Shown here one piece after another: positions 1 through 64,000 of a stretch of DNA of 64,000 nucleotides. The DNA comes from Bacteroidota bacterium. GTDB taxonomy: Bacteria > Bacteroidota > Bacteroidia > B-17B0 > Aurantibacillaceae. Made by a program: the position numbers and the translations under genes. Below the pieces are notes generated by a model that worked only from the letters and a program-made list of their open reading frames with translations, did no database searches and was not told where the DNA came from. Position 1 is the first letter of the stretch. Each line of letters starts with the position of its first letter. The DNA is taken from assembly GCA_030684395.1 (NCBI GenBank), contig JAUXTT010000004.1, forward strand, positions 1 to 64,000, given 5' to 3'.

Positions 1-25
1 AGATAAATCTCCCAATTGCTTGTAA

Positions 26-160
26 AAAGAGTGTTTCGGACGATTAAAAACTAAGATTAATGCGGTTTCCCCGATATATGGGCGTACCTTTACTAATGCT
101 ACTATTTTGACTGATCGTCAATTAGTGAGTGGAAACGTGAAATTCAGATACAATAAGTAA
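26..160 (+). pseudogene. possible 3' remnant of an unidentified gene
   Basis: An open frame of about 44 codons runs from just after a stop at 23-25 to TAA at 158-160, with no ATG. Its second half translates to a protein-like sequence (VSPIYGRTFTNATILTDRQL and onward, ending in YNK). A different frame is open from the window edge and ends at 45-47. One explanation is a frameshifted or decayed gene tail entering from the left edge, but chance is also possible. I do not recognise a family. Confidence 0.2.
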
Positions 161-171
161 AATAGTTTCCA

Positions 172-3100
172 ATGAAAGCCGCAAGCACAATAAAAAAGAA
201 AAAAATCACAACGGAAAAGAAGGTTAAAAAAGAATCTTTTACTGTTGTCGCTATTGGTGCTTCTGCAGGAGGATTGGAAGCAATTTCCTCCTTTTTACAA
301 AATCTATCTTCTACTACCGGAATGGCATACATTTATGTTCAGCATCTTAGCCCGGACCATAAGAGCATGTTGACTTCGATCTTATCTAAAAAAACCGAAA
401 TGAAGGTTCAGGAAGTTGAAGATATGGAAATGATGGAACCTGATAATGTTTACATCATCCCATATAACAGGGAGATTGAAGTTACAAACGGACACATAAA
501 GCTAATTCCTCGCCCAAAAAATAAAGCTGCGAATCTTTCTATTGATGTTCTTTTCTCTTCCCTAGCGCTAACTCATCATGCAAATGTTATTGGAATTGTT
601 CTGTCAGGTAATGGTAGCGATGGCACCAGAGGGTTAAAAGAAATAAAATTTGCAGGAGGAGTAACATTTGCTCAGGACGATTCGGCAAAATATAATAGTA
701 TGCCAAAATCAGCGATTGCTGAAGGCGTTGTTGATTTTATTTTATCACCTAAACAAATCGCAAACGAGATCATGTCATTGAGTGAACATTCTTTAGGAAA
801 GAAAACTTTGGTTAAAGTGGTGCCTGAGGATGAAATTGAAAATAGTGACCCTGATCTAAAAGTTATTCTTCAACTTTTGCATAAACGAAAAAATGTTGAT
901 TTCAGTCATTATAAAATGAACACTGTAAAGAGGCGTATTTTGAGGAGAATGCTGATACATAAAGTAAAAACACTAAAACAATATGCCGCTTTAATTGTGA
1001 AGAAGAATATAGAGATAGACCTGCTTTATAAGGATCTGCTCATTAATGTCACTGATTTTTTCAGGGATACAGATGCTTTTATTCTTTTAAAGAAAACAGT
1101 ATTGTCAAAAATATTGAAAAGTAAAAAGGCGGGAGAAACATTACGTATTTGGGTGGCGGCTTGTGCTACAGGTGAAGAAGTGTATTCCATTGCAATGTCA
1201 TTGATAGAATTACAGGACAATAAAACCAATAATATTCCTTTTCAGATCTTTGCCTCTGACTTAAGTGCAGAAGCAATTCGGGACGCACGTATAGGAGAAT
1301 ACACTACACATCAACTTAAAAACGTTTCAGTTAAACGTCTTCAACGATTTTTCACAAAGTCAAAGGACAAGTACCGCATTTCGCAATCCTTGCGTGATGT
1401 ATGTATATTTGCCCAACACAATATTTTAAGCGACCCTCCATTTTCAAAAATGGATTTTATCAGTTGCCGTAATTTTCTTATTTATCTGGAAACTGCCGCT
1501 CAAAAAAAGGCAATTTCAACCTTCCATTATGCCTTGAACGAGGGCGGATGTATGATGCTTGGTAAATCAGAAACTATTGGAGCATCATCACAATTATTCA
1601 CTCCTCTCAATAAGACATATAAAATTTATAGTAGAAAAAACCATGTAGGCTCAAATAGAATTCCTGACCTAATACCGCGTGTTTTAAATACGGTAACGGT
1701 GGGAAAAAGTAAGAGCATAAATTCAGCACCTAAAAAAACAAACGTTGCACAAAATAGCAATTTGGGCAATACATTTGACGCTGTTCTTCTTGGTAAATAT
1801 GTACCTGCGAGCGTTATTATAAACCACGATATGGAGATTCTCCAGTTCAGAGGGCAAACTTCATTGTATTTAATGCAATCTTCGGGTAAAGCCAGTTTTA
1901 ATATTTTAAAAATGGTTAATTCAGAAATTACTTTTGAATTGCGCAATGCAATTCATCACGCAATTAAATCAAAACAATCCGTCTGCAAAATGGGGATTGA
2001 AATGAATAGGGATGCAGCCAAGAATACTGTTCAAATAGTCAATCTGGAAGTAGCACCTCTTAAAAGTGAGGGTGAAGAACCATTATTGATAGTTGTTTTT
2101 ACCGGACAGCACATTGAGTTGACAGAGCACCCGATAAAGGGAACAAAAAATAATTCGGCAAGTAAAGACCGGAGAATTAAAAAACTGGAGGAAGAGCTTG
2201 CTTCGGCGCGTTATGACATGGGCTCTATAACACATGATCAGGAGGCAGTTAACGAAGAGCTACAGAGCGCCAATGAAGAAATTGTTTCAAGTAATGAAGA
2301 ATTGCAAAGCTTAAACGAAGAACTTGAAACTTCGAAAGAAGAAATTGAATCTACCAATGAGGAACTTACTACAACCAATCAGGAGCTTCATACTCGTATC
2401 CAGCAAGTAGAAGAATTATATTCGTATTATGAAGGAATACTTTCTACCCTTCACGAACCAATGCTTGTTCTGGATAAAGACCTGAGGGTTAAATCGGCTA
2501 ATGAGTCATTTTTTAAAATGTTTCAGGTAAACGAAAAAGAAAGCATAGGCGTATTGCTTTATAAACTAGGAGATAACCAATGGAATATTCCGAAGCTAAG
2601 AGAATTGCTGGAGCAAATTGTGCCAAAAAACAATCGTTTTCATGATTTTGAGGTTGAGCATACGTTTCCCGGAATAGGTCAAAAAACAATGCTATTAAAT
2701 GCGCATCGGATAATGCAGCAAAATAAAGGTGAAGAATTAATTGTTCTTAGCATTTCTGATATAACCGAAGTTAAGAAGCTTGCCATTGAGCTTCAGGTGA
2801 AAGAAAGAAAAGTACTGGAGGTGAAGTTGGAGACAGAGAAAAGAATGATGGCGAAGGTGGAGGAAAGTAATATTGAATTGGTAATGGCGAGAAAAAACGC
2901 AGAGATAAAAACACAGATAGCAGAAAATGCAGTTCTTGCTAAACAACAGTTTTTGTCGAACATGAGCCATGAGATCCGAACACCCATGAATGCTATTATA
3001 GGATTTACGAATGTGATGTTGAAAGCGGATCTTCCTGAAAAGCAAAGGGAATTTTTGTGTGCTATAAAAACAAGTGGTGAGGCCTTAACTGTTTTAATAA

Positions 3101-4071
3101 ATGATATACTGGATCTGGCAAAGGTGGATTCAGGAAAGATGACATTTGAGAAAAGAGCATTCAAAATGGAAACGTCTATTGCGGCAATGCTTCATTTGTT
3201 TGACGTAAAGATCCAGGAAAAAAATCTGGAATTTGAAAAAAAATATGATAAACGAATACCTGAGACCTTAATTGGTGACCAGGTAAGATTGCATCAAATT
3301 ATTTTGAATCTTGTTAGTAATGCTGAGAAATTCACATCAAAGGGAAAAATTACAGTGAGTATTGATTTGCTGCAGGAGGATGAAGAAAAAGCCAGCATTG
3401 AATTTTCTGTAACCGATACGGGAATAGGTATTGCCGAAGATAAGATCGAACATATTTTTGAGAATTTTCTTCAGGCATCCGGGGCCACTTCAAGATTATA
3501 TGGAGGGACAGGACTAGGTCTTGCAATCGCTAAACAATTGGTAGAACGACAAGGGGGCACTATTAGTGTGAAGAGTAAAATAGGAGTGGGCTCAAGCTTT
3601 AGTTTTGTTTTAGATTTCGAAAAGGTTACTAGTGAAACTGAATATGAAAAGAATGTAGTAGAATTGGTAAGAGAAGCTAAGCACTTCAAAGTATTGGTGG
3701 TGGAAGATATCAGGCTCAATCAATTACTAATGAAGACCATATTAAATGATTTCGGATTCGAATATGATGTTGTTTCAGATGGAAAGGAAGCCATAGAAAT
3801 ATTACTTACGAATTCGTATGATATTATTTTAATGGACTTACAAATGCCTGAAATGAATGGATTTGAGGCCACTGAATATATCCGTAATAAATTGCATTCT
3901 GAAACACCGATCATTGCCTTAACTGCTGATGTGACTACGGTTGATATATCAAAGTGCCTGGCTGTTGGAATGAATGATTACGTTTCCAAGCCAATTGACG
4001 ATGAACTATTGTATAAAAAAATAGTTTCCTTAGTGGAGAAGTTTCAGGCAAAAGGAGCAGTTAAAAAATAA
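172..4071 (+). CDS. CheB-CheR-PAS hybrid histidine kinase with receiver domain
   Basis: A 1299-residue signalling protein. The N-terminal CheB-type methylesterase core (about 23-190) keeps the catalytic triad: Ser31 in GASAGG, His58 in QHLSPDH and Asp150 in GNGSDGTRG. A CheR-type methyltransferase follows (about 220-480) with the SAM-binding region AACATGEE and the TDFFRD motif. Next come a long Glu-rich coiled coil of ELQSANEE/NEELQSLNEE repeats (about 660-750), a PAS domain (about 755-870), a second coiled coil, a HisKA domain with phospho-acceptor His933 in SHEIRTPMN, an HATPase domain with DTGIGI and GGTGLGLAI, and a receiver domain with phospho-acceptor Asp1222 in LMDLQMPEMNG. No transmembrane segment is visible, so it is probably cytoplasmic. 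The CheB part lacks its usual receiver. There is no chemoreceptor gene nearby, so the methylation substrate is unknown. It may act as a stress or light sensor, as other CheB/CheR-PAS kinases do. Confidence 0.93.
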   Translation: MKAASTIKKKKITTEKKVKKESFTVVAIGASAGGLEAISSFLQNLSSTTGMAYIYVQHLSPDHKSMLTSILSKKTEMKVQEVEDMEMMEPDNVYIIPYNREIEVTNGHIKLIPRPKNKAANLSIDVLFSSLALTHHANVIGIVLSGNGSDGTRGLKEIKFAGGVTFAQDDSAKYNSMPKSAIAEGVVDFILSPKQIANEIMSLSEHSLGKKTLVKVVPEDEIENSDPDLKVILQLLHKRKNVDFSHYKMNTVKRRILRRMLIHKVKTLKQYAALIVKKNIEIDLLYKDLLINVTDFFRDTDAFILLKKTVLSKILKSKKAGETLRIWVAACATGEEVYSIAMSLIELQDNKTNNIPFQIFASDLSAEAIRDARIGEYTTHQLKNVSVKRLQRFFTKSKDKYRISQSLRDVCIFAQHNILSDPPFSKMDFISCRNFLIYLETAAQKKAISTFHYALNEGGCMMLGKSETIGASSQLFTPLNKTYKIYSRKNHVGSNRIPDLIPRVLNTVTVGKSKSINSAPKKTNVAQNSNLGNTFDAVLLGKYVPASVIINHDMEILQFRGQTSLYLMQSSGKASFNILKMVNSEITFELRNAIHHAIKSKQSVCKMGIEMNRDAAKNTVQIVNLEVAPLKSEGEEPLLIVVFTGQHIELTEHPIKGTKNNSASKDRRIKKLEEELASARYDMGSITHDQEAVNEELQSANEEIVSSNEELQSLNEELETSKEEIESTNEELTTTNQELHTRIQQVEELYSYYEGILSTLHEPMLVLDKDLRVKSANESFFKMFQVNEKESIGVLLYKLGDNQWNIPKLRELLEQIVPKNNRFHDFEVEHTFPGIGQKTMLLNAHRIMQQNKGEELIVLSISDITEVKKLAIELQVKERKVLEVKLETEKRMMAKVEESNIELVMARKNAEIKTQIAENAVLAKQQFLSNMSHEIRTPMNAIIGFTNVMLKADLPEKQREFLCAIKTSGEALTVLINDILDLAKVDSGKMTFEKRAFKMETSIAAMLHLFDVKIQEKNLEFEKKYDKRIPETLIGDQVRLHQIILNLVSNAEKFTSKGKITVSIDLLQEDEEKASIEFSVTDTGIGIAEDKIEHIFENFLQASGATSRLYGGTGLGLAIAKQLVERQGGTISVKSKIGVGSSFSFVLDFEKVTSETEYEKNVVELVREAKHFKVLVVEDIRLNQLLMKTILNDFGFEYDVVSDGKEAIEILLTNSYDIILMDLQMPEMNGFEATEYIRNKLHSETPIIALTADVTTVDISKCLAVGMNDYVSKPIDDELLYKKIVSLVEKFQAKGAVKK

Positions 4072-4103
4072 ATTTCCCGAAAATTTGAGGTCTGCAGGAC
4101 TTT

Positions 4104-6488
4104 CTACTTATCTTTTCTAATAATGTTTGTGGGGCTTTTACTTCTCTTCTTTTTAAATTTATTTCTTGGCGCTTCGTTATTAAATTTATCCATCTTCTGG
4201 TATGCCCTGATCAATGATTGAGGTAATTCACCTTTATAAGTTATTCTGTAATATGAAAAACCGTTAAAGGGAATATCATTTTTACTATTGTAAATTTTCA
4301 AACGTTTATTGGAGCCATTTTCTTTGAAATAGAACCTGAAGGAACTCACTCTTTGTTTTATCAATTGATCAAACCTTTTATTAACCAAAGCATCGCCAAC
4401 AAATAACCTGCATTTTTCCTGAGTGGTGAAGACAAGGTGGGTATTGCAGTGTTTATTAAGGTATTTAATAAATAATGAATCTTTTACCGACATTTTTACA
4501 ATGAACATGGAGTCGTCTTCAGTAAATGACTTTAAGGTTTTACTGTTATGAATTAAAAAATATTTTTTCTTGGCTTCGTAAAACAAAATGTGTTCTTTTT
4601 CTTTAGTCGTGTATTGTATTGGGTTAACGGTTATGGATGCTTCCGGGTTTTCTTCCAGAAAATTAGCCATTTTGCGTGCAAATTTTTTCTGTGACTTTGT
4701 TAGATAGCCCTGACGCATTTCCCATTTTACGCTCAATGATTTTTCTATTTCATTTTCGTTCCCTCTTACTTTGGCAGAACTGTAAGTCATAGGAGGTTTG
4801 ATAAGTATGTTTTTGAGCAGATCAATAATTGCATCCTTTAAGTGGAATTTTGGGTTTTTCAAATCCCCGGTGATTGGGATCTCATAATCAATTACATTAC
4901 CGCGTTCTCTTACAAAGGCCATCATTAAAGGAACAGGTACCCATTTTGTATCTTTGTTCTTTACACGATCACCTACCCGAGGATCAATGATCACGAGGTG
5001 ATTGCGACTTTGTATATTCCCGTTTCTGACTTTCCATGTTCCCTTCACTTCCATCGTTCCTCTGTCGAGAGGAAAAGAAGTATAGGTGAGCAGGTATGGA
5101 TTAAACAGGGTTAATGGAACTTTATCAATATGATATTGCAGGTCAAAATCTGAACTATCACGCGGATTTATACTAAGATCAAGTACTGCATTTCCGTATG
5201 GTTTAATTCCTGAGCGGAAAGTCACGTTCAACATTTCTTTTCTTTTATCTATGGAATCTGCTTCCATAAAAAAAGGGTACACTCCTGCTGAAAATTTTTC
5301 ACTCAACGAGTATTCCTCATATTGAAAATTGGCCTTGTTAATCTCAAGTCGGTTTACCTGATAATAGCTCCGGAAAAAATTCTTGGCAAGCTTTTCTACG
5401 TAATTAGCGATTTCCAGAATCAGGTTGAAACGTGCTGTATTCCCTGATACGTTAATGACGTTTCCTCCACCTTTACCAAAGATGGTTTGAAAATTATCTA
5501 AGTTATCATAATGCTCATAAAGAAGAAAAGGTTCATTAAGCAATACAGTATCAAAAATGTATTTATTGTTTTTGGGACTTAGCTCAATTACATCTAATGA
5601 GAATTTATTGAAAGCTGCATAATCTTCTCCCACCTTTTTCCCAAAATGAAAATCGTTGATGTTGACTTTTCCATTCATGTTCAGATCACCGGCATCTCTA
5701 AAGCTGCCAATTGCATTGATCTTTGCATCCAGGTTGGCAGTAAATTTACCGTAGTTGATCATGTCTTTCAGGTATTGCTCTATCATCTGCAGGTCGTATT
5801 TCTTAATGTCGGCCGTAAGTTTGTAATCGAGATTGTCCACATTGATAGTGAAAGCTCCGTTCATACTTCCTTTACCAATGCCCGCTAAAAAAGCATATTT
5901 AAAAGCAATAGAATCAGCACCCCAGCCTATTTTGGTACTGGTGATATTTACCTTTTTTACGAAGTAATTTATGGGAGTCATATTTTCGTGGTAATAAAAG
6001 TCACCTTCATTTATCTTTAAACTACTTATGATAAAATGAATGGAAGGTCCGCTGGCCCCTGCTCCGTTTGAAGAAAATTTCTCTATCAGATCTCCAAAAT
6101 TAAGAGCACGCTTATCTCCTTTCTGTGCTATCATCCATCTTGGTTGTTCTAAAACAAGCTCGCCAATATCAATCGTTTTTGAGAAAAGTTTCATAAGGGC
6201 GATGTTTGCACTTATGCCATCAGCTGTTAGGGCCAGGCTATCGCTGTTCAATTCATAAATTTTTGGATTGCTTAAATAAATATATCCGGTAAATGGGTTT
6301 ACATAAGCCCAATCGATCTTTACCTCTCTGCCGCTTAATTCTACATCGTACTTTTCGAGCAGGTACTTTGCAAGCGGTGAAATGAACAAGAAAACGAACG
6401 TAAAAATGCCTGTAATAGCTAATGCAACCACAAAAAATATTTTTGACAGCTTAAGCCTTGTTCCCTTAAGAGTTATTTTCGATTTCAT
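4104..6488 (-). CDS. AsmA-like protein, DUF748 family
   Basis: A 794-residue protein with one N-terminal transmembrane helix (about 15-40) and a long beta-rich body. The start of the body (LSGREVKIDWAYVNPFTGYI) and the C-terminal region around EASITVNPIQYTTKEKEHIL look like the DUF748/AsmA family. AsmA-like proteins (TamB, YhdP and relatives) are thought to form hydrophobic bridges that move lipids between the inner and outer membranes. It is the last gene of the MCE transport operon, and its ATG overlaps the stop of the MCE gene by 4 bp. That coupling suggests it works with the transporter as the periplasm-spanning part. The family call is fairly secure. The coupling to lipid transport is inferred from context. 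Confidence 0.82.
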   Translation of the reverse strand: MKSKITLKGTRLKLSKIFFVVALAITGIFTFVFLFISPLAKYLLEKYDVELSGREVKIDWAYVNPFTGYIYLSNPKIYELNSDSLALTADGISANIALMKLFSKTIDIGELVLEQPRWMIAQKGDKRALNFGDLIEKFSSNGAGASGPSIHFIISSLKINEGDFYYHENMTPINYFVKKVNITSTKIGWGADSIAFKYAFLAGIGKGSMNGAFTINVDNLDYKLTADIKKYDLQMIEQYLKDMINYGKFTANLDAKINAIGSFRDAGDLNMNGKVNINDFHFGKKVGEDYAAFNKFSLDVIELSPKNNKYIFDTVLLNEPFLLYEHYDNLDNFQTIFGKGGGNVINVSGNTARFNLILEIANYVEKLAKNFFRSYYQVNRLEINKANFQYEEYSLSEKFSAGVYPFFMEADSIDKRKEMLNVTFRSGIKPYGNAVLDLSINPRDSSDFDLQYHIDKVPLTLFNPYLLTYTSFPLDRGTMEVKGTWKVRNGNIQSRNHLVIIDPRVGDRVKNKDTKWVPVPLMMAFVRERGNVIDYEIPITGDLKNPKFHLKDAIIDLLKNILIKPPMTYSSAKVRGNENEIEKSLSVKWEMRQGYLTKSQKKFARKMANFLEENPEASITVNPIQYTTKEKEHILFYEAKKKYFLIHNSKTLKSFTEDDSMFIVKMSVKDSLFIKYLNKHCNTHLVFTTQEKCRLFVGDALVNKRFDQLIKQRVSSFRFYFKENGSNKRLKIYNSKNDIPFNGFSYYRITYKGELPQSLIRAYQKMDKFNNEAPRNKFKKKRSKSPTNIIRKDK

Positions 6489-7174
6489 TTTTTCTTTTTA
6501 TCCTCACCTTTTTTCTTCTTTTTGAAGAAACCTCTTAATAAAACATTTTTGCTTGCAGCGTTCATGTTTTGTTTAAAGCCGCCGGCGCCTTGCTTAATAT
6601 TAATGATCGTTTCCTCCACATGTTCTGCAAAGGTGCTATCCATTAAGAGTTTACCAATGGTCCCTCTTCCGGCTCTGATCTCGCCGCTGATAGCAGAAAT
6701 ATCGCCGGTTATAAGCGCTGAATGATCTGCGGTTACTTTTAATTTTGCCAGTATGTCATCTATACTGATCGGTTGAATTGTTTCTATAAAATCTCCATCA
6801 ACGAGTTGTTTTTTACCGGGAGTACCTGGGGCGATCACCACGATCTTATTTCCCATTAGCCCGTCTGAACCAACTATTGCCTTTGCATTTTTTTTCATGA
6901 ATTTTCGGGAGCCTTCGTCAATGATCATATCTACTCGCACAGTTGAATCAGTAATCTGCTCTATATTATCAATGATGCCTACATTGATTCCGGAGAATCT
7001 GACATTGTTGCCAACCTGCAGTCCGCTGATATCCTTGAACACTCCACTAATTAAAAATGTATTGTTGAAGAGTTGCCCTTTTTCTCCGATAAAATAAATT
7101 CCGGCAATCAGTAGCACAATACTTGATGTAACAAAAATCCCCAATTTGATTTTATTTCCTGTTGTCTTTTTCAT
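6485..7174 (-). CDS. mlaD: MCE-domain protein, MlaD-like
   Basis: A 229-residue substrate-binding subunit of an MCE/Mla-type phospholipid transporter. One N-terminal transmembrane helix (about 9-29) anchors it in the inner membrane. The MCE domain spans about 35-115 (VFKDISGLQVGNNVRFSGIN, then GLMGNKIVVIAPG). A helical tail with GRGTIGKLL follows, and the C-terminus is very Lys-rich (FFKKKKKGEDKKKK). It sits between the ATPase gene (10 bp gap) and the DUF748 gene (4 bp overlap). MlaD family members form hexameric rings. The substrate here is unknown. Confidence 0.9.
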   Translation of the reverse strand: MKKTTGNKIKLGIFVTSSIVLLIAGIYFIGEKGQLFNNTFLISGVFKDISGLQVGNNVRFSGINVGIIDNIEQITDSTVRVDMIIDEGSRKFMKKNAKAIVGSDGLMGNKIVVIAPGTPGKKQLVDGDFIETIQPISIDDILAKLKVTADHSALITGDISAISGEIRAGRGTIGKLLMDSTFAEHVEETIINIKQGAGGFKQNMNAASKNVLLRGFFKKKKKGEDKKKK

Positions 7175-7184
7175 TATTTTTTGA

Positions 7185-7919
7185 CTATTTAAAAAATGAA
7201 CTTACCCACTCATCACCTGATTCGGATAGTTCTTTATAGGTTCCTTCGATAAAAGCTTTTCCATCTTTAAGAATGATCATTCTGTTGGCAGTGATACGCG
7301 CACACTCTATGTCATGTGTAATGATAATGGAAGCAGTATTGTATTTTTTCTGTACATCCAGGATCAATCTGCTGATCTCTTTTGATGTAATCGGATCCAG
7401 ACCTGTTGTAGGCTCATCATATAAAATGAGTTCCGGTTTTAGCATTAAGGCTCGCGCAAGTCCAACACGTTTTTTCATTCCTCCGGAAAGTTCGGAAGGC
7501 ATTTTATCTATTGCCTCTTCCAGCCCTACATTTTGCAAAGCCTCAAGAACAAGTTGGTCTATTTCTTCTTTGGATTTTGTTTTTGAACCCCGAAGATGAA
7601 ACTCAAGATTCTCTTTTACCGTTTTAGAGTCATACAAAGCTGCACTTTGAAACAGGAAACCTACTTTTTTTCTTAGTATGTTTAGCGCTTCTCTTTCCAA
7701 ATCCTGAACGTTTTCGCCCAGCAAAAAAATTTCTCCTTCATCAGGTTCAATTAAGCCTATCAGACATTTGATGAGTACTGACTTTCCACTTCCAGATTTT
7801 CCCAATACGACAAGATTCTCTCCTTCACGTATTTTAAAATTCATATCAAGGAGCACCTTATTGCTTCCAAATGATTTGTTTAAATGAGCCACTTCAGCTT
7901 TGATGGTTTCTGCTTTCAT
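7185..7919 (-). CDS. mlaF: ABC transporter ATPase, MlaF-like
   Basis: A 244-residue ABC ATPase that powers the MCE lipid transporter. Walker A is GKSGSGKS (about 38-45), the signature is LSGGMKKR (about 144), Walker B is LILYDEPTTGLDP (about 165-177), and the switch His is in IIITHD. The LSGGMKKRVGLARAL form is typical of the Mla/MCE ATPase group. The gene overlaps the permease gene by 4 bp, indicating translational coupling. Confidence 0.93.
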   Translation of the reverse strand: MKAETIKAEVAHLNKSFGSNKVLLDMNFKIREGENLVVLGKSGSGKSVLIKCLIGLIEPDEGEIFLLGENVQDLEREALNILRKKVGFLFQSAALYDSKTVKENLEFHLRGSKTKSKEEIDQLVLEALQNVGLEEAIDKMPSELSGGMKKRVGLARALMLKPELILYDEPTTGLDPITSKEISRLILDVQKKYNTASIIITHDIECARITANRMIILKDGKAFIEGTYKELSESGDEWVSSFFK

Positions 7920-8731
7920 TTGCTAAAAAGACTAGTGATTTGAACAGCTATCATGTCCATAATAAATATGGTAAGTGAACCCATTACTACGGCAGAATTT
8001 GCAGATAGGCCAACTCCTTCAGTTCCTTTGTTCGAATTATATCCTTTATAACAACTTATTATTCCAACAGCAAAACCAAAGAAAACCGTTTTAATAGTAG
8101 CAGGAAAAACATCTGCGAAAGTTAGTTTTTCAAATACCTTTAAAAAGAATAGATGAAAACTAACATCGCCTTTCAAATTCACACCTATATAAGATCCATA
8201 CAAAGCAATGGCATCTGCTGCTATAACCAATATGGGCAACATCAAAGTGGCAGCCATAACTCTCGTTACTACTATATATTTGAAGGGGTTTATTCCGGCA
8301 ACTTCCATTGCATCTATCTGTTCGGTAACTTTCATGGAAGCTAATTCGGCTCCTATACCTGAGCCCACTTTTCCTGCGAATATTAAAGCGGTGATCACCG
8401 GCCCTATTTCTCTTACGATAGAAACAGCAACCATTGCCGGCAACCATGACTCAGCTCCAAATGTCGCAAGTGTTGGTCTCGATTGAATCGTTAATACAAG
8501 TCCCATAATGAAACCTGTAGTTGCTACAAGTGGAAATGATTTATAGCCAACGAGATAAGCCTGCTTAATAAATTCAGCAAACTCATAAGGAGGTTTAACA
8601 AGTTCCTTAAAAAACCGACCGCAGAACATAGTTACAAGTGCAGCTTCCTCAAAAAAACTCTTTGCTTTTTTTAGGTAAGAGTTTTCTGAAAACTCCACTT
8701 GCTTTACTTTTGATTTTATTTCTGCCGGCAT
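7916..8731 (-). CDS. mlaE: MCE transporter permease, MlaE-like
   Basis: A 271-residue integral membrane permease of the MlaE family, with about five membrane segments. Family-typical stretches are the central REIGPVITALIFAGKVGSGI, the following ASMKVTEQIDAMEVAGINP, and the C-terminal GTEGVGLSANSAVVMG. It starts the mlaE-mlaF-mlaD-DUF748 cluster and lies only 14 bp downstream of dps on the same strand, so dps readthrough is possible. No MlaA, MlaB or MlaC gene is present in the window. Confidence 0.92.
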   Translation of the reverse strand: MPAEIKSKVKQVEFSENSYLKKAKSFFEEAALVTMFCGRFFKELVKPPYEFAEFIKQAYLVGYKSFPLVATTGFIMGLVLTIQSRPTLATFGAESWLPAMVAVSIVREIGPVITALIFAGKVGSGIGAELASMKVTEQIDAMEVAGINPFKYIVVTRVMAATLMLPILVIAADAIALYGSYIGVNLKGDVSFHLFFLKVFEKLTFADVFPATIKTVFFGFAVGIISCYKGYNSNKGTEGVGLSANSAVVMGSLTIFIMDMIAVQITSLFSK

Positions 8732-8745
8732 TTAGGGAATAGCTA

Positions 8746-9219
8746 TTAGTTTAAGTATCTTCTTAAGATCCACGCAATTGTTTCATGTTGTTCCATTAAA
8801 CCAGTGAGGAAATCAATCGTGCCCGCATCTTTGTTTTTTACGGAACTTTCTTCAATAAAAGTTCGTAATTGCATTGTCACTATTTCATGGTCGTTTAACA
8901 GTTCTGTGATAGTGTCTTTTGTAGAAGTGTATTTCCCCGCACTTTCTTTTATGGTTGCATGTTTCAAAAACTCTTGCATGGTACCGATCGTTTTTTCTCC
9001 CAGTTTACCAATACGCTCCGCGACCTCATCAATAGATGCTTCAAGCATATTGTACTGTCCTTCATATAGCTTATGTAGTTCCATGAAGCTTGATCCTGTG
9101 ACATTCCAATGTGCTTTACGGGTTTTGGTATATAGTACTACTTCATTTGATAAGACCAATGTGAGCATTGAAGCACTTGACTTTAAGCTCTTTTCTGAGA
9201 TTCCAATGTTTACTTTCAT
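8746..9219 (-). CDS. dps: Dps family ferritin-like protein
   Basis: A 157-residue Dps/ferritin-like protein. Dps assembles into dodecamers that oxidise and store iron and protect DNA. The ferroxidase motifs are visible: His in TRKAHWNVTG, and the acidic ASIDEVAERIGKLG stretch. The open frame extends 18 codons further upstream to 9273, but the ATG at 9217-9219 (MKVNIGISEKS) fits the family N-terminus, so I use it. It lies directly upstream of the Mla-like operon on the same strand. Confidence 0.92.
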   Translation of the reverse strand: MKVNIGISEKSLKSSASMLTLVLSNEVVLYTKTRKAHWNVTGSSFMELHKLYEGQYNMLEASIDEVAERIGKLGEKTIGTMQEFLKHATIKESAGKYTSTKDTITELLNDHEIVTMQLRTFIEESSVKNKDAGTIDFLTGLMEQHETIAWILRRYLN

Positions 9220-9379
9220 GATTTGTTTTTTATGATTTGAATTGTTTATAAATATTATTCCGGTTTCAAGCATATGATCATGCGTCAGCCTCGGGCAAAG
9301 GTGGAGAATCTGTGTTTTAAAAAATTACACAAGTCTTTCAATAGATTACATTATTCACGTTTTGCCTGCTGTAATTTCT

Positions 9380-9646
9380 ATGAACCAAGCCATACATAGG
9401 ATAAATCGCGATCCGGAAGAAAAGGGTTCTACAATAAATGTGATTTATGTAACAATCCTTCTTATATGTGTAACAGCAAGTTTGTTGATGAGATTACTTT
9501 TGCTTCATAACAAACCAACCATGCGCGGTGCTCCAAAAAGATTGATTCTCATGAAAAAAGAGAATTTGCCAAGTATAATATTGATTGCCATTTTTTTGGT
9601 GATCGCTTTATCAGGATTAATAAGCAGTCAATGTACTTCGGGTTGA
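9380..9646 (+). CDS. small two-helix membrane protein, hypothetical
   Basis: An 88-residue frame with ATG at 9380. An in-frame TTG exists at 9362 but is less likely. Two hydrophobic stretches (about 19-40 and 63-82) flank a basic loop (MRGAPKRLILMKKE). I recognise no family. It lies between dps, which is divergent, and the lipoprotein gene at 9755. The clean pair of membrane helices argues for a real product, but the gene may be spurious. Confidence 0.42.
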   Translation: MNQAIHRINRDPEEKGSTINVIYVTILLICVTASLLMRLLLLHNKPTMRGAPKRLILMKKENLPSIILIAIFLVIALSGLISSQCTSG

Positions 9647-9679
9647 TACAATTGCTTAGAGAATGAGTAAATAGTAAAC

Positions 9680-9724
9680 TCCCGATACCTGCCCGACTGG
9701 GTCATTCAGGCGGGGTTATCGGGA
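9680..9724. repeat. palindromic repeat with TCCCGATA/TATCGGGA arms
   Basis: The arms TCCCGATA (9680-9687) and TATCGGGA (9717-9724) are perfect complements, and the GC-rich interior (CCTGCCCG against CAGGCGGGG) can extend the pairing imperfectly. There is no T-run after it, so it is more repeat-like than terminator-like. The same core (CCCGATA..TATCGGG) recurs at 39538-39561. Confidence 0.6.
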
Positions 9725-9754
9725 TAAATATAAATAAATACCAAACCAACAATT

Positions 9755-10600
9755 ATGAAAAAGTACAGTTTAATTATAGCAGTTATTTTAGGTACAGCTT
9801 GTAAAGGACCACAAGCGGACGAATCGCTTATTCAACAGCGCGATTCATTAATGATGGTTATTGACGAACGTGAAACAACGGTTAACGAGTTTATGATTTC
9901 TTTTAATGAAGTAGAAAGTAATCTGAGTGCTATTAGTGCGAAACAAAACACCATTTTGTTAAACGCTGATAAGGAAATGAAAGCTGATCAGAAAGAACGT
10001 ATTAATGATGAGATCAAAGCGATTAATGAATTGATGGAAGCAAATGCCAGGAAGTTAAAGCAACTTGATGGTAAGCTGGTTAAATCTGATAAAAAAAATG
10101 CTCAACTGGCTAAAACAATTTCGATGCTGAATGATCAATTGACTCAAAAGTTTGAAGAATTAAAAGCTGTGAACGAAAGGTTAGATAATCTTAATTTGCA
10201 TGTTGCTCAATTACAGGTTTGTGTTGATTCATTATATGTGGTAAACGAAGATCAGTCACAAACAATTACTGAAACTGTTACTGAATTGCACACTGCGTAT
10301 TATGTAGTAGGTGATGCTAAAGAATTACGTAAGCAGGGATTCATTGATAAAGAAGGTGGATTGCTTGGTATTGGCAGAACATCTAAACTGAGTGACGATT
10401 TTGATTATAGCAAATTTGTAAAAATAGATTACACACAAACAACAAACATTTACATAAACGGAAAAAACGCAAAAGTCATTACTACTCACCCGGAAGATTC
10501 ATACACCTTAAATAAAACCGGAAAAGTAGTTGATAATATCACCATCACTAATCCGGAAAAATTCTGGAGTGCGTCAAAATACTTAGTGATCACGAAATAA
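9755..10600 (+). CDS. coiled-coil lipoprotein, hypothetical
   Basis: A 281-residue predicted lipoprotein. A signal peptide ends in a lipobox with Cys at residue 16 (ILGTAC). Residues about 25-170 form a long heptad-rich coiled coil (for example MEANARKLKQLDGKLVKSDK). A smaller globular C-terminal part (about 180-281) begins TAYYVVGDAKELRKQGFIDK. Similar coiled-coil lipoproteins are common in Bacteroidota, but I know no assigned function. A hairpin terminator follows at 10641. Confidence 0.82.
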   Translation: MKKYSLIIAVILGTACKGPQADESLIQQRDSLMMVIDERETTVNEFMISFNEVESNLSAISAKQNTILLNADKEMKADQKERINDEIKAINELMEANARKLKQLDGKLVKSDKKNAQLAKTISMLNDQLTQKFEELKAVNERLDNLNLHVAQLQVCVDSLYVVNEDQSQTITETVTELHTAYYVVGDAKELRKQGFIDKEGGLLGIGRTSKLSDDFDYSKFVKIDYTQTTNIYINGKNAKVITTHPEDSYTLNKTGKVVDNITITNPEKFWSASKYLVITK

Positions 10601-10640
10601 AATTTGTTTTTTGTTTAGTTAACATACAAATTTTTCGCAG

Positions 10641-10678
10641 CAGGCAGTTAAAGAAATTTAGCTGCTTGTTTTGTGTTT
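10641..10678 (+). terminator. intrinsic terminator after the coiled-coil lipoprotein gene
   Basis: CAGGCAGT-TAAA, a GAAA loop, then TTTA-GCTGCTTG form a 12-bp stem with two G-U pairs. A T-rich tail (TTTTGTGTTTTG) follows. It starts about 40 bp after the stop codon of the gene at 9755-10600. Confidence 0.7.
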
Positions 10679-10732
10679 TGTTGCTGCAGGGATAGAATTT
10701 TTTTCGTAGAATTAAACTAAAATTCAGAAGCT

Positions 10733-10996
10733 ATGCCGGCAATAATTAAACATAAGCAATCCTTCGCTCAAACAGTTGAAGAAGAAAAAAACGAACTTGC
10801 TATTAAACTTCTTTCCTTAAAAGACCAATCTATTGTACATACCATTAACTTAATTGTTGATGAACTTACCTCATCTATAAACAAAAGACCAACGAAAGCA
10901 CAATACAATAGAGAAATTGATGCGGCAGTAAAAAGAGTAAGAGGCGGAAAGTCTATTTCTAATGATGATGTAATGAAAGAAATGGAAAAGTGGTAA
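10733..10996 (+). CDS. antitoxin-like protein without an adjacent toxin
   Basis: An 87-residue protein whose C-terminal half (KAQYNREIDAAVKRVRGGKS, ending EMEKW) matches the pattern of small Bacteroidota antitoxins paired with RelE/ParE toxins: QYNxEIDxAxxRIxxGxxxxxxxVxxxxxxW. It resembles the antitoxin at 11313-11567, which has KQYNKELKASEKQIAEGKFT and ends SEKW. No toxin follows on this strand. It converges on the toxin gene at 11011, with 14 bp between the stops. It is either an orphan antitoxin or one that also controls the neighbouring toxin. Confidence 0.7.
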   Translation: MPAIIKHKQSFAQTVEEEKNELAIKLLSLKDQSIVHTINLIVDELTSSINKRPTKAQYNREIDAAVKRVRGGKSISNDDVMKEMEKW

Positions 10997-11010
10997 AATG
11001 ATATTGCAAA

Positions 11011-11319
11011 TTAATATTCCAAAGGCTCTCTACTGGTATGTCTTATCCTTAAAATCATAATTTGTGAGCTTGTAATCCGATATACAATTCTATAACTATA
11101 AACAATGTAAGCACGGTAGGTTCCGTCATTATTAACTTTCAGGGTGTCAGCTTTGTAGATTTCTTTACCCGTTTCCAGCACTTTAGTGGAGCTGAGTATT
11201 TTGTTCTTTACTTGTTTGGCGGCGGGCTCGGATTGCCTTTTGATATAGGAATGGACGTCTTTCAACTCTTGTTTTGCCATGTCTGACCAAACAACCTCAT
11301 ACCTCTTTTTCTTTACCAT
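11011..11319 (-). CDS. RelE/ParE family toxin
   Basis: A 102-residue toxin of the RelE/ParE fold. Family signs are the N-terminal VVWSDMAKQELKDVHSYIKR helix pattern, the central YRAYIVYSYRIVYRI beta-strands, and the C-terminal RIRHTSREP. ParE members poison gyrase and RelE members cleave mRNA on ribosomes; the sequence seen here leans towards ParE. The start overlaps the antitoxin gene by 7 bp, the usual coupling of a type II module with the antitoxin first. Confidence 0.88.
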   Translation of the reverse strand: MVKKKRYEVVWSDMAKQELKDVHSYIKRQSEPAAKQVKNKILSSTKVLETGKEIYKADTLKVNNDGTYRAYIVYSYRIVYRITSSQIMILRIRHTSREPLEY

Positions 11320-11567
11320 TTCTCAGATTCTTTTTCCAGATCCGCTTGGGTGGTAAATTTTCCTTCAGCGATCTGTTTTTCAGAGGCTTTTAATTCTTTA
11401 TTGTATTGTTTAACACTAACACGCTGATCTTTGGTTTCAACGTGCAATAGGCTCTTTGCCATTTGCAACAATAACTCTTGTTGTGGAAGGCTCAACAATG
11501 GAAGATAATTATCTAGTTGTTTTTTTATGGCTGTTGCTGTCATTTGATAACTGTTACTATAAGACAT
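11313..11567 (-). CDS. antitoxin of the RelE/ParE module
   Basis: An 84-residue protein encoded directly upstream of, and overlapping, the toxin gene. It has a helical N-terminal half (LDNYLPLLSLPQQELLLQMA) and a C-terminal KQYNKELKASEKQIAEGKFT segment ending in SEKW, the usual neutralising-tail pattern of these antitoxins. No clear DNA-binding motif can be assigned by eye. Confidence 0.82.
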   Translation of the reverse strand: MSYSNSYQMTATAIKKQLDNYLPLLSLPQQELLLQMAKSLLHVETKDQRVSVKQYNKELKASEKQIAEGKFTTQADLEKESEKW

Positions 11568-11661
11568 TGAAGATTATTGTAATTGCAATAAATATTGGTA
11601 TTTCAAATTTACGAAATTTTTGAGAAGTTATAAATTTATTAGACTTAGTAAATGAAAGCCA

Positions 11662-11886
11662 CTATTTTCTTTTGAGTTGTTTTTTAGCGGTATTCCAATC
11701 CAATAGATCTTCGTCTTTATCTGATTTAATGCGACCTAACACCAATGCTTTATCCTCATCCGAAATATCGTATGGGTTTTCTTTTTTTAATTCAAACTTT
11801 ACTTTCATAGCCTTAACCACTGCTTTCAATGCATTTAATTGATCGGTAGTTGTTGGGTGAGCGATAAATATGTTTTCAGTTTGCAT
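11662..11886 (-). CDS. small antitoxin-like protein (DUF2683-like)
   Basis: A 74-residue protein. The N-terminal half (AHPTTTDQLNALKAVVKAMK followed by VKFEL) resembles small Bacteroidota antitoxins of the DUF2683 type. The tail is acidic and then basic (KSDKDEDLLDWNTAKKQLKRK). The expected toxin partner is absent: the next gene downstream is the separate module at 11567-11011. Confidence 0.6.
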   Translation of the reverse strand: MQTENIFIAHPTTTDQLNALKAVVKAMKVKFELKKENPYDISDEDKALVLGRIKSDKDEDLLDWNTAKKQLKRK

Positions 11887-11971
11887 GGTGTAATTATTTT
11901 ATAAAACAACGTAATAAACTAATCTGTTCAGGGTTTTACGAACCGCACAGCGTAAAGTTACGAAATTAATT

Positions 11972-12133
11972 CTATGAAAAAATAAGCTTAGAATGCTCAA
12001 CAAATTGCCCCTTTTTAATCCGCAAATGAGCATGGGCAACTTCCTTCTTTAGTTTACCGCGTGTAAGTTTTTCTCCTTCCACTGTATAAGCAACAGTAGT
12101 TTTAGTGTGAATTTTATCTAAATACTTTTTCAT
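11972..12133 (-). CDS. 53-residue antitoxin-like ORF
   Basis: A short frame from ATG at 12131-12133 to TAG at 11972-11974 encodes 53 residues. It reads VAYTVEGEKLTRGKLKKEV, then AHLRIKKGQFVEHSKLIF. The spacing of LT..K.KKEV..A..RI..GQF is that of the antitoxin tails at 10733 and 11313. It ends shortly after the motif, so it may be complete and minimal or a truncated relic. No toxin-like frame is adjacent. Confidence 0.5.
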   Translation of the reverse strand: MKKYLDKIHTKTTVAYTVEGEKLTRGKLKKEVAHAHLRIKKGQFVEHSKLIFS

Positions 12134-12258
12134 TTTTTATTTTAAAAAAATATCATAACAATAAATAATGGTATTCCGAATTTACGAATTTTTTAGGAAT
12201 GGAAAATTTATTGCTTTGTTAAACTCTCTGAAAGTACTTCTGTGCGGACGGGAGGTTT

Positions 12259-13704
12259 TTATATTTTTATAATGGATCTGGTATCCGTAAGATTCATTGG
12301 TTTTACATTAAAACGAGTATTCAAGCGATATTCTTTAAAATCACACCATGCCATAAAGTGAACGTAAGTTTTGTTGCATACGAAGTTTTTAGTGCCTAAG
12401 CTCTTTCCTGCGATAATTATCAAGACGCTAACTTTTCCTTTGTAAAATTGTACTTTCATGATAACAGGTTCTTGTTTGTAATCCAAGTAACTACTCTGTT
12501 CACCATCTATAAACTCAGCATTATATGAGGCCAATGTAAGGTGATTGCTATCCTGCCAGTTCCCATCGGTAGGCATGTTACCCGCACATATATGAATGTC
12601 TGTTGTATCTAGATTTGCATGTCTATCTGTTGAGCTTTTGTCAATAATAAAATCTTTCTCATTACTTAAAACGAATCCAAATCTCCAAAACTCTGTGTTT
12701 TGCGGAGTGATTGTAATAGTTATTTCAATATTATTGGCATTAAAGTAATATGGAAATACCTCATGATTGTTTTTTGTTGATTCTTTTCCAATGAAGTCAT
12801 AATTTAGATCTAATAAGGCTAGTTTCTTATAGAAATTTGTTATACCGGCTTCAACAGTTATCGGCTCCATTATAATAGCCGGTATAAAATTTATACGTTG
12901 CAAGTATGAGGAAGGAATCTCAAGTTGTTTTGCAAATTGATGAAATTTGAACGTTACACTTTCAAATTGATCTAGAGTAAGTTGGGAATAAGAAATAAGT
13001 GTAATTTGAGAGGTAGTATTGTTTGCAAATTCATCTGCTTTTTTTAAATTTTCATAGAGTTGAAATATATGTTCTCTTTCTGGGTAATAACTCTTTTCTC
13101 TATGGCATTTTACCTCAAACAGAACATAACTTCCTGGGTATATGGGATGTTCGCCCAAAAGATCAACGTAAAAATCCTTTTTTCTATCCCTATTTAATCG
13201 AAAGAAATCTGATATTTTGTAATTCGTGAATCCCAAGAGGAGGGAATTAATTTCGGCAACTACATTAAATTTAGCAGCTTCAAGTGTCCTTTGTATGTAT
13301 ACTGCATTTTCATCATCTTGAGAAATTTTCGGGTCAATATTTATTGCCTCAGCAACCTCAGTATTCTCGATCCAGTAAGGATCATAAATATTATGTTTTT
13401 TGAAAACACTTAGAATTCCAAGTATATCTAATGAATTTGTATTTGGACCTTCGGATAACTTCGAACTACTAGCTAGAATTCTTTTTATTATACTTTTAAA
13501 AGCGTGAAAATTATTTCTAAAATTCATTGCGGTCTCGAAGTTGAAGTCAGGTTTTTTACTCGTTTTGGAAGTTTCGGTATTAGTGGTCTGTTCATCCGTG
13601 AAAGATGTAAGATGAGCCTTTTCAAGTTCAGACACCAAGTCTAATACACAATCCTTTAGTGCAGGTAAAACTATCTTCCTTATTTTTTTCTCGGAAATCC
13701 CCAT
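12259..13704 (-). CDS. PD-(D/E)XK nuclease-like protein, candidate defence effector
   Basis: A 481-residue protein of no family I can name. Residues about 150-240 show the order expected of a PD-(D/E)XK fold: a helix with Glu151 (VVAEINSLLL), a strand with Asp181 (KDFYVDLLGEH), a strand with Glu197-Val-Lys199 (YVLFEVKCHRE), a helix with Gln215 (HIFQLYENL), then a strand (SQITLISYS). The N-terminus is helical (1-30), followed by a Ser/Thr/Lys-rich linker. The C-terminal part (about 340-481) looks all-beta (TEFWRFGFVLSNEKDF and later strands) and could be a recognition or binding domain. The gene starts 1 bp after the stop of the ATPase gene, so the two are surely one operon. The nuclease role is inferred from motif order and has not been demonstrated. 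Confidence 0.72.
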   Translation of the reverse strand: MGISEKKIRKIVLPALKDCVLDLVSELEKAHLTSFTDEQTTNTETSKTSKKPDFNFETAMNFRNNFHAFKSIIKRILASSSKLSEGPNTNSLDILGILSVFKKHNIYDPYWIENTEVAEAINIDPKISQDDENAVYIQRTLEAAKFNVVAEINSLLLGFTNYKISDFFRLNRDRKKDFYVDLLGEHPIYPGSYVLFEVKCHREKSYYPEREHIFQLYENLKKADEFANNTTSQITLISYSQLTLDQFESVTFKFHQFAKQLEIPSSYLQRINFIPAIIMEPITVEAGITNFYKKLALLDLNYDFIGKESTKNNHEVFPYYFNANNIEITITITPQNTEFWRFGFVLSNEKDFIIDKSSTDRHANLDTTDIHICAGNMPTDGNWQDSNHLTLASYNAEFIDGEQSSYLDYKQEPVIMKVQFYKGKVSVLIIIAGKSLGTKNFVCNKTYVHFMAWCDFKEYRLNTRFNVKPMNLTDTRSIIKI

Positions 13705-13705
13705 G

Positions 13706-15037
13706 TTATTCTAAGTTTTGAATGTATTCATTTAATTCATCTCTGGTTCTGAGATTAAGTATATCATCTACCTTGTTGAATAGATTGATAACTATATAAT
13801 CTTTTATAGGCTTTGGATGACCGCTGATATTATCGCAGACGATATCAAGTGCATTTAATAATTCGGTATTTGCTGGTCGATTAAACTCTTGCGGGATGTC
13901 AATAAATGCTTTATCATTTTCAAAGTATAGTTCTTCCTTTATAAGATTAAGAAACTTTCTAGGGATTTTCTTGGATTCTAATACAAGCCAATTAACGTAT
14001 TGGTCGTAAGCAATTCGGTTGTCATCGGTTTTAAGAAAATCCTTTGTAATAATGAGCTTTTCGAATAAATTGCGCAGTTCATAACTTGATTTTAAAGGAA
14101 CATGAAATGTTTTAGAGAATAGGGTGCTTAGAATTGGATCTTCTGCTTCATTCACTGAATATAATTCGTAGTAAAGATCTTGGCCTCCAATTACAATAAA
14201 ATTGGCATGTCCAGATAGTAGAGTTGATTTAAACAAATACAGGACATTTTTGGCTTCTTTAATTGGCAATTTATCTAATTCATCAAGAATGAACACTGGT
14301 TTCACGCCAGCATTTTTAAATTCTTTAAGGATTGAAATAAACCGATATTCAGCTATTTCATCATCATAGAGACTTTTCTGAGTTTCTTTAGTTTCCTTTT
14401 TTGACTTATGTTTCTTAATCAAAGTATAGCCGAATTTGATACCTTGACCAATTGTTAGACCAATTGAAGTAATTTGAGCTGCTGTTTTGTAGTTGTTCTC
14501 AGATCCTAAATCTACGGTAGCTAATACTGTTGCAACAAGAGCGATTAGAAAAAATAACGTTCCATCTTTGTAGCTAACTGAAGTAAGTTCTCTCTCTGTT
14601 TCTATACTCTTTGTAGAAGAAAATTCGCGGTCGATTGAGGAAAACGTTTGCTTATTAAGGTTTTCTAATGAATGACCAAGATCTTTTATTGTCGAATTGT
14701 TTTTTGTTTTTAAATTTTCATATCGCTTATTCCCTACGAATTGAAAATAGAATTGTCGAATTAAGCTTCTAATTAGTATTTCATATTTATCATATTTTGC
14801 AATTGGGGCGTGAATAAAGACGAAATTGTCAGTTTTCTCAAGCTCTTCTTCAACCTTTTTAATAAATGAAGTTTTACCAACACCTCTGAAACCTGAAAGA
14901 TAATAGCTACTTTCATTCATTTTTGAAATTAGATTAACAAAGGATTCAACCTCAATGGGGGTAAATGTAAAAAAACTATCGGTGTCCTTTTTATAAGGCG
15001 CATCAGTAATTTTTTTGTAGTCTATTTCAAGTTTCAT
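13706..15037 (-). CDS. P-loop ATPase with inserted membrane segments (KAP/STAND-like)
   Basis: A 443-residue NTPase. Walker A is GFRGVGKTS (49-57) and Walker B is VFILDELDKL (248-257). A sensor-like strand follows (FIVIGGQDLYYEL), then a helical C-terminal region with the DNA-replication/STAND-like KIPRKFLNLI motif. Between Walker A and B lies a hydrophobic insertion, one clear helix at about 160-177 and a second weaker one at about 184-207. Transmembrane insertion at this position is characteristic of KAP-family NTPases, which include the phage-exclusion protein PifA. The neighbour one base downstream is nuclease-like. The ATG at 15035-15037 is the first in frame after a stop. An isolated AAAGGAGG lies about 45 nt upstream, too far to be a normal ribosome site. 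A defence role is inferred. Confidence 0.8.
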   Translation of the reverse strand: MKLEIDYKKITDAPYKKDTDSFFTFTPIEVESFVNLISKMNESSYYLSGFRGVGKTSFIKKVEEELEKTDNFVFIHAPIAKYDKYEILIRSLIRQFYFQFVGNKRYENLKTKNNSTIKDLGHSLENLNKQTFSSIDREFSSTKSIETERELTSVSYKDGTLFFLIALVATVLATVDLGSENNYKTAAQITSIGLTIGQGIKFGYTLIKKHKSKKETKETQKSLYDDEIAEYRFISILKEFKNAGVKPVFILDELDKLPIKEAKNVLYLFKSTLLSGHANFIVIGGQDLYYELYSVNEAEDPILSTLFSKTFHVPLKSSYELRNLFEKLIITKDFLKTDDNRIAYDQYVNWLVLESKKIPRKFLNLIKEELYFENDKAFIDIPQEFNRPANTELLNALDIVCDNISGHPKPIKDYIVINLFNKVDDILNLRTRDELNEYIQNLE

Positions 15038-15095
15038 AGAAGTAGCGTCTGATTAAATGTGGCGGAGTCTTGGTATTTAGAGTTCCTCCTTTAAC

Positions 15096-15125
15096 AAAAA
15101 AAGCGAACCGTTAAAGTTCGCTTTT
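15096..15125 (-). terminator. intrinsic terminator after nrdA
   Basis: The perfect arms AAAAGCGAAC (15099-15108) and GTTCGCTTTT (15116-15125) enclose a 7-nt loop. Read on the minus strand, a T-run follows the stem. It lies about 30 bp past the nrdA stop and insulates the ATPase/nuclease operon from nrdA transcription. Confidence 0.85.
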
Positions 15126-15157
15126 CTTTCTTATGTTCGGGTTTGTTTTGTTAAAGA

Positions 15158-17578
15158 TTAAGATCCACAAGCCTCACATGCATCCGGATTATCCAGTGAA
15201 CATGCTAATTGTGCTTGTTGTTCTTCAAAGCTTAATTCATTCACTACACCGCGCTCTACTAACAACGCATCTTCGTTGCCTAATACCTGAACGTTTGGTT
15301 GTGATAAAGCTCCTTGATCTACTGTAAACTTAATAGCATCTGCTGCAGCTTTAGTACGTAAGTAGTACATACCTGTTTTTAAACCTTTTTTCCATGAGTA
15401 GAAATGTGCAGAAGATAATTTAGCAAAGTTCGCATCCTGAATAAATAAATTCAAGGACTGGCTCTGGCAAATGTAAGCTCCTCTGTCTGCAGACATATCG
15501 ATCAACGAACGTTGTTTGATCTCCCAAACTGTTTTGTAAATGTCTTTTACATTTTGAGGAATCTCATCAATACCTTGAACCGATCCGTTAGAAGCAATGA
15601 TTTTGTTTTTCAGGTTCTCGTTCCACAAACCTAATTTCACTAAGTCTTTCAATAAATGTTTGTTCACTACTACAAACTCTCCTGATAATACACGACGTGT
15701 GTAGATGTTTGAAGTGTATGGCTCGAAACATTCATTGTTACCTAAGATCTGAGAAGTAGAAGCAGTTGGCATAGGAGCAACTAACAATGAGTTGCGTACA
15801 CCATGTTTCATTACTTCTTCACGTAATACATCCCACTCCCAACGACTGCTTGGAGTTACATCCCACATATCGAATTGGAAAATACCTTTAGAGATAGGAG
15901 AACCTGCATACGTTTCGTAAGGTCCTTCTACTTTTGCAAGGTCTTTACTTGCAGTCATTGCTGCGTAATAAATGGTCTCAAAAATATCTTTGTTGATCTG
16001 ACGTGCTTCATCACTTTCAAAAGAGTGACGTAACATAATAAATACATCAGCTAAGCCTTGAACTCCTAATCCGATAGGGCGGTGACGCATGTTGCTGTTT
16101 CTTGCCTCAGGAACCGGGTAATAGTTACGGTCGATGATCTTGTTTAAGTTCTTAGTTGCAGTATATGTTACTTCAAATAATTTCTGGTGATCAACAACTC
16201 CTTTTTCCAAATCAACAAAACGAGGTAATGCGATTGAAGCAAGGTTACAAACTGCGATCTCATCAGCCGAAGTGTATTCGATAATTTCTGTACACAAGTT
16301 CGAAGACTTGATAGTTCCCAAATTTTGCTGATTACTTTTACGGTTAGCAGCATCTTTAAACAACATGTATGGATTTCCTGTTTCAATTTGTGACTCTATG
16401 ATAGTAGCCCACAATTCACGCGCAGGAAGTTGTTTACGGTATCTTCCTTCAGCTTCGTATTTCTCATACAATGCTTCAAATTTTTCTCCCCAACAATCGC
16501 CTAATCCCGGTGATTCGTTCGGGCACATCAAACTCCACATTCCTTCTTCTTCCACACGTTTCATGAACAAATCAGGAATCCACATTGCAGTGAAAAGATC
16601 ACGTGCACGCATTTCTTCCTTACCTGTGTTTTTACGAATATCTAAAAACTGGTGAACATCAGCATGCCAAGGTTCTAAATAAATAGCGATAGAACCTTTA
16701 CGTTTTCCACCACCCTGATCAACGTAACGAGCTGTTTCGTTGAATACTTTTAGCATAGGGATAATTCCGTTAGAAGTACCGTTTGTTCCTTTGATATAAG
16801 AACCTGTAGCTCTTACATTGTGGATGCTTAAACCGATACCACCTGCGCTTTGAGAGATACGTGCGCTTTGTTTTAATGTATTGTAAATACCTTCAATACT
16901 ATCATCCTGCATCTGTAATAAGAAACAAGAAGACATTTGAGGCTTAGGAGTACCTGCGTTAAATAATGTTGGAGTTGCATGTGTGAACCAACGCTCACTC
17001 ATTAAGTTGTAAGTTTCTATTGCAGAAGCGATATCCTCTTTATGTATACCTACAGCAACACGCATGATCATGTGTTGAGGGCGCTCAGCAACCTGATTGT
17101 TCATCTTTAATAAGTACGAACGCTCTAATGTTTTAAACCCAAAATAATCGTACCCAAAATCACGATCATAAATGATGGTTGAATCCAAAATTTGTGCATT
17201 TGCCATAACGATCTCATAAACATCGTCAGCAATTAATTTTGCCGGTTGACTTGTTTTAGGATCTATATAGTTATAAAGCTCTTCAATTGTTTTTGAAAAA
17301 GACTTGGTAGTATTCTTATGTAAATTAGAAACCGCTATACGAGACGCCAATAACGCATAGTCAGGATGATTAGTAGTTAATGATGCTGCTGTTTCTGCTG
17401 CAAGATTATCAAGAACGGTTGTAGTTACGCCATCATACAAACCTTCGATAACTTTCATTGCTACTTTAACAGAATCAATGTGGGCAGAGTCTAAGCCGTA
17501 GCATAGTTTCTGAACACGGGCTGTGATTTTGTCGAATTTAACCGACTCTGTGGTGCCATCTCTTTTTACAACTAACAT
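15158..17578 (-). CDS. nrdA: ribonucleoside-diphosphate reductase alpha subunit
   Basis: The 806-residue catalytic subunit of class Ia ribonucleotide reductase, which makes deoxyribonucleotides. An ATP-cone is at the N-terminus ([15 protein letters not shown]). Active-site landmarks are Cys in SSCFLLQ, the N-x-C-x-E motif in NLCTEI, Cys in [13 protein letters not shown], the [20 protein letters not shown] loop, the tyrosine pair of the radical path in GMYYLRTK, and the C-terminal redox cysteines in ACEACGS. Length and order match the eukaryote-like NrdA group common in Bacteroidota. nrdB lies 205 bp upstream on the same strand. Confidence 0.98.
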
Positions 17579-17783
17579 AGGTATACTTTTTTTGGGTTGG
17601 GATTAAGTTTTGTAATGACCGGGTTACGAAATGCAATTTACTGCCACAAAACCCGATTTTTAATTTTATATTTTTTTAATATTAACAATCGCTTTTTAAT
17701 TACTTTACCTGATTGATTATGAGGCTACTAATCCCTTACGAGAATTGATCCTCGTTAAAAATTAAACTCCTCAAGTTCAATGG

Positions 17784-18752
17784 CTAAAAATCTTCGTCTA
17801 GTTTAAACACGTTGTTTGTTTCGCTTTTCCCCATAACACCCGCTTTTTGGTACTCGGCAACGCGTTTTTCGAAGAAATTTGTTTTTCCCTGCAACGAAAT
17901 CATTTCCATGAAAGGGAATGGGTTGGTTGCATTGTAGAATTTAGGACATCCTAAAGACACTAACAAGCGATCGGCAACAAATTCAATGTATTGGCACATT
18001 AGGTCGGCATTCATTCCGATCAAACGAACAGGAATGGCGTCAACAACAAATTCCTTTTCAATAGTTACGGCATTGGTAATAATGTCGGTAACCTGTTGTT
18101 GAGGCAATTGGTTTGTTAATTGACTGTATAGTAGGCAGGCAAAGTCGCAATGTAAACCTTCATCACGTGAAATAAGTTCGTTACTGAAAGTAAGACCCGG
18201 CATTAACCCGCGTTTTTTCAACCAGAAGATAGAGCAGAATGAACCTGAAAAGAAAATTCCTTCAACCGCAGCAAATGCGATCAAACGCTCGGCAAAAGTA
18301 CCGTTGCTGATCCACTTCATAGCCCAATCCGCTTTTTTACCTACACAAGGTACAGTATCAACGGCGTGGAATAATTTATCCTTTTCAATTGGATCTTTAA
18401 TATATGTATCTATTAATAGGGAATACGTTTCTGAGTGAATGTTCTCGATCATGATCTGAAAACCGTAGAAACAACGTGCTTCAGGGTATTGAACCTCGTT
18501 TAAGAAGTTAATTGCCAGATTCTCATTTACGATACCATCACTAGCTGCGAAAAACGCAAGCACGTGCTTAACAAAATGACGTTCGTCATTACTTAATTTA
18601 TTATCCCAGTCTTGTTGATCCTGAGCAAGGTCAATTTCTTCAGCTGTCCAAAAACTCGCTTCAGCTTTTTTATACATTTCCCAGATCGCGTTATGCTTTA
18701 TCGGGAATAAAACAAAGCGGTCTTTGTTCTCTACTAATATTGGTTCAGTCAT
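17784..18752 (-). CDS. nrdB: ribonucleoside-diphosphate reductase beta subunit
   Basis: The 322-residue radical-generating subunit of class Ia ribonucleotide reductase. Di-iron ligands and neighbours are visible: the first acidic ligand region in [11 protein letters not shown], Glu/His in [11 protein letters not shown] (the Tyr here is the expected radical site), Glu in [12 protein letters not shown], and Glu/His in [11 protein letters not shown]. It precedes nrdA in the same direction. The 205-bp gap holds no gene. Upstream, a 14-bp palindrome at 18818-18831 could be a control site. Confidence 0.97.
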
Positions 18753-18817
18753 ATCTTATTTTAATTATACGCGACTTTTAATTTTTTCATCGCAAATGCG
18801 AGGTGGGGGAATTAAAA

Positions 18818-18831
18818 ATAACGTACGTTAT
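18818..18831. promoter_or_regulatory. 14-bp palindrome upstream of nrdB
   Basis: ATAACGTACGTTAT is a perfect inverted repeat, centred about 72 bp upstream of the nrdB start. The shape suits a dimeric regulator. It does not match the NrdR box pattern (acaCwATATwgtgt type). Function is inferred from position only. Confidence 0.35.
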
Positions 18832-19228
18832 AATTTCTATTTTTTTTATCTGTTTCAGAAAGAAATGAGCAAAATCGCTCGCCCATTTTCTCTCTGCACA
18901 AATCAATAATTTCAAAAAACAATTTTTACACATGGCAAGGCTTGTATCTATTGGTTTTACTGGTGATTTGGCTATTCACCCTCAAAACACTAAATAACCC
19001 GTTTTGTGTTTTACAAATGTTTCAAAAAAAAGGGGAGCATCCAAAAAATGAAATCAACATTTGAACCTACTTTTTAACACGACCAATTTGTCAATTCTGA
19101 CACTAAAAAATTCAATTGCTTGTTTTTCAGCACATAGGTATTTTTCTAAAAAGTTTGTAAAAAAAAGATGTTTTAGCGGTGCAAAGTATCGGGAATTTGT
19201 GTAAGAGATAATGGAAAAACCCTTGTTT

Positions 19229-19255
19229 TTGATAAGTAAATTCTTTCTACATTTG
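19229..19255 (+). promoter_or_regulatory. predicted Bacteroidota-type promoter for mutY
   Basis: TACATTTG (19248-19255) matches the -7 consensus TAnnTTTG. A TTG at 19229-19231 lies 16 bp upstream, slightly short of the usual 17-19. The mutY ATG is 16 bp downstream of the -7 box. Confidence 0.4.
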
Positions 19256-19271
19256 CCCCAACACTCGATGC

Positions 19272-20312
19272 ATGAAGGATTTTTCGGCTACCCTTATTTC
19301 CTGGTACAAAAAAAACAAACGTGATCTTCCCTGGAGAGACACGCAGGATGCTTATAAAATATGGCTTTCCGAGATCATTTTGCAACAAACAAGAGTAGAG
19401 CAGGGCAGAAGCTATTATGAAGCATTCACCACCAAATTCCCTACAGTAAAGCATTTGGCGAAAGCACCTTTAGATGTGGTAATGAAAACATGGCAGGGTT
19501 TGGGCTATTATTCGCGTGCACGAAACCTCCACGCAACAGCAAACATCATAGTTTCGGAACACAAAAGTGTTTTTCCTGATTCGTATGTAGGATTGATAAA
19601 ATTAAAAGGAATTGGCCCCTATACCGCTGCAGCCATTGCCTCCTTTGCTTTTGACGAAAGGGTAGCAGTGGTGGATGGAAATGTGTACAGGGTTCTTTCC
19701 AGGTATTTTGGAATTGAAACGCCCATTGACTCCAATACCGGCAAAATAGAATTTCTGCAACTGGCAAATGAATTAATAAGCATAAAACATCCGGGCACGC
19801 ATAATCAAGCTATTATGGAGTTCGGAGCATTACAATGTAAACCTCAAAATCCTGATTGCTTAAACTGCCCATTAAATGCTTCCTGCGCTGCTTTAGCAGA
19901 GAATAAAGTGAACGTTTTGCCGATCAAGGAAAAAAAGACCAAAGTAAGGAACCGCTACTTCTATTATCTGATCATAGAAGACAAAGCAAAACAAACCCTC
20001 ATTAAAAAGCGTATAGGAAAAGACATCTGGACTGAATTGTTCGAATTCCCATTAATAGAAACAGAAAAGGCTTTAGAGAATAAAGAACTATTAAAGAAAA
20101 TAGCTTCTTTTTTCGGGAAAGAAAAAATCACCATTCAAAAGATCTCCGAATCCAGAAAACATATTTTATCGCATCAACATATTTACGCTCAGTTTGTGCA
20201 TGTGAAACTAGAAAGCAAATTAAAAAAGCACGAAGAATATAAGATCATTAAATCCAAGGATATTAATTCATTTGCTTTGCCGAGATTGATTGACAGGTAT
20301 TTGCATGGATAG
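19272..20312 (+). CDS. mutY: A/G-specific adenine glycosylase
   Basis: A 346-residue MutY that removes adenine mispaired with 8-oxoguanine. The catalytic Glu34 is in WLSEIILQQT, the helix-hairpin-helix is LKGIGPYTAAAIASFAF, and the catalytic Asp135 is in AVVDGNVYRV. The 4Fe-4S cluster cysteines have C-x6-C-x2-C-x5-C spacing (CKPQNPDCLNCPLNASC). A C-terminal NUDIX-like domain (about 225-346) contacts 8-oxoG in this family. It is monocistronic by appearance, with a hairpin repeat directly after it. Confidence 0.97.
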   Translation: MKDFSATLISWYKKNKRDLPWRDTQDAYKIWLSEIILQQTRVEQGRSYYEAFTTKFPTVKHLAKAPLDVVMKTWQGLGYYSRARNLHATANIIVSEHKSVFPDSYVGLIKLKGIGPYTAAAIASFAFDERVAVVDGNVYRVLSRYFGIETPIDSNTGKIEFLQLANELISIKHPGTHNQAIMEFGALQCKPQNPDCLNCPLNASCAALAENKVNVLPIKEKKTKVRNRYFYYLIIEDKAKQTLIKKRIGKDIWTELFEFPLIETEKALENKELLKKIASFFGKEKITIQKISESRKHILSHQHIYAQFVHVKLESKLKKHEEYKIIKSKDINSFALPRLIDRYLHG

Positions 20313-20414
20313 CTTTAACCACAAAGAACACAAAGCAAAGCACAAAGTTCACGAAGCAATTTTCTTAATGTTTCTTTGTGACCTTCGCGTAAAACTTTGT
20401 GTGCTTTGTGGTTA
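20311..20414. repeat. long hairpin repeat with ACCACAAAG arms, copy 1
   Basis: Outer arms TTAACCACAAAG (20315-20326) and CTTTGTGGTTA (20404-20414) are complementary. The interior (GCACAAAGTTCACGAAG against CTTCGCGTAAAACTTTGTG) pairs imperfectly. A second copy lies at 21484-21587. The two share AGCTTTAACCACAAAG at the left end, and each sits just downstream of a plus-strand gene. Confidence 0.8.
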
Positions 20415-20461
20415 CTAAAACGGATGTTCAGTATTATATTTTAGTATCTTTATCTTTCTGA

Positions 20462-21478
20462 ATGAGTGATCACTACTCCATACTGGGTCTCACCAAATCT
20501 GCTACCAATGCCGAAATAAAGGCTGCCTACAGAAGGTTGGTTAAGATCTATCATCCCGATAAAAACCCTAACAATCCTGCTGCAGTAGAGAAATTCAGGG
20601 CTATTCAGGAAGCTTACGATGTATTGAGTCATGCTTTGAGTAGAACACGTTACGATAATCGTTTTTCTTCAGCAGCTTATTCATACGAATCACCCTTTGC
20701 GCAAGCAGAAAAAAAACAGCAAGCACGTACCAAAAAATATACGTTTACCGAAGAAGATCTTAAGAGAAGACAATACTACAAAGAGCATTATAAGCAGCAA
20801 AACCCCAGGCCAAAAGTAAACAGTGAAGAACAGAAAAAGAATTTTAATGAGATCAAGTATATGCTCATTTCGGTTCCGGTGGCAATTGCTTTGTTGTTTT
20901 TTATTATCAATATTTACAACAGGGGCAAAGAAGTTGAAAAGGTTGTGAACAGTTCAATGGCGGATTCCACTATGAAAAAAGTGCAAGAATATATAGAAAA
21001 ACAAGATAAAGAAAAGGCCGACAGTATGGCATTAAACGGACCAATTGTTACTTCCGCTGAGCCTTATAAGGAATTGTTTGGTCCGGCAAAAGTAGATAAG
21101 CGAACCTTGCAGGTTGTGCAGGTTACTAATTGGGCTAATCGGGATGCAGTGGTTTGTGTGGTAGATGCCAAAACAAATAACGTAGTGCGACATTATTTTA
21201 TTCAGGATAATTTTAATCTGTATTTCGAATTCCTGCCCGAAGGAACGTATTACCTGAGAAATTATTTGGGAAGTGTAGGTTCATTTGTAAAAGATAAAAA
21301 GAAACAAGACGGCTCATCCGTTGGTATGTTTACAGAGAAAGAACAATTTCAGGAATACACAAAAGATACTTTTACGATCAGTTTAAATAAACGCGATACC
21401 ATCGCAAAAAATATTCTTTTCATCAAGGAGGATAAAGAGAAGAATCTTATTGATCCTGAAAAGTTCTTCGGGCTTTAA
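20462..21478 (+). CDS. membrane-anchored J-domain protein
   Basis: A 338-residue protein with an N-terminal J domain (2-68) including the HPD motif in KIYHPDKNPNN, which stimulates Hsp70 (DnaK) ATPase. It lacks the zinc-finger and C-terminal domains of true DnaJ. A charged segment (75-130) leads to one transmembrane helix (about 137-157, LISVPVAIALLFFIINIYNR). The remaining roughly 180 residues have no family I recognise. The J domain would be cytoplasmic and the C-terminal part periplasmic. It probably recruits DnaK to the membrane. Confidence 0.88.
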   Translation: MSDHYSILGLTKSATNAEIKAAYRRLVKIYHPDKNPNNPAAVEKFRAIQEAYDVLSHALSRTRYDNRFSSAAYSYESPFAQAEKKQQARTKKYTFTEEDLKRRQYYKEHYKQQNPRPKVNSEEQKKNFNEIKYMLISVPVAIALLFFIINIYNRGKEVEKVVNSSMADSTMKKVQEYIEKQDKEKADSMALNGPIVTSAEPYKELFGPAKVDKRTLQVVQVTNWANRDAVVCVVDAKTNNVVRHYFIQDNFNLYFEFLPEGTYYLRNYLGSVGSFVKDKKKQDGSSVGMFTEKEQFQEYTKDTFTISLNKRDTIAKNILFIKEDKEKNLIDPEKFFGL

Positions 21479-21483
21479 TCTGG

Positions 21484-21587
21484 AGCTTTAACCACAAAGG
21501 TCACAAAGAAAGGCGCAAAGTTCACAAAGGTAAAACCTCTATAAACTTTGCGCCCTTCGTGAAAGACTTTGCGTACTTTGTGGTTAA
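21484..21587. repeat. long hairpin repeat with ACCACAAAG arms, copy 2
   Basis: The left arm TTTAACCACAAAG (21488-21500) pairs with CTTTGTGGTTAA (21576-21587). The inner AGGCGCAAAGTTCAC region pairs imperfectly with the CTTTGCGCCCTTCGTGAAAG region. The element ends 2 bp before the stop of the convergent adhesin gene, so it may act as a bidirectional terminator. Confidence 0.8.
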
Positions 21588-21589
21588 TC

Positions 21590-24500
21590 TTAGTTGCTTA
21601 TGACGATTTTACCCGAGATCTTTTTCCCATCAGCATTCATCAACTGATAAAAATAAATTCCCGATGTTAATCCTGCAGTAGAGATCTCATTTGTAGGCTG
21701 ACTCGTTAATTGTTTATCTATCACTTTCATTCCTGCAACATTATACAATGTAAAATGTAATTGTTTGTAGGAAGCATCGTTTAGTTGTATTTTGAAACTT
21801 CCGCTATTTGCAGGGTTTGGATATACTACTGCATTCAACTGAGCCTTGTTGTTTTTGATTCCAACCGGAGCTTGTATCGGAGTAACAACTGTATTGGTAA
21901 TTACGGGAGGATTAAAGTCAAAATAAATATCAGCAGTATTTTCAATTTGCTGACCAAAAGTTAAATTGCTTTTTGTTCTGATCTTATAATGGAAATAACC
22001 ATGACTTAAAACTTCGTTTCTGTTACTATCAACCAACAAAATATTATTGAAGCGAACCTGCAGTACTTTATTCGGTTGAATGCTTACTGTGTAAGGGTGG
22101 CTCGCTGCAAGTACTTCCAATGTATTCATTTCTAACAGATCCGAAATTGTATCATTCACTACAATTGTGAAAGCAGTATCGGTTCCTGTATTTTGAAAAT
22201 ATACGGTGTAATAAAGATCGGTGTCAGTAGTGTCAATACCGCCTGCTGCATCCATGTTATCAGCATACACTTCTTTCATGTTTGGATCGTAGCTGCCTAC
22301 AATGGTACTGGCACATGCACTTGTATTGTCGCTGACGTAATTGTCACCGATCATGGGTTCTATCCAAACAGAATCATGAAGAACAGTTCCTAAAGCACCA
22401 CCATTTTGAATAGTTGGAACAGTTGAATACACATTAATACTTCCGGATTGTCCGTGAGCCAGGTTTCCTAAATTCCATTCGAATAAATTACCTGTGATAG
22501 AAGTTGGGGGAGGAGTAGAGCCATTGTATGTTAACAGGTTATCCAATTGCATTTTTACTGTTGCAGCTACAGTAACAGTTCCGGGGTTGTAATAAGAAAT
22601 ATAGTTATAACGGGAGAATCCGGGGCGTGCAACACCACAATAACTGGAAACATGAAGATCCTGCCCAATAACAGGTGTATATCCTAAATTCAAATTTTGA
22701 AGGGTATCACAATTACCTGTTAGGGTAATCACATTATTGGAGCAATTGAATGTAACATTGGTGTAAGAATAATAATAATAGTTATTAAGACTGATTGTAT
22801 ATGTTCCTGCTGTTTGAGGAAGATACATCTGGTAAGTATTATTTTGATTGCTGATATATCCCCATCCTACCTGTTGGTTGGAAGCGTTGGTTGCGGAAAT
22901 ATATAAAGGGATAACATTTTCTTCTCCGCTGTCAAATATACAGTTACTGTTAAGATCAGCAAACACCGCTCCGCTTACCAAAGAGTAGCTGTTGTTTCCA
23001 ATCCAGTAGTTTCCTGTTCCGGTACAACCGTTGGCATCAGTTACTGTACACACATAGTTGCCGGGTGTAAGGTTACTAACTGTAGAACCGTTGCCCACAT
23101 TTGGAGTCCATGCATAAGTATAAGGAGCTTGTCCAAAATTTGCAGTTGCCGTTAAACTATTTACACCACAATTGTAATAATCATAATCGTAATTAAGGTA
23201 AATGGTTGCTTGCGTATTTATTGTTGTATTACCCACAGCAACACAGCCAACATTATCAGTAACAGTACACGTATAAGTACCGGGTGCCAGATTAGATTGC
23301 ATTTGAGCCGTTGAGCCATCATTCCACAAGAAAGTATATGGGGAATTTCCACCCGTTGCATTTACAAAAGAAGTTCCATTGCTTAAGTTACAAGTTGCGT
23401 TTGTAGTTGAGAAATAAACAAACATTCCTGTACTTTGAATAGTTTGTGTAATGGTGCTTTGACAACCGTTAGCATCGTTACACACAATGGTATAATTACC
23501 CGCGGTTAAGTTATTATAGGTAGTGTTGGTGGAGAAGGAAGAGCCATTAATAGAAAACTGATAAGGAGGTGTTCCGGCGGATGCAGATACAACCAAGAGT
23601 CCGTTTGCGTTTCCACAACTTGCCGCATTGGATGTTGCAACTACATTTGGAGCACCATAATTTGATACAGCAACGGAAGCACTATAAGAACAGGTAGTAT
23701 CTGTAACAGTTACAAAATAATTTCCGGCAGGGACATTGGCAATACTTTGGGTGGTATAATTTCCGGGCTGCCACAAGTAAGTAACGGGGCCTTGAGCACC
23801 TGTAACAATTGCTGTTCCAAGCGACTGTCCGCATGTATCTGGTGTAGCTGTTGTGTTCATAACAAGTGTACCACTGTTAGTTATAGTAGCTTGTGTGGTA
23901 ACTGTACAACCATTGGCGTCTACACCGGTAAACTGATAAACGCCGGGGCAAAGATTATTAATGTTTTGAGTAGTTGAACCCTGATTCCATGTATATGAAT
24001 AAGGAGTAACTCCGCCAGTCATATTTACCTGAGCAGTTCCATCGCATGCGCCACAAGATGTTGGATTGGTTACAGTTATACTTGCCGTTACAGGTGTAGG
24101 CTGAGAAACCAAGGTTGTTGCAGTTGCCGTACAACCCATGGCATCTGTAACAGTTACTGTAAAAGCCCCGGCAGATATTCCGTTAAGGCTTGATGTTGTT
24201 CCACCGGATGGACTCCAGTTATATGTATAACCTGGTGTTCCCCCTGTTGCAACTGCGGTAGCGGAACCATCTGAACCTCCGGAACAGGAAACATTAGTTG
24301 AATTAATACTAACAATGATGGGTGGGGCTTCTATTATGGTAGTAGTTGCCGTACCTGAACATCCCACAGAATCAGTTACAAATACCGTATAAGTACCCGG
24401 GCATAAACCAAAAGCATTTTGTGACGTTATGCCAAATGGTTGCCATAGATAAGTAAGAGTACCTTGTCCACCTGTTGCAGTTGCAAACCCGGAACCATTA

Positions 24501-24850
24501 CACATTCCTGCACAAGACACATTGTTTGGAACTACGTTCACAGAAATAGGAGGTGCACTATTGATGGTAACCGTGGCAGTAGATACACTCATGTCATTTT
24601 GATCAGTAACAGTGCAGGTGTATGTTCCTGCAACCACGTTGAACAAAGTATCTGTTGTTTGAACAGGAGTTGAATTCCAGCTATAGGTGAATAAGCCAAC
24701 GCCGCCACTAACAGTAACATAAGCTTTTCCATCGCTTCCACCATTACAGGTAACATTTTGAATAACTGTTGGTGTTACAATATGCCCTGTTGCGAAAGTT
24801 GCGGAAGAAAACAAAATAAATGCAATTAATAAGGAATAAATTCTTTTCAT
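21590..24850 (-). CDS. SprB-repeat cell-surface adhesin with T9SS sorting domain
   Basis: A 1086-residue secreted protein. The ATG at 24848-24850 begins a signal peptide (MKRIYSLLIAFILFSSATFA); the frame opens 27 codons earlier, but that part does not fit. About eight SprB-type repeats follow, each of the form N-x-x-C-x-G-x-x-x-G, then SPYTYxW, then AGTYTxTVTDxxGC. Next come an SdrD-B-like module (SGAVFADLNSNCIFDSGEE), a region with GSYDPNMKEVYAD and YYTVYFQNTGTDTA typical of T9SS cargo, and a C-terminal type A sorting domain (VVYPNPANSGSFKIQL to ISGKIVISN). SprB proteins are gliding adhesins, but this one is far shorter than F. johnsoniae SprB and may simply be an adhesin. Confidence 0.93.
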   Translation of the reverse strand: MKRIYSLLIAFILFSSATFATGHIVTPTVIQNVTCNGGSDGKAYVTVSGGVGLFTYSWNSTPVQTTDTLFNVVAGTYTCTVTDQNDMSVSTATVTINSAPPISVNVVPNNVSCAGMCNGSGFATATGGQGTLTYLWQPFGITSQNAFGLCPGTYTVFVTDSVGCSGTATTTIIEAPPIIVSINSTNVSCSGGSDGSATAVATGGTPGYTYNWSPSGGTTSSLNGISAGAFTVTVTDAMGCTATATTLVSQPTPVTASITVTNPTSCGACDGTAQVNMTGGVTPYSYTWNQGSTTQNINNLCPGVYQFTGVDANGCTVTTQATITNSGTLVMNTTATPDTCGQSLGTAIVTGAQGPVTYLWQPGNYTTQSIANVPAGNYFVTVTDTTCSYSASVAVSNYGAPNVVATSNAASCGNANGLLVVSASAGTPPYQFSINGSSFSTNTTYNNLTAGNYTIVCNDANGCQSTITQTIQSTGMFVYFSTTNATCNLSNGTSFVNATGGNSPYTFLWNDGSTAQMQSNLAPGTYTCTVTDNVGCVAVGNTTINTQATIYLNYDYDYYNCGVNSLTATANFGQAPYTYAWTPNVGNGSTVSNLTPGNYVCTVTDANGCTGTGNYWIGNNSYSLVSGAVFADLNSNCIFDSGEENVIPLYISATNASNQQVGWGYISNQNNTYQMYLPQTAGTYTISLNNYYYYSYTNVTFNCSNNVITLTGNCDTLQNLNLGYTPVIGQDLHVSSYCGVARPGFSRYNYISYYNPGTVTVAATVKMQLDNLLTYNGSTPPPTSITGNLFEWNLGNLAHGQSGSINVYSTVPTIQNGGALGTVLHDSVWIEPMIGDNYVSDNTSACASTIVGSYDPNMKEVYADNMDAAGGIDTTDTDLYYTVYFQNTGTDTAFTIVVNDTISDLLEMNTLEVLAASHPYTVSIQPNKVLQVRFNNILLVDSNRNEVLSHGYFHYKIRTKSNLTFGQQIENTADIYFDFNPPVITNTVVTPIQAPVGIKNNKAQLNAVVYPNPANSGSFKIQLNDASYKQLHFTLYNVAGMKVIDKQLTSQPTNEISTAGLTSGIYFYQLMNADGKKISGKIVISN

Positions 24851-24889
24851 AGGGTTTTGATTTGGATAACTAAGATAAGAAATTTTTTC

Positions 24890-24920
24890 AAAAAGAAAAG
24901 CCTGATTATAAACCAGGCTT
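24890..24920 (-). terminator. intrinsic terminator after the thioredoxin-like lipoprotein gene
   Basis: AAGCCTG (24898-24904) and CAGGCTT (24914-24920) form a stem. Read on the minus strand, a TTTTCTTTTT tract follows. It lies 27 bp past the stop at 24948. Confidence 0.75.
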
Positions 24921-24947
24921 AAAATTAACATTTAGAAGTTTCGTTCT

Positions 24948-26120
24948 TTATTTCCCTAAAATTTCAGCAACCTTAGCATCCAGTTCAGGCCCACGAAGCC
25001 CTTTAGCAACAATATTCCCGTCTTTACCAACCAATATGGTAAACGGAATAGAGGAGATATTGAATTGCTTACAAACAGACGAACTCCAGCCTCCAAGGTC
25101 AGAAACGTGGATCCATTTTAAACCGTCTTTTTCAATGGCTTTTTCCCATTTGTCCTGTTCCTCGTCTAAAGAAACGCTATAGATCTCAAACCCCTTTTTG
25201 TTAAATTGATTGTATAATTTAACAACGTTCGGGTTTTCTTTTCTGCAAGGCCCGCACCAGCTTGCCCAAAAATCAACCAGTACTAATTTACCTTTTAAAG
25301 ACGATAATGCAATTTCTTTTCCTTCCGGAGTTTTCAATTTAATATCCGGCATAGGAGAACCTGTAGGAAGCATTTTATCCTGTTCAGCTGCTAACTCAAA
25401 TTGTGTTTTGTATTGACTGATACTGGTTTTTAATTGTTGGGTGTAGAAAGAACCCGGATATTTTTCTGTGAGCGCACTTAATACTTTTTCATAAAGCGGT
25501 AAATTGTTTTCAATATTGATGTTGTTGAAAGCACTGAAATTTGCAATTGTTCCAGGGAAAGCATCAACTTTTTTAACCAACACAGCAGATGTTTTTTCGA
25601 ATATGGCATTGAATTTTTCCTCTGCATCAGCATTCATAGCCATGGCCGCAACAGAGTCCATTTTGGTAGAACTCATAGCCGCTTGCATTGACATTTGAAG
25701 TGAATCGTATTGTGCACTGGCTTTTAATAATTCATTGTTGATCTCAATAAAATGTTTGGTGTCAGCTGATCCTTCAGCAGTATATCCTTTTCCTAAATTT
25801 TTTGCATCACCTGTAAAGTTTATTTTTTGTGTAGAGTCAGCTACCAAAACAGCAAAATTTGCTTCGCTTGTTTTCAAACGAAAGAAATCGATAGCTGTAG
25901 GTTTTACATTCGTGAATTCAAAATTTCCTTTTTCATCAACTTTTGCTGAGTCAATAAAAACATAACCTGTTTGCGACATCTGCTCAAGCACCAATGTTTC
26001 TCCATTAGCATTGGTAAGTGTTCCTTTTAATTCGAAACCATTACTTTTTTTAGATCCTCCACATGAAGAAAGAAATAAAACACCTGCTAATACTATTGCT
26101 GTTTTAAAAATATTTTTCAT
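24948..26120 (-). CDS. TlpA-like thioredoxin lipoprotein with DUF4369 domain
   Basis: A 390-residue predicted lipoprotein with lipobox Cys20 (LFLSSC). The N-terminal beta domain (about 27-130, FELKGTLTNANGETLVLEQM) is DUF4369-like. A helical middle follows, then an AhpC/TSA/TlpA thioredoxin domain (about 250-390) with the redox motif WCGPC in FWASWCGPCRKENP and cis-Pro in SSIPF. It probably acts as a periplasmic thiol-disulfide reductase. Its substrate is not evident from the neighbours. Confidence 0.92.
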   Translation of the reverse strand: MKNIFKTAIVLAGVLFLSSCGGSKKSNGFELKGTLTNANGETLVLEQMSQTGYVFIDSAKVDEKGNFEFTNVKPTAIDFFRLKTSEANFAVLVADSTQKINFTGDAKNLGKGYTAEGSADTKHFIEINNELLKASAQYDSLQMSMQAAMSSTKMDSVAAMAMNADAEEKFNAIFEKTSAVLVKKVDAFPGTIANFSAFNNINIENNLPLYEKVLSALTEKYPGSFYTQQLKTSISQYKTQFELAAEQDKMLPTGSPMPDIKLKTPEGKEIALSSLKGKLVLVDFWASWCGPCRKENPNVVKLYNQFNKKGFEIYSVSLDEEQDKWEKAIEKDGLKWIHVSDLGGWSSSVCKQFNISSIPFTILVGKDGNIVAKGLRGPELDAKVAEILGK

Positions 26121-26163
26121 TTATATATTATTACGAGTTAAATTTTCAATTTTACATTTAGGA

Positions 26164-26183
26164 CCCTGAGCGTAGTCGAAGGG
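26164..26183. repeat. REP-like repeat CCCTGAGC..GTCGAAGGG, intergenic copy
   Basis: CCCTGAGCGTAGTCGAAGGG lies between the thioredoxin-like gene and gatB. It is an imperfect inverted repeat. Variants of the same core occur inside two genes, at 43188-43206 and 45780-45798. Confidence 0.75.
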
Positions 26184-26199
26184 CCAATCATAAATTCTT

Positions 26200-27654
26200 T
26201 TAAGCTTTATCCAATGTCTCTTTCACCAGTTTGCTTGCCATTTTAGGATCTGCTTTTCCACCCGAAAGTTTCATTACTTCGCCCATAAACATTCCAACTA
26301 AGTTTACTTTACCCCCTTTGTATTCGGCAACTTTAGCAGGATTGTTGGCGATCACCTGATTTACAAAATCCTGCAATGCATCCGAATTACTTTCCTGAAT
26401 CACATTTAATTCAGTTGCAATTTGTAATGGAGATTTATCTAGCTGTTTCATCATTTCAGGAAATACCTGTGTTGACGCAACCGTATTACTGATCTTTCCT
26501 TCATCAATGATAGCGATCAATTCAGCAATTTTTTCAGGCTTTAATGGAAAACGATCTATGGTTAATGCATTTTCGTTGAGGTAACTTTTTACAGCTCCCA
26601 TCATCCAGTTAGCCGCAGCTTTATAGTTTTTTGTTTTAGTAACCAGTTCAGAAAAATACAGGGCAATTGCTTTTGTATCTGTAAGGTTTAAAGCATCGTA
26701 ATCTGAGAGCTTAAGATCATTCACAAAACGATTGAATAATTCAGCAGGTAATTCGGGAAGCAAAGCTTTCATGCTCGTAATGTATTCCTGTGTTACAAAT
26801 ATCGGCTGAAGATCAGGCTCTGGAAAATAACGGTAATCATTTGCACTTTCTTTACTACGCAAACTAAAAGTAAGTCCGTTCACAGCGTCAAAACTACGGG
26901 TTTCAACAGGGATCTCTTTTCCTGCTTCAATATCATCGATTTGACGGATAATTTCAAATTCAATAGCGCGCTGAACATTACGAATGGAGTTCATGTTCTT
27001 AACCTCCACTTTTTTCCCGAATTGCTCAACACCTTTTATCTTTACAGAAACATTGGCATCGCAACGCATCGATCCTTCTTCCATGTTTCCGTCACACACA
27101 TCAAGGTAACGAACCAGTTTACGCACTTCAGTTAAATATGCATAAGCCTCTTCAGCACTTTTAATGTCCGGCTCCGAAACGATCTCCAACAAAGGAACTC
27201 CCGCACGGTTCAAATCTATCAAACTATCAAATGGATCCTGATCGTGCATGCTTTTACCCGCATCTTCCTCCATGTGAATACGCGTAAGATTGATGTCTTT
27301 TGCTTCCTGACCTTTTAATTTAATGGTGATGTGCCCGCCGGTGCAAATAGGAGTTTTATCCTGAGTAACCTGATATCCTTTTGGAAGATCGGCGTAGAAA
27401 TAATTTTTGCGGGCAAATTGATTTTCGTAAGTGATGTTAGCATTAACTGCTAAACCAAGTTTCACGGCATATTCAATTGCACGTTTGTTTACGCGGGGTA
27501 ATGTTCCGGGGTGACCAAGATTCACCACACTTATGTTTGTATTTGGCAGCGCACCGTATTCGTTAATGTCGTTGGCATACATTTTACTTTTAGTAAGTAA
27601 CTGAATGTGTACCTCCAATCCAATAACTGCTTCGTATTTTTCGTAAACCGACAT
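26200..27654 (-). CDS. gatB: Asp-tRNA(Asn)/Glu-tRNA(Gln) amidotransferase subunit B
   Basis: The 484-residue GatB subunit of the tRNA-dependent amidotransferase that converts Glu-tRNA(Gln) to Gln-tRNA(Gln) (or the Asp/Asn pair). Family landmarks are the N-terminal AVIGLEVHIQL, NLGHPGTLPRVN, ARKNYFYADLPKGYQ, the tandem RIHMEEDAGK, and EGSMRCDANVS. The C-terminal YqeY-like tail domain spans about 330-484. gatC is 9 kb away at 36702 and gatA is not in the window. Confidence 0.98.
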   Translation of the reverse strand: MSVYEKYEAVIGLEVHIQLLTKSKMYANDINEYGALPNTNISVVNLGHPGTLPRVNKRAIEYAVKLGLAVNANITYENQFARKNYFYADLPKGYQVTQDKTPICTGGHITIKLKGQEAKDINLTRIHMEEDAGKSMHDQDPFDSLIDLNRAGVPLLEIVSEPDIKSAEEAYAYLTEVRKLVRYLDVCDGNMEEGSMRCDANVSVKIKGVEQFGKKVEVKNMNSIRNVQRAIEFEIIRQIDDIEAGKEIPVETRSFDAVNGLTFSLRSKESANDYRYFPEPDLQPIFVTQEYITSMKALLPELPAELFNRFVNDLKLSDYDALNLTDTKAIALYFSELVTKTKNYKAAANWMMGAVKSYLNENALTIDRFPLKPEKIAELIAIIDEGKISNTVASTQVFPEMMKQLDKSPLQIATELNVIQESNSDALQDFVNQVIANNPAKVAEYKGGKVNLVGMFMGEVMKLSGGKADPKMASKLVKETLDKA

Positions 27655-27721
27655 TGTATCTTTTTGAAAATAAAGCGTAAAGATACAAATTTCGGAGGAT
27701 GTGCAGGAATAGGAAAACTAT

Positions 27722-28150
27722 TTAGTTTTCGGGATATTCTGTTTTATGTGCGCTGTTATTGCCATAAATGTCATTAATCGTATCTTCCGGCTCTTTTAGT
27801 TCATATTTCTTCTCGTTGGAAATATTAACATTAATTATAGCCGGTGGAGGGCTTGCTGTGCGTATCCAAACATTTCCGCCCCAATAAACATATTGGCTAT
27901 TTAAATTATCCCAATAAAAATTATAGCGAGGAAAGAAGACCCAGCGGCGGTAAAAACCAATTTTTGGTCCCCATACCGGATGGTAAACAGGTTTGTAATG
28001 TTTGTGCCCGTGGTGATGGTGATTTTTAACTACTACTACCTTTTTGTTTCCACCATGTTTATGATGAGCTTTTTTTTGTGCAAAAAGGCTTGTACTTTGA
28101 AGTAATATGAACAATATTACGGATAATGAAATTTTAATAAAACGATTCAT
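27722..28150 (-). CDS. His-rich secreted protein, hypothetical
   Basis: A 142-residue protein with a signal peptide (about 1-24, ending SLFAQ). A His/Lys-rich segment follows (HHKHGGNKKVVVVKNHHHHG and HKHYKPVYH). The middle is rich in Trp and Tyr (GPKIGFYRRWVFFPRYNFYW) and the tail is acidic. The His cluster could bind metal, but no metal gene is adjacent. I recognise no family. Confidence 0.7.
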   Translation of the reverse strand: MNRFIKISLSVILFILLQSTSLFAQKKAHHKHGGNKKVVVVKNHHHHGHKHYKPVYHPVWGPKIGFYRRWVFFPRYNFYWDNLNSQYVYWGGNVWIRTASPPPAIINVNISNEKKYELKEPEDTINDIYGNNSAHKTEYPEN

Positions 28151-28242
28151 GATTTCCTGATTTTGCCTTTTTGACTGTTTAAAACCATCAAGGTTTAATG
28201 GAACTGGAAAATTTATATCATCAAGGAAATTTAAAGAAGGTT

Positions 28243-29154
28243 TTATTCCCCTTTTGTTAAGGTTTTAAACACATCTTCCAGTTTATTCTCTGCTTTTTGC
28301 ATAGAAATAATGCTAAGGTTGTTTTTTACTGCATAATCAAAAAGATCTTTACGGATATCAACTGAAGATGGACTTTCGATCAGCCAAATATTTCCTGAAG
28401 TGTTTTTTGCATCACGTACTCCTGAAATGTTTTTTAAAGCACTTTTGCTGGATGGCTTGTCGAATTCTACAATTACAGTTTGTAATTCTTCCTGGCTGTT
28501 TCTGATCTTGGATGTAGTATCGTTAGCAACAATTTCACCGTGATTAATGATGATTACTTTATCACAAACAGCTTCCACTTCCTGCATGATATGTGTACTT
28601 AACATCACGGTTTTTTCTTTCCCGACATTTTTTATCAGGTTACGAATCTCTTCTAATTGGTTTGGATCTAAGCCTGTTGTAGGTTCATCCAATATCAATA
28701 CTTTTGGGTTGTGGATCATTGCCTGTGCAATACCAACACGTTGTCTGTAACCTTTAGATAATGCTCCTATTTTTTTATTCTGTTCGATTTGTAAACCTGT
28801 TAATTCTACCATCTCTTTTACACGAGCGCGAACGTTGGAAATTTTGTGTAAGCCACCGATAAATTCCAGGTATTCTTTCACGTACATATCCAGGTAAAGC
28901 GGATTGTGTTCAGGAAGGTAACCAACATTTCTTCTTACATCAATAGATTGTTCAGCCACATCAAAACCACACACACTTGCTTTCCCGGAAGTTTGCGGAA
29001 TAAAACAAGTAAGGATCTTCATCATAGTTGATTTCCCGGCACCGTTTGGCCCCAAAAAACCAACAATCTCACCTGCGTTAACTTCAAAAGAAACGTTATT
29101 AAGCGCTTTTTGCTTTCCGTATAACTTACTTATGTTTTCTACTTTAATTGACAT
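28243..29154 (-). CDS. gldA: ABC transporter ATPase, GldA-like
   Basis: A 303-residue ABC ATPase with Walker A GPNGAGKST, signature LSKGYRQR, Walker B VLILDEPTTGLDPNQ and switch His in MLSTHIMQ. The sequence and its roughly 90-residue C-terminal extension fit GldA, the ATPase of the gliding-associated GldAFG transporter. No gldF/gldG is adjacent, and family members also serve other exporters. The ATG at 29152-29154 (MSIKVENISKLYG) is chosen over an in-frame start 21 codons upstream. Confidence 0.88.
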   Translation of the reverse strand: MSIKVENISKLYGKQKALNNVSFEVNAGEIVGFLGPNGAGKSTMMKILTCFIPQTSGKASVCGFDVAEQSIDVRRNVGYLPEHNPLYLDMYVKEYLEFIGGLHKISNVRARVKEMVELTGLQIEQNKKIGALSKGYRQRVGIAQAMIHNPKVLILDEPTTGLDPNQLEEIRNLIKNVGKEKTVMLSTHIMQEVEAVCDKVIIINHGEIVANDTTSKIRNSQEELQTVIVEFDKPSSKSALKNISGVRDAKNTSGNIWLIESPSSVDIRKDLFDYAVKNNLSIISMQKAENKLEDVFKTLTKGE

Positions 29155-29292
29155 CTGTTGTAAGATTTGCGTAAAGGTAATAAATATGTAGACACTGTTT
29201 ATATGGAATTTCACCATTCTTTTGGCTCAGTGTACCAAATTGTAGTGCTTACCAGAGCTAATTTTTTTATATTCGTGATCAAAATAAAAATC

Positions 29293-30204
29293 ATGAAAAG
29301 TATCATTGCCTTGTTCATTCTCTTAGGTGCTGTTTCCTGCATTCCCGGTGGAAATTCCAAAGAAAACAAAGAAGCTAAAGCCCGCACGGAAAAAGTTGGA
29401 AAACTCAGTTTGAATAAAGCGGAGATTGATAAGTATAAATTTGAAATAAACGGAGTTGAGTTAACCGAAAGTAAGATTCCATATGGTTGCTTGATTGCTT
29501 TTAAAATTAAGGGATTGGAAGGCTTTAAAGAAACAAAGGGCAAAGTAATGCTTGATGCAAGTGTAACGGGTTACAATAATAAAAGTGAAGAAATTTTTGC
29601 CCTGAAGGATTTATTTGCAGAAGAATTTCCTAATGGCTGTCCGGTTGAATCTTTCTCTGATTTCCTGAGGTTAACACTGCGATGCCAAACTCCGATGAAA
29701 ATGAATGAGACATACAAAATTGTGTTTACCGTTAAAGATAAGGCTAGCGAAGCAAAAGTTGAGGTTGCTGAAAATTTCACCATGATACCTACTCCGGGAC
29801 TTGTGTACGAAGAGAGGGGAATTGCATCAGATGGACCATTTTTGCTCAATTCCAAAGATGTTAATAATGCTTTAAGTGATAATAAAATTTCGGCTGGAGA
29901 TACCATTAGCGTTTATTTTACAACGATAGAAGGGTTAACTGAAAAGGATGGTTTGGTTCGCCCCAATGGCTCTGTTAAATTTTGTAATGAATATGGTGAT
30001 GTGATAACGGAAGTGAAGGATATTTACAAAAGTTATGGGGAGAAAGGTGTGGAAGCATCATTGGTAAAACAACAAATTTCTATGCGCTTGTTTTTGCCCT
30101 CTGATCTGAAAAGCGGTAAAAAATATTCTGCCACTTTTTCATTAGCAGACAAAAATGATAAAACAAAGGAGCTTTCGGCTAAGTACGATTTCACTATTAA
30201 GTAA
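29293..30204 (+). CDS. lipoprotein, paralogue A of a tandem pair
   Basis: A 303-residue predicted lipoprotein. The ATG at 29293 gives a signal with lipobox Cys16 (LLGAVSC); upstream in-frame starts do not fit. The body shares motifs with the next gene: LPYGC/IPYGC, KGLEGFK, SPMKMNE/TPMKMNE, GLVYEERG, and a final AKYDFTIK. I know no function for this family. Beta-rich spacing suggests one or two sandwich domains. It is divergent from gldA. Confidence 0.78.
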   Translation: MKSIIALFILLGAVSCIPGGNSKENKEAKARTEKVGKLSLNKAEIDKYKFEINGVELTESKIPYGCLIAFKIKGLEGFKETKGKVMLDASVTGYNNKSEEIFALKDLFAEEFPNGCPVESFSDFLRLTLRCQTPMKMNETYKIVFTVKDKASEAKVEVAENFTMIPTPGLVYEERGIASDGPFLLNSKDVNNALSDNKISAGDTISVYFTTIEGLTEKDGLVRPNGSVKFCNEYGDVITEVKDIYKSYGEKGVEASLVKQQISMRLFLPSDLKSGKKYSATFSLADKNDKTKELSAKYDFTIK

Positions 30205-30205
30205 A

Positions 30206-31153
30206 GTGAAAAATAGTTGCCTTTTGATTTTATTATTAACTCTATTTTCTTGTTTGCCTTCTACCGATAAGAAAAAGGATAATAGCAACAAAGGGAAAAT
30301 TACTTCCTTAGGAAATATTACTTCATCCAACTGCACTGTTGATGAATTTTATTTCAGTATCAATAATAAAACCATTGAGCAAAACTTACTTCCTTATGGT
30401 TGTACACTTGGCCTGCGACTTAAAGGCATTTCAGGATTTAAAGCTAAAAATGCACGCCTGAACGAATCTTCATTCGGGCAGGGAAAAATATTCTGCAATG
30501 CTTCTATGAAAGTTTTAGACACTAACAATGTTGTAATTGTTAACGCAGAAGATGTTCTCAAAAGTAACTATCCTGATGGAATGAAGGAAGAAACTTTTAC
30601 TGACATTATTGAGTTGTTTTTGTATTTGCAAAGCCCGATTAAAATGAATGAGAAGTATAAATTCGTTTTTTCATTAAAGGATAAAGAAGGAAATGCAGCA
30701 ATGGAGATAAGTGAATACTTTACTACTCGTCCAACCAAAGGTTTGCAATACGAAGAAAAAGGGCTCACAGCAGATGGGTTTTTTATATACAGGAATAACA
30801 TGAAAACCGGGGCCATGTCGGAGAACGTGATTTTTCATGGAGACACTTTGCTTGGTTATTTCACAGGATTGAAAGGCTTTGCGGAAGTAGACGGAAGGGT
30901 TTGGATTGACGGATCTATTAGATATTATTCTGATCAAAGTGAGTTGCTCGGTGAGTTTCCTGATTTGTTTAAAGCGGATGATGAAAAGGGTTTTTCGCCG
31001 GAAGAAGTAAAAAAATATTTTGCTGTAACTTTTATTTCCAATCCTATGATCTATGGAATGGAAAAGGATTTTTCTATTGTAATTCGGATCAAGGATAAAA
31101 AGAGTGATGCTAGTTTAGTTGCGAAGTATTATTATACAGGTAAGTCTCGTTAG
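30206..31153 (+). CDS. lipoprotein, paralogue B of a tandem pair
   Basis: A 315-residue predicted lipoprotein. I choose the GTG at 30206, 1 bp after the stop of paralogue A, because it yields a clean lipoprotein signal (KNSCLLILLLTLFSC). An upstream ATG at 30155 would overlap paralogue A by 50 bp and add a basic non-signal leader. Motifs shared with paralogue A include LPYGC, KGISGFK, SPIKMNEKYK, GLQYEEKG and AKYYYTGK. Tandem duplication is clear. Function is unknown. Confidence 0.75.
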   Translation: MKNSCLLILLLTLFSCLPSTDKKKDNSNKGKITSLGNITSSNCTVDEFYFSINNKTIEQNLLPYGCTLGLRLKGISGFKAKNARLNESSFGQGKIFCNASMKVLDTNNVVIVNAEDVLKSNYPDGMKEETFTDIIELFLYLQSPIKMNEKYKFVFSLKDKEGNAAMEISEYFTTRPTKGLQYEEKGLTADGFFIYRNNMKTGAMSENVIFHGDTLLGYFTGLKGFAEVDGRVWIDGSIRYYSDQSELLGEFPDLFKADDEKGFSPEEVKKYFAVTFISNPMIYGMEKDFSIVIRIKDKKSDASLVAKYYYTGKSR

Positions 31154-31159
31154 ACTCAT

Positions 31160-31189
31160 CATAACAGTAGGTTTAAGCCTGTTGTTATG
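31160..31189 (+). terminator. hairpin after the lipoprotein pair
   Basis: CATAACA (31160-31166) pairs with TGTTATG (31183-31189), with an inner AGG/CCT pair. It lies just after the stop at 31153. The tail is not strongly T-rich, so termination is only possible. Confidence 0.4.
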
Positions 31190-31233
31190 TAATGCTAGTA
31201 GTTTTATGGACTTTAGTTCAAAATTATCGAAGA

Positions 31234-32421
31234 CTATTTTTTATTCAGTAAGCTCCAATACAATTTCTCCATATCACTTACCAAACGTGTATAGTGAAAT
31301 TGTTTTCCTACTACTTCCCAGCCTTGAGCTCCCATACTGTTTCGGAGTTCTTCGTTTTCAATTAAGGACAAGGTTTTTTCTGTAAACAAGACATCATCAT
31401 CTACTTCAGTTAAAAAACCTGTTTTTAAACTTACTACATCTCTTACACCACCTACGTCTGTGGTTACAACAGGTTTTCCTGCCGCCTGGGCTTCTATTAA
31501 ACTTACAGGCGTCCCTTCGTTGAAAGAAGTTAAACAAACAATATCAGTGCCCGCCAATGCCCAATCAACATTGGTGATCCAGGACGTTAATGTTAAAGAA
31601 GCTTTTCTTTGTTCTTTCAAAAAATCAACTGTATCAATGTTCAATTCTTTTGCTTTGGCTTCGATATGTGGTCTGGTTTCTCCGTCACCAACAATAAATG
31701 CGCGTACTTTTTTAGTGGTAGTTTGCAAGGTGGTTTTTAAACAACGCAAAAACATATCATGGTTTTTGACAGGTGCGAGGCGACCAATTATAATAATAGC
31801 AATCTCATCATCATCAAGTAAATACTTACTTCTGAAATCTTTTCTTTTTCCTTCTTTATCATCAATAAATTTGTTAAGGTCGAATCCTAAATTAATGACA
31901 TGTGTTTTTTCGGGCGGGGCAATTTTATGAATCTGTGTTAATTCCATTTTTTGTTTATCACTGATGGCAATAATGGCACTCGATCGTTTAGCCAGATAAC
32001 GTTCTACGTTTTTATAAAAAGCAGTTTTTGCTTTCCCGAAATAGGAATGAAATACATGCCCGTGGAAAGTATGAACTACTACCGGAACTTTTTGATTAAA
32101 AGCTGCCAATCGCCCAATAGCTCCTGCTTTGGAAGCATGTGTATGAACAATATCCGGTTTAAATTCTTTGATGATCTGTTTTATTTTTTCGTAAGCTTTT
32201 TTATCCTCACTCCAACTGATCGCGCGTTTTAATTCAGGAATAAGAATAGGTTTTAATCCTAATTGCTCAGGAATAAACAACGAACTGTCTTCCCCGGGTT
32301 CTTTATCACCACCAATTAACATGGTTTCAAACTCAGGCGACATGTACTTTGATAAATAAGTAACATTATATGTTATTCCACCTAAATTGAAACGGTTTAT
32401 GATACGAAGAATTTTAGGCAT
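31234..32421 (-). CDS. glycosyltransferase family 4
   Basis: A 395-residue GT-B glycosyltransferase. It has the N-terminal RIINRFNLGGITYNV, a central HTFHGHVFHSYFGKAK, a nucleotide-sugar region IGRLAPVKNHDMFLR, and the C-terminal E-x7-E type motif in TSFNEGTPVSLIEAQAAGKP. It is likely to add a sugar to a surface polysaccharide or lipid-linked glycan. It overlaps the asparagine synthase gene by 1 bp, so the two are co-transcribed. Confidence 0.92.
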   Translation of the reverse strand: MPKILRIINRFNLGGITYNVTYLSKYMSPEFETMLIGGDKEPGEDSSLFIPEQLGLKPILIPELKRAISWSEDKKAYEKIKQIIKEFKPDIVHTHASKAGAIGRLAAFNQKVPVVVHTFHGHVFHSYFGKAKTAFYKNVERYLAKRSSAIIAISDKQKMELTQIHKIAPPEKTHVINLGFDLNKFIDDKEGKRKDFRSKYLLDDDEIAIIIIGRLAPVKNHDMFLRCLKTTLQTTTKKVRAFIVGDGETRPHIEAKAKELNIDTVDFLKEQRKASLTLTSWITNVDWALAGTDIVCLTSFNEGTPVSLIEAQAAGKPVVTTDVGGVRDVVSLKTGFLTEVDDDVLFTEKTLSLIENEELRNSMGAQGWEVVGKQFHYTRLVSDMEKLYWSLLNKK

Positions 32422-34280
32422 CAGGCAATGTGTTTTTTGTACCAGGAATTAAAAATAATAATTGCCCAAACTTTAGCAGCGGCATCACCGGGAGAATTGG
32501 AGTATAATTGTTTTTTTAAATTTTGTATAGCACTTAATGAAAATATTTTTTGTTCAGAAATGTAATCTTCATTCAACCATTCCGATTCAATTCTGCTTTT
32601 GAGTTCATTTGAAAACCATTGCTGAATGGGCACTTCGAAGCCATGTTTAGGGCGGTTCAAAATTTCATCCGGGATCAGATCTCTGCAGCTTTCTTTCAGG
32701 ATTTTTTTTTGAATCTTGCCATCTATTTTTAATTCCGCGGGTAAACTAAATGCAAACTCCACCAAACGGTGATCTAAAAATGGGTTCCTTACTTCCAGGC
32801 CATTGTCCATACTCATCATATCAACTTTAGTTAACATATCGTAAGGCAATAACATGTTTACATCCGCTAAAAGAAATGAATTAAAATCATTGTTGATACC
32901 TGAAGTATAGTGTTTTTTAAGTTCTGTAATTTCTTCTTTACAAAGCAATAATTGCTGCACTTCTTCTTTGGTTGAAATACTTGCCAATCGCCAGTATCGT
33001 TCCTTCGGATCCAGCTTCATACTTGCGCTGTATTTACTTAACTGGCGCACTTTATTTCCAAATACTGAGTTTCTTGATTGAGGAAATAAATTCACAAAGG
33101 GAGCAGCTATTTTTACCAGCGTATTAAAACCTTTGTTATTTCGTATTAACCATTCGGCCTTGTGTTTATTGTAACCTGCAAAAACTTCATCAGCTCCATC
33201 ACCCGATAAAACCACTTTTACAAAGGGTTTGGTTTTTTTACTTAAAATGAAAACGTTTAGTGCTGATGAGTCAGCAAATGGCTCATCGATAGCGTGTAAA
33301 AAATTATCGAACTCTTCAAGCAGGTCATCATTTGATAACATAAATGCATGGTGATTGGTCCCGTATTTTTTTGCTGTTAATTCGGCCAGGGAGCTTTCAT
33401 CAAAAAAAGTATTGTCTTTAAACCCTAAAGAAAATGTATGCAAATGTGTTGTTTGTTTGGAAGCAAGTGCTGTAACAATAGTTGAATCAATCCCTCCGCT
33501 CAAAAAACTTCCAACATCAACATCGGCAACCATCCTGTCTGTTACTGAGTTTTCAAGATGTTTCCGCAATTCCTTTTCGGGAGATGAAGAAACTACATAA
33601 GGTTGTTTTGTAGATAGTATATAATATTTTCGAAAGCTTGCCTTATTGTTTTTAATAGTTACACAATGTCCGGGCAACAAACGTTCAATTCCTTTTAAAA
33701 TACTTTCTTCGCCAGGTAAATAATTCAATTGAAAATACGCGGTAAGGCTTTTGTGGTTCAATTCTTTTGTTCCACGCAGGTGTTGAAGAGGAAGTAATTC
33801 TGAAGAAAAATAAAATGCCTCTTTTGTTTGTGAATAATATAATGGTTTTACTCCAAACCGGTCTCTTGCAATAAATGCGGTGTCTGCTTTTACATCATAA
33901 ATGCCGAAAGCAAAAAAACCACGTATTTCATCTAAACACCTTTCTTTTTTATGTTTGTACAGTTTCAGCAATACTTCCACATCTCCTGAAGTGATAAATG
34001 TTTCACCTAATTTTTCCAGGTTGGATCTTAATTCCTTGTAATTAAAAATTTCCCCATTAAAAACAATTTTGAATTCCTTGTTTTCGTCAAAAAAAGGTTG
34101 GTTACTGTCAGGTGAGGTGTCAATCACACTTAAGCGTGCATGGGCAAATGCGACATGATTAAAAATGGAAAAACCTTGACTATCAGGTCCACGATGCTTT
34201 AACAGGTCGGGAACCTCTTTGATTTTTTCAAGTTCCTGAATTGAATTAGTATAACTGATTATTCCTGCTATTCCGCACAT
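32421..34280 (-). CDS. asnB: asparagine synthase (glutamine-hydrolysing), AsnB-like
   Basis: A 619-residue enzyme. The N-terminal class II glutaminase domain begins with catalytic Cys2 (MCGIAGIIS). The C-terminal ATP-pyrophosphatase domain has the SGGIDST loop (about 260). The length and its pairing with a GT4 gene fit the AsnB forms in polysaccharide clusters, which may amidate sugars rather than make free asparagine. A canonical asparagine synthetase role is equally possible. Confidence 0.9.
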   Translation of the reverse strand: MCGIAGIISYTNSIQELEKIKEVPDLLKHRGPDSQGFSIFNHVAFAHARLSVIDTSPDSNQPFFDENKEFKIVFNGEIFNYKELRSNLEKLGETFITSGDVEVLLKLYKHKKERCLDEIRGFFAFGIYDVKADTAFIARDRFGVKPLYYSQTKEAFYFSSELLPLQHLRGTKELNHKSLTAYFQLNYLPGEESILKGIERLLPGHCVTIKNNKASFRKYYILSTKQPYVVSSSPEKELRKHLENSVTDRMVADVDVGSFLSGGIDSTIVTALASKQTTHLHTFSLGFKDNTFFDESSLAELTAKKYGTNHHAFMLSNDDLLEEFDNFLHAIDEPFADSSALNVFILSKKTKPFVKVVLSGDGADEVFAGYNKHKAEWLIRNNKGFNTLVKIAAPFVNLFPQSRNSVFGNKVRQLSKYSASMKLDPKERYWRLASISTKEEVQQLLLCKEEITELKKHYTSGINNDFNSFLLADVNMLLPYDMLTKVDMMSMDNGLEVRNPFLDHRLVEFAFSLPAELKIDGKIQKKILKESCRDLIPDEILNRPKHGFEVPIQQWFSNELKSRIESEWLNEDYISEQKIFSLSAIQNLKKQLYSNSPGDAAAKVWAIIIFNSWYKKHIA

Positions 34281-34298
34281 AAAAGCTTAGATCCTAAA

Positions 34299-34325
34299 CA
34301 AAGATAACTAAATCGATCAATCAAA
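34299..34325 (-). promoter_or_regulatory. possible promoter for asnB-GT4
   Basis: CAAAGATA (34299-34306) is the minus-strand -7 box TATCTTTG, matching TAnnTTTG. A TTTG at about 34322-34325 sits 15 bp upstream, which is short. The asnB start is 18 bp downstream. Confidence 0.35.
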
Positions 34326-34408
34326 GAAGTAAGATTGCTCATAAATTGTTCATTTCAATACTTGTTTTCTTGGGAGAAAAAAAATAAATTTAAGGTTTGA
34401 TTTAAAAA

Positions 34409-35005
34409 ATGATCTACGAATTTAACGGATATAAGCCTGTTATTCACCCGAGCAGTTTTGTACATCCACAAGCCTGTGTTACAGGTAATGTAATAATAGG
34501 CAAAGATGTATATATAGGACCGGGTGCTGCAATACGTGGTGATTGGGGAGAAATAATAATAGAAGACGGTTGCAATGTGCAGGAAAATTGCACGATTCAC
34601 ATGTTTCCGGGAACAACGGTTATTTTGAGAGAATCAGCTCATATTGGTCATGGGGCAATTATTCACGGGGCAGTGATTGGAAAAAATGTATTGATAGGAA
34701 TGAATTCGGTGGTGATGGATGACGTTATAATTGGCGATAATTGTATCATTGGAGCTTTAACATTTGTTCCGGCAAATACCATTATTCCTGAAAAAAAAAT
34801 AGTAGTTGGAAACCCTGCAAAAGTAGTGAAAGATGTAAGTGATGACATGATAGCATGGAAAACAAAAGGCACCGGCTTATATCAACAATTGCCTGTCGAT
34901 TGTTATGCGTCATTGAAACTTTGTGAACCTTTGACGGAAGTGCCTGAGGATAGGCCTAAACAACAAGATATATACAAAACCTGGAAAAAGAATAATGGAA
35001 GATAA
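34409..35005 (+). CDS. gamma-carbonic anhydrase-like hexapeptide protein, PaaY type
   Basis: A 198-residue left-handed beta-helix protein. Hexapeptide turns run through the body (VIIGKDVYIGPGAAIRGDWG, VIGKNVLIGMNSVV). Zinc-type His residues are present (HMFPG, HIGHGAIIHG). The C-terminal KTWKKNN helix resembles PaaY/CaiE-like members, which act as thioesterases or carbonic anhydrases. No phenylacetate genes are nearby. It overlaps the next gene by 11 bp. Confidence 0.88.
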   Translation: MIYEFNGYKPVIHPSSFVHPQACVTGNVIIGKDVYIGPGAAIRGDWGEIIIEDGCNVQENCTIHMFPGTTVILRESAHIGHGAIIHGAVIGKNVLIGMNSVVMDDVIIGDNCIIGALTFVPANTIIPEKKIVVGNPAKVVKDVSDDMIAWKTKGTGLYQQLPVDCYASLKLCEPLTEVPEDRPKQQDIYKTWKKNNGR

Positions 35006-35432
35006 TTGCATTGTAAAGGAGTTAACGATTGTTGCTCACAAGGATATTTCAGTTGCTAAAATCAGTTATAGTGAAGAAGGAATTATGATAGTTGAATTAT
35101 TGGACGACATCATAATTGGTATTCCCGAAATAAAAGAATTGGCCCAGGGATCCAAGGAATTATCGGGAGGCGAAGTGCCTTTATTGAGCCTTGTTGTTAC
35201 CGGGCAAAGAAATAATATTTCAACAGAAGCATTTGCCTTTAATATTTTTGAAGAATTACAGATCAAGCAAAAAACAATAGCTGAAGCTTTAGTAATAAAA
35301 AATCTTCCTACCCGGATCATGGCTAACTTTTATTATAAGGTTGTTCCAAGACCTTATCCGGTAAAAGTTTTTCAGGAAAAGGAATTAGCGATAGAGTGGT
35401 TATTGAAAAATAAAGGAAAAACAGAATTATGA
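34995..35432 (+). CDS. small STAS/SpoIIAA-like protein, hypothetical
   Basis: A 145-residue cytoplasmic protein. The pattern of a strand at KISYSEEGIMIVEL, a helix, a central strand PLLSLVVTG, and the C-terminal KVFQEKELAIEWLLKN helix resembles small Bacteroidota proteins with a STAS/SpoIIAA-like fold (DUF7793-like). This is a fold-level guess. It is coupled to both neighbours, by an 11 bp overlap before and a 4 bp overlap after. Confidence 0.65.
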   Translation: MEDNCIVKELTIVAHKDISVAKISYSEEGIMIVELLDDIIIGIPEIKELAQGSKELSGGEVPLLSLVVTGQRNNISTEAFAFNIFEELQIKQKTIAEALVIKNLPTRIMANFYYKVVPRPYPVKVFQEKELAIEWLLKNKGKTEL

Positions 35433-35863
35433 AACAAATCTTATTATTTCTAATATTAATAATGCTTGGTTTTTCCGTGAACGCCCAAACTAAAAACAAT
35501 TCGGGAAAACCTGTTGCAGCCAAAAAAGCCGGGAAGAAAAACAAACGTATTGACGAGTACGAAATGAAGAATTACTTCATGGTATTTTTGAAAAAGGGCC
35601 CAAACAGAAACCAGGATAGCGCAACAGCTTCGGAAATTCAAAAAGGGCATTTGGAGCACCTTACTAAAATGGCTAATTCCGGAAAAATGGATCTTGCAGG
35701 TCCGTTTATGGATGATTGGGATGTAAAAGGTATATGCGTTTATAATGTGGCTACTTTAAAGGAAGTAGAAGAACTAACTGCACAGGATCCGGCTGTTAAA
35801 TCAGGCAGGTTGATCGCCGAAATTCATCCCTGGTATTCAGCAAAAGGGGCTTCACTAAAATAA
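35429..35863 (+). CDS. exported YciI-like protein
   Basis: A 144-residue protein with a signal peptide (1-19, ending VNAQ) and a Lys-rich linker. The YciI/YCII-like domain (about 48-140) contains MVFLKKGPNR, EIQKGHLEHLTKMANSGKMD and AGPFMDDWD. YciI domains are ferredoxin-like; some have a His-Asp catalytic pair, and the His in KGHLEHL is present here. Export is unusual for E. coli YciI but is seen in Bacteroidota. Its function is unknown. Confidence 0.8.
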   Translation: MKQILLFLILIMLGFSVNAQTKNNSGKPVAAKKAGKKNKRIDEYEMKNYFMVFLKKGPNRNQDSATASEIQKGHLEHLTKMANSGKMDLAGPFMDDWDVKGICVYNVATLKEVEELTAQDPAVKSGRLIAEIHPWYSAKGASLK

Positions 35864-35949
35864 ACTGATTTTTTTGATGTAGATCAAATAGTCTCTTCCT
35901 CGCCCTTAATTTTGGTTATTGTATCATCAACAATGAGTACTTTTGCTCC

Positions 35950-36705
35950 GTGGAATTACTACGACGATTATTAGCAGCAGTTTGGAAAATTTGGTTCGCC
36001 CTTGTTTTCATTATTATCTTTTTGCTGTGTTATCCTTTTTTTGTTTTGTTTCTTCAGAGCGGAAAAACCGTTTCTGCAGTGATGGTGTTGAAACGATGGT
36101 GGGGAGGCTTGTCTATAACTTTAGCAGGTATATTTATGAAAAGGATCTATCGTACGGATAGAAATAAACTTCCTTCTAAATGTATTGTAGTTGCTAATCA
36201 TACTTCCTATCTCGATATTATCATGAGTGTGCATTTGTTTCCACACACTATAATTTTTATGGCAAAAGCAGAGTTGCTAAAAGTGCCTTTATTTAGTATT
36301 TTCTTTAAGAAATTAGATATACCTGTTAATCGTAAAAGTGCTTCTGCATCACATCAGGCATTGGCAAAATGCGGACACGAGATTGATAAGGGACGAGCGG
36401 TGTTTATTTTTCCGGAAGGAACCATTAGCGACGAAGGGAAATTAAAACCTTTTAAAAATGGGGCATTTAAACTGGCAATTGAAAAACAAGTTCCTATTGT
36501 TGTGATCACGTATATCAACAACTGGAAACTGTTGCAGAACGGAGGTTTTTTTAAGAGTTTTGGCAGGCCGGGAATTGCGCGTGCTGTTGTACATCCGCCA
36601 ATAGAAACTAAAGGAATGACAGAAGAAAATTTAGTATCTTTGCGCCATCAGGTTTATGACTTAACTGTAAAAACACTGGAAGAATTTAAAAAGTATTCGA
36701 GATGA
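35950..36705 (+). CDS. plsC: 1-acyl-sn-glycerol-3-phosphate acyltransferase
   Basis: A 251-residue PlsC/LPLAT membrane enzyme of phospholipid synthesis. An N-terminal hydrophobic helix (about 10-35) precedes the H-x4-D motif in NHTSYLD (about 83), and FPEGTIS follows (about 157). The only in-frame start is GTG at 35950; the ATG at 35934 is out of frame. The stop overlaps gatC by 4 bp. Confidence 0.93.
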   Translation: MELLRRLLAAVWKIWFALVFIIIFLLCYPFFVLFLQSGKTVSAVMVLKRWWGGLSITLAGIFMKRIYRTDRNKLPSKCIVVANHTSYLDIIMSVHLFPHTIIFMAKAELLKVPLFSIFFKKLDIPVNRKSASASHQALAKCGHEIDKGRAVFIFPEGTISDEGKLKPFKNGAFKLAIEKQVPIVVITYINNWKLLQNGGFFKSFGRPGIARAVVHPPIETKGMTEENLVSLRHQVYDLTVKTLEEFKKYSR

Positions 36706-36995
36706 CAATAGATACAAAAACAGTTGATGAGATTGCACACTTGGCGAGATTAGAATTTGAAGCCGAAGCAAAAACTGAGATCATCAAAGACATGAATAAC
36801 ATGCTTAAGTTTGTAGAAAAACTGAACGAGTTGAATACAGATAATGTACAGCCTTTGATCTACATGACAGAAGAAAGCAACGTAATGAGGGAAGATGAAC
36901 CAAAGGTTACGCTTACTCAAGATGAGGCCTTAAAGAATGCGCCAAAGCATGACAGCGATTATTTTAAAGTATCCAAAGTAATTGATAATAAATAA
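36702..36995 (+). CDS. gatC: Asp/Glu-tRNA amidotransferase subunit C
   Basis: The 97-residue GatC, the small clamp subunit of the tRNA amidotransferase. The sequence TVDEIAHLARLEF, the FVEKLNELNTDNVQPLIYM stretch and MREDEP are typical. It is coupled to plsC by a 4-bp overlap and to the DinB-like gene by 1 bp, and is separated from gatB at 26200. Confidence 0.96.
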   Translation: MTIDTKTVDEIAHLARLEFEAEAKTEIIKDMNNMLKFVEKLNELNTDNVQPLIYMTEESNVMREDEPKVTLTQDEALKNAPKHDSDYFKVSKVIDNK

Positions 36996-37543
36996 TGAAC
37001 TTATCACAGGCTGAGATTGAAGTGCTGAAATACCCAATTGGGAAGTCGCCTTCACAAAAACTATATGATTTCGAAGAGATCAAAAAAAACATTGATCGTA
37101 TAGCTGAAGTTCCGGTTGCCTTAATGAAGTTATCTGCTGAGATCAAAGCTGAGGAAATGAATTACCGTTATCGTCCGGGCAGCTGGACTGTTGCACAGAT
37201 CTTCCATCACATCGCGGATAGCCACGTAAATGCGTACATCCGTTTGAAATTTACTTTGACAGAAGAAAATCCTACTATTAAACCTTATGATGAAAATTTG
37301 TGGGCCGTAATGCCGGATGCTGCTTCAGGCGATGATATTCATGTTTCTGTTATCATTGTTTCAGGTATTCACCACCGTATGTGCAAGGTACTTCACTCAT
37401 TGAATGAAGAAGCTTTCGCGAAAACTTATTTTCACCCTGCTTATCAAAAAACGGTTACTCTTGCAGAAATGTGTGCGTTGTATGCATGGCACGGGGAGCA
37501 CCATTTGGCTCAGATTAAAGCTGCTTTGGAGAAAAAGTTTTAA
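36995..37543 (+). CDS. DinB superfamily protein, YfiT/BstA-like
   Basis: A 182-residue four-helix DinB-fold protein. The three-His metal site is visible: HHIADSHVN in the second helix, and the WHGEHHLAQI pair near the C-terminus. The phrases RPGSWTVAQIFHHIADSH and TEENPTIKPYDE match the YfiT/BstA group of putative thiol transferases (bacillithiol-dependent in Bacillus). Whether this organism makes bacillithiol is not shown here. Confidence 0.9.
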   Translation: MNLSQAEIEVLKYPIGKSPSQKLYDFEEIKKNIDRIAEVPVALMKLSAEIKAEEMNYRYRPGSWTVAQIFHHIADSHVNAYIRLKFTLTEENPTIKPYDENLWAVMPDAASGDDIHVSVIIVSGIHHRMCKVLHSLNEEAFAKTYFHPAYQKTVTLAEMCALYAWHGEHHLAQIKAALEKKF

Positions 37544-37551
37544 AGGGAGTT

Positions 37552-38562
37552 TTATTTTTTTATTTTTTTACAAATTTCCAAAACCTCTTCCGCCTCTTTA
37601 TTATTCTCGCACACACAATTCAATTTTGGTTTGCAGTTCTCACAATCTTCTTTCATCATTACTACGTGAGCGTGTTTGCCAATAGGTGCCCAGCGTCCGG
37701 GATGCATTGGTTTTACCGAGGGAAATAAACCAATGGCGTATTTTCCAAATCCTGCTGCAATGTGTAATGGGCCTGTGCTTGCCGCTACTAAAGCATCACA
37801 ACTATTTATGAAGGTTATGAACTCAGCTAAATTTAATTTTCCGGTAATGTCAATTACTTGCGGATATTTATCCAGTAGTGGTTGAAGCAATGGCTTTTCT
37901 TTTTCTGTTCCTGAAATAAAAACAGCATACTTTTTTGTGTCCAATAATTCTATCAGTCTTCCGAAATTCTCCAATCCCCATTCGCGACCACTTCCTTGCG
38001 ATTTGGCATGAAGGATGATATTCTTTTTAGCAGGATCAATAAGTTGTTTTATGTTTTCAGGCAAAACAGCTTTGCTTTTAAAACCGTAAGCTTCTTGTAT
38101 TTCTTCCAGACTGAATGTCTTATCAATACCCAAAGGTTTTAGTAATTTCAAATTCAATTGTGCTTCGTGCAAATCCGAATTTTTTCTCGATAGCCTTACA
38201 AGCTTATTGCAGGTGAGCCAGTGATGTGCTCTGTTGGTAGTTCCTATGCGTTTTTTTACACCTGCTTTTTTCACAAGTATTCCCACTTCTTTTTTTGGAA
38301 ACACATGAATGCAAGTTGTAAGGTTCAGTTTTTTTATGACCTCTAACTGTGCAGGTTTACTTTTGTGTATGAGCTCATCAAAGCTTATGAATTCATCTAC
38401 GAATGAAGAAGTTTGAATTACATCCTTTGTGTAATTTCTTCCCATAAAAACAACTTTGCAACCCGGAAAGTGTTTTTTCAATATTCCTGCCATCGGCAAT
38501 GTAAGGATCACATCACCAATGCTATCGGTACGGCTTATTAAAAATGTTTCAGCTGCTTGCAT
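37552..38562 (-). CDS. glycosyltransferase family 9, heptosyltransferase-like
   Basis: A 336-residue GT-B enzyme of the lipopolysaccharide heptosyltransferase family. Seen are SRTDSIGDVILTLPMAGIL at the N-terminus, the SQGSGREWGLENFGRLI region, and the C-terminal STGPLHIAAGFGKYAIGLF donor-site motif. A Cys-rich end (CENCKPKLNCVC) may bind metal. It overlaps the GT2 gene by 14 bp. The pair probably acts in LPS core assembly. Confidence 0.92.
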   Translation of the reverse strand: MQAAETFLISRTDSIGDVILTLPMAGILKKHFPGCKVVFMGRNYTKDVIQTSSFVDEFISFDELIHKSKPAQLEVIKKLNLTTCIHVFPKKEVGILVKKAGVKKRIGTTNRAHHWLTCNKLVRLSRKNSDLHEAQLNLKLLKPLGIDKTFSLEEIQEAYGFKSKAVLPENIKQLIDPAKKNIILHAKSQGSGREWGLENFGRLIELLDTKKYAVFISGTEKEKPLLQPLLDKYPQVIDITGKLNLAEFITFINSCDALVAASTGPLHIAAGFGKYAIGLFPSVKPMHPGRWAPIGKHAHVVMMKEDCENCKPKLNCVCENNKEAEEVLEICKKIKK

Positions 38563-39313
38563 TGGTGTAGAGTGCTCTGATCTTTTTGTATTTTAAATAA
38601 GTTGCATAAGCAGAGATCTTCGAAATTAAAAAGCCTGCTTTGCCATCTAAAAACCCAAGGTGTATAAAATAATGACTTACAAATTTTGCAATTGGGTTCG
38701 CGATCAGTTTATACAAAGGTGCTTTCTTCCCGTTTTCAAAAAATGCTTTGGAAGCAATATTGGTGAAGTATTCTACTTGTTTGTAATGATCTTCCAAACT
38801 ATTATAACTGTAATGTAAAATATCTCCTTTAATATGTTTGGTGCTTCCGTCACCTTCAAATAGCTCATACTTATCGTGTGGATTGATGCCTGTCCACGAA
38901 CCTTTTCGGCTGTCCCACAAACGTAATTTTTTATCCGGATACCAGTTGCAGTGTTTTACCCAATGTCCGCAATAATTGGTTAACCTATTCATGTAATAAC
39001 CATCGTGCGTCCAGTTTTGTTTTACTTCGAGTATTGAATGTTCCAATGTTTTATCCAATGCTTCATCTGCATCCAAACTTAGGACGATTGGATTTTTTGC
39101 ATATGTAATTGCTCTGTTCTTTTGCTGAATGTGTCCGTCGAATGCGTGTTCAAAAAATTGCACGCCGTGTTCTAAACAAATTTCTTTGGTTCTGTCCTTC
39201 GAAAAAGAATCGAGCACCACAATTTCATCTGCCACCTTTTTTACAGATTGCAAACAACGTGCAATATTCTTCTCTTCATTGAAGGTGATTATGACAACAG
39301 ACAGCTTTTGCAT
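38549..39313 (-). CDS. glycosyltransferase family 2, LPS-core type
   Basis: A 254-residue GT-A enzyme. I use the ATG at 39311-39313 (MQKLSVVIITFNEEKNIARC) over a start 9 codons earlier. Donor-binding residues are in VLDSFSKDRT and LSLDADEALD (the DxD region). KRKGSWTGINPHDKYEL-like sequence (DSRKGSWTGINPHDKYEL) resembles the WaaE/KdtX group of core beta-glucosyltransferases. It is followed directly by the GT9 gene. Confidence 0.92.
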   Translation of the reverse strand: MQKLSVVIITFNEEKNIARCLQSVKKVADEIVVLDSFSKDRTKEICLEHGVQFFEHAFDGHIQQKNRAITYAKNPIVLSLDADEALDKTLEHSILEVKQNWTHDGYYMNRLTNYCGHWVKHCNWYPDKKLRLWDSRKGSWTGINPHDKYELFEGDGSTKHIKGDILHYSYNSLEDHYKQVEYFTNIASKAFFENGKKAPLYKLIANPIAKFVSHYFIHLGFLDGKAGFLISKISAYATYLKYKKIRALYTNASS

Positions 39314-39403
39314 GAACGGAACAAAAGTACGAAAAAGCATCTAAACTCTTTGCTTCTAAGACTAATGTAAGTGATGGTTCGAATAATGCCTTTTTATGAA
39401 TGC

Positions 39404-39576
39404 CAGACGCGGATTTCGCGGAAGGCGCAGACTATTTGATCAATTGCAAAAAGCAGTATGATTTTTAGAAAATTGCACAGATTTGTTCGCCAATAGCGAA
39501 CGAATAATCTATCTAATTTATCCTAAAATCTTATCAGCGATCCCGATAGCTATCGGGATCGTGAAATCCGCGTCTG
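39404..39576. repeat. nested inverted-repeat element with CAGACGCGGATTTC arms
   Basis: The outer arms CAGACGCGGATTTC (39404-39417) and GAAATCCGCGTCTG (39563-39576) are perfect 14-bp complements, 145 bp apart. Inside are GTTCGC/GCGAAC (39485-39501) and a 24-bp perfect palindrome at 39538-39561 centred on CCCGATAGCTATCGGG. The whole could fold into a branched structure in RNA or act as a mobile intergenic repeat. Confidence 0.8.
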
Positions 39577-39611
39577 ATTTTGGTGGAGGTGCTGCTATTC
39601 TTCCGTAGTTT

Positions 39612-39641
39612 TTTGATATTATCAGGAAATGTATACCTTTA
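39612..39641 (+). promoter_or_regulatory. possible promoter for the TPR-SpoIIE gene
   Basis: TTTG (39612-39615), 18 bp, then TACCTTTA (39634-39641), one base off TAnnTTTG. The ATG is only 9 bp further, so the transcript would be nearly leaderless. Confidence 0.3.
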
Positions 39642-39650
39642 AAACCTCTT

Positions 39651-41648
39651 ATGAGAAGTCATAAACGTCTATATATTTGTTTTGCTTTCATGAGCATCCT
39701 ATTCTCAGGTATTGCTCAGGATCATGAATTAATGGATAGTCTTCGTAAAGTTATTCCCACCAGAAAGGATGATGATTCAATGAAGGTACTCCAGATGAAT
39801 TCTCTTGCCTTTGAGTACAGTTATATTGATCTCGACAGTGGAATGAGGATAGCTTATAAGGCTTTGGAACTGGCGGAGGCAACTGACTTTAAGCGCGGTA
39901 AAGCCGGAATTTATAACACCATTGGAACTATTTATCACGATCAGGCCAATTTTCAAAAGGCGGTGGAATGTTTTACCACTGCCCGCAAATTTTCCGAACA
40001 AGGTACGTACAAAAGCATGAAACATATGTCTGCCGTGATATACGCTAATTTGGCGAATACCTATGAATCGATGGGCGATTACGATAATGCTAAACACTAT
40101 ATGTTCGAGAGTTTACGGATGTTCCGTGAACTGAAGGATAGCAAGCGTTTTACATCCTGTTATCTTAATATTGGTATTTTGTATTTTGAATCGGGGAATA
40201 CTGACTCAGCCATGTATTATTATAATGAAGCGATAAAATTTCCTTCTGAAAAAGCAGGTATAAATGCCAGTGTACATACCAGTATCGCAAAATGTTATTT
40301 GTCGGAAAATAAATTAGAAGAAGCGGAGAAGGAAATGTTGATTGCTTTGGATATTATAAAGGATTTAAATTCGGAATATTATGAAGCAAGTTACACAAAC
40401 TCATTAGGTGAAATTTATATTAGACAAGGGAAGTACGATGAAGCAGAAAAACTCTTACTAAAATCGCTGAATTACTCCAAACATGCTAAGTTGCTGAGTA
40501 TTGAAACCAGTGCGAATTATAATTTATATGAATTGTATATGGCGCGTAAACAGTTTCAGAAAGCATTGGAGTATCATGTGCAATATACTTTCCTAAATGA
40601 CTCTATCAATAACAAAGAAAGAAACAATGCTGCGCGTGAATTGGAGAAAAAATACCAAACCGAAAAGAAACAAACCGAGATAGAAAAACTGAATGCCGAA
40701 AAAAATGCAAGCGAATCGGAAAGCAAACGCAAAAGTCAATTGCTTGTATTTGCCTTTATTGGTGTAGTATTGGTGTTGTGCGCTTTAGGGTTTGCAATTT
40801 TTGCTTTTATAAATAAGCGTAAAGCGAATAAACAATTGCAAACCCTAAATAAAGAAGTTCTTTTGCAGAAGGATGAACTACAGGATAAAAATAAAAGTAT
40901 CACAGATAGTATTCATTACGCTCAGCGAATTCAAAATGTATTACTTACCTCACACAGTTACATTAAGGAAAATTTAGATCAGTTTTTTATCCTTAATAAA
41001 CCAAAAGATATTGTAAGCGGCGATTTTTACTGGGCGATCCGCCACAAAAATCATTTTTATTTTATGGTAGCTGATTGCACCGGGCATGGTGTTCCCGGCG
41101 CCTTCATGAGCTTACTGGGAATTAGTTTCTTAAACGAAATTGTATTGGAAAGAGATAGAACGGAACCAAATGAAATATTGGACGACTTAAGAGCAGAGAT
41201 CAAAAAAGCTTTTACAGATAAGGATACAAATAATGAAATGAATGACGGTATGGATTGTGCTTTATGCAAGTTCGATCTTACCAATAATACATTGCATTAT
41301 GCAACTGCCAATAATTCAATTGTAGTTGTAAGAAACGGAGAGGTAATGCATCTTACTGGAGATAAAATGCCGGTAGGAAAATCACCGCGAGATACAGTTT
41401 CTTTTACATTAAATACACTTCAATTAGAAAAGGGAGACACCCTTTATATGTTTACTGATGGCTACCCTGACCAATTTGGCGGGACCGATGGTAAAAAATT
41501 TAAAGTAAAAAATGTAAAACAACTGTTACATCAAATCACGGCACATCCAATCGAAGAACAACATAAATACCTCGATGATTACTTTGAGAGTTGGAGAGGA
41601 AATCTGGAACAGATAGATGATGTGTTGATGGTTGGGATTAGAATTTAA
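39651..41648 (+). CDS. TPR-containing SpoIIE-type phosphatase, membrane-bound
   Basis: A 665-residue sensor-phosphatase. A signal peptide (1-22) leads to a periplasmic TPR array (about 45-330; units such as GTIYHDQANFQKAVECFTTA). A short coiled coil precedes one transmembrane helix (about 363-388). A cytoplasmic PP2C/SpoIIE domain follows (about 420-665), with metal-binding acidic motifs in SGDFYWA, VADCTGHGVPGAFMSLLG, MNDGMDCAL and FTDGYPDQFGG. Such proteins dephosphorylate anti-sigma antagonists or other phosphoproteins. No partner-switch gene is adjacent. Its stop overlaps the stop of the convergent mannosidase gene by 4 bp. Confidence 0.93.
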   Translation: MRSHKRLYICFAFMSILFSGIAQDHELMDSLRKVIPTRKDDDSMKVLQMNSLAFEYSYIDLDSGMRIAYKALELAEATDFKRGKAGIYNTIGTIYHDQANFQKAVECFTTARKFSEQGTYKSMKHMSAVIYANLANTYESMGDYDNAKHYMFESLRMFRELKDSKRFTSCYLNIGILYFESGNTDSAMYYYNEAIKFPSEKAGINASVHTSIAKCYLSENKLEEAEKEMLIALDIIKDLNSEYYEASYTNSLGEIYIRQGKYDEAEKLLLKSLNYSKHAKLLSIETSANYNLYELYMARKQFQKALEYHVQYTFLNDSINNKERNNAARELEKKYQTEKKQTEIEKLNAEKNASESESKRKSQLLVFAFIGVVLVLCALGFAIFAFINKRKANKQLQTLNKEVLLQKDELQDKNKSITDSIHYAQRIQNVLLTSHSYIKENLDQFFILNKPKDIVSGDFYWAIRHKNHFYFMVADCTGHGVPGAFMSLLGISFLNEIVLERDRTEPNEILDDLRAEIKKAFTDKDTNNEMNDGMDCALCKFDLTNNTLHYATANNSIVVVRNGEVMHLTGDKMPVGKSPRDTVSFTLNTLQLEKGDTLYMFTDGYPDQFGGTDGKKFKVKNVKQLLHQITAHPIEEQHKYLDDYFESWRGNLEQIDDVLMVGIRI

Positions 41649-44200
41649 TTTACGTCGAATAGAGATTTTATTTCAATTTTATTGAGATCAATTGCCTCTG
41701 AACAATTCACTTGAATTTTCTTTTCACCACCTGTATTCATCATGTCAAAATAGTTGTCGCTGAACGTTGCGTTTGGTAAAGAAAGATACACGCCTTTTGC
41801 CGGCATTTGATTACGGATAACAATAATGTTTTTATCTAATACCTTAAAACTGATTTTTGGATCGAACAAAATGAGGCTCTTTGGTTTTTCGAAACAATAG
41901 TTGCTTGAGTATATTTCCTTTCCACAAAAAAAATGAGCGCTTAATTCAAAGGTTTTTGGATCGAAGTCTCTGAACTTTTCTTTACTATACTTTAAATAAA
42001 CTCCACTTGAATTTGCCTTTACTGTAATGTTTCTGATCTGTGAGTCGGTCATATAACCCGGTCCGCTGAAGAGATCAATGGACATATTAAGGTCTCCTGT
42101 GATATCTGTAGGTTTATCATTGATCACATAAACATAAATAGAGTCGTTGCTTTCTTCAATAGAAAGGATCACTTCATTAAATGATCTTTTAACCTCATAA
42201 TGCAATGCTTTCCAATTCCCGTAATAATCAACACTACTCCATGAAGTTACCGGCCAGCAATCATTAAGCTGCCAGTACAAACTTCCCATACAATAAGGTT
42301 TTGCTCTACGATGCGCTTCAATAGCTGTTTTCATTCCCCGTGCCTGAAGTAATTGCGAAACATAAATATAATCTTCAAAATTTGTTGGAACTTTATAATC
42401 ACACTCCATGTAAGTATTGATGGTTTCGTAACCTGTTTTATGCTTTTGATGATTTTTAATTGCTTCCGAATTAAAGTCCAAATCTTTTTCAGAAGCAATT
42501 TGTTTTAATGTAGAAAGTTCAGGCATACTTTGAAAACCATACTCCGACATAAACCTTCCCACTTTATTATTGTACACTTCAAAAGGTTCCATTCCCCACC
42601 AAACACCCCAGTAATGTGAATCCCCTTGCGTCAAACTTTCTTTCTTCCCCCAGCCAATACTTGGTGAAGAAGGCCAATAAATTGTTCCGGGTGAAATACT
42701 GTCGATTGTTTTCGGGATTACATTATGAAAGAGCTTTGCATAATCATTCCATATTTTTGCCGAATCACTTTCTGAATACTTGTATTGTTTTTGCCATTCC
42801 CAGTTTTTCCAACCCTCATCGCTTTCATTATTACCACACCATAATGCAATGCATGGATGATTTTTTAAACGATTTACATTGTCAATTACTTCTTGTTTTA
42901 CATTGGAAATAAATTTTTCATCTCCCGGATACATAGCACAGGCAAACATAAAATCCTGCCACACAAGAATTCCATTTTTATCACAGTCATTGTAAAAGGC
43001 ATTGTCGGCATAAACACCACCGCCCCACACACGTAACATATTCATGTTCGCGTCCTTCGCCAGGGCAACAATTGATTTGTATTGTTCGTTCTTAACGCGA
43101 GGCAAAAAATTATCAGGAGGAATATAATTTGCGCCTTTCATAAAAACAGGAATCCCGTTTAGTTTAAAATAAAAAGAAGAACCCTTACCCTGAGCTTGTC
43201 GAGGGGTATCTTTTTCCTGAATAAGTTCAATTGTTCTTAACCCAATGTTCACATTTATTTGATCTATGGGACCACTTTTTTTACTTAATGCAACGGTGAA
43301 GTTGTATAGATGAGGAGCTCCCAATCCATTACTCCACCAACGTTTTGGATTTTTGATGTAATACTCAGCAGTTACAGTTTGTTTGCCTTTTTTTATTACG
43401 CTATTATGTGTTGAAGGATAGATTCCTGATTCTATTTGTTTTTCGGGTTGATAAACAACTGCATCATAAACACCTTCTTTTTCGCAATCTACTTCATAAA
43501 CAAAACTTAATTCAGCTAAAGAATCTGTAAGTGTTTTCTGAATACAACTTACGTTTCTAATCTTAACCGCATCCCAAAAAAGAAGATTTACATTTTTCCA
43601 GATGCCACAGGTAACAAAACGCGGTCCCCAGTCCCAACCATACTGATAGTGTGCTTTTCGGGTAAACACTTTTTCATCTCCCGGCAAAGTGTAAGGAAGT
43701 TTTTTCGCTTCTCCTTTTCCTTTTTTTACTGCTGATTCAAATACTATTCTCAAATTATTTTTTCCAACACGCACATGTTTTTTTATGTCGGTATTCCAGG
43801 TTCGGAACATATTATCGGCGGAGATAATTAGTGAGTCGTTCAGATAAACTTTTGCATAAGTATCCAAACCTTCAAATTCAATTTCTATATGTGAATTAGC
43901 GAATTCTTTTTTAGAGAGCGTAAAATTTGTTTTGTACTCCCAGTCTTCATTTTCTATCCATTGCAATTGTTTTTCGTTGTCGGAAAAAAACGGATCGGGA
44001 ATTAATTTGTTTGCATAAAGATCAGTGTGCACGGTACCCGGAACTGTTGCAGGATACCATTTCTTTTCCTTCAATGTATGAAAGCTCCATTTTTCGGTAT
44101 TGAGGGTGCGGGTGACATTTTGAGAGAAGGAAGAAAGCGGTAGAATGCTCACCACAGATGCGCAAAGAACACAGAGGAGAATATGAATGTGTTTAAGCAT
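41645..44200 (-). CDS. GH2 beta-mannosidase, exported
   Basis: An 851-residue glycoside hydrolase family 2 enzyme with a signal peptide (about 1-26, ending SSFSQ). The sugar-binding domain has VPGTVHTDLYANKLIPDPF, typical of beta-mannosidases. The TIM barrel has acid/base Glu459 in WCGNNESDEGW and nucleophile Glu553 in MSEYGFQSMPE. The enzyme cleaves Man-beta-1,4 links, as in the N-glycan core. A short segment around TPRQAQGKG is encoded by a REP-like repeat (43188-43206) inserted in frame before the conserved NGIPVFMKGANYIPPDNF. The gene overlaps cutC by 8 bp and is last in its operon. Confidence 0.93.
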   Translation of the reverse strand: MLKHIHILLCVLCASVVSILPLSSFSQNVTRTLNTEKWSFHTLKEKKWYPATVPGTVHTDLYANKLIPDPFFSDNEKQLQWIENEDWEYKTNFTLSKKEFANSHIEIEFEGLDTYAKVYLNDSLIISADNMFRTWNTDIKKHVRVGKNNLRIVFESAVKKGKGEAKKLPYTLPGDEKVFTRKAHYQYGWDWGPRFVTCGIWKNVNLLFWDAVKIRNVSCIQKTLTDSLAELSFVYEVDCEKEGVYDAVVYQPEKQIESGIYPSTHNSVIKKGKQTVTAEYYIKNPKRWWSNGLGAPHLYNFTVALSKKSGPIDQINVNIGLRTIELIQEKDTPRQAQGKGSSFYFKLNGIPVFMKGANYIPPDNFLPRVKNEQYKSIVALAKDANMNMLRVWGGGVYADNAFYNDCDKNGILVWQDFMFACAMYPGDEKFISNVKQEVIDNVNRLKNHPCIALWCGNNESDEGWKNWEWQKQYKYSESDSAKIWNDYAKLFHNVIPKTIDSISPGTIYWPSSPSIGWGKKESLTQGDSHYWGVWWGMEPFEVYNNKVGRFMSEYGFQSMPELSTLKQIASEKDLDFNSEAIKNHQKHKTGYETINTYMECDYKVPTNFEDYIYVSQLLQARGMKTAIEAHRRAKPYCMGSLYWQLNDCWPVTSWSSVDYYGNWKALHYEVKRSFNEVILSIEESNDSIYVYVINDKPTDITGDLNMSIDLFSGPGYMTDSQIRNITVKANSSGVYLKYSKEKFRDFDPKTFELSAHFFCGKEIYSSNYCFEKPKSLILFDPKISFKVLDKNIIVIRNQMPAKGVYLSLPNATFSDNYFDMMNTGGEKKIQVNCSEAIDLNKIEIKSLFDVN
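43188..43206. repeat. REP-like repeat copy inside the GH2 gene
   Basis: CCCTGAGCTTGTCGAGGGG differs at one base from the CCCTGAGCTTGTCGAAGGG form. It keeps the reading frame and encodes part of TPRQAQG on the minus strand. Confidence 0.7.
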
Positions 44201-44867
44201 TCAATTTTCTTTTTAGTTCCTTAACTTCTTCTAATGATGCAGTTTCAGTTTTATCTGTGATAGCTGACGAATGATAGAAAGGAACGTTTAGTTTTTTTAA
44301 TTTTTCAATATTACTTGAGCGAACTCCACCACCCGGCATAATAATAATTCGATCACCTGCTTGTTTAATTAATTCCGTTAAATCATTTATTCCTTCTGTT
44401 GCATTCGTTTTTTGTCCGGAAGTAAGAATGGTTTTGAAGCCGCATTCAATAAGATCTTCCAATGCTTTTTTGGGATCTTCGACTTCATCAAAAGCACGAT
44501 GAAAAGTGCAGGGCAGGGGATGAGCCAATTCAACTAACTCTTTATTTCTTTCTTTGTCAATTGTTCCGTCTTCGTTTAATATTCCAAAAACAAAACCATT
44601 TACCTGTTTATATTTTATAAGGAGAATTTCCATTTTCATTTCTTCGTACTCATCTTCCGAATAAACAAAGTCACCGCCGCGCGGACGAATCATGATATAC
44701 AGGTCGATCTGAATTTTTTTTCTGACCGAGGCAATTGTTTCAAATAAAGGAGTGATTCCTCCAACTGAAATGTCATCACATAATTCTACTCTGTCTGCAC
44801 CACCTTGTTGGGCAATGATTGCAGACTCAATATTAAAACAAGCTATTTCGAGTTTGTGTGATGCCAT
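44193..44867 (-). CDS. cutC: CutC family protein
   Basis: A 224-residue TIM-barrel protein of the CutC family: EIACFNIESAIIAQQGGADR, VELCDDISVGGITPL, IMIRPRGGDFVYSEDE, FHRAFDEVEDP, ILTSGQKTNATEGI. CutC was named for copper homeostasis in E. coli, but its biochemical activity is unsettled. Here it sits inside a glycan-hydrolase operon, abutting the glycosylasparaginase gene and overlapping the mannosidase gene. That placement suggests a role in sugar catabolism. Confidence 0.93.
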   Translation of the reverse strand: MASHKLEIACFNIESAIIAQQGGADRVELCDDISVGGITPLFETIASVRKKIQIDLYIMIRPRGGDFVYSEDEYEEMKMEILLIKYKQVNGFVFGILNEDGTIDKERNKELVELAHPLPCTFHRAFDEVEDPKKALEDLIECGFKTILTSGQKTNATEGINDLTELIKQAGDRIIIMPGGGVRSSNIEKLKKLNVPFYHSSAITDKTETASLEEVKELKRKLNA

Positions 44868-45893
44868 TTATTTTTCGGCGGGAACTTCTAAAAAATATTT
44901 TGCGTCTATCAGTTTATTTCCGTTCACATCACATACAGCATAATTAAACCCACTTTGTACGCAATACGATCCATATTCACCATTTTTATTCAATGCAAGA
45001 AAACCAACCTGAATTTCTTTTGGATCTTTGTTTCGTAGTTTCATTAATTTCATAACGCGTCCAACTGCTTCTTCACAGGCCTGTTGTGGAGTTTTACCCT
45101 GGCGCATTAGTTCTACTACCAAATGACAACCTGAAATTCTAATTACTTCTTCACCATGCCCGGTTGCTGTAGCAGCACCAATTTCGTTATCTACATACAA
45201 ACCTGCACCAATGATCGGTGAATCTCCTACACGGCCATGCATCTTGTAGGCCATGCCACTTGTTGTGCAAGCACCTGATAAATTTCCATTGGTATCCAAA
45301 GCTATCATTCCAATAGTGTCGTGATTTTCGATATTTGCGATTGGTTTATAATCACTCGTCTTTAGCCATTCTTTCCATTCTTTTTCGGATTCTTCAGTTA
45401 GCAGGTTTTCTTTTTCGAACCCATGAGATAGCGCAAAATTCAATGCCCCATCGCCAACTAACATCACGTGTGGAGTTTTTTCCATTACAGCCCGCGCAAC
45501 AGATATCGGATGTTTAATGTGTTCCAGACATGCAACTGAACCAATGTTTGAATTCTCATCCATGATACATGCATCTAATGTTACTCGCCCATCTCTGTCG
45601 GGTCTTCCGCCGTAACCAACACTTCGTTCGTTCGGATCTCCTTCCGGAATTTTTACTCCTGCTTCAACTGCATCTAACGCTCTTCCGTTGGTAGAAAGAA
45701 CTTTCCATGCGGCTTCATTTGCTTGAATGCCAAATCTCCAGGTTGATAAAACAATGGGTTTGTTTACCGACACTGCGGTTGCTGAGCCTGTCGAAGCAGT
45801 CGAAGTGTCTGTTTTACTATCAGTACATCCGTTCAGAATTAATCCTGCAGAAACTAAAGCCGTTGTTTTTATAAAATATCTTCTGTCGCTCAT
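44868..45893 (-). CDS. glycosylasparaginase (GlcNAc-Asn amidase), exported
   Basis: A 341-residue Ntn-hydrolase that cleaves the GlcNAc-asparagine bond of N-glycoproteins. The N-terminus is a Tat/lipoprotein-like leader (SDRRYFIKTTALVSAGLIL, then NGC). Autocleavage and catalysis are expected at Thr193 in the conserved NHDTIGMIAL. Other family motifs are GGRPDRDGRVTLDACIMD, HGRVGDSPIIGAGLYVDN and GAATATGHGEE. A Ser/Thr/Ala linker after the leader is partly encoded by a REP-like repeat (45780-45798). Confidence 0.94.
   Translation of the reverse strand: MSDRRYFIKTTALVSAGLILNGCTDSKTDTSTASTGSATAVSVNKPIVLSTWRFGIQANEAAWKVLSTNGRALDAVEAGVKIPEGDPNERSVGYGGRPDRDGRVTLDACIMDENSNIGSVACLEHIKHPISVARAVMEKTPHVMLVGDGALNFALSHGFEKENLLTEESEKEWKEWLKTSDYKPIANIENHDTIGMIALDTNGNLSGACTTSGMAYKMHGRVGDSPIIGAGLYVDNEIGAATATGHGEEVIRISGCHLVVELMRQGKTPQQACEEAVGRVMKLMKLRNKDPKEIQVGFLALNKNGEYGSYCVQSGFNYAVCDVNGNKLIDAKYFLEVPAEK
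45780..45798. repeat. REP-like repeat copy inside the glycosylasparaginase gene
   Basis: TGCTGAGCCTGTCGAAGCA is an imperfect inverted repeat sharing the TGAGC..GTCGAAG core with the copies at 26164 and 43188. It encodes the low-complexity linker after the lipobox, where insertion is harmless. Confidence 0.65.
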
Positions 45894-47507
45894 TTACTTT
45901 TTTATAAGAAAATGTTTTGCATAATTAACCTTCATCTTATCCAATAACTTTGAGTGAACTTTTAATCGCGAAACAAAATCTTTATAATTCTTTTTCTCCG
46001 GAGAAAGCCACAGTGCCTCCGACAATGCAGCCATTCGGGGTATACTCATATATTCCACTTTTTTGAAGGTGGTGATGTATTCTGTCCAAACATTTCCTTG
46101 CGCACCCATAATATAACGGCCTTCATCTACTGAAAGTTCTTTAGGAGTTGGCTTGTATTTATACACCGAATCAAGTGGATTAAAACCACCTATCGCGATG
46201 GGCTCTTTGCTTTTATTCTTCGACTGATAATGATCGAAATAGCAAGGCTTGCCGGGACTCATAACTACATAGTGTTTTTGTTTGGCAGCAATAATCCCTC
46301 CTTCTGTTCCACGCCAACTCATTACCACAGCATTTGGTGCAAGACCACCTTCCAGTATTTCATCCCAGCCAATGATTTGTTTTTGTTTAGTATTCACAAA
46401 TTTTTCAATGCGTGTGATGAAATAACTTTGTAAGGCATGTTCGTTTTTTAAATCTTCATCTTTCATTCTTTTCTGACATTTAGCACAGGTTTTCCAGCGC
46501 TCTTTCGGACATTCATCACCGCCAATATGAATGTAAGTAGAAGGAAAAAGATCGCATACTTCAGAAAGTATATCTTCTAAAAAGATAAATGTACTATCGT
46601 TGCCTGCACAATATACATCGTCATAAACTCCCCAGGTATCACCAACTTCAAACTTTCCGCCTTTACAGGAATATTGAGGATAAGCAGCAAGAGCAGCTAA
46701 AGAATGCCCGGGCATTTCAATTTCAGGAACAACAGTAATGTGACGCTCTTTAGCATAAGCAACAACTTCTTTTATTTCTTCCTGGGTATAAAAACCTCCG
46801 TATGATTTACCATCGTATTTGTTTTTTTTGGATGGTTTACCAATTAAAGTTTGTTTGCGTTGTGAACCAATGGTAGTTAACAAAGGGTATTTTTTAATTT
46901 CAATTCTCCAGCCCTGATCATCGGTTAAGTGCCAATGAAAAGTATTGAGTTTATACATCGCTAAATAATCAATGTATTTCATTACTTCCTGCTTGGTAAA
47001 AAAATGACGACTGCAATCAAGATGCATTCCACGCCATGCATATGATGGTTTGTCATAAATACGAAGACATGGAATGTTTAGTTTTCCCTGCAAAGGGATG
47101 AGTTGAATGAGAGATTGAATTCCATAGAAAATCCCGGAAGGTTGATCTGCACTAATTATGATATTTCTTTTAGTAACATCAAGTGTATACGCCTCGGTAT
47201 AAGAAAGTGTTGTATCAGGAATAACGAACTTATAAATAGTAATGACCGGAAAATTTTTGCTAATGCTGTTGTCATTTAATTCCATTATTTTAATGTTTAA
47301 ACTAAACGAGTTCTTTAGATATTGTTGAAGGTATATCGCTTCTCTTGATTCTTTGTTCGATATGATCACAACTGAATCAGAGAGAATAAAACTTCCCGTT
47401 GATGGAATAATTTCCGTCGGCATCGGAATGATCGGATACACTCCCTGTTTCTGCCCAAAACAAAAAGCACTTATCAAATAGAAAAATAGAATGTAAAAAT
47501 TCTTCAT
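45894..47507 (-). CDS. GH20 beta-N-acetylhexosaminidase, exported
   Basis: A 537-residue glycoside hydrolase family 20 enzyme. The ATG at 47505-47507 starts a signal peptide (MKNFYILFFYLISAFCFGQ). The frame opens 22 codons earlier, within repeat-like DNA, and I reject that start. A GH20b domain (about 25-130) precedes the barrel. Family motifs are RGMHLDCSRHFF, FHWHLTDDQGWRIEI and the catalytic Asp331-Glu332 pair in HIGGDECPKERW. It releases terminal GlcNAc or GalNAc. Confidence 0.94.
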   Translation of the reverse strand: MKNFYILFFYLISAFCFGQKQGVYPIIPMPTEIIPSTGSFILSDSVVIISNKESREAIYLQQYLKNSFSLNIKIMELNDNSISKNFPVITIYKFVIPDTTLSYTEAYTLDVTKRNIIISADQPSGIFYGIQSLIQLIPLQGKLNIPCLRIYDKPSYAWRGMHLDCSRHFFTKQEVMKYIDYLAMYKLNTFHWHLTDDQGWRIEIKKYPLLTTIGSQRKQTLIGKPSKKNKYDGKSYGGFYTQEEIKEVVAYAKERHITVVPEIEMPGHSLAALAAYPQYSCKGGKFEVGDTWGVYDDVYCAGNDSTFIFLEDILSEVCDLFPSTYIHIGGDECPKERWKTCAKCQKRMKDEDLKNEHALQSYFITRIEKFVNTKQKQIIGWDEILEGGLAPNAVVMSWRGTEGGIIAAKQKHYVVMSPGKPCYFDHYQSKNKSKEPIAIGGFNPLDSVYKYKPTPKELSVDEGRYIMGAQGNVWTEYITTFKKVEYMSIPRMAALSEALWLSPEKKNYKDFVSRLKVHSKLLDKMKVNYAKHFLIKK

Positions 47508-47527
47508 AGACAATAAATTAAAAAACT

Positions 47528-47560
47528 CTGTGCAACTCTTTTTTCTCTGTGACCTCTGTG
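47528..47560. repeat. CTCTGTG direct-repeat stretch
   Basis: Three CTCTGTG units (CTCTGTGCAACTC, then CTCTGTGACCTCTGTG) lie between murI and the GH20 start. They resemble the CTTTGTGACCTTCGCG part of the hairpin repeats at 20311 and 21484, and a CACAGATGCGCAAAGAACAC stretch at about 44153-44172 in the mannosidase signal-peptide region. Confidence 0.45.
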
Positions 47561-47569
47561 TTGAAAATC

Positions 47570-48400
47570 TCACAATCTCAGATGCTCTCCCTTAACTTCT
47601 CCACCAAAAAACAACCCTGCCTGTTTATTAAATTGCTCCGCCGAATCCGTTGTATAAAAATGTACGGTGCCTCCTGTACTGCATTTGGCAGCCATTTCAG
47701 GATGTCTTTGTAAATAGTCTTGTAAACCATTCGCAACAATTTCTCCCTGTACCAAAACAGAAATATTCGGAGGCAAGTATTTTTTTATTTTTTCCAGCAA
47801 TAAAGGATAATGAGTGCATCCTAAAATGATCGCATCGATCTCAGTTGATTGTTGCAACAGTTGAGCAATGTCTTTTTTAATAAAATAATCAGCGCCTTCA
47901 AGATTATACTCATTGTTCTCTATCAATGGAACCCACATCGGGCAAGCATGCTGATGAACTTTAATATCCGGAAAAAATTTATGTATTTCAATTGGGTACG
48001 ATTCAGAAACCACAGTTCCGCTTGTTGCCAATACACCAATATGATTGCTTTTGGTATAATTTCCAATTATCTCAGTTGTAGGACGGATAACACCTAATAC
48101 GCGTTTATTTGGGGCAAGGGTAGGAAGATCTTTTTGTTGAATTGTTCGCAAAGCCTTGGCAGATGCTGTGTTACAAGCTAAAACTACCAGCTCACAACCC
48201 ATATCAAAAAGTTTTCGGACGCATTCAAGTGTATAATGATAAACTGTTTCAAAAGAACGTGAGCCATATGGAGCTCTTGCGTTATCACCTAAATATACAT
48301 AATCGTATTCAGGCATTTTTTTAATCACTTCTTTCATCACAGTTAAACCACCGTAGCCTGAGTCAAAAAAACCTATGGGACAATAACTTCCATTTTTCAT
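47570..48400 (-). CDS. murI: glutamate racemase
   Basis: A 276-residue MurI supplying D-glutamate for peptidoglycan. Start chosen at ATG 48398-48400 (MKNGSYCPIGFFDSGYGGLT). The catalytic cysteines are in VVLACNTASAKAL and IILGCTHYPLL, and YLGDNARAPYGSRS is typical. It is upstream of the glycan-hydrolase genes with a 62-bp gap and may share their transcript. GlcNAc and glutamate feed the same cell-wall pathway, which might explain the proximity. Confidence 0.96.
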   Translation of the reverse strand: MKNGSYCPIGFFDSGYGGLTVMKEVIKKMPEYDYVYLGDNARAPYGSRSFETVYHYTLECVRKLFDMGCELVVLACNTASAKALRTIQQKDLPTLAPNKRVLGVIRPTTEIIGNYTKSNHIGVLATSGTVVSESYPIEIHKFFPDIKVHQHACPMWVPLIENNEYNLEGADYFIKKDIAQLLQQSTEIDAIILGCTHYPLLLEKIKKYLPPNISVLVQGEIVANGLQDYLQRHPEMAAKCSTGGTVHFYTTDSAEQFNKQAGLFFGGEVKGEHLRL

Positions 48401-48585
48401 GCCCACAAATATGACGTTTATTTTGAGAAAAAAATCGTTCAAAAATCTCAAAAGGCGGAATGGTTTTCATTAGACCAAAATCCTAATCGTGTCGACTAAA
48501 AAAATATTCTTATTTAGAATCGTTATAAATTATGAAATTAGTTAATTTTTTTAACGTTTTCCGCACCTCGAATATAATCTTCTGT

Positions 48586-48593
48586 TAAATTTG
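48586..48593 (+). promoter_or_regulatory. possible -7 box for the act-cox operon
   Basis: TAAATTTG matches TAnnTTTG and lies 56 bp before the actA ATG. No good -33 TTG is found at the right distance. Confidence 0.35.
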
Positions 48594-48649
48594 CGTCCCG
48601 AATGGTGGCATGTTTTGTCATCAGAATGTCATAAAAATAAGTTTTGAAT

Positions 48650-49927
48650 ATGATTAAAAATATTTCCCGATTAGCTCTGAATCTCTTGATGGGCTTGGTA
48701 TTGACGGGTTTTTTATTCTCCGGTAAGGCACTTGCCGCTGATGGAAAAGCCATTTTCAAGCAAAATTGTGCGGTTTGTCACGCAATGACTGATCAAAAGC
48801 TTACTGGTCCCGGATTAAAAGGGGTTATGGATCGTGTTCCTAAAGGGCCATGGTTACATGATTGGATTAAGAATTCAGATAAGTTGATTAAATCCGGAGA
48901 TGCTTATGCAAATAAGATTCTTAAAGAGAATAATAATGCTACCATGTCTGTGTTTGAAGGAGTAATTTCAGATGGCGATATTGATGCTATTATAGAATAT
49001 TTGAAAAAGGGAGATGAACCGCCGGTGACAACTGTAACAACTACAGATTCAACTACAGGAGAGGTAGCAACAGATGCAAAAGGCGGTATCGACCCTCTTT
49101 ACATCATTTTAGCGATCATTGTAATTCTTGCAATTTTAATCAGCATTTTACGTGGAGTTCGTAACTCTATATCTTCAGTAACTGAAAAAGCTTCTGAAGA
49201 AGAATTAGCAAAACCTTTTTGGCAGGAAACAAAAGAATGGATGGCAGGTCATCGCCGTTTTATTGGTGTTTGCTGTATCATTCTTTTATTAATAGGCATG
49301 CGCGGCTGTTGGAACAGCTTATGGCAAGTGGGTGTATATTATGATGAAGCTACTGATAAAGGTTACAAACCTGAACAACCAATTAAATTCTCTCACAAAT
49401 TGCACGCAGGTGATAATGCTATTGCTTGTCAATATTGCCACAATTCAGTTGAGAAATCACGCCACGCGGGTATACCAACTGTTAACGTGTGTATGAACTG
49501 TCACAAAGCAATTCAAACAGGCCCTAAATATGGAGAGAAAGAAATTGCTAAGATATATGAAGCAGCAGGTTTCGATCCAAAAACAGGAAGCTACAGTCGC
49601 TCTAAAGAAAACCCGATTCAGTGGATCAAAGTTCACAATTTGCCTGATCACGTTTACTTTAATCACTCACAACACGTAGTAGTTGGTAAACAAGAGTGTA
49701 CTACTTGTCACGGTGATGTAAAGTCAATGACAGTTGCTGAACAAAAACAACCACTTACAATGACATGGTGTATTGATTGTCACCGTAAAACAGAAGTTGC
49801 AATGGAAGGTAATGCATACTACGATAAATTACATGCTTACTTAAAAGATAAATACAAAGGTGAGCACATGAAAACCTTTACTGTTGATAAAATGGGCGGT
49901 ATAGAGTGCGCTAAGTGTCATTATTAA
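48650..49927 (+). CDS. actA: alternative complex III, multiheme cytochrome c ActA (with fused cytochrome c domain)
   Basis: A 425-residue subunit of alternative complex III, the quinol:electron-acceptor oxidoreductase. The ATG at 48650 starts a signal peptide (NISRLALNLLMGLVLTGFLF); an in-frame TTG 2 codons earlier is less likely. A monoheme cytochrome c domain (CAVCH, about 41-45) is followed by a Thr-rich linker and a transmembrane helix (about 148-167), then a second helix (about 205-222). Five more heme sites follow: CQYCH, CMNCH, CTTCH, CIDCH and CAKCH at the very C-terminus. Canonical ActA has the five hemes; the N-terminal cytochrome is an added domain. Confidence 0.95.
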   Translation: MIKNISRLALNLLMGLVLTGFLFSGKALAADGKAIFKQNCAVCHAMTDQKLTGPGLKGVMDRVPKGPWLHDWIKNSDKLIKSGDAYANKILKENNNATMSVFEGVISDGDIDAIIEYLKKGDEPPVTTVTTTDSTTGEVATDAKGGIDPLYIILAIIVILAILISILRGVRNSISSVTEKASEEELAKPFWQETKEWMAGHRRFIGVCCIILLLIGMRGCWNSLWQVGVYYDEATDKGYKPEQPIKFSHKLHAGDNAIACQYCHNSVEKSRHAGIPTVNVCMNCHKAIQTGPKYGEKEIAKIYEAAGFDPKTGSYSRSKENPIQWIKVHNLPDHVYFNHSQHVVVGKQECTTCHGDVKSMTVAEQKQPLTMTWCIDCHRKTEVAMEGNAYYDKLHAYLKDKYKGEHMKTFTVDKMGGIECAKCHY

Positions 49928-49962
49928 TTAAAAGAATTACGAACGTAAACGTTTCAACATAG

Positions 49963-52900
49963 ATGGGTACAAATAAAAGATATTGGAAAGGATTATCAGA
50001 ACTGCATAACAGCCCTGAGTTCCAAAAAAATGCCAATAACGAGTTTGCTGAAGAGCTTCCGTTGGAAGGACTTTTGAATGATGAAAAATCGTCTTCAAAC
50101 ACTTCACGCCGCGATTTCCTTAAAGTAATGGGATTTACTACAACTGCAGCTGTTTTAGCTTCTTGCGAAACACCGGTTATTAAATCTATTCCTTATGTAG
50201 TGAAACCGGAAGAAATAACTCCTGGTATTGCTAATTTCTATGCATCAACTTTTTATGATGGTCACGATTATGCTTCTGTGTTAGTTAAAACACGCGAAGG
50301 TCGTCCGATCAAAATTGAAGGGAATACATTAGCAAAAGCAACTAACGGTGGAACAAGTTCGCGTGTTCAATCTTCTGTTTTATCATTATATGATGGAGCA
50401 AGATTAACTGGACCAACTGCTAAAAAAGCCGCTGCTACATGGGCAAACGCCGATGCTGCAATCGCTAAACAATTAGCAGATGTTGCTGCTTCAGGTAAAG
50501 AGATCGCTATTCTTTCTTCTACAATTATCTCTCCTTCGACTAAAGCGGTAATTGCAGAATTTACTTCAAAATATCCTACAGCTAAAGTTTACCAATACGA
50601 TTCAGTTTCTTACAGCGCATTGCGTAATGCAAACGAAAAAGTATGGGGTAAAAAAGTTGTTTCTTCTTACGATTTCAGTAAAGCTAACGTAGTAGTTGGT
50701 ATTGCTTGTGATTTCTTAGGAAACTGGTTAGGAAACGATACTGAATTTGCTGTTCAATATACTGCGAACCGTAAAGTTTCTAAAGAGAACCGCGAAATGA
50801 ATAAACATTATCATTTCGAATCTAACTTATCACTTACAGGCGCTAACGCAGATGAGCGTTACATGATCAAACCATCTGAAATTGGAAAAGCAGTTGTTGC
50901 TTTATACAATGCAGTGGCAAATGCTACAGGAAATTCTCCTGCAGGTTCGGGTAAAGTTGCAAATGAAGAAGCAAACAAAGCAATCGCAAAAATTGCAAAA
51001 GAATTGGCTGATAACAAAGGCAAGTCTTTAGTTGTTTGTGGATTAAATGATACAGATGTTCAGGTAATGGTTAACGGCATCAACAAGATGTTGGATAACT
51101 ACGGTAAATCTGTTGACGTTGATATGCACAGTAACCTTAAACAAGGTGACGACGCTCAATTCAAAATGTTAGTTGATAACATGAATGGAGGTAAAACAGG
51201 GGCTATCATTACTTATAACTGTAATCCAATTTATACTGCTCCTTCAAAAATGAATTTTGCAACGGCGTATGCTAAAGTTGGTTTAAAAATATCTTTCGCT
51301 CAAGTGCTAGACGAAACAGCTCAAAAAGCTGATTACGTTTGCCCTGATAATAACTGGTTAGAGAGCTGGGGTGATGCTAACCCAAAACGCGGACAGTATT
51401 CATTACAACAACCTACCATTTCTCAATTATTCGTTGCTCCTCGTTTCGAAGGAACACGTCAGGCACAGGATTCATTATTAAAATGGTCAGGTGTAAAAAC
51501 TGATTACTTAACTTATTTACAGGCATACTGGCAAAATCATGTTTTCCCAATGCAAGGTAAATATGGTAACTTCTATGATTTCTGGGCACATACATTACAT
51601 GATGGTGTTCTGAAAGTAAATGTGGCTAAAGCTGCTGCAATTGTGGATATGCCTTTAGTTCCAATGGCAAAAGACTCTAGCGGTAAGCCATTATTAACTG
51701 GTGTTGCAACTGTATTGGAAGCTCTTGTTTCTGATACTACCAAAGCAGCTCCAAAAGTAGAAGAGAAAAAAGAAGATAAGAAAGTAGAAACTGTTGCTGC
51801 TGCTCTCCCTGTTGTTGACTACTCATCTCACGCTACTAAAGCTGCAGGTGCTAAAGGTGGAAACTGGGAAATTACAGTTTATGAAAAAGTTGCTCTAGGA
51901 AATGGTAACCAAAGTAACAATCCTTGGTTAATGGAACTTCCTGATCCTATCTCTAAAGTTACCTGGGATAATTACATTACTATGCACCCTGAGGATGTAA
52001 AAACAGGTGGCTACAAAGAAATGTTACGTCAGGACAGAGTTGCTACTTTAGCTGATATTACTGTTAACGGTGTTACAAAAAGATTACCGGTATTCCCTCA
52101 GCCAGGTCAGGCAAAAGGAACTGTAGGTATAGCATTAGGTTACGGACGTGTTGGTGAAACATTAAAAGTAGCTAATGGAATTGGTGTTAACGCATTCGAA
52201 ATGCTATCGTGGACAAACGATACTATTCAGCCTATTTCTTCTGAAGTTACAATAGCTAATGTTAACGAAGATTACGACATGGCTGCAACACAAGTTCATC
52301 ACACCATCATGGGACGTGAGGAATTTTTGTTACGTGAAACTTCATTAAAACAATACAAAGAAGATCCTGCTTCAAATAACCCAAAAGCATTTTTACCTAC
52401 TCATTCAGGTCCAAGACCTGTTGGAGAAGTTGACTTGTGGAACAAACACGAACGTCCGGGTCACTTGTGGGCTATGGCAATCGATTTAAACTCTTGTTTT
52501 GGTTGTGGAGCTTGTGTTGTAGCTTGTACGGTTGAGAACAACGTTGCAGTTGTTGGTAAATCTCAGGTAATCAACACCCGTGAAATGCACTGGTTACGTA
52601 TCGATCGTTACTACACATCTGATATGGACAAGGTGAAAGCAGCAGGAGAAGGAGTTGGAGCAATGGATATGTATCTTCAAATGGAAAGCCCTTCCAATAA
52701 TCCGAAGGTTACCTTCCAACCGATGATGTGTCAACATTGTAATCACGCACCTTGTGAATCTGTTTGTCCGGTACTTGCTACCAGCCACAGTACAGAAGGT
52801 GTTAACCAAATGACCTATAACCGTTGTATCGGTACTCGTTACTGTGCAAACAACTGTCCTTTCAAAGTACGTCGTTTCAATTGGTTCAACTATAACGAAA

Positions 52901-53319
52901 ACCCTGATTTTGCAATGAACCCTGTTCAGGATGATTTAGGCCGTATGGTTATGAATCCTGATGTAACTGTTCGTGGCCGTGGTGTTATGGAGAAATGCTC
53001 AATGTGTGCTCAACGTACACAAGCAGGTAAATTAGAAGCGAAAAAAGCAGGCGCACCTTTAGTTGACGGAGCTATTAAAATGGCTTGTCAGCAATCTTGC
53101 CCTACCAATGCAATTGTGTTTGGTGATGCAAACGATCCTAATTCAGAAGTTTCTAAACTACGTGCTGACGAAAGAAATTACTATTTATTGGATGAATTGG
53201 GAGTTAAACCAAACGTCTCTTACTTAGTTAAAGTTCGTAATCAGGAAGAAGAAATAGTTTGGGAAGCAGAAGAAGCTCCTAAAAAAGACGAAGTGAAGAA
53301 AGAAGAAAAACACGCGTAA
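49963..53319 (+). CDS. actB: alternative complex III, iron-sulfur subunit ActB
   Basis: An 1118-residue fusion of a molybdopterin-oxidoreductase-like domain (about 60-620) and a ferredoxin-like domain (about 740-1090). The leader is Tat-like (TSRRDFLKVMGFTTTAAVLA) and ends near a lipobox-like ASC. A Lys/Glu/Ala-rich linker (about 595-620) separates the parts. FeS cysteine clusters are CFGCGACVVAC, CQHCNHAPCESVC, CIGTRYCANNC and CSMC..CQQSC. In ActB the first domain has lost the molybdenum cofactor. It is co-transcribed with actA and actC. Confidence 0.95.
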   Translation: MGTNKRYWKGLSELHNSPEFQKNANNEFAEELPLEGLLNDEKSSSNTSRRDFLKVMGFTTTAAVLASCETPVIKSIPYVVKPEEITPGIANFYASTFYDGHDYASVLVKTREGRPIKIEGNTLAKATNGGTSSRVQSSVLSLYDGARLTGPTAKKAAATWANADAAIAKQLADVAASGKEIAILSSTIISPSTKAVIAEFTSKYPTAKVYQYDSVSYSALRNANEKVWGKKVVSSYDFSKANVVVGIACDFLGNWLGNDTEFAVQYTANRKVSKENREMNKHYHFESNLSLTGANADERYMIKPSEIGKAVVALYNAVANATGNSPAGSGKVANEEANKAIAKIAKELADNKGKSLVVCGLNDTDVQVMVNGINKMLDNYGKSVDVDMHSNLKQGDDAQFKMLVDNMNGGKTGAIITYNCNPIYTAPSKMNFATAYAKVGLKISFAQVLDETAQKADYVCPDNNWLESWGDANPKRGQYSLQQPTISQLFVAPRFEGTRQAQDSLLKWSGVKTDYLTYLQAYWQNHVFPMQGKYGNFYDFWAHTLHDGVLKVNVAKAAAIVDMPLVPMAKDSSGKPLLTGVATVLEALVSDTTKAAPKVEEKKEDKKVETVAAALPVVDYSSHATKAAGAKGGNWEITVYEKVALGNGNQSNNPWLMELPDPISKVTWDNYITMHPEDVKTGGYKEMLRQDRVATLADITVNGVTKRLPVFPQPGQAKGTVGIALGYGRVGETLKVANGIGVNAFEMLSWTNDTIQPISSEVTIANVNEDYDMAATQVHHTIMGREEFLLRETSLKQYKEDPASNNPKAFLPTHSGPRPVGEVDLWNKHERPGHLWAMAIDLNSCFGCGACVVACTVENNVAVVGKSQVINTREMHWLRIDRYYTSDMDKVKAAGEGVGAMDMYLQMESPSNNPKVTFQPMMCQHCNHAPCESVCPVLATSHSTEGVNQMTYNRCIGTRYCANNCPFKVRRFNWFNYNENPDFAMNPVQDDLGRMVMNPDVTVRGRGVMEKCSMCAQRTQAGKLEAKKAGAPLVDGAIKMACQQSCPTNAIVFGDANDPNSEVSKLRADERNYYLLDELGVKPNVSYLVKVRNQEEEIVWEAEEAPKKDEVKKEEKHA

Positions 53320-53362
53320 TTGCAGAATAAAGAGTTTAGTAAAAAATTAGATCAATAAGAAT

Positions 53363-54763
53363 ATGCACGCAGAATCGAGAATAAGAGAGCCGCTGATCAT
53401 AGGCGATAAGTCTTACAGACAGATCACTGATGATATCATCAGGCCTATCGAAGGTAAAGCCAATAAGTATTGGTACATGTTATTTACCGTTTCGGTATTG
53501 ACCTTCATGTGGGGTATTGGATGTTTAGCTTACACTATCGGCACTGGTATCGGTGTTTGGGGTTCAAATAATGGTGTTGACTGGGCTTGGGATATCACCA
53601 ACTTTGTATGGTGGATCGGTATCGGTCACGCAGGTACATTAATCTCTGCCGTGTTATTATTATTCCGTCAGAAATGGCGTATGGCTATTAACCGTTCAGC
53701 TGAGGCGATGACGATCTTTGCCGTAATGTGTGCTGCGATCTTCGTATTGTTACACACCGGACGTCCTTGGTTAGATTATATGTTATTCCCTTTGCCAAAT
53801 CAATTCGGTTCGTTGTGGCCAAACTTTAACTCTCCTTTATTGTGGGACGTTTTCGCGGTATCAACTTATTTTACGGTATCCATCGTGTTCTGGTATATTG
53901 GTTTAATTCCTGATTTTGGAATGGTTCGTGACCGTGCTATAAAACCTCTCAGCAAAAAAGTTTATGCTTTATTGTCTTTTGGTTGGGGTGGTGGAGCTCG
54001 TCACTGGAGTCGTTTTGAAGAAGTTTCTTTAGTACTTGCAGGTTTATCAACACCACTTGTATTCTCAGTTCACTCCATTGTATCCTTTGACTTTGCTACT
54101 TCGGTAGTACCGGGATGGCATACTACCATCTTCCCTCCATATTTCGTATCAGGTGCGGTGTTTTCAGGATTTGCGATGGTATTAACATTAATGTTGATCG
54201 TTCGTAAAGTATATGGTTTAGAAGCTTATGTTACTATCAAGCATATCGAATACATGAACATCGTTATCATCGTAACAGGTTCTATTGTAGGTGTTGCTTA
54301 CTTAACAGAATTATTCGTTGCTTGGTATTCGGGTGTTGAATTTGAGCAGTACGCATTTCTCAATCGAGCTACGGGGCCTTATGCATGGGCATATTGGATC
54401 ATGATGACCTGTAACGTAATCTCGCCGCAGCTCTTTTGGTTTAAGAAATTAAGAACGAGTCTTGTATTTACTTTTATTCTTTCAATCGTAGTGAACATTG
54501 GTATGTGGTTCGAGCGTTTTGTAATTATCGTTCCTACTTTGTGTCGTACATTCGTTCCGGGTACCTGGAACATGTATCACCCAACGTTTGTTGATATTGG
54601 AATTTTCGTAGGTACAATTGGTATGTTCTTTACATTCTTCTTATTGTATGCACGTACTTTTCCTGTAATTGCACAGGCTGAGTTAAAATCAATTTTAAAA
54701 GCATCAGGTGAAGCGCAAAAGAAACAAGCGGCTTTGCATGCTAATGATTCACACGCACATTAA
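53363..54763 (+). CDS. actC: alternative complex III, NrfD-like membrane subunit ActC
   Basis: A 466-residue NrfD/PsrC-like integral membrane protein with about ten helices, expected to form the quinol site. Family-typical stretches are WWIGIGHAGTLISAVLLLFR, EAMTIFAVMCA, LSTPLVFSVHSIVSFDFATS, and PGWHTTIFPPYFVSGAVFSG. The C-terminus is His-rich (HANDSHAH). It is third in the act operon. Confidence 0.96.
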   Translation: MHAESRIREPLIIGDKSYRQITDDIIRPIEGKANKYWYMLFTVSVLTFMWGIGCLAYTIGTGIGVWGSNNGVDWAWDITNFVWWIGIGHAGTLISAVLLLFRQKWRMAINRSAEAMTIFAVMCAAIFVLLHTGRPWLDYMLFPLPNQFGSLWPNFNSPLLWDVFAVSTYFTVSIVFWYIGLIPDFGMVRDRAIKPLSKKVYALLSFGWGGGARHWSRFEEVSLVLAGLSTPLVFSVHSIVSFDFATSVVPGWHTTIFPPYFVSGAVFSGFAMVLTLMLIVRKVYGLEAYVTIKHIEYMNIVIIVTGSIVGVAYLTELFVAWYSGVEFEQYAFLNRATGPYAWAYWIMMTCNVISPQLFWFKKLRTSLVFTFILSIVVNIGMWFERFVIIVPTLCRTFVPGTWNMYHPTFVDIGIFVGTIGMFFTFFLLYARTFPVIAQAELKSILKASGEAQKKQAALHANDSHAH

Positions 54764-54786
54764 TTAACGAATTAGATATAACAGAT

Positions 54787-55332
54787 ATGGTCACAAAGCA
54801 AGTTATACACGGAATATACGACGACGAAGTTCCTTTGTTGGAAGGATGTAAAAAACTTCGTGCAGCAGGTATTCGTATTAAGGATGTATTTACTCCGTTC
54901 CCAATTCACGGAATAGATCCGATTATTGGAGTTCCACGTACACGTTTGGCTATTTGCGCTTTCCTTTATGGATTAACTGGAGCAGCTTTGGCTACATGGA
55001 TGATGTGGTACATGATGGTTACTGATTGGCCGACTGATATTGGAGGTAAACCAAGCTTTGAATACTTCATGGCTGTTCCGGCGTTCATTCCGATTACATT
55101 TGAATCAACAGTATTTTGTGCAGCTCACGGTTTAGCTTTAACATATTTATTGCGCTGTTGGTTGGTACCGGGCGCTAAGGCAAAAAATCCTGACCCTCGT
55201 ACAACGGATGATAAATTTATGATTTACTTAGAGCTTAACGATGAGCAATCAGTAAAAGCAGGAGAAATTTTAACTGCTACGGGTGCAAGCGAAGTAAATC
55301 ACAAAGGAACTATCACAGAAAAAGAACATTAA
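54787..55332 (+). CDS. actD: alternative complex III, DUF3341 subunit ActD
   Basis: A 181-residue DUF3341 protein with an N-terminal soluble part (KLRAAGIRIKDVFTPFPIHG) and two membrane helices (about 57-78 and 98-122). It is the peripheral ActD subunit of alternative complex III. It lies 23 bp after actC. Confidence 0.95.
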   Translation: MVTKQVIHGIYDDEVPLLEGCKKLRAAGIRIKDVFTPFPIHGIDPIIGVPRTRLAICAFLYGLTGAALATWMMWYMMVTDWPTDIGGKPSFEYFMAVPAFIPITFESTVFCAAHGLALTYLLRCWLVPGAKAKNPDPRTTDDKFMIYLELNDEQSVKAGEILTATGASEVNHKGTITEKEH

Positions 55333-55402
55333 TAAAGAAAATCGGTAAAAGATGACCTGCTTTAGCAAGCCATCTTACAAATAGAAACATAACATCAAAA
55401 AG

Positions 55403-56044
55403 ATGAACTTAAATAAATTTATAAACCTTAAAGCATTTGCAATATCGGCAGTAGCCTTTGCATTTGTTGCAGGTTTAACATCTTGCGAAGAAGTGCCAAA
55501 CAGCCCGGGTTTTGAGTTTATGCCCGACATGTACCGCACACGTGGATTAAGATATTATAACCAATATGTAACCGCTACCGGCGATACATTAAATGCAGCA
55601 CGTATTCCTGTTTCAGGAACCGTTGCACGTGGATTTTTACCTGCTATTCCAAAAGGAATGACTTATGATATGGCAGATAATTTAAGAAACCCAATTCCAT
55701 TCAGCCCTCAGGTTGAAAAAGAAGGGGAAGTTCTTTACGGAAAATTCTGTGTTCATTGTCACGGTGATGCAGGTAAAGGAGACGGTAAAGTTGCTGCAAA
55801 ACTTCCTGGGCCACCTCCGGCATACGACGGAGCTTTGAAAAATTTATCTGAAGGAAAGATTTTTTATTCGATCACTAACGGTAAAAATTCAATGGGACCT
55901 CACGGTTTGATCTTGGATCAAGACGAGCGTTGGAAATTGACGCATTATGTGCAGACGTTACAGGGTGTGCGTAATACACCGGTAGCTACCGATTCAACAG
56001 CAACAGTAACTGCTCCGGTAGCAGAAGTTAAAGAAAAGAAATAA
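55403..56044 (+). CDS. actE: alternative complex III, monoheme cytochrome c ActE
   Basis: A 213-residue lipoprotein-type cytochrome c. The signal ends in lipobox LTSC (about Cys28). The heme site is CVHCH in GKFCVHCHGDAGKGDG, with a candidate axial Met in NSMGPHG. ActE is the mobile electron-carrier-like subunit of alternative complex III and may hand electrons to the aa3 oxidase encoded downstream. Confidence 0.94.
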   Translation: MNLNKFINLKAFAISAVAFAFVAGLTSCEEVPNSPGFEFMPDMYRTRGLRYYNQYVTATGDTLNAARIPVSGTVARGFLPAIPKGMTYDMADNLRNPIPFSPQVEKEGEVLYGKFCVHCHGDAGKGDGKVAAKLPGPPPAYDGALKNLSEGKIFYSITNGKNSMGPHGLILDQDERWKLTHYVQTLQGVRNTPVATDSTATVTAPVAEVKEKK

Positions 56045-56070
56045 TAATAATAGAGATAAAGAATTAAGAT

Positions 56071-57291
56071 ATGTCAAATCTGAATTTTACCATACCATCA
56101 AAAGCAAAGATGTTCACCTATATCCTTATGGCTATTGGTGTAATTTCGATCATTGCATCGTTCTTAACTGACACGCAACCGGAGGATGCTCAGTATCATC
56201 AAACCCGTACATGGGCTAATATTTTTATCGACTCATTTTTCTTCATGGCGATTGGTTTGGCTGCGGCGTTCTTTATGGGGCTACAGTATGCTGCAGAAGC
56301 AGGTTGGGCTACTACCATCAAACGAATCATTGAAGCTGTTGCCTGGTACTTACCTTATGGTTTGTGTTTTATGTTGTTGTTGTTTATTTTAGGACAATTA
56401 CACGTTCATCATATTTATCATTGGATGGCTGAAGGAGTTGCAGACGTTGGTTCTCCAAACTATGATGCCGGTGTAGCCGCAAAAATCGGATACTTTGGTT
56501 GGTTCTGGTGGCTACGTACAATCCTGTACATGGCAGGATGGGTATTCTTTACATGGAAACTTCGTAAAAATTCCATAGAAGCTGATAATGCAATCGGAAC
56601 AGATACTCACCACTGGAAAAACGTTAAGTTATCTGCATGGTTCATGGTATTATTCGCAGTTACTTCTTCCACATCTGCATGGGATTGGTTAATGAGTATT
56701 GATACACACTGGTTCTCTACATTGTACGGTTGGTATATGTTCTCAGGTATGTGGGTAAGTGCAATCATTACTATTATTATGTTGATTGTTTGGTTAAAGC
56801 GTTTAGGTTACTTAGAAAATGTTACTGAAAGTACAGTGCATGATATGGGTAAATGGATGTTTGCCATCTCTTTCCTTTGGACGTATTTATATTTCTCACA
56901 ATTCATGTTGATTTGGTATGCTGATATTCCTGAAGAGGTAATTTATTTCCAACAACGTTGGGAGAATTTCAAACCACTTATGTGGACAGTATTAGGAATT
57001 AACTTTGCATTCCCAATGATCTTATTAATGAGCCGTGATGCAAAACGTAACTTCTGGTTCTTAACTATTGTAGGTACTGTTATTTTCATTGGTCACTGGT
57101 TAGATGTTGTAATGATGGTGATGCCGGGAACTGTTGGCCACCACTGGACAGGTTTAAGCTGGATGGAGTTTGGTATTTTTGCAGGGTTTTTAGGATTCTT
57201 CATTAACATCCTCTTAAGAAACTTAGCAAGTCGTCCGTTACAAGTTAAAAATCACCCTTATCTTGATGAAGCAATTCATCATACTACGTAA
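56071..57291 (+). CDS. actF: alternative complex III, membrane subunit ActF
   Basis: A 406-residue integral membrane protein with about ten helices, a paralogue-like partner of ActC. Seen are AMFAISFLWTYLYFSQFMLIWYADIPEE-type motifs (FLWTYLYFSQFMLIWYADI), the W-rich WFWWLRTILYMAGWVFFTW, and HWLDVVMMVMPGTVGHHW. It is the last act gene before coxB, with a 63-bp gap. Confidence 0.95.
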   Translation: MSNLNFTIPSKAKMFTYILMAIGVISIIASFLTDTQPEDAQYHQTRTWANIFIDSFFFMAIGLAAAFFMGLQYAAEAGWATTIKRIIEAVAWYLPYGLCFMLLLFILGQLHVHHIYHWMAEGVADVGSPNYDAGVAAKIGYFGWFWWLRTILYMAGWVFFTWKLRKNSIEADNAIGTDTHHWKNVKLSAWFMVLFAVTSSTSAWDWLMSIDTHWFSTLYGWYMFSGMWVSAIITIIMLIVWLKRLGYLENVTESTVHDMGKWMFAISFLWTYLYFSQFMLIWYADIPEEVIYFQQRWENFKPLMWTVLGINFAFPMILLMSRDAKRNFWFLTIVGTVIFIGHWLDVVMMVMPGTVGHHWTGLSWMEFGIFAGFLGFFINILLRNLASRPLQVKNHPYLDEAIHHTT

Positions 57292-57354
57292 GATTTTTAA
57301 TTAACAGACAGAGTAAATAAATAGAATTAATAATAATTTAAAAATAAAGATAGA

Positions 57355-58395
57355 ATGACGCTGTTGTATATTTTAGCATTCGTTTTATTGTGTGTAGCCT
57401 TAGGCTATTTGTTCAGAGTAATTGAACTTTCGCGCGAACTAAAAACGGAAAAAGAGTGGGTACCTACTGAAAGCGATAACCGCATGATGGGAAGATTTTT
57501 CCTTGTGTTTGTGTTTGTATTTATTACATGGTCTTTATATCAGATCTACCAATACGGATACAAATGTTTACCTAAATCTGCTTCTGAACATGGTTTAAAG
57601 GTAGATGAGTTGATGAAATACAATATGTATATCATTTGGTTCGTATTTGTTGCAACTAACTTTGTATTGTTTTATTTCGCATGGAAATATTATGGTAAAA
57701 AAGACAGAAAGGCAGTATTCTTTGCGCATGATAATAAACTAGAGATGTTATGGACAGTTGTTCCTGCTTTGGTGCTTGCTTTCATTATCATATTTGGTTT
57801 AAAATACTGGAATGAGATTATGGATAAGTCAACAGATGAAAAAGCAATTAAGATCGAGTTGTATTCAAAACAATTTGATTGGACCGCTCGTTATGCAGGG
57901 GTTGATAACGCTTTTGGTTTAGATGATTATACTCAGATCGATGGTGGAAACTCAATGGGATTAGATACTACCGATAAAAAGTGTTTCGATGATATTATTG
58001 TAAAAAATGAGATTCACATTCCGGTTGGGAAAGAAGTTGATTTCCAGTTCCGCTCACGTGATGTTATTCACAGTGCGTTCTTCCCTCATTTCCGTGCTCA
58101 AATGAACTGCGTTCCTGGACAGGTTACAAAATTCAGATTTACTCCTACAATTACCACTGCTGAAATGCGTAAAGATGAACAGGTGATTAGAAACATGAAA
58201 GAGATCAATGCGATTCGTGCTGCTAAAGGCGAGGATCCATTTGAATTTGATTATGTGTTAATCTGTAACAAAATTTGTGGTGTTTCCCACTTCAACATGC
58301 AAATGAAAATTATTGTTGAATCAGAGAAAGATTACAAAGCGTGGTTGGCAAAACAAAAAGCATATAAAACCGCAGTTGTTGCAGAGAAGAATTAA
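57355..58395 (+). CDS. coxB: cytochrome c oxidase subunit II
   Basis: The 346-residue CuA subunit. It has four predicted helices (about 2-22, 44-68, 88-108 and 127-150), two more than the usual pair, then the cupredoxin domain. CuA ligands are His in RSRDVIHSAFFPHF, and Cys/Cys/His/Met in CNKICGVSHFNMQM. There is no fused cytochrome c. The extra N-terminal helices are reported for oxidases genetically linked to alternative complex III. Confidence 0.95.
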   Translation: MTLLYILAFVLLCVALGYLFRVIELSRELKTEKEWVPTESDNRMMGRFFLVFVFVFITWSLYQIYQYGYKCLPKSASEHGLKVDELMKYNMYIIWFVFVATNFVLFYFAWKYYGKKDRKAVFFAHDNKLEMLWTVVPALVLAFIIIFGLKYWNEIMDKSTDEKAIKIELYSKQFDWTARYAGVDNAFGLDDYTQIDGGNSMGLDTTDKKCFDDIIVKNEIHIPVGKEVDFQFRSRDVIHSAFFPHFRAQMNCVPGQVTKFRFTPTITTAEMRKDEQVIRNMKEINAIRAAKGEDPFEFDYVLICNKICGVSHFNMQMKIIVESEKDYKAWLAKQKAYKTAVVAEKN

Positions 58396-58431
58396 TAAGG
58401 TATAATTTTAACGAATTTAATATAGAATAAG

Positions 58432-60261
58432 ATGGGAAATAGTCACGGTCATACAGTAGCGGTTGGGCACGAACATGAGCTTCATCATGCGCACGCCCAC
58501 GATGATCATCATGAGGAGAGCTTTGTAAGCAAGTACATATTTAGTATGGATCACAAAACCATTTCACGTCAGTTTTTGATAACTGCAGTGATTATGGCGG
58601 TTGTGGCAATGATGATGTCAATCATCTTCCGTATGCAATTAGCATGGCCGGGAGAAAAATTTGCGTTCATCAACATGATGCTAGGAGATAAATGGGGTAA
58701 AGATGGAATTCTCGATCCTAATATGTACTTAGCATTAGTGACTATCCACGGTACTATCATGGTATTCTTTGTATTAACAGGTGGATTGAGCGGAACCTTC
58801 AGTAACTTACTTATTCCGTATCAAATTGGTGCACGGGATATGGCTTCAGGTTTCCTGAATATGCTATCATATTGGTTCTTCTTCCTTTCAAGCTGTATTA
58901 TGATCGGTTCTTTGTTTATTGAAGACGGTCCTGCATCTGGGGGGTGGACAATTTACCCTCCTTTATCTGCATTGCCTGAGGCGATTCCCGGATCTAAATT
59001 AGGTATGACGCTTTGGTTGATCTCAATGAGTTTATTCATCGTATCTTCTTTGTTGGGTGGTTTGAACTACATAGTAACCATCATCAACCTTCGTACAAAA
59101 GGGATGAAAATGACCCGTATGCCTCTTACCATTTGGGCATTCCTGATTACAGCTATTTTAGGTGTATTATCTTTCCCCGTATTATTATCTTGCGCTTTGT
59201 TGTTGATTTTCGACAGAAGTATGGGAACAAGCTTCTACTTATCTGATATCTACATTGGCGGACGTCCATTAGATCAGGTTGGTGGTTCTCCTATTTTATT
59301 TGAGCATTTATTCTGGTTCTTAGGTCACCCGGAGGTATATATTGTATTATTACCGGCTTTAGGTATTACATCGGAGATTATCGCTACTAACTCACGTAAA
59401 CCAATCTTTGGTTACCGTGCCATGATCGGCTCAATGTTAGCTATCGGTTTCTTATCATTTATCGTTTGGGGTCATCACATGTACATGACTGGTATGAATC
59501 CTTTCTTAGGATCTGTATTCGTGTTCACTACATTATTGATTGCAATTCCTTCTGCAGTAAAAGCATTTAACTATATCACTACCTTATGGAAAGGTAATAT
59601 CCAATACACACCTGCAATGTTGTTCTCAGTAGGTTTAGTTTCCTCGTTCGTAACAGGTGGTGTTACAGGTATTATTCTTGCTGACTCTACGTTGGATATT
59701 ACAGTTCATGATACTTACTTTGTAGTGGCTCATTTCCATATTGTAATGGGTCTGTCTGCTATCTTCGGTATGTTTGCGGGTGTTTATCATTGGTTCCCTA
59801 AAATGTTCCGTAGAATGATGAACAAAAAATTAGGTTACTTGCATTTCTGGATAACATTTATTGGTGCTTACGGAGTATTCTTCCCGATGCATTTCCTTGG
59901 AATGAGCGGTGTACCTCGTCGTTATTACACAAATAGCAACTTCCCTTTATTCGATAATTTAGGTGATATTAATGAATTAGTGACTGTATTTGCAATTATT
60001 GCAGCATTAGGACAAATAGTCTTCCTTATCAATTTCTTCTATAGCATGTTCAAAGGGCAAACAGCTCCTCAAAACCCTTGGAATTCAAATACATTGGAGT
60101 GGACAACACCTGCTGCACAGCATATTCACGGAAACTGGCCGGGCGCGTTGCCTGAGGTTCACCGTTGGCCTTATGACTACAGTAAGCCGGGTGCAGAGCG
60201 TGATTTCATCCCTCAAACAGTTCCATTAGGACCTGATGAGCACGATGGAGGAGGGCATTAG
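58432..60261 (+). CDS. coxA: cytochrome c oxidase subunit I
   Basis: The 609-residue catalytic subunit of an aa3-type heme-copper oxidase. The His-Tyr crosslink and proton-channel Glu are in WFLGHPEVYIVLLPALG, CuB histidines are in WGHHMYMTGM, and heme ligands are in HDTYFVVAHFHIVMG. The PEVY form places it in the A1 group. The cytoplasmic N-terminus is unusually His-rich (HGHTVAVGHEHELHHAHAHD). No coxC follows; a terminator ends the operon. Confidence 0.97.
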   Translation: MGNSHGHTVAVGHEHELHHAHAHDDHHEESFVSKYIFSMDHKTISRQFLITAVIMAVVAMMMSIIFRMQLAWPGEKFAFINMMLGDKWGKDGILDPNMYLALVTIHGTIMVFFVLTGGLSGTFSNLLIPYQIGARDMASGFLNMLSYWFFFLSSCIMIGSLFIEDGPASGGWTIYPPLSALPEAIPGSKLGMTLWLISMSLFIVSSLLGGLNYIVTIINLRTKGMKMTRMPLTIWAFLITAILGVLSFPVLLSCALLLIFDRSMGTSFYLSDIYIGGRPLDQVGGSPILFEHLFWFLGHPEVYIVLLPALGITSEIIATNSRKPIFGYRAMIGSMLAIGFLSFIVWGHHMYMTGMNPFLGSVFVFTTLLIAIPSAVKAFNYITTLWKGNIQYTPAMLFSVGLVSSFVTGGVTGIILADSTLDITVHDTYFVVAHFHIVMGLSAIFGMFAGVYHWFPKMFRRMMNKKLGYLHFWITFIGAYGVFFPMHFLGMSGVPRRYYTNSNFPLFDNLGDINELVTVFAIIAALGQIVFLINFFYSMFKGQTAPQNPWNSNTLEWTTPAAQHIHGNWPGALPEVHRWPYDYSKPGAERDFIPQTVPLGPDEHDGGGH

Positions 60262-60267
60262 AAATTT

Positions 60268-60301
60268 AAAAAGCCGTTTGTTATTAACAAACGGCTTTTT
60301 T
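60268..60301 (+). terminator. intrinsic terminator of the act-cox operon
   Basis: AAAAGCCGTTTGTT, a three-base loop, then AACAAACGGCTTTTTT form a perfect 14-bp stem with a T-run. It lies 8 bp after the coxA stop. Confidence 0.93.
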
Positions 60302-60339
60302 GATGGAGGTATATTAACCGAAAATTAAGATAAATATAC

Positions 60340-60369
60340 TTGCGTATTCAAAAAGGAATCATAATTTTG
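60340..60369 (+). promoter_or_regulatory. Bacteroidota-type promoter for the small lipoprotein gene
   Basis: TTG (60340-60342), 19 bp, TAATTTTG (60362-60369). This matches the TTG-N19-TAnnTTTG consensus in both box and spacing. The gene starts 26 bp later. Confidence 0.62.
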
Positions 60370-60395
60370 TGTAACTAAAATAAAAAAAAATAATT

Positions 60396-60659
60396 ATGAA
60401 AAAAATCACATTATTAGTTGCTGTTGCAGCTATGTTCGTATTTGCATCTTGCAAAAAAGATTATTCTTGCTCTTGTACTAGTACTTCATCTCTTGCTGGA
60501 AGCACTGCTGATCCAGCACATGTAACAGTTCACAAGGATGTAAAAAAAGTACAGGCTGGTGCAGCTTGTCATAATACGGAATCTGCAGAGAGTTACACTT
60601 CTGGTGGAACTACTACTAATTACACAGTTACAACAACTTGTACATTATCTAAGAAGTAA
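60396..60659 (+). CDS. small Cys-rich lipoprotein
   Basis: An 87-residue predicted lipoprotein with lipobox Cys19 (FVFASC). The mature part is short and contains further Cys residues (DYSCSCTSTS, GAACHNTES, TTTCTLSKK), giving two possible disulfides. It has a good promoter upstream and a terminator downstream. No family is recognised. The thioredoxin-like fusion encoded next may act on its cysteines, but this is only suggested by adjacency. Confidence 0.75.
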   Translation: MKKITLLVAVAAMFVFASCKKDYSCSCTSTSSLAGSTADPAHVTVHKDVKKVQAGAACHNTESAESYTSGGTTTNYTVTTTCTLSKK

Positions 60660-60695
60660 GATCACTTTCTTCATTAACAGTGAAGAATAAGATTG

Positions 60696-60726
60696 ATCCC
60701 GATTGCTTTGCAGTCGGGATTTTTTA
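60696..60726 (+). terminator. intrinsic terminator after the small lipoprotein gene
   Basis: ATCCCGATTGC and GCAGTCGGGAT form an 11-bp stem with one G-U pair, followed by TTTTTTATT. It shares the CCCGA core of the palindromic repeats at 9680 and 39538. Confidence 0.85.
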
Positions 60727-60739
60727 TTAATTTTCAAAA

Positions 60740-61669
60740 ATGATCAAGAAGTACTCTCTCATATTACTTTCGGTTTTAATTGGCGGCTTATTCCTATTCT
60801 CAGCATACTCAAAACTATACCCAATTGAGCCTTTTGAGTTTACTTTTGTGGATATAGGAATATCTAACTGGCGTTTATCACCCTTCTTTGCCCGAACGAT
60901 TATAGGATTGGAGTTTTTTATCGGAATTCTCTTTATTATAAATTATAAAACAAGAGGATTTACATCAAAATTAAGTATTGGTATACTCACCTTTTTTGTA
61001 CTATACCTTTGTTTTATCCTGATCAAAAACGGTAATGATTCAAATTGTGGTTGTTTTGGTGAGTTGATAAAAATGACACCTGTTGAAAGCATTATAAAAA
61101 ACCTGGCGCTTATACTTGTAAATATAGTGTTACTGAAATGGGGAGAAGAGATCAATTTGAAGAAGTTCAGAATTCCAGTGATTAGTTTGCTTTTAGTGAT
61201 TTCCATTGCTATACCATATATCTTAAACCCGGTTGATCTTAATTATTCTAAGGCTTACCTTATGAAAAAAGAGAATCAGTATTTTATGCCTTTAGATACA
61301 CTTGTTAATAACGCATATATACATCCGGTTTCTAACGAAATAAAAAAGAGCAAACATATTGTTGCATACCTGAGTAGCTCATGCCCACATTGTAAAATAG
61401 CCGCAACAAAACTCAGGATCATGAAAGATAAAAATAAAAATCTTCCGCTTTTATTTGTTATCAATGGAGAAGAAGAAAAGGTGAAGGTGTTTTTGGACGA
61501 AACAAAATCACATAATGTAGCATGGACAAAATTAGGTGAACGACCCTTTGTATACCTTGCAGGAACTCATTTACCAAGTATTGTCTTGGTGAACAATCAA
61601 ACAGTAGAGTACGATTTAAATTATTTTTTTCTCGATCAGACTGAAATTGAAAATTGGTTAAAGAAATAA
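60740..61669 (+). CDS. MauE/DoxX-like membrane protein fused to a thioredoxin-like domain
   Basis: A 309-residue protein. The N-terminal half is a four-helix DoxX/MauE-like membrane domain (GGLFLFSAYSKLYPIEPFE; NCGCFGELI loop with a Cys pair, about 98-100). The C-terminal half (about 190-309) is a thioredoxin-like domain with the redox motif CPHC in SSSCPHCKIAATKL and a cis-Pro in THLPSIVLV. It probably passes electrons between membrane and periplasm. It is convergent with the next gene, with 4 bp between the stops. Confidence 0.85.
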   Translation: MIKKYSLILLSVLIGGLFLFSAYSKLYPIEPFEFTFVDIGISNWRLSPFFARTIIGLEFFIGILFIINYKTRGFTSKLSIGILTFFVLYLCFILIKNGNDSNCGCFGELIKMTPVESIIKNLALILVNIVLLKWGEEINLKKFRIPVISLLLVISIAIPYILNPVDLNYSKAYLMKKENQYFMPLDTLVNNAYIHPVSNEIKKSKHIVAYLSSSCPHCKIAATKLRIMKDKNKNLPLLFVINGEEEKVKVFLDETKSHNVAWTKLGERPFVYLAGTHLPSIVLVNNQTVEYDLNYFFLDQTEIENWLKK

Positions 61670-61673
61670 TCTT

Positions 61674-62417
61674 TTAATCCTTACTTCTAACATAACTCCA
61701 AAAGCCACTATATTTATCTTTACGAGTATGCCCACATCTACTGCATTTATACTTGTAGGTTGTATCATGGTGGTAATTTGCGTTGCCTAAAATTTCTGTA
61801 TTGTAATCTTTAAAGTTATCTACGTCACGCCCTGCAAGTTTCATGTTGAATGTTTTACATCTCTTGCAATAAGAAGTCAGCAGCCATGCAATGAACCAAT
61901 TTAAAACAAATAGACCTACAATAGTGACTATTATCCAAAGTAATATCCCATGAAAAAGATCACCGAAGTGAAAATCTTTTTGTGCTTCATCGGTAAATGT
62001 AACAATTGTGCCAAAACTGCTAATTTGATATACAGCGACTCCATTTTTCGTTTCGCCCCATTGCCCCGATTTTTCGGTTACTGTAGTATCAATTATCCAG
62101 GGCTGCCCATATTCTTTGTCTAAATTCTTTTTCACTTCATCCCAGGCTTCCATTGGCAAAGTGATCTTAACTTCATATAAACGTTTATTCCAGAAAGCAA
62201 GTTCAGCTTTATTTGCCTCAATCCCAAACAGCGTAACAGGTTTTCCATATTCAAAACGTGTTTCTTCCCAGCTTTGCGGATTGGAAATATCTTTAAGACC
62301 ATCTGCCTCCCATTGTTTAGTTGGTTTTCCCATTTCAAAACCATGCGGAGGTGTGCCTGAAAACAAATCACCTACTGTAAGCGATAGAACCAAGACTAGA
62401 AAAAACATTTTTTTCAT
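61674..62417 (-). CDS. exported protein with one TM and C-terminal zinc-ribbon-like Cys pairs
   Basis: A 247-residue protein with a signal peptide (about 1-20). A periplasmic domain (about 30-150, KVTLPMEAW-like strand KITLPMEAWDEVKKNLDKEY) is followed by one transmembrane helix (about 157-180). The cytoplasmic tail has two Cys pairs (CKRC and CSRC, about 185-235) with His residues between, like a zinc ribbon. I recognise no family. Confidence 0.72.
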   Translation of the reverse strand: MKKMFFLVLVLSLTVGDLFSGTPPHGFEMGKPTKQWEADGLKDISNPQSWEETRFEYGKPVTLFGIEANKAELAFWNKRLYEVKITLPMEAWDEVKKNLDKEYGQPWIIDTTVTEKSGQWGETKNGVAVYQISSFGTIVTFTDEAQKDFHFGDLFHGILLWIIVTIVGLFVLNWFIAWLLTSYCKRCKTFNMKLAGRDVDNFKDYNTEILGNANYHHDTTYKYKCSRCGHTRKDKYSGFWSYVRSKD

Positions 62418-62529
62418 ATGAATAATATTATTGAATAAATATATAGAATAAATAGATTCAAAATGTAGTGAATTGAAGCATTAAAATGTATTTATCTTTA
62501 CGCAAAGCCATGTTATAGAAACTAATTGA

Positions 62530-62655
62530 TTGAAAAAATTGAATGTAGCAATTATAATACCTTGTTATAATGAAGAAGATTCGATAGAAAGAGTTTTCTC
62601 TGATTTAAGAACTTTCCCTTTAAATCCATTATTTAAAATAACACCAATCTATTAG
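62530..62655 (+). pseudogene. 5' fragment of a family 2 glycosyltransferase gene
   Basis: A 41-codon frame from TTG at 62530 to TAG at 62653-62655 reads LNVAIIIPCYNEEDSIERVF, then SDLRTFPLNP. This is the conserved start of GT2 enzymes (VxIIIPCYNEExxI). The rest of the gene is missing: after the stop comes a terminator and then tonB on the other strand. It is a decayed or deleted glycosyltransferase gene. Confidence 0.72.
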
Positions 62656-62665
62656 TGAGCCAATA

Positions 62666-62695
62666 AAAAACGAGTGCCGATTGACACTCGTTTTT
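62666..62695 (-). terminator. intrinsic terminator after tonB
   Basis: AAAAACGAGTG (62666-62676) and CACTCGTTTTT (62685-62695) form an 11-bp stem. A- and T-runs at both ends make it bidirectional. It lies 22 bp past the tonB stop. Confidence 0.87.
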
Positions 62696-62716
62696 GGTTT
62701 TAGCAGCGAATTTATT

Positions 62717-63520
62717 TTATTGTAATCTGAACCGGATTGGTAAATTAAACATCACTTTTACTTCTTTTCCAGCATTCATTCCCGGTTTCCATTTCGGCAT
62801 TTTTGCAACAACTCTCATGGCTTCTTCATTACAATCGCCGCCAATACCCTTTAGTATTTTAATATTGTCTACTTTTCCTTCTTTGTTAATCACAAAGTTC
62901 ACATAAACGGTTCCTTCTACACCTAAAGCAACCGCTTTGTCAGGATAAACAATATTGTTTGATAAAAAGTGCATTAACGCTTCTGTTCCGCCCGGAAATT
63001 CAGGCATAACATCAGCAACAATTTCGATCTTATCCTCTACAATTGGTTTTACTTCAGGAAGTACACCACCTTTGGGGTCGCCAATTACAGTTATTAGGTC
63101 TGTTGTATCGCCTTTGACCTCAGGACTTGTTGAGGCACCTAATTTTGCATTGGGATCAGGTTGCCTTTCCGGATTATCCGTAAAGGTAGTTGCAATAGCC
63201 TGCGTTGCCGGTTTGTAATGGGTTTTAGGCGGCTCAACCTTTTTTTGTTGGGTATGATCTGTAAGATCTACTTCTGTAACAACATCCGGGAAATAAATCT
63301 CTTTTTCCAAGGCTAAAGGTTTTTCTGCAAAAAAATTATTGTACGCAAGAGTTGATCCTACAATAAGGAGTAAAATTGCTCCAAGAATTAATAAGGATTT
63401 TATTAGCGAATCATTGTAAGTAGTTCTGATTGCATAAGCCCCATATTCCTTGTTGCGTTTTTCAAACAACATCTCTGTCATGTTGTTTGTGCTTTTGATG
63501 GTGGTATTCATGATTGACAT
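62717..63520 (-). CDS. tonB: TonB family energy transducer
   Basis: A 267-residue inner-membrane protein of the Bacteroidota TonB type. An N-terminal cytoplasmic piece (FEKRNKEYGAYAIRTTYND) leads to one helix (about 42-64), a Pro/Lys-rich periplasmic stretch, then a TonB C-terminal domain (about 172-267): PEFPGGTEALMHFLSNNIVY, PDKAVALGVEGTVYVNF and PKWKPGMNAGKEVKV. It transmits proton-motive energy to outer-membrane receptors. The start may be ATG 63520 or the ATG three codons later at 63511. No ExbBD is adjacent. Confidence 0.93.
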   Translation of the reverse strand: MSIMNTTIKSTNNMTEMLFEKRNKEYGAYAIRTTYNDSLIKSLLILGAILLLIVGSTLAYNNFFAEKPLALEKEIYFPDVVTEVDLTDHTQQKKVEPPKTHYKPATQAIATTFTDNPERQPDPNAKLGASTSPEVKGDTTDLITVIGDPKGGVLPEVKPIVEDKIEIVADVMPEFPGGTEALMHFLSNNIVYPDKAVALGVEGTVYVNFVINKEGKVDNIKILKGIGGDCNEEAMRVVAKMPKWKPGMNAGKEVKVMFNLPIRFRLQ

Positions 63521-63809
63521 TTTTAAGGGTTAATAATAAAGTAAAGCGCTCTACTATCAACTGACCTTTAGCATTGCGCAATACTTCGAACCAATTGACA
63601 ATTCAAAAGTATACACACAGAAGCATTACATCAACATGAAACCAAGATGTGGCAGTAAGATTTTTTTAAGTGGCGGGAAATAACGATTATGTGGTAAAAG
63701 ATATTTGCGAATTTGTACGGATATACTAATTGATAATACCAATCTGCACGAATATACAAATCGTTACTTTGCATAATTACTGATTAGTATATTCCTATAG
63801 AATTCTTAA
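63521..63809. other. intergenic region between tonB and the fabH-like gene
   Basis: About 290 bp, AT-rich, with no credible frame on either strand. Short similar pieces (GGATATACTAATTGATAATA and GAATATACAAATCG, near 63719-63764) recur loosely, but I see no defined element. Confidence 0.5.
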
Positions 63810-64000
63810 TTAGTAGGACCATTTAATATAAATAGCACCCCATGTGAAACCTGCACCAAATGTAGTTAGTATAAGGTTGTCACCCTTTTTTAACTGACTT
63901 TCCCATTCATATAAACATAAAGGGAGAGTTGCAGACGTTGTATTTCCATAACGCTGAATGTTTAGCATTACTTTATCCGTGCTGATTCCCATACGATGCG
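63810..64000 (-). CDS. 3-oxoacyl-ACP synthase III, C-terminal part (runs off the window)
   Basis: The last roughly 62 residues of a FabH-like condensing enzyme; the gene continues beyond 64000. The catalytic Asn context is visible in [19 protein letters not shown], and the end has [19 protein letters not shown], the typical FabH GGGxxxG-like tail (here FGAGFTWG). The active-site Cys and His lie outside the window. Starting at the internal ATG at 63992 would be wrong. It initiates fatty-acid synthesis or makes a specialised acyl product. Confidence 0.88.

Follow-up and report, generated by a model that had tools for sequence, protein, structure and literature searches.

The closest described counterparts of the locus analyzed here are the Mla system of Escherichia coli (MlaFEDB-MlaC-MlaA), the minimal Mla system of Veillonella parvula and the chimeric Mla-Pqi system (Mpc) of Brucella. 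The Veillonella genes form the operon mlaEFD-tolC-tamB, MlaD is a protein of 419 aa with a C-terminal beta-barrel that is itself proposed to be a bridge, and loss of tamB partly suppresses an mlaD mutant, from which the authors infer opposite directions of transport (PMC10665443, available portion). The same portion of that paper describes the absence of MlaC and MlaA as the norm outside the Proteobacteria, where MlaD is mostly long, and reports short MlaD as restricted to the Proteobacteria. DUF748 proteins are described as relatives of TamB and AsmA (PMC4494059, available portion).

The window, that is, the whole stretch of 64,000 nucleotides that was analyzed, comes from a Bacteroidota genome and contains a five-gene co-directional unit on the minus strand (dps-mlaE-mlaF-mlaD-DUF748), as defined by coordinates and spacing (table 1). 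The unit shares an MlaE-type permease, an MlaF-type ATPase and an MlaD with a single MCE domain with the E. coli Mla system but differs from it in that no MlaC or MlaA was found, no NCBIfam equivalog cut-off is reached, and both dps and a DUF748 gene are included. It resembles the Veillonella system in that MlaEFD occurs without MlaA and MlaC and in one operon with an AsmA-like gene; however, MlaD in the window, with its 229 aa, single MCE domain and short stalk, is too small to accommodate a barrel, and the place of TamB, which seemingly opposes Mla in Veillonella (PMC10665443, available portion), is taken by a DUF748 protein of 794 aa that ends in an OmpA-like domain. With Brucella Mpc it has in common an ABC core of the Mla type, the lack of MlaC and the use of a different periplasmic or outer-membrane partner, but in Mpc that partner is a PqiC-like lipoprotein with an MlaD-like protein of ~250 Å and not an AsmA-like protein (PMC12436622, available portion). 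A preliminary description of the locus had proposed that the AsmA-like protein could join two systems usually treated separately: the linkage to DUF748 holds in the window, but mlaEFD-tolC-tamB of Veillonella is a precedent, with a seemingly antagonistic partner (PMC10665443, available portion). Among the matches listed from the open-access literature, none was found to describe DUF748 within an mla operon of Bacteroidota, and the listed papers that mention DUF748 do not treat its linkage to mla, as judged from their titles and, for PMC4494059, from the available portion.

Organization of the Unit

Table 1. Genes of the five-gene unit, with positions in the window.
Gene	Position	Strand	Length	Description	Pfam match (E-value)
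dps	8746..9219	-	157 aa from ATG at 9219	Dps/ferritin-like	PF00210 (3.7e-20)
mlaE	7916..8731	-	271 aa	mlaE-type permease	PF02405 (2.3e-71)
mlaF	7185..7919	-	244 aa	mlaF-type ABC ATPase	PF00005 (1.2e-35)
mlaD	6485..7174	-	229 aa	mlaD-type MCE protein, short stalk	PF02470 (1.8e-13)
DUF748	4104..6488	-	794 aa	DUF748 protein	PF05359 (2.4e-57)

The mlaE, mlaF, mlaD and DUF748 genes are tightly packed, in exact agreement with the preliminary description: the starts of mlaF and DUF748 each overlap the stop of the preceding gene in a 4-bp ATGA, and mlaF and mlaD are separated by a 10-bp gap. Neither a promoter scan (11 matches, shuffle mean 19.2) nor a terminator scan (4 matches, 3.8 in shuffles) exceeded shuffled sequences, and the boundaries of the unit were therefore set by gene spacing. 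The dps gene, absent from the preliminary description, is the first gene of the unit and lies 14 bp upstream of mlaE on the same strand; the mechanical open reading frame begins earlier than the ATG chosen as its start, at 9273.

The core Mla features are present in all three transporter proteins. MlaF contains a Walker A motif (GKSGSGKS), LSGG and a Walker B motif (LILYDEP), MlaD consists of a transmembrane helix (identified by eye) and a single MCE domain, and MlaE scores 210.8 bits against TIGR00056 (cut-off 212.2). The NCBIfam equivalog cut-offs were missed by MlaE (NF033619, 183 vs. 315 bits), MlaF (NF008809, 164.6 vs. 441 bits) and MlaD (TIGR04430, 56.4 vs. 135 bits), and the transporter is therefore classified as MCE/Mla-type and not as an equivalog of E. 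coli Mla. Three further MCE genes are present in the genome; one belongs to another mlaEFD operon and encodes an MlaD of ~320 aa. An alignment with the long MlaD paralogue of the genome shows that the stalk of MlaD in the unit has two ~47-residue repeats fewer.

MlaC and MlaA, noted previously as missing near the operon, were not found anywhere in the genome (98.9% complete, 0 matches at E ≤ 0.001 in searches that detected both positive controls, E. coli and Caulobacter). Since both proteins are usually missing outside the Proteobacteria, their absence argues only weakly for a substitute and was dropped as special evidence.

Predicted Structure of the DUF748 Protein

The DUF748 protein consists of an N-terminal transmembrane helix (residues ~10–46), a repeating beta-groove (~55–550) and an OmpA-like C-terminal domain (~580–755), and was modeled with AF2 at pLDDT 81.8 and 84.0. 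Its earlier designation as AsmA-like agrees with the transmembrane helix, the modeled beta-groove and the PF05359 match (195.2 bits, cut-off 50), whereas the match to the Pfam AsmA family PF05170 is remote and lies below the cut-off (E 0.14, 11.3 vs. 29.8 bits). The best Foldseek match of the groove body is Vps13 (E 3.0e-4). Comparisons by VIA gave LPD-3 (Z 10.0, 407 residues aligned, rmsd 12.2), Vps13 (Z 8.9, 187 aligned, rmsd 6.1), ATG2A (Z 8.4, 185 aligned, rmsd 4.5) and TamB (Z 8.0, 215 aligned, rmsd 8.3), where Z values of ~8 to 10 are modest; ApoB is also among the best fold matches. Sequence searches of solved structures with hmmsearch returned 0 matches at E ≤ 10. The body is thus predicted from the models to adopt a groove-shaped, bridge-like lipid-transfer fold, with at most ~27–30 strands and an estimated length of ~100–140 Å at 4.8 Å per strand. 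The bodies of TamB and YhdP are longer.

The C-terminal domain has an OmpA/Pal fold (Pal 4g4w by VIA: Z 9.9, 98 aligned, rmsd 2.8), and an OmpA protein from the same genome matches the DUF748 model at 879–925. Peptidoglycan binding by OmpA-like domains involves the Asp of an HTD motif and the Arg of NxxLSxxRA. A local hhalign alignment between the C-terminal domain and OmpA domains spans 41 columns and places the HTD region opposite QYTTK; judged by eye, a Glu within an invariant EAKK seems to stand in for the Arg. The protein would accordingly share an N-terminal membrane helix followed by a beta-strand groove with TamB, YhdP, Vps13, ATG2 and BLTP1, as far as the models indicate, but differs from these groove proteins in its OmpA-like domain, in which the usual peptidoglycan-binding residues are seemingly replaced.

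Co-occurrence and Linkage in Related Genomes

Of 247 genomes sampled throughout the phylum, only that of the window gave a match to the 794-aa DUF748 clade (E ≤ 1e-20), and the test for co-occurrence with mlaEFD, as proposed in the preliminary description, was therefore confined to the order. Presence was defined as E ≤ 1e-200 for DUF748 and E ≤ 1e-50 for short MlaD, with thresholds set after viewing the gap in the scores. Among 87 genomes of the order, 28 contain both genes, 5 only DUF748, 10 only short MlaD and 44 neither (Fisher P = 1.1e-9). The association persists in the 62 high-quality genomes (20, 5, 9 and 28, respectively; P = 2.2e-5) and when the genomes are stratified by genus, with a common odds ratio of 43 (P = 2.6e-8), and it is strong for one particular type of MlaD, not for MCE genes as a whole. 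It also goes beyond a marker of a stress-gene island, which is associated less strongly with both MlaD (odds ratio 10.1) and DUF748 (5.6). DUF748 is not an obligate subunit, since the 794-aa form is missing from 10 of the 38 genomes that have short MlaD (both DUF748 subfamilies are missing from 6 of the 38) and short MlaD is missing from 5 of the 33 genomes that have this DUF748.

Physical linkage is recurrent but incomplete. The two genes lie ≤16 kb apart in 15 out of the 28 genomes with both, always on the same strand. A same-strand mlaD is located ≤4.5 kb from DUF748 in 8 out of 43 related loci whose flanks extend ≥4.5 kb in each direction, against 0.33 expected by chance. This expectation assumes 6 mlaD genes in 3.5 Mb and independence of the loci, which does not hold for related genomes. 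Within 10 kb the count is 7 out of 33. The order is mlaD followed by DUF748 in the window and in loci L114, L119 and L160, and DUF748 followed by mlaE in L124, L129, L140 and L178. Specificity of the adjacency for short-stalk MlaD was considered and dropped, as a long-stalk MlaD adjoins DUF748 in L117, L147 and the first operons of L124 and L140. On the DUF748 tree, which leaves out 8 out of 80 loci (truncated or with a broken frame) and in which 31 out of 74 rows have no group label, either for short flanks or for linkage at no less than 3–15 kb, adjacency requires 9 changes and is weakly clustered (31 out of 500 shuffles are as low); wider labellings give 10 and 12 changes.

A second DUF748 subfamily (~422 aa), which sits in a different neighborhood, is located within 10 kb of a short-type mlaD on the same strand in 10 out of 16 copies, so that two DUF748 subfamilies are found near mlaEFD. 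PF05359 matches occur in 58 out of 118 Bacteroidota genomes; no mla gene was found within 1.5 kb of the match at 29 loci (L194–L222), a weak negative as most of the open reading frames are longer than the flank. Overall, the linkage recurs in two subfamilies, but direct adjacency is a minority arrangement and the two genes lie 393 kb apart in a relative of the same genus.

Possible Roles of the Unit

The data suggest that MlaEFD and DUF748 are partners in one lipid pathway, and the unit is best read, with a probability of roughly 50%, as an additional Mla-type lipid transporter that is associated with stress and has an AsmA-like partner of its own. MlaE, MlaF and an MlaD hexamer would consume ATP to move phospholipid at the inner membrane, and DUF748, anchored in the inner membrane, would offer a hydrophobic groove for lipid along the periplasm in place of the soluble carrier MlaC, a replacement that is proposed to be more needed because MlaD lacks two stalk repeats. 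Through its OmpA-like end, DUF748 would be held either within the cell wall layer or by a partner in the outer membrane. Dps and the genes of the island suggest that the unit is used during stress or stationary phase. A further step, rather unlikely on present evidence, is a putative hybrid trans-envelope conduit in which the MCE ring and the Vps13-like groove of DUF748 stand in series on an OmpA-like foot, with short-stalk MlaD giving lipid to DUF748 or taking it from there, and which under stress would replace MlaC and long MlaD. The earlier idea of an AsmA-like lipid bridge serving this transporter thus gains from the bridge-like fold model, the co-occurrence and the two linked subfamilies, but DUF748 is neither obligate nor usually adjacent.

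Anterograde lipid bridging has been proposed for TamB and YhdP. DUF748 might likewise be an anterograde bridge of its own and MlaEFD a retrograde pump, the two being parallel but separate conduits whose co-regulation would keep lipid flow in balance. This reading, which is somewhat improbable, is consistent with a DUF748 fold that appears complete in the models and has its own membrane anchor, with the imperfect co-occurrence expected of two separable systems (5 and 10 of the 43 genomes with either gene), and with tamB in the Veillonella mlaEFD operon, whose loss partly suppresses the mlaD mutant (PMC10665443, available portion); the strong co-occurrence with a single MlaD type argues against it, and a groove of the estimated length seems short for the whole periplasm. 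It is quite unlikely that the genes were gathered merely by shared stress induction (with Dps, CsbD, YtxH, AI-2E-type and other genes) and have no common mechanism. In relatives, dps-mlaEFD and DUF748 often share one co-directional stress-gene island, 5–16 kb apart with stress genes between them, and dps lies directly upstream of mlaE (11 out of 27 mapped loci with short mlaD, window included) more often than DUF748 lies directly downstream of mlaD (4 out of 27), both being biased counts from loci chosen for the presence of DUF748 or mlaD (L073–L112). However, the association of DUF748 with MlaD exceeds that of the island marker and persists in genomes without it (odds ratio 24, P = 1.2e-6), the second DUF748 subfamily is linked to short mlaEFD in another neighborhood, and in the genome of the window the five genes are together while the island is on another contig.

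Implications

The two main protein classes thought to carry phospholipid over the periplasm, MCE transporters and AsmA-like bridges, are usually studied separately. The short MlaD of the Proteobacteria is served by MlaC, and the short MlaD of the Bacteroidota genome analyzed here, found without MlaC and beside a beta-groove protein, raises the question of whether the carrier has been replaced by a groove. For this question, the co-occurrence data provide a short list of lineages.

Organization of the Gene Unit

The mlaE, mlaF, mlaD and DUF748 genes lie at the positions that the preliminary description assigned to them, all on the minus strand, and the overlaps between mlaE and mlaF and between mlaD and DUF748, as well as the 10-bp gap between mlaF and mlaD, are as described there. 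Pfam matches back the identification of MlaE, the ABC ATPase, MlaD and DUF748, but AsmA itself, after which the last protein had been named, is a sub-threshold match. The proposed extent of four genes overlooked dps. Since dps is co-directional and closely upstream, and the next gene downstream (a CheB-CheR-PAS-kinase-receiver fusion, based on Pfam) is convergent, the unit is dps-mlaE-mlaF-mlaD-DUF748. Further features of the window and of related loci are listed in the table.

Locations of features in the window and in related loci
Feature	Location	Strand	Remarks
dps	8746-9219	minus	14 bp upstream of mlaE
mlaE/mlaF overlap	7916-7919	minus	ATGA
mlaD/DUF748 overlap	6485-6488	minus	ATGA
CheB-CheR-PAS-histidine kinase-receiver fusion gene	172-4071		1299 aa; converges on the DUF748 gene
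ParE-type toxin gene (PF05016) and probable 84-aa antitoxin gene	11011-11567		antitoxin without Pfam match
87-aa gene	10733-10996	opposite strand	similar C-terminal end (likeness by eye)
KAP-family NTPase gene paired with a 481-aa gene	12259-15037		481-aa gene without Pfam match; NTPase has a weak PifA match alone in PADLOC (E 0.0022)
422-aa DUF748 gene	L099:4846-6111		subfamily also in L101 and L226-L235
Tandem mlaEFD sets downstream of DUF748	L124:12666-18758		first MlaD long (325-327 aa in L124 and L140), second short (242 aa)
Tandem mlaEFD sets downstream of DUF748	L140:7149-13305		as for L124

MlaC and MlaA, noted earlier as missing nearby, are undetectable in the whole genome (4.87 Mb, 98.9% complete). 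The genome carries a second mlaEFD operon on contig C6, with an MlaD of ~320 aa, and two further MCE genes in tandem on contig C31 (reading frames of 326 and 328 aa, ~1 kb apart), with no mlaE or mlaF match in the 11 kb covered there. Among relatives, a single island of stress-type genes frequently holds both the dps-mlaEFD unit and DUF748, together with genes for CsbD, YtxH, an AI-2E-family transporter, OmpA/PD40 proteins and a response regulator (labeled by eye); of 27 mapped loci, a non-random choice, 11 have dps immediately before mlaE and 4 have DUF748 immediately after mlaD. The stress-gene island of the window's own genome is on contig C22 and lacks the unit, so the five genes of the window stand together apart from it. 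That island contains OmpA/PD40, CsbD, response regulator, YtxH, holin-like and AI-2E-family genes.

A Short MlaD

In an alignment with the long paralogue on C6, the 229-aa MlaD of the window retains its N-terminal helix, MCE domain and C-terminal end, but two blocks of ~47 residues are missing. Because the stalk of the paralogue aligns to the short stalk at several staggered positions, the missing blocks look like repeats. A study of the Veillonella minimal Mla system (PMC10665443) reports the short, E. coli-like MlaD as restricted to the Proteobacteria and an average of 374 residues for longer MlaD; by that account, a shortened MlaD like the window's would be unexpected in its phylum.

Association of DUF748 with Short MlaD

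Presence was called in 87 genomes of the order at E <= 1e-200 for DUF748 and E <= 1e-50 for short MlaD, both thresholds being picked after the score gap was visible. Both genes were present in 28 genomes, DUF748 alone in 5, MlaD alone in 10 and neither in 44 (Fisher p 1.1e-9). The association holds among 62 high-quality genomes (20/5/9/28 in the same order, p 2.2e-5), among the 42 of these of at least 3.5 Mb (18/5/6/13, p 0.004) and with stratification by genus (common odds ratio 43, p 2.6e-8). Within this order, the co-occurrence of DUF748 with short MlaD is strong but imperfect. A control marker of the stress island (c16, in 22 of the 87 genomes) is less associated with either gene (odds ratios of 10.1 and 5.6); the DUF748-MlaD association persists in marker-free genomes (14/4/6/41, odds ratio 24) and has the same direction, without significance, in marker-bearing ones (14/1/4/3, p 0.077). 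In 16 of the 28 genomes the two genes share a contig: 15 have them no more than 16 kb apart, always on the same strand, and one has them 393 kb apart. In the other 12 they are on different contigs, where contig size is the one guide to their distance.

Eighty loci with relatives of the window DUF748 were examined for linkage. Of the 43 loci that extend at least 4.5 kb to either side of DUF748, 8 have a same-strand mlaD within 4.5 kb, where roughly 0.33 would be expected by chance; of the 33 that extend 10 kb to either side, 7 are linked on the same strand (one more on the opposite strand). Where mlaD precedes DUF748 the gaps are ~9 bp (L114, L160) and ~28 bp (L119, by its G058 copy); where DUF748 precedes mlaE they are ~5 bp (L178) and ~280-400 bp (L124, L129, L140). 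When mapped onto a tree built from 74 DUF748 proteins, adjacency is only weakly clustered and needs 9 changes, at least 6 of these forced by well-supported branches, and in the nearest row to the window (L113, same genus) DUF748 is unlinked. Linkage in relatives is therefore recurrent but labile.

A second subfamily (422 aa, PF05359 E 5.7e-26) has 16 copies in 14 of the 87 genomes. Ten copies have a short-type mlaD within 10 kb on the same strand and eight adjoin a LEA_2 gene of the WHy type, the mapped order in L099-L101 being DUF748-LEA_2-mlaE-mlaF-mlaD. The order mlaD-LEA_2-DUF748, with the large DUF748, occurs in L117. When this subfamily was included, which was done only after the first co-occurrence test, a DUF748 of either kind accompanied short MlaD in 32 of 38 genomes and occurred in 5 of the 49 that lack it (p 1e-12).

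Predicted Structure of the DUF748 Protein

The full model (55 natural sequences, pLDDT 81.8) runs from a membrane helix through a long series of beta-strands to an alpha/beta domain. For the separately modeled body (49 sequences, pLDDT 84.0), Vps13 was the sole Foldseek match below 1e-3 (E 3.0e-4), and the Z values were 10.0 for LPD-3, 8.8 for apolipoprotein B, 8.4 for ATG2A and 8.0 for TamB, with unrelated barrels from ~7 downwards. The closest structural neighbors of the predicted body are thus bridge-like lipid-transfer proteins, at modest Z values that speak to fold, not function. The predicted C-terminal domain is OmpA/Pal-like (Z 9.9), and sequence supports this: one of the genome's own OmpA proteins matches positions 879-925 of the DUF748 model. 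Judging from the alignment and by eye, the residues that normally bind peptidoglycan appear to have been substituted. With ~27-30 strands at most, the groove would by estimate be roughly 100-140 A long, which fits part of the span better than the whole.

A Proposed Shared Lipid Pathway and Its Alternatives

All parts of the unit can be assigned to known families, and the Negativicutes already offer a case of an AsmA-like gene within an MCE operon; limited listings of the open-access literature yielded no short-stalk MlaD in Bacteroidota tied to a DUF748 protein with an OmpA-like end. Opposed routes have been argued for mlaEFD and tamB of Veillonella, and by analogy the unit might encode two opposed routes under shared control, the chief rival to a common pathway, though a rather unlikely one. 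Plain hitch-hiking in a regulon is less probable still, because the second DUF748 subfamily, in another neighborhood, shows the same tie to short mlaD. We favor, at a probability of about 0.5, an Mla-type pump that is linked to stress and shares its pathway with a groove-shaped lipid carrier. The boldest form of this reading, in which MlaD and DUF748 touch to form one conduit, is itself unlikely.
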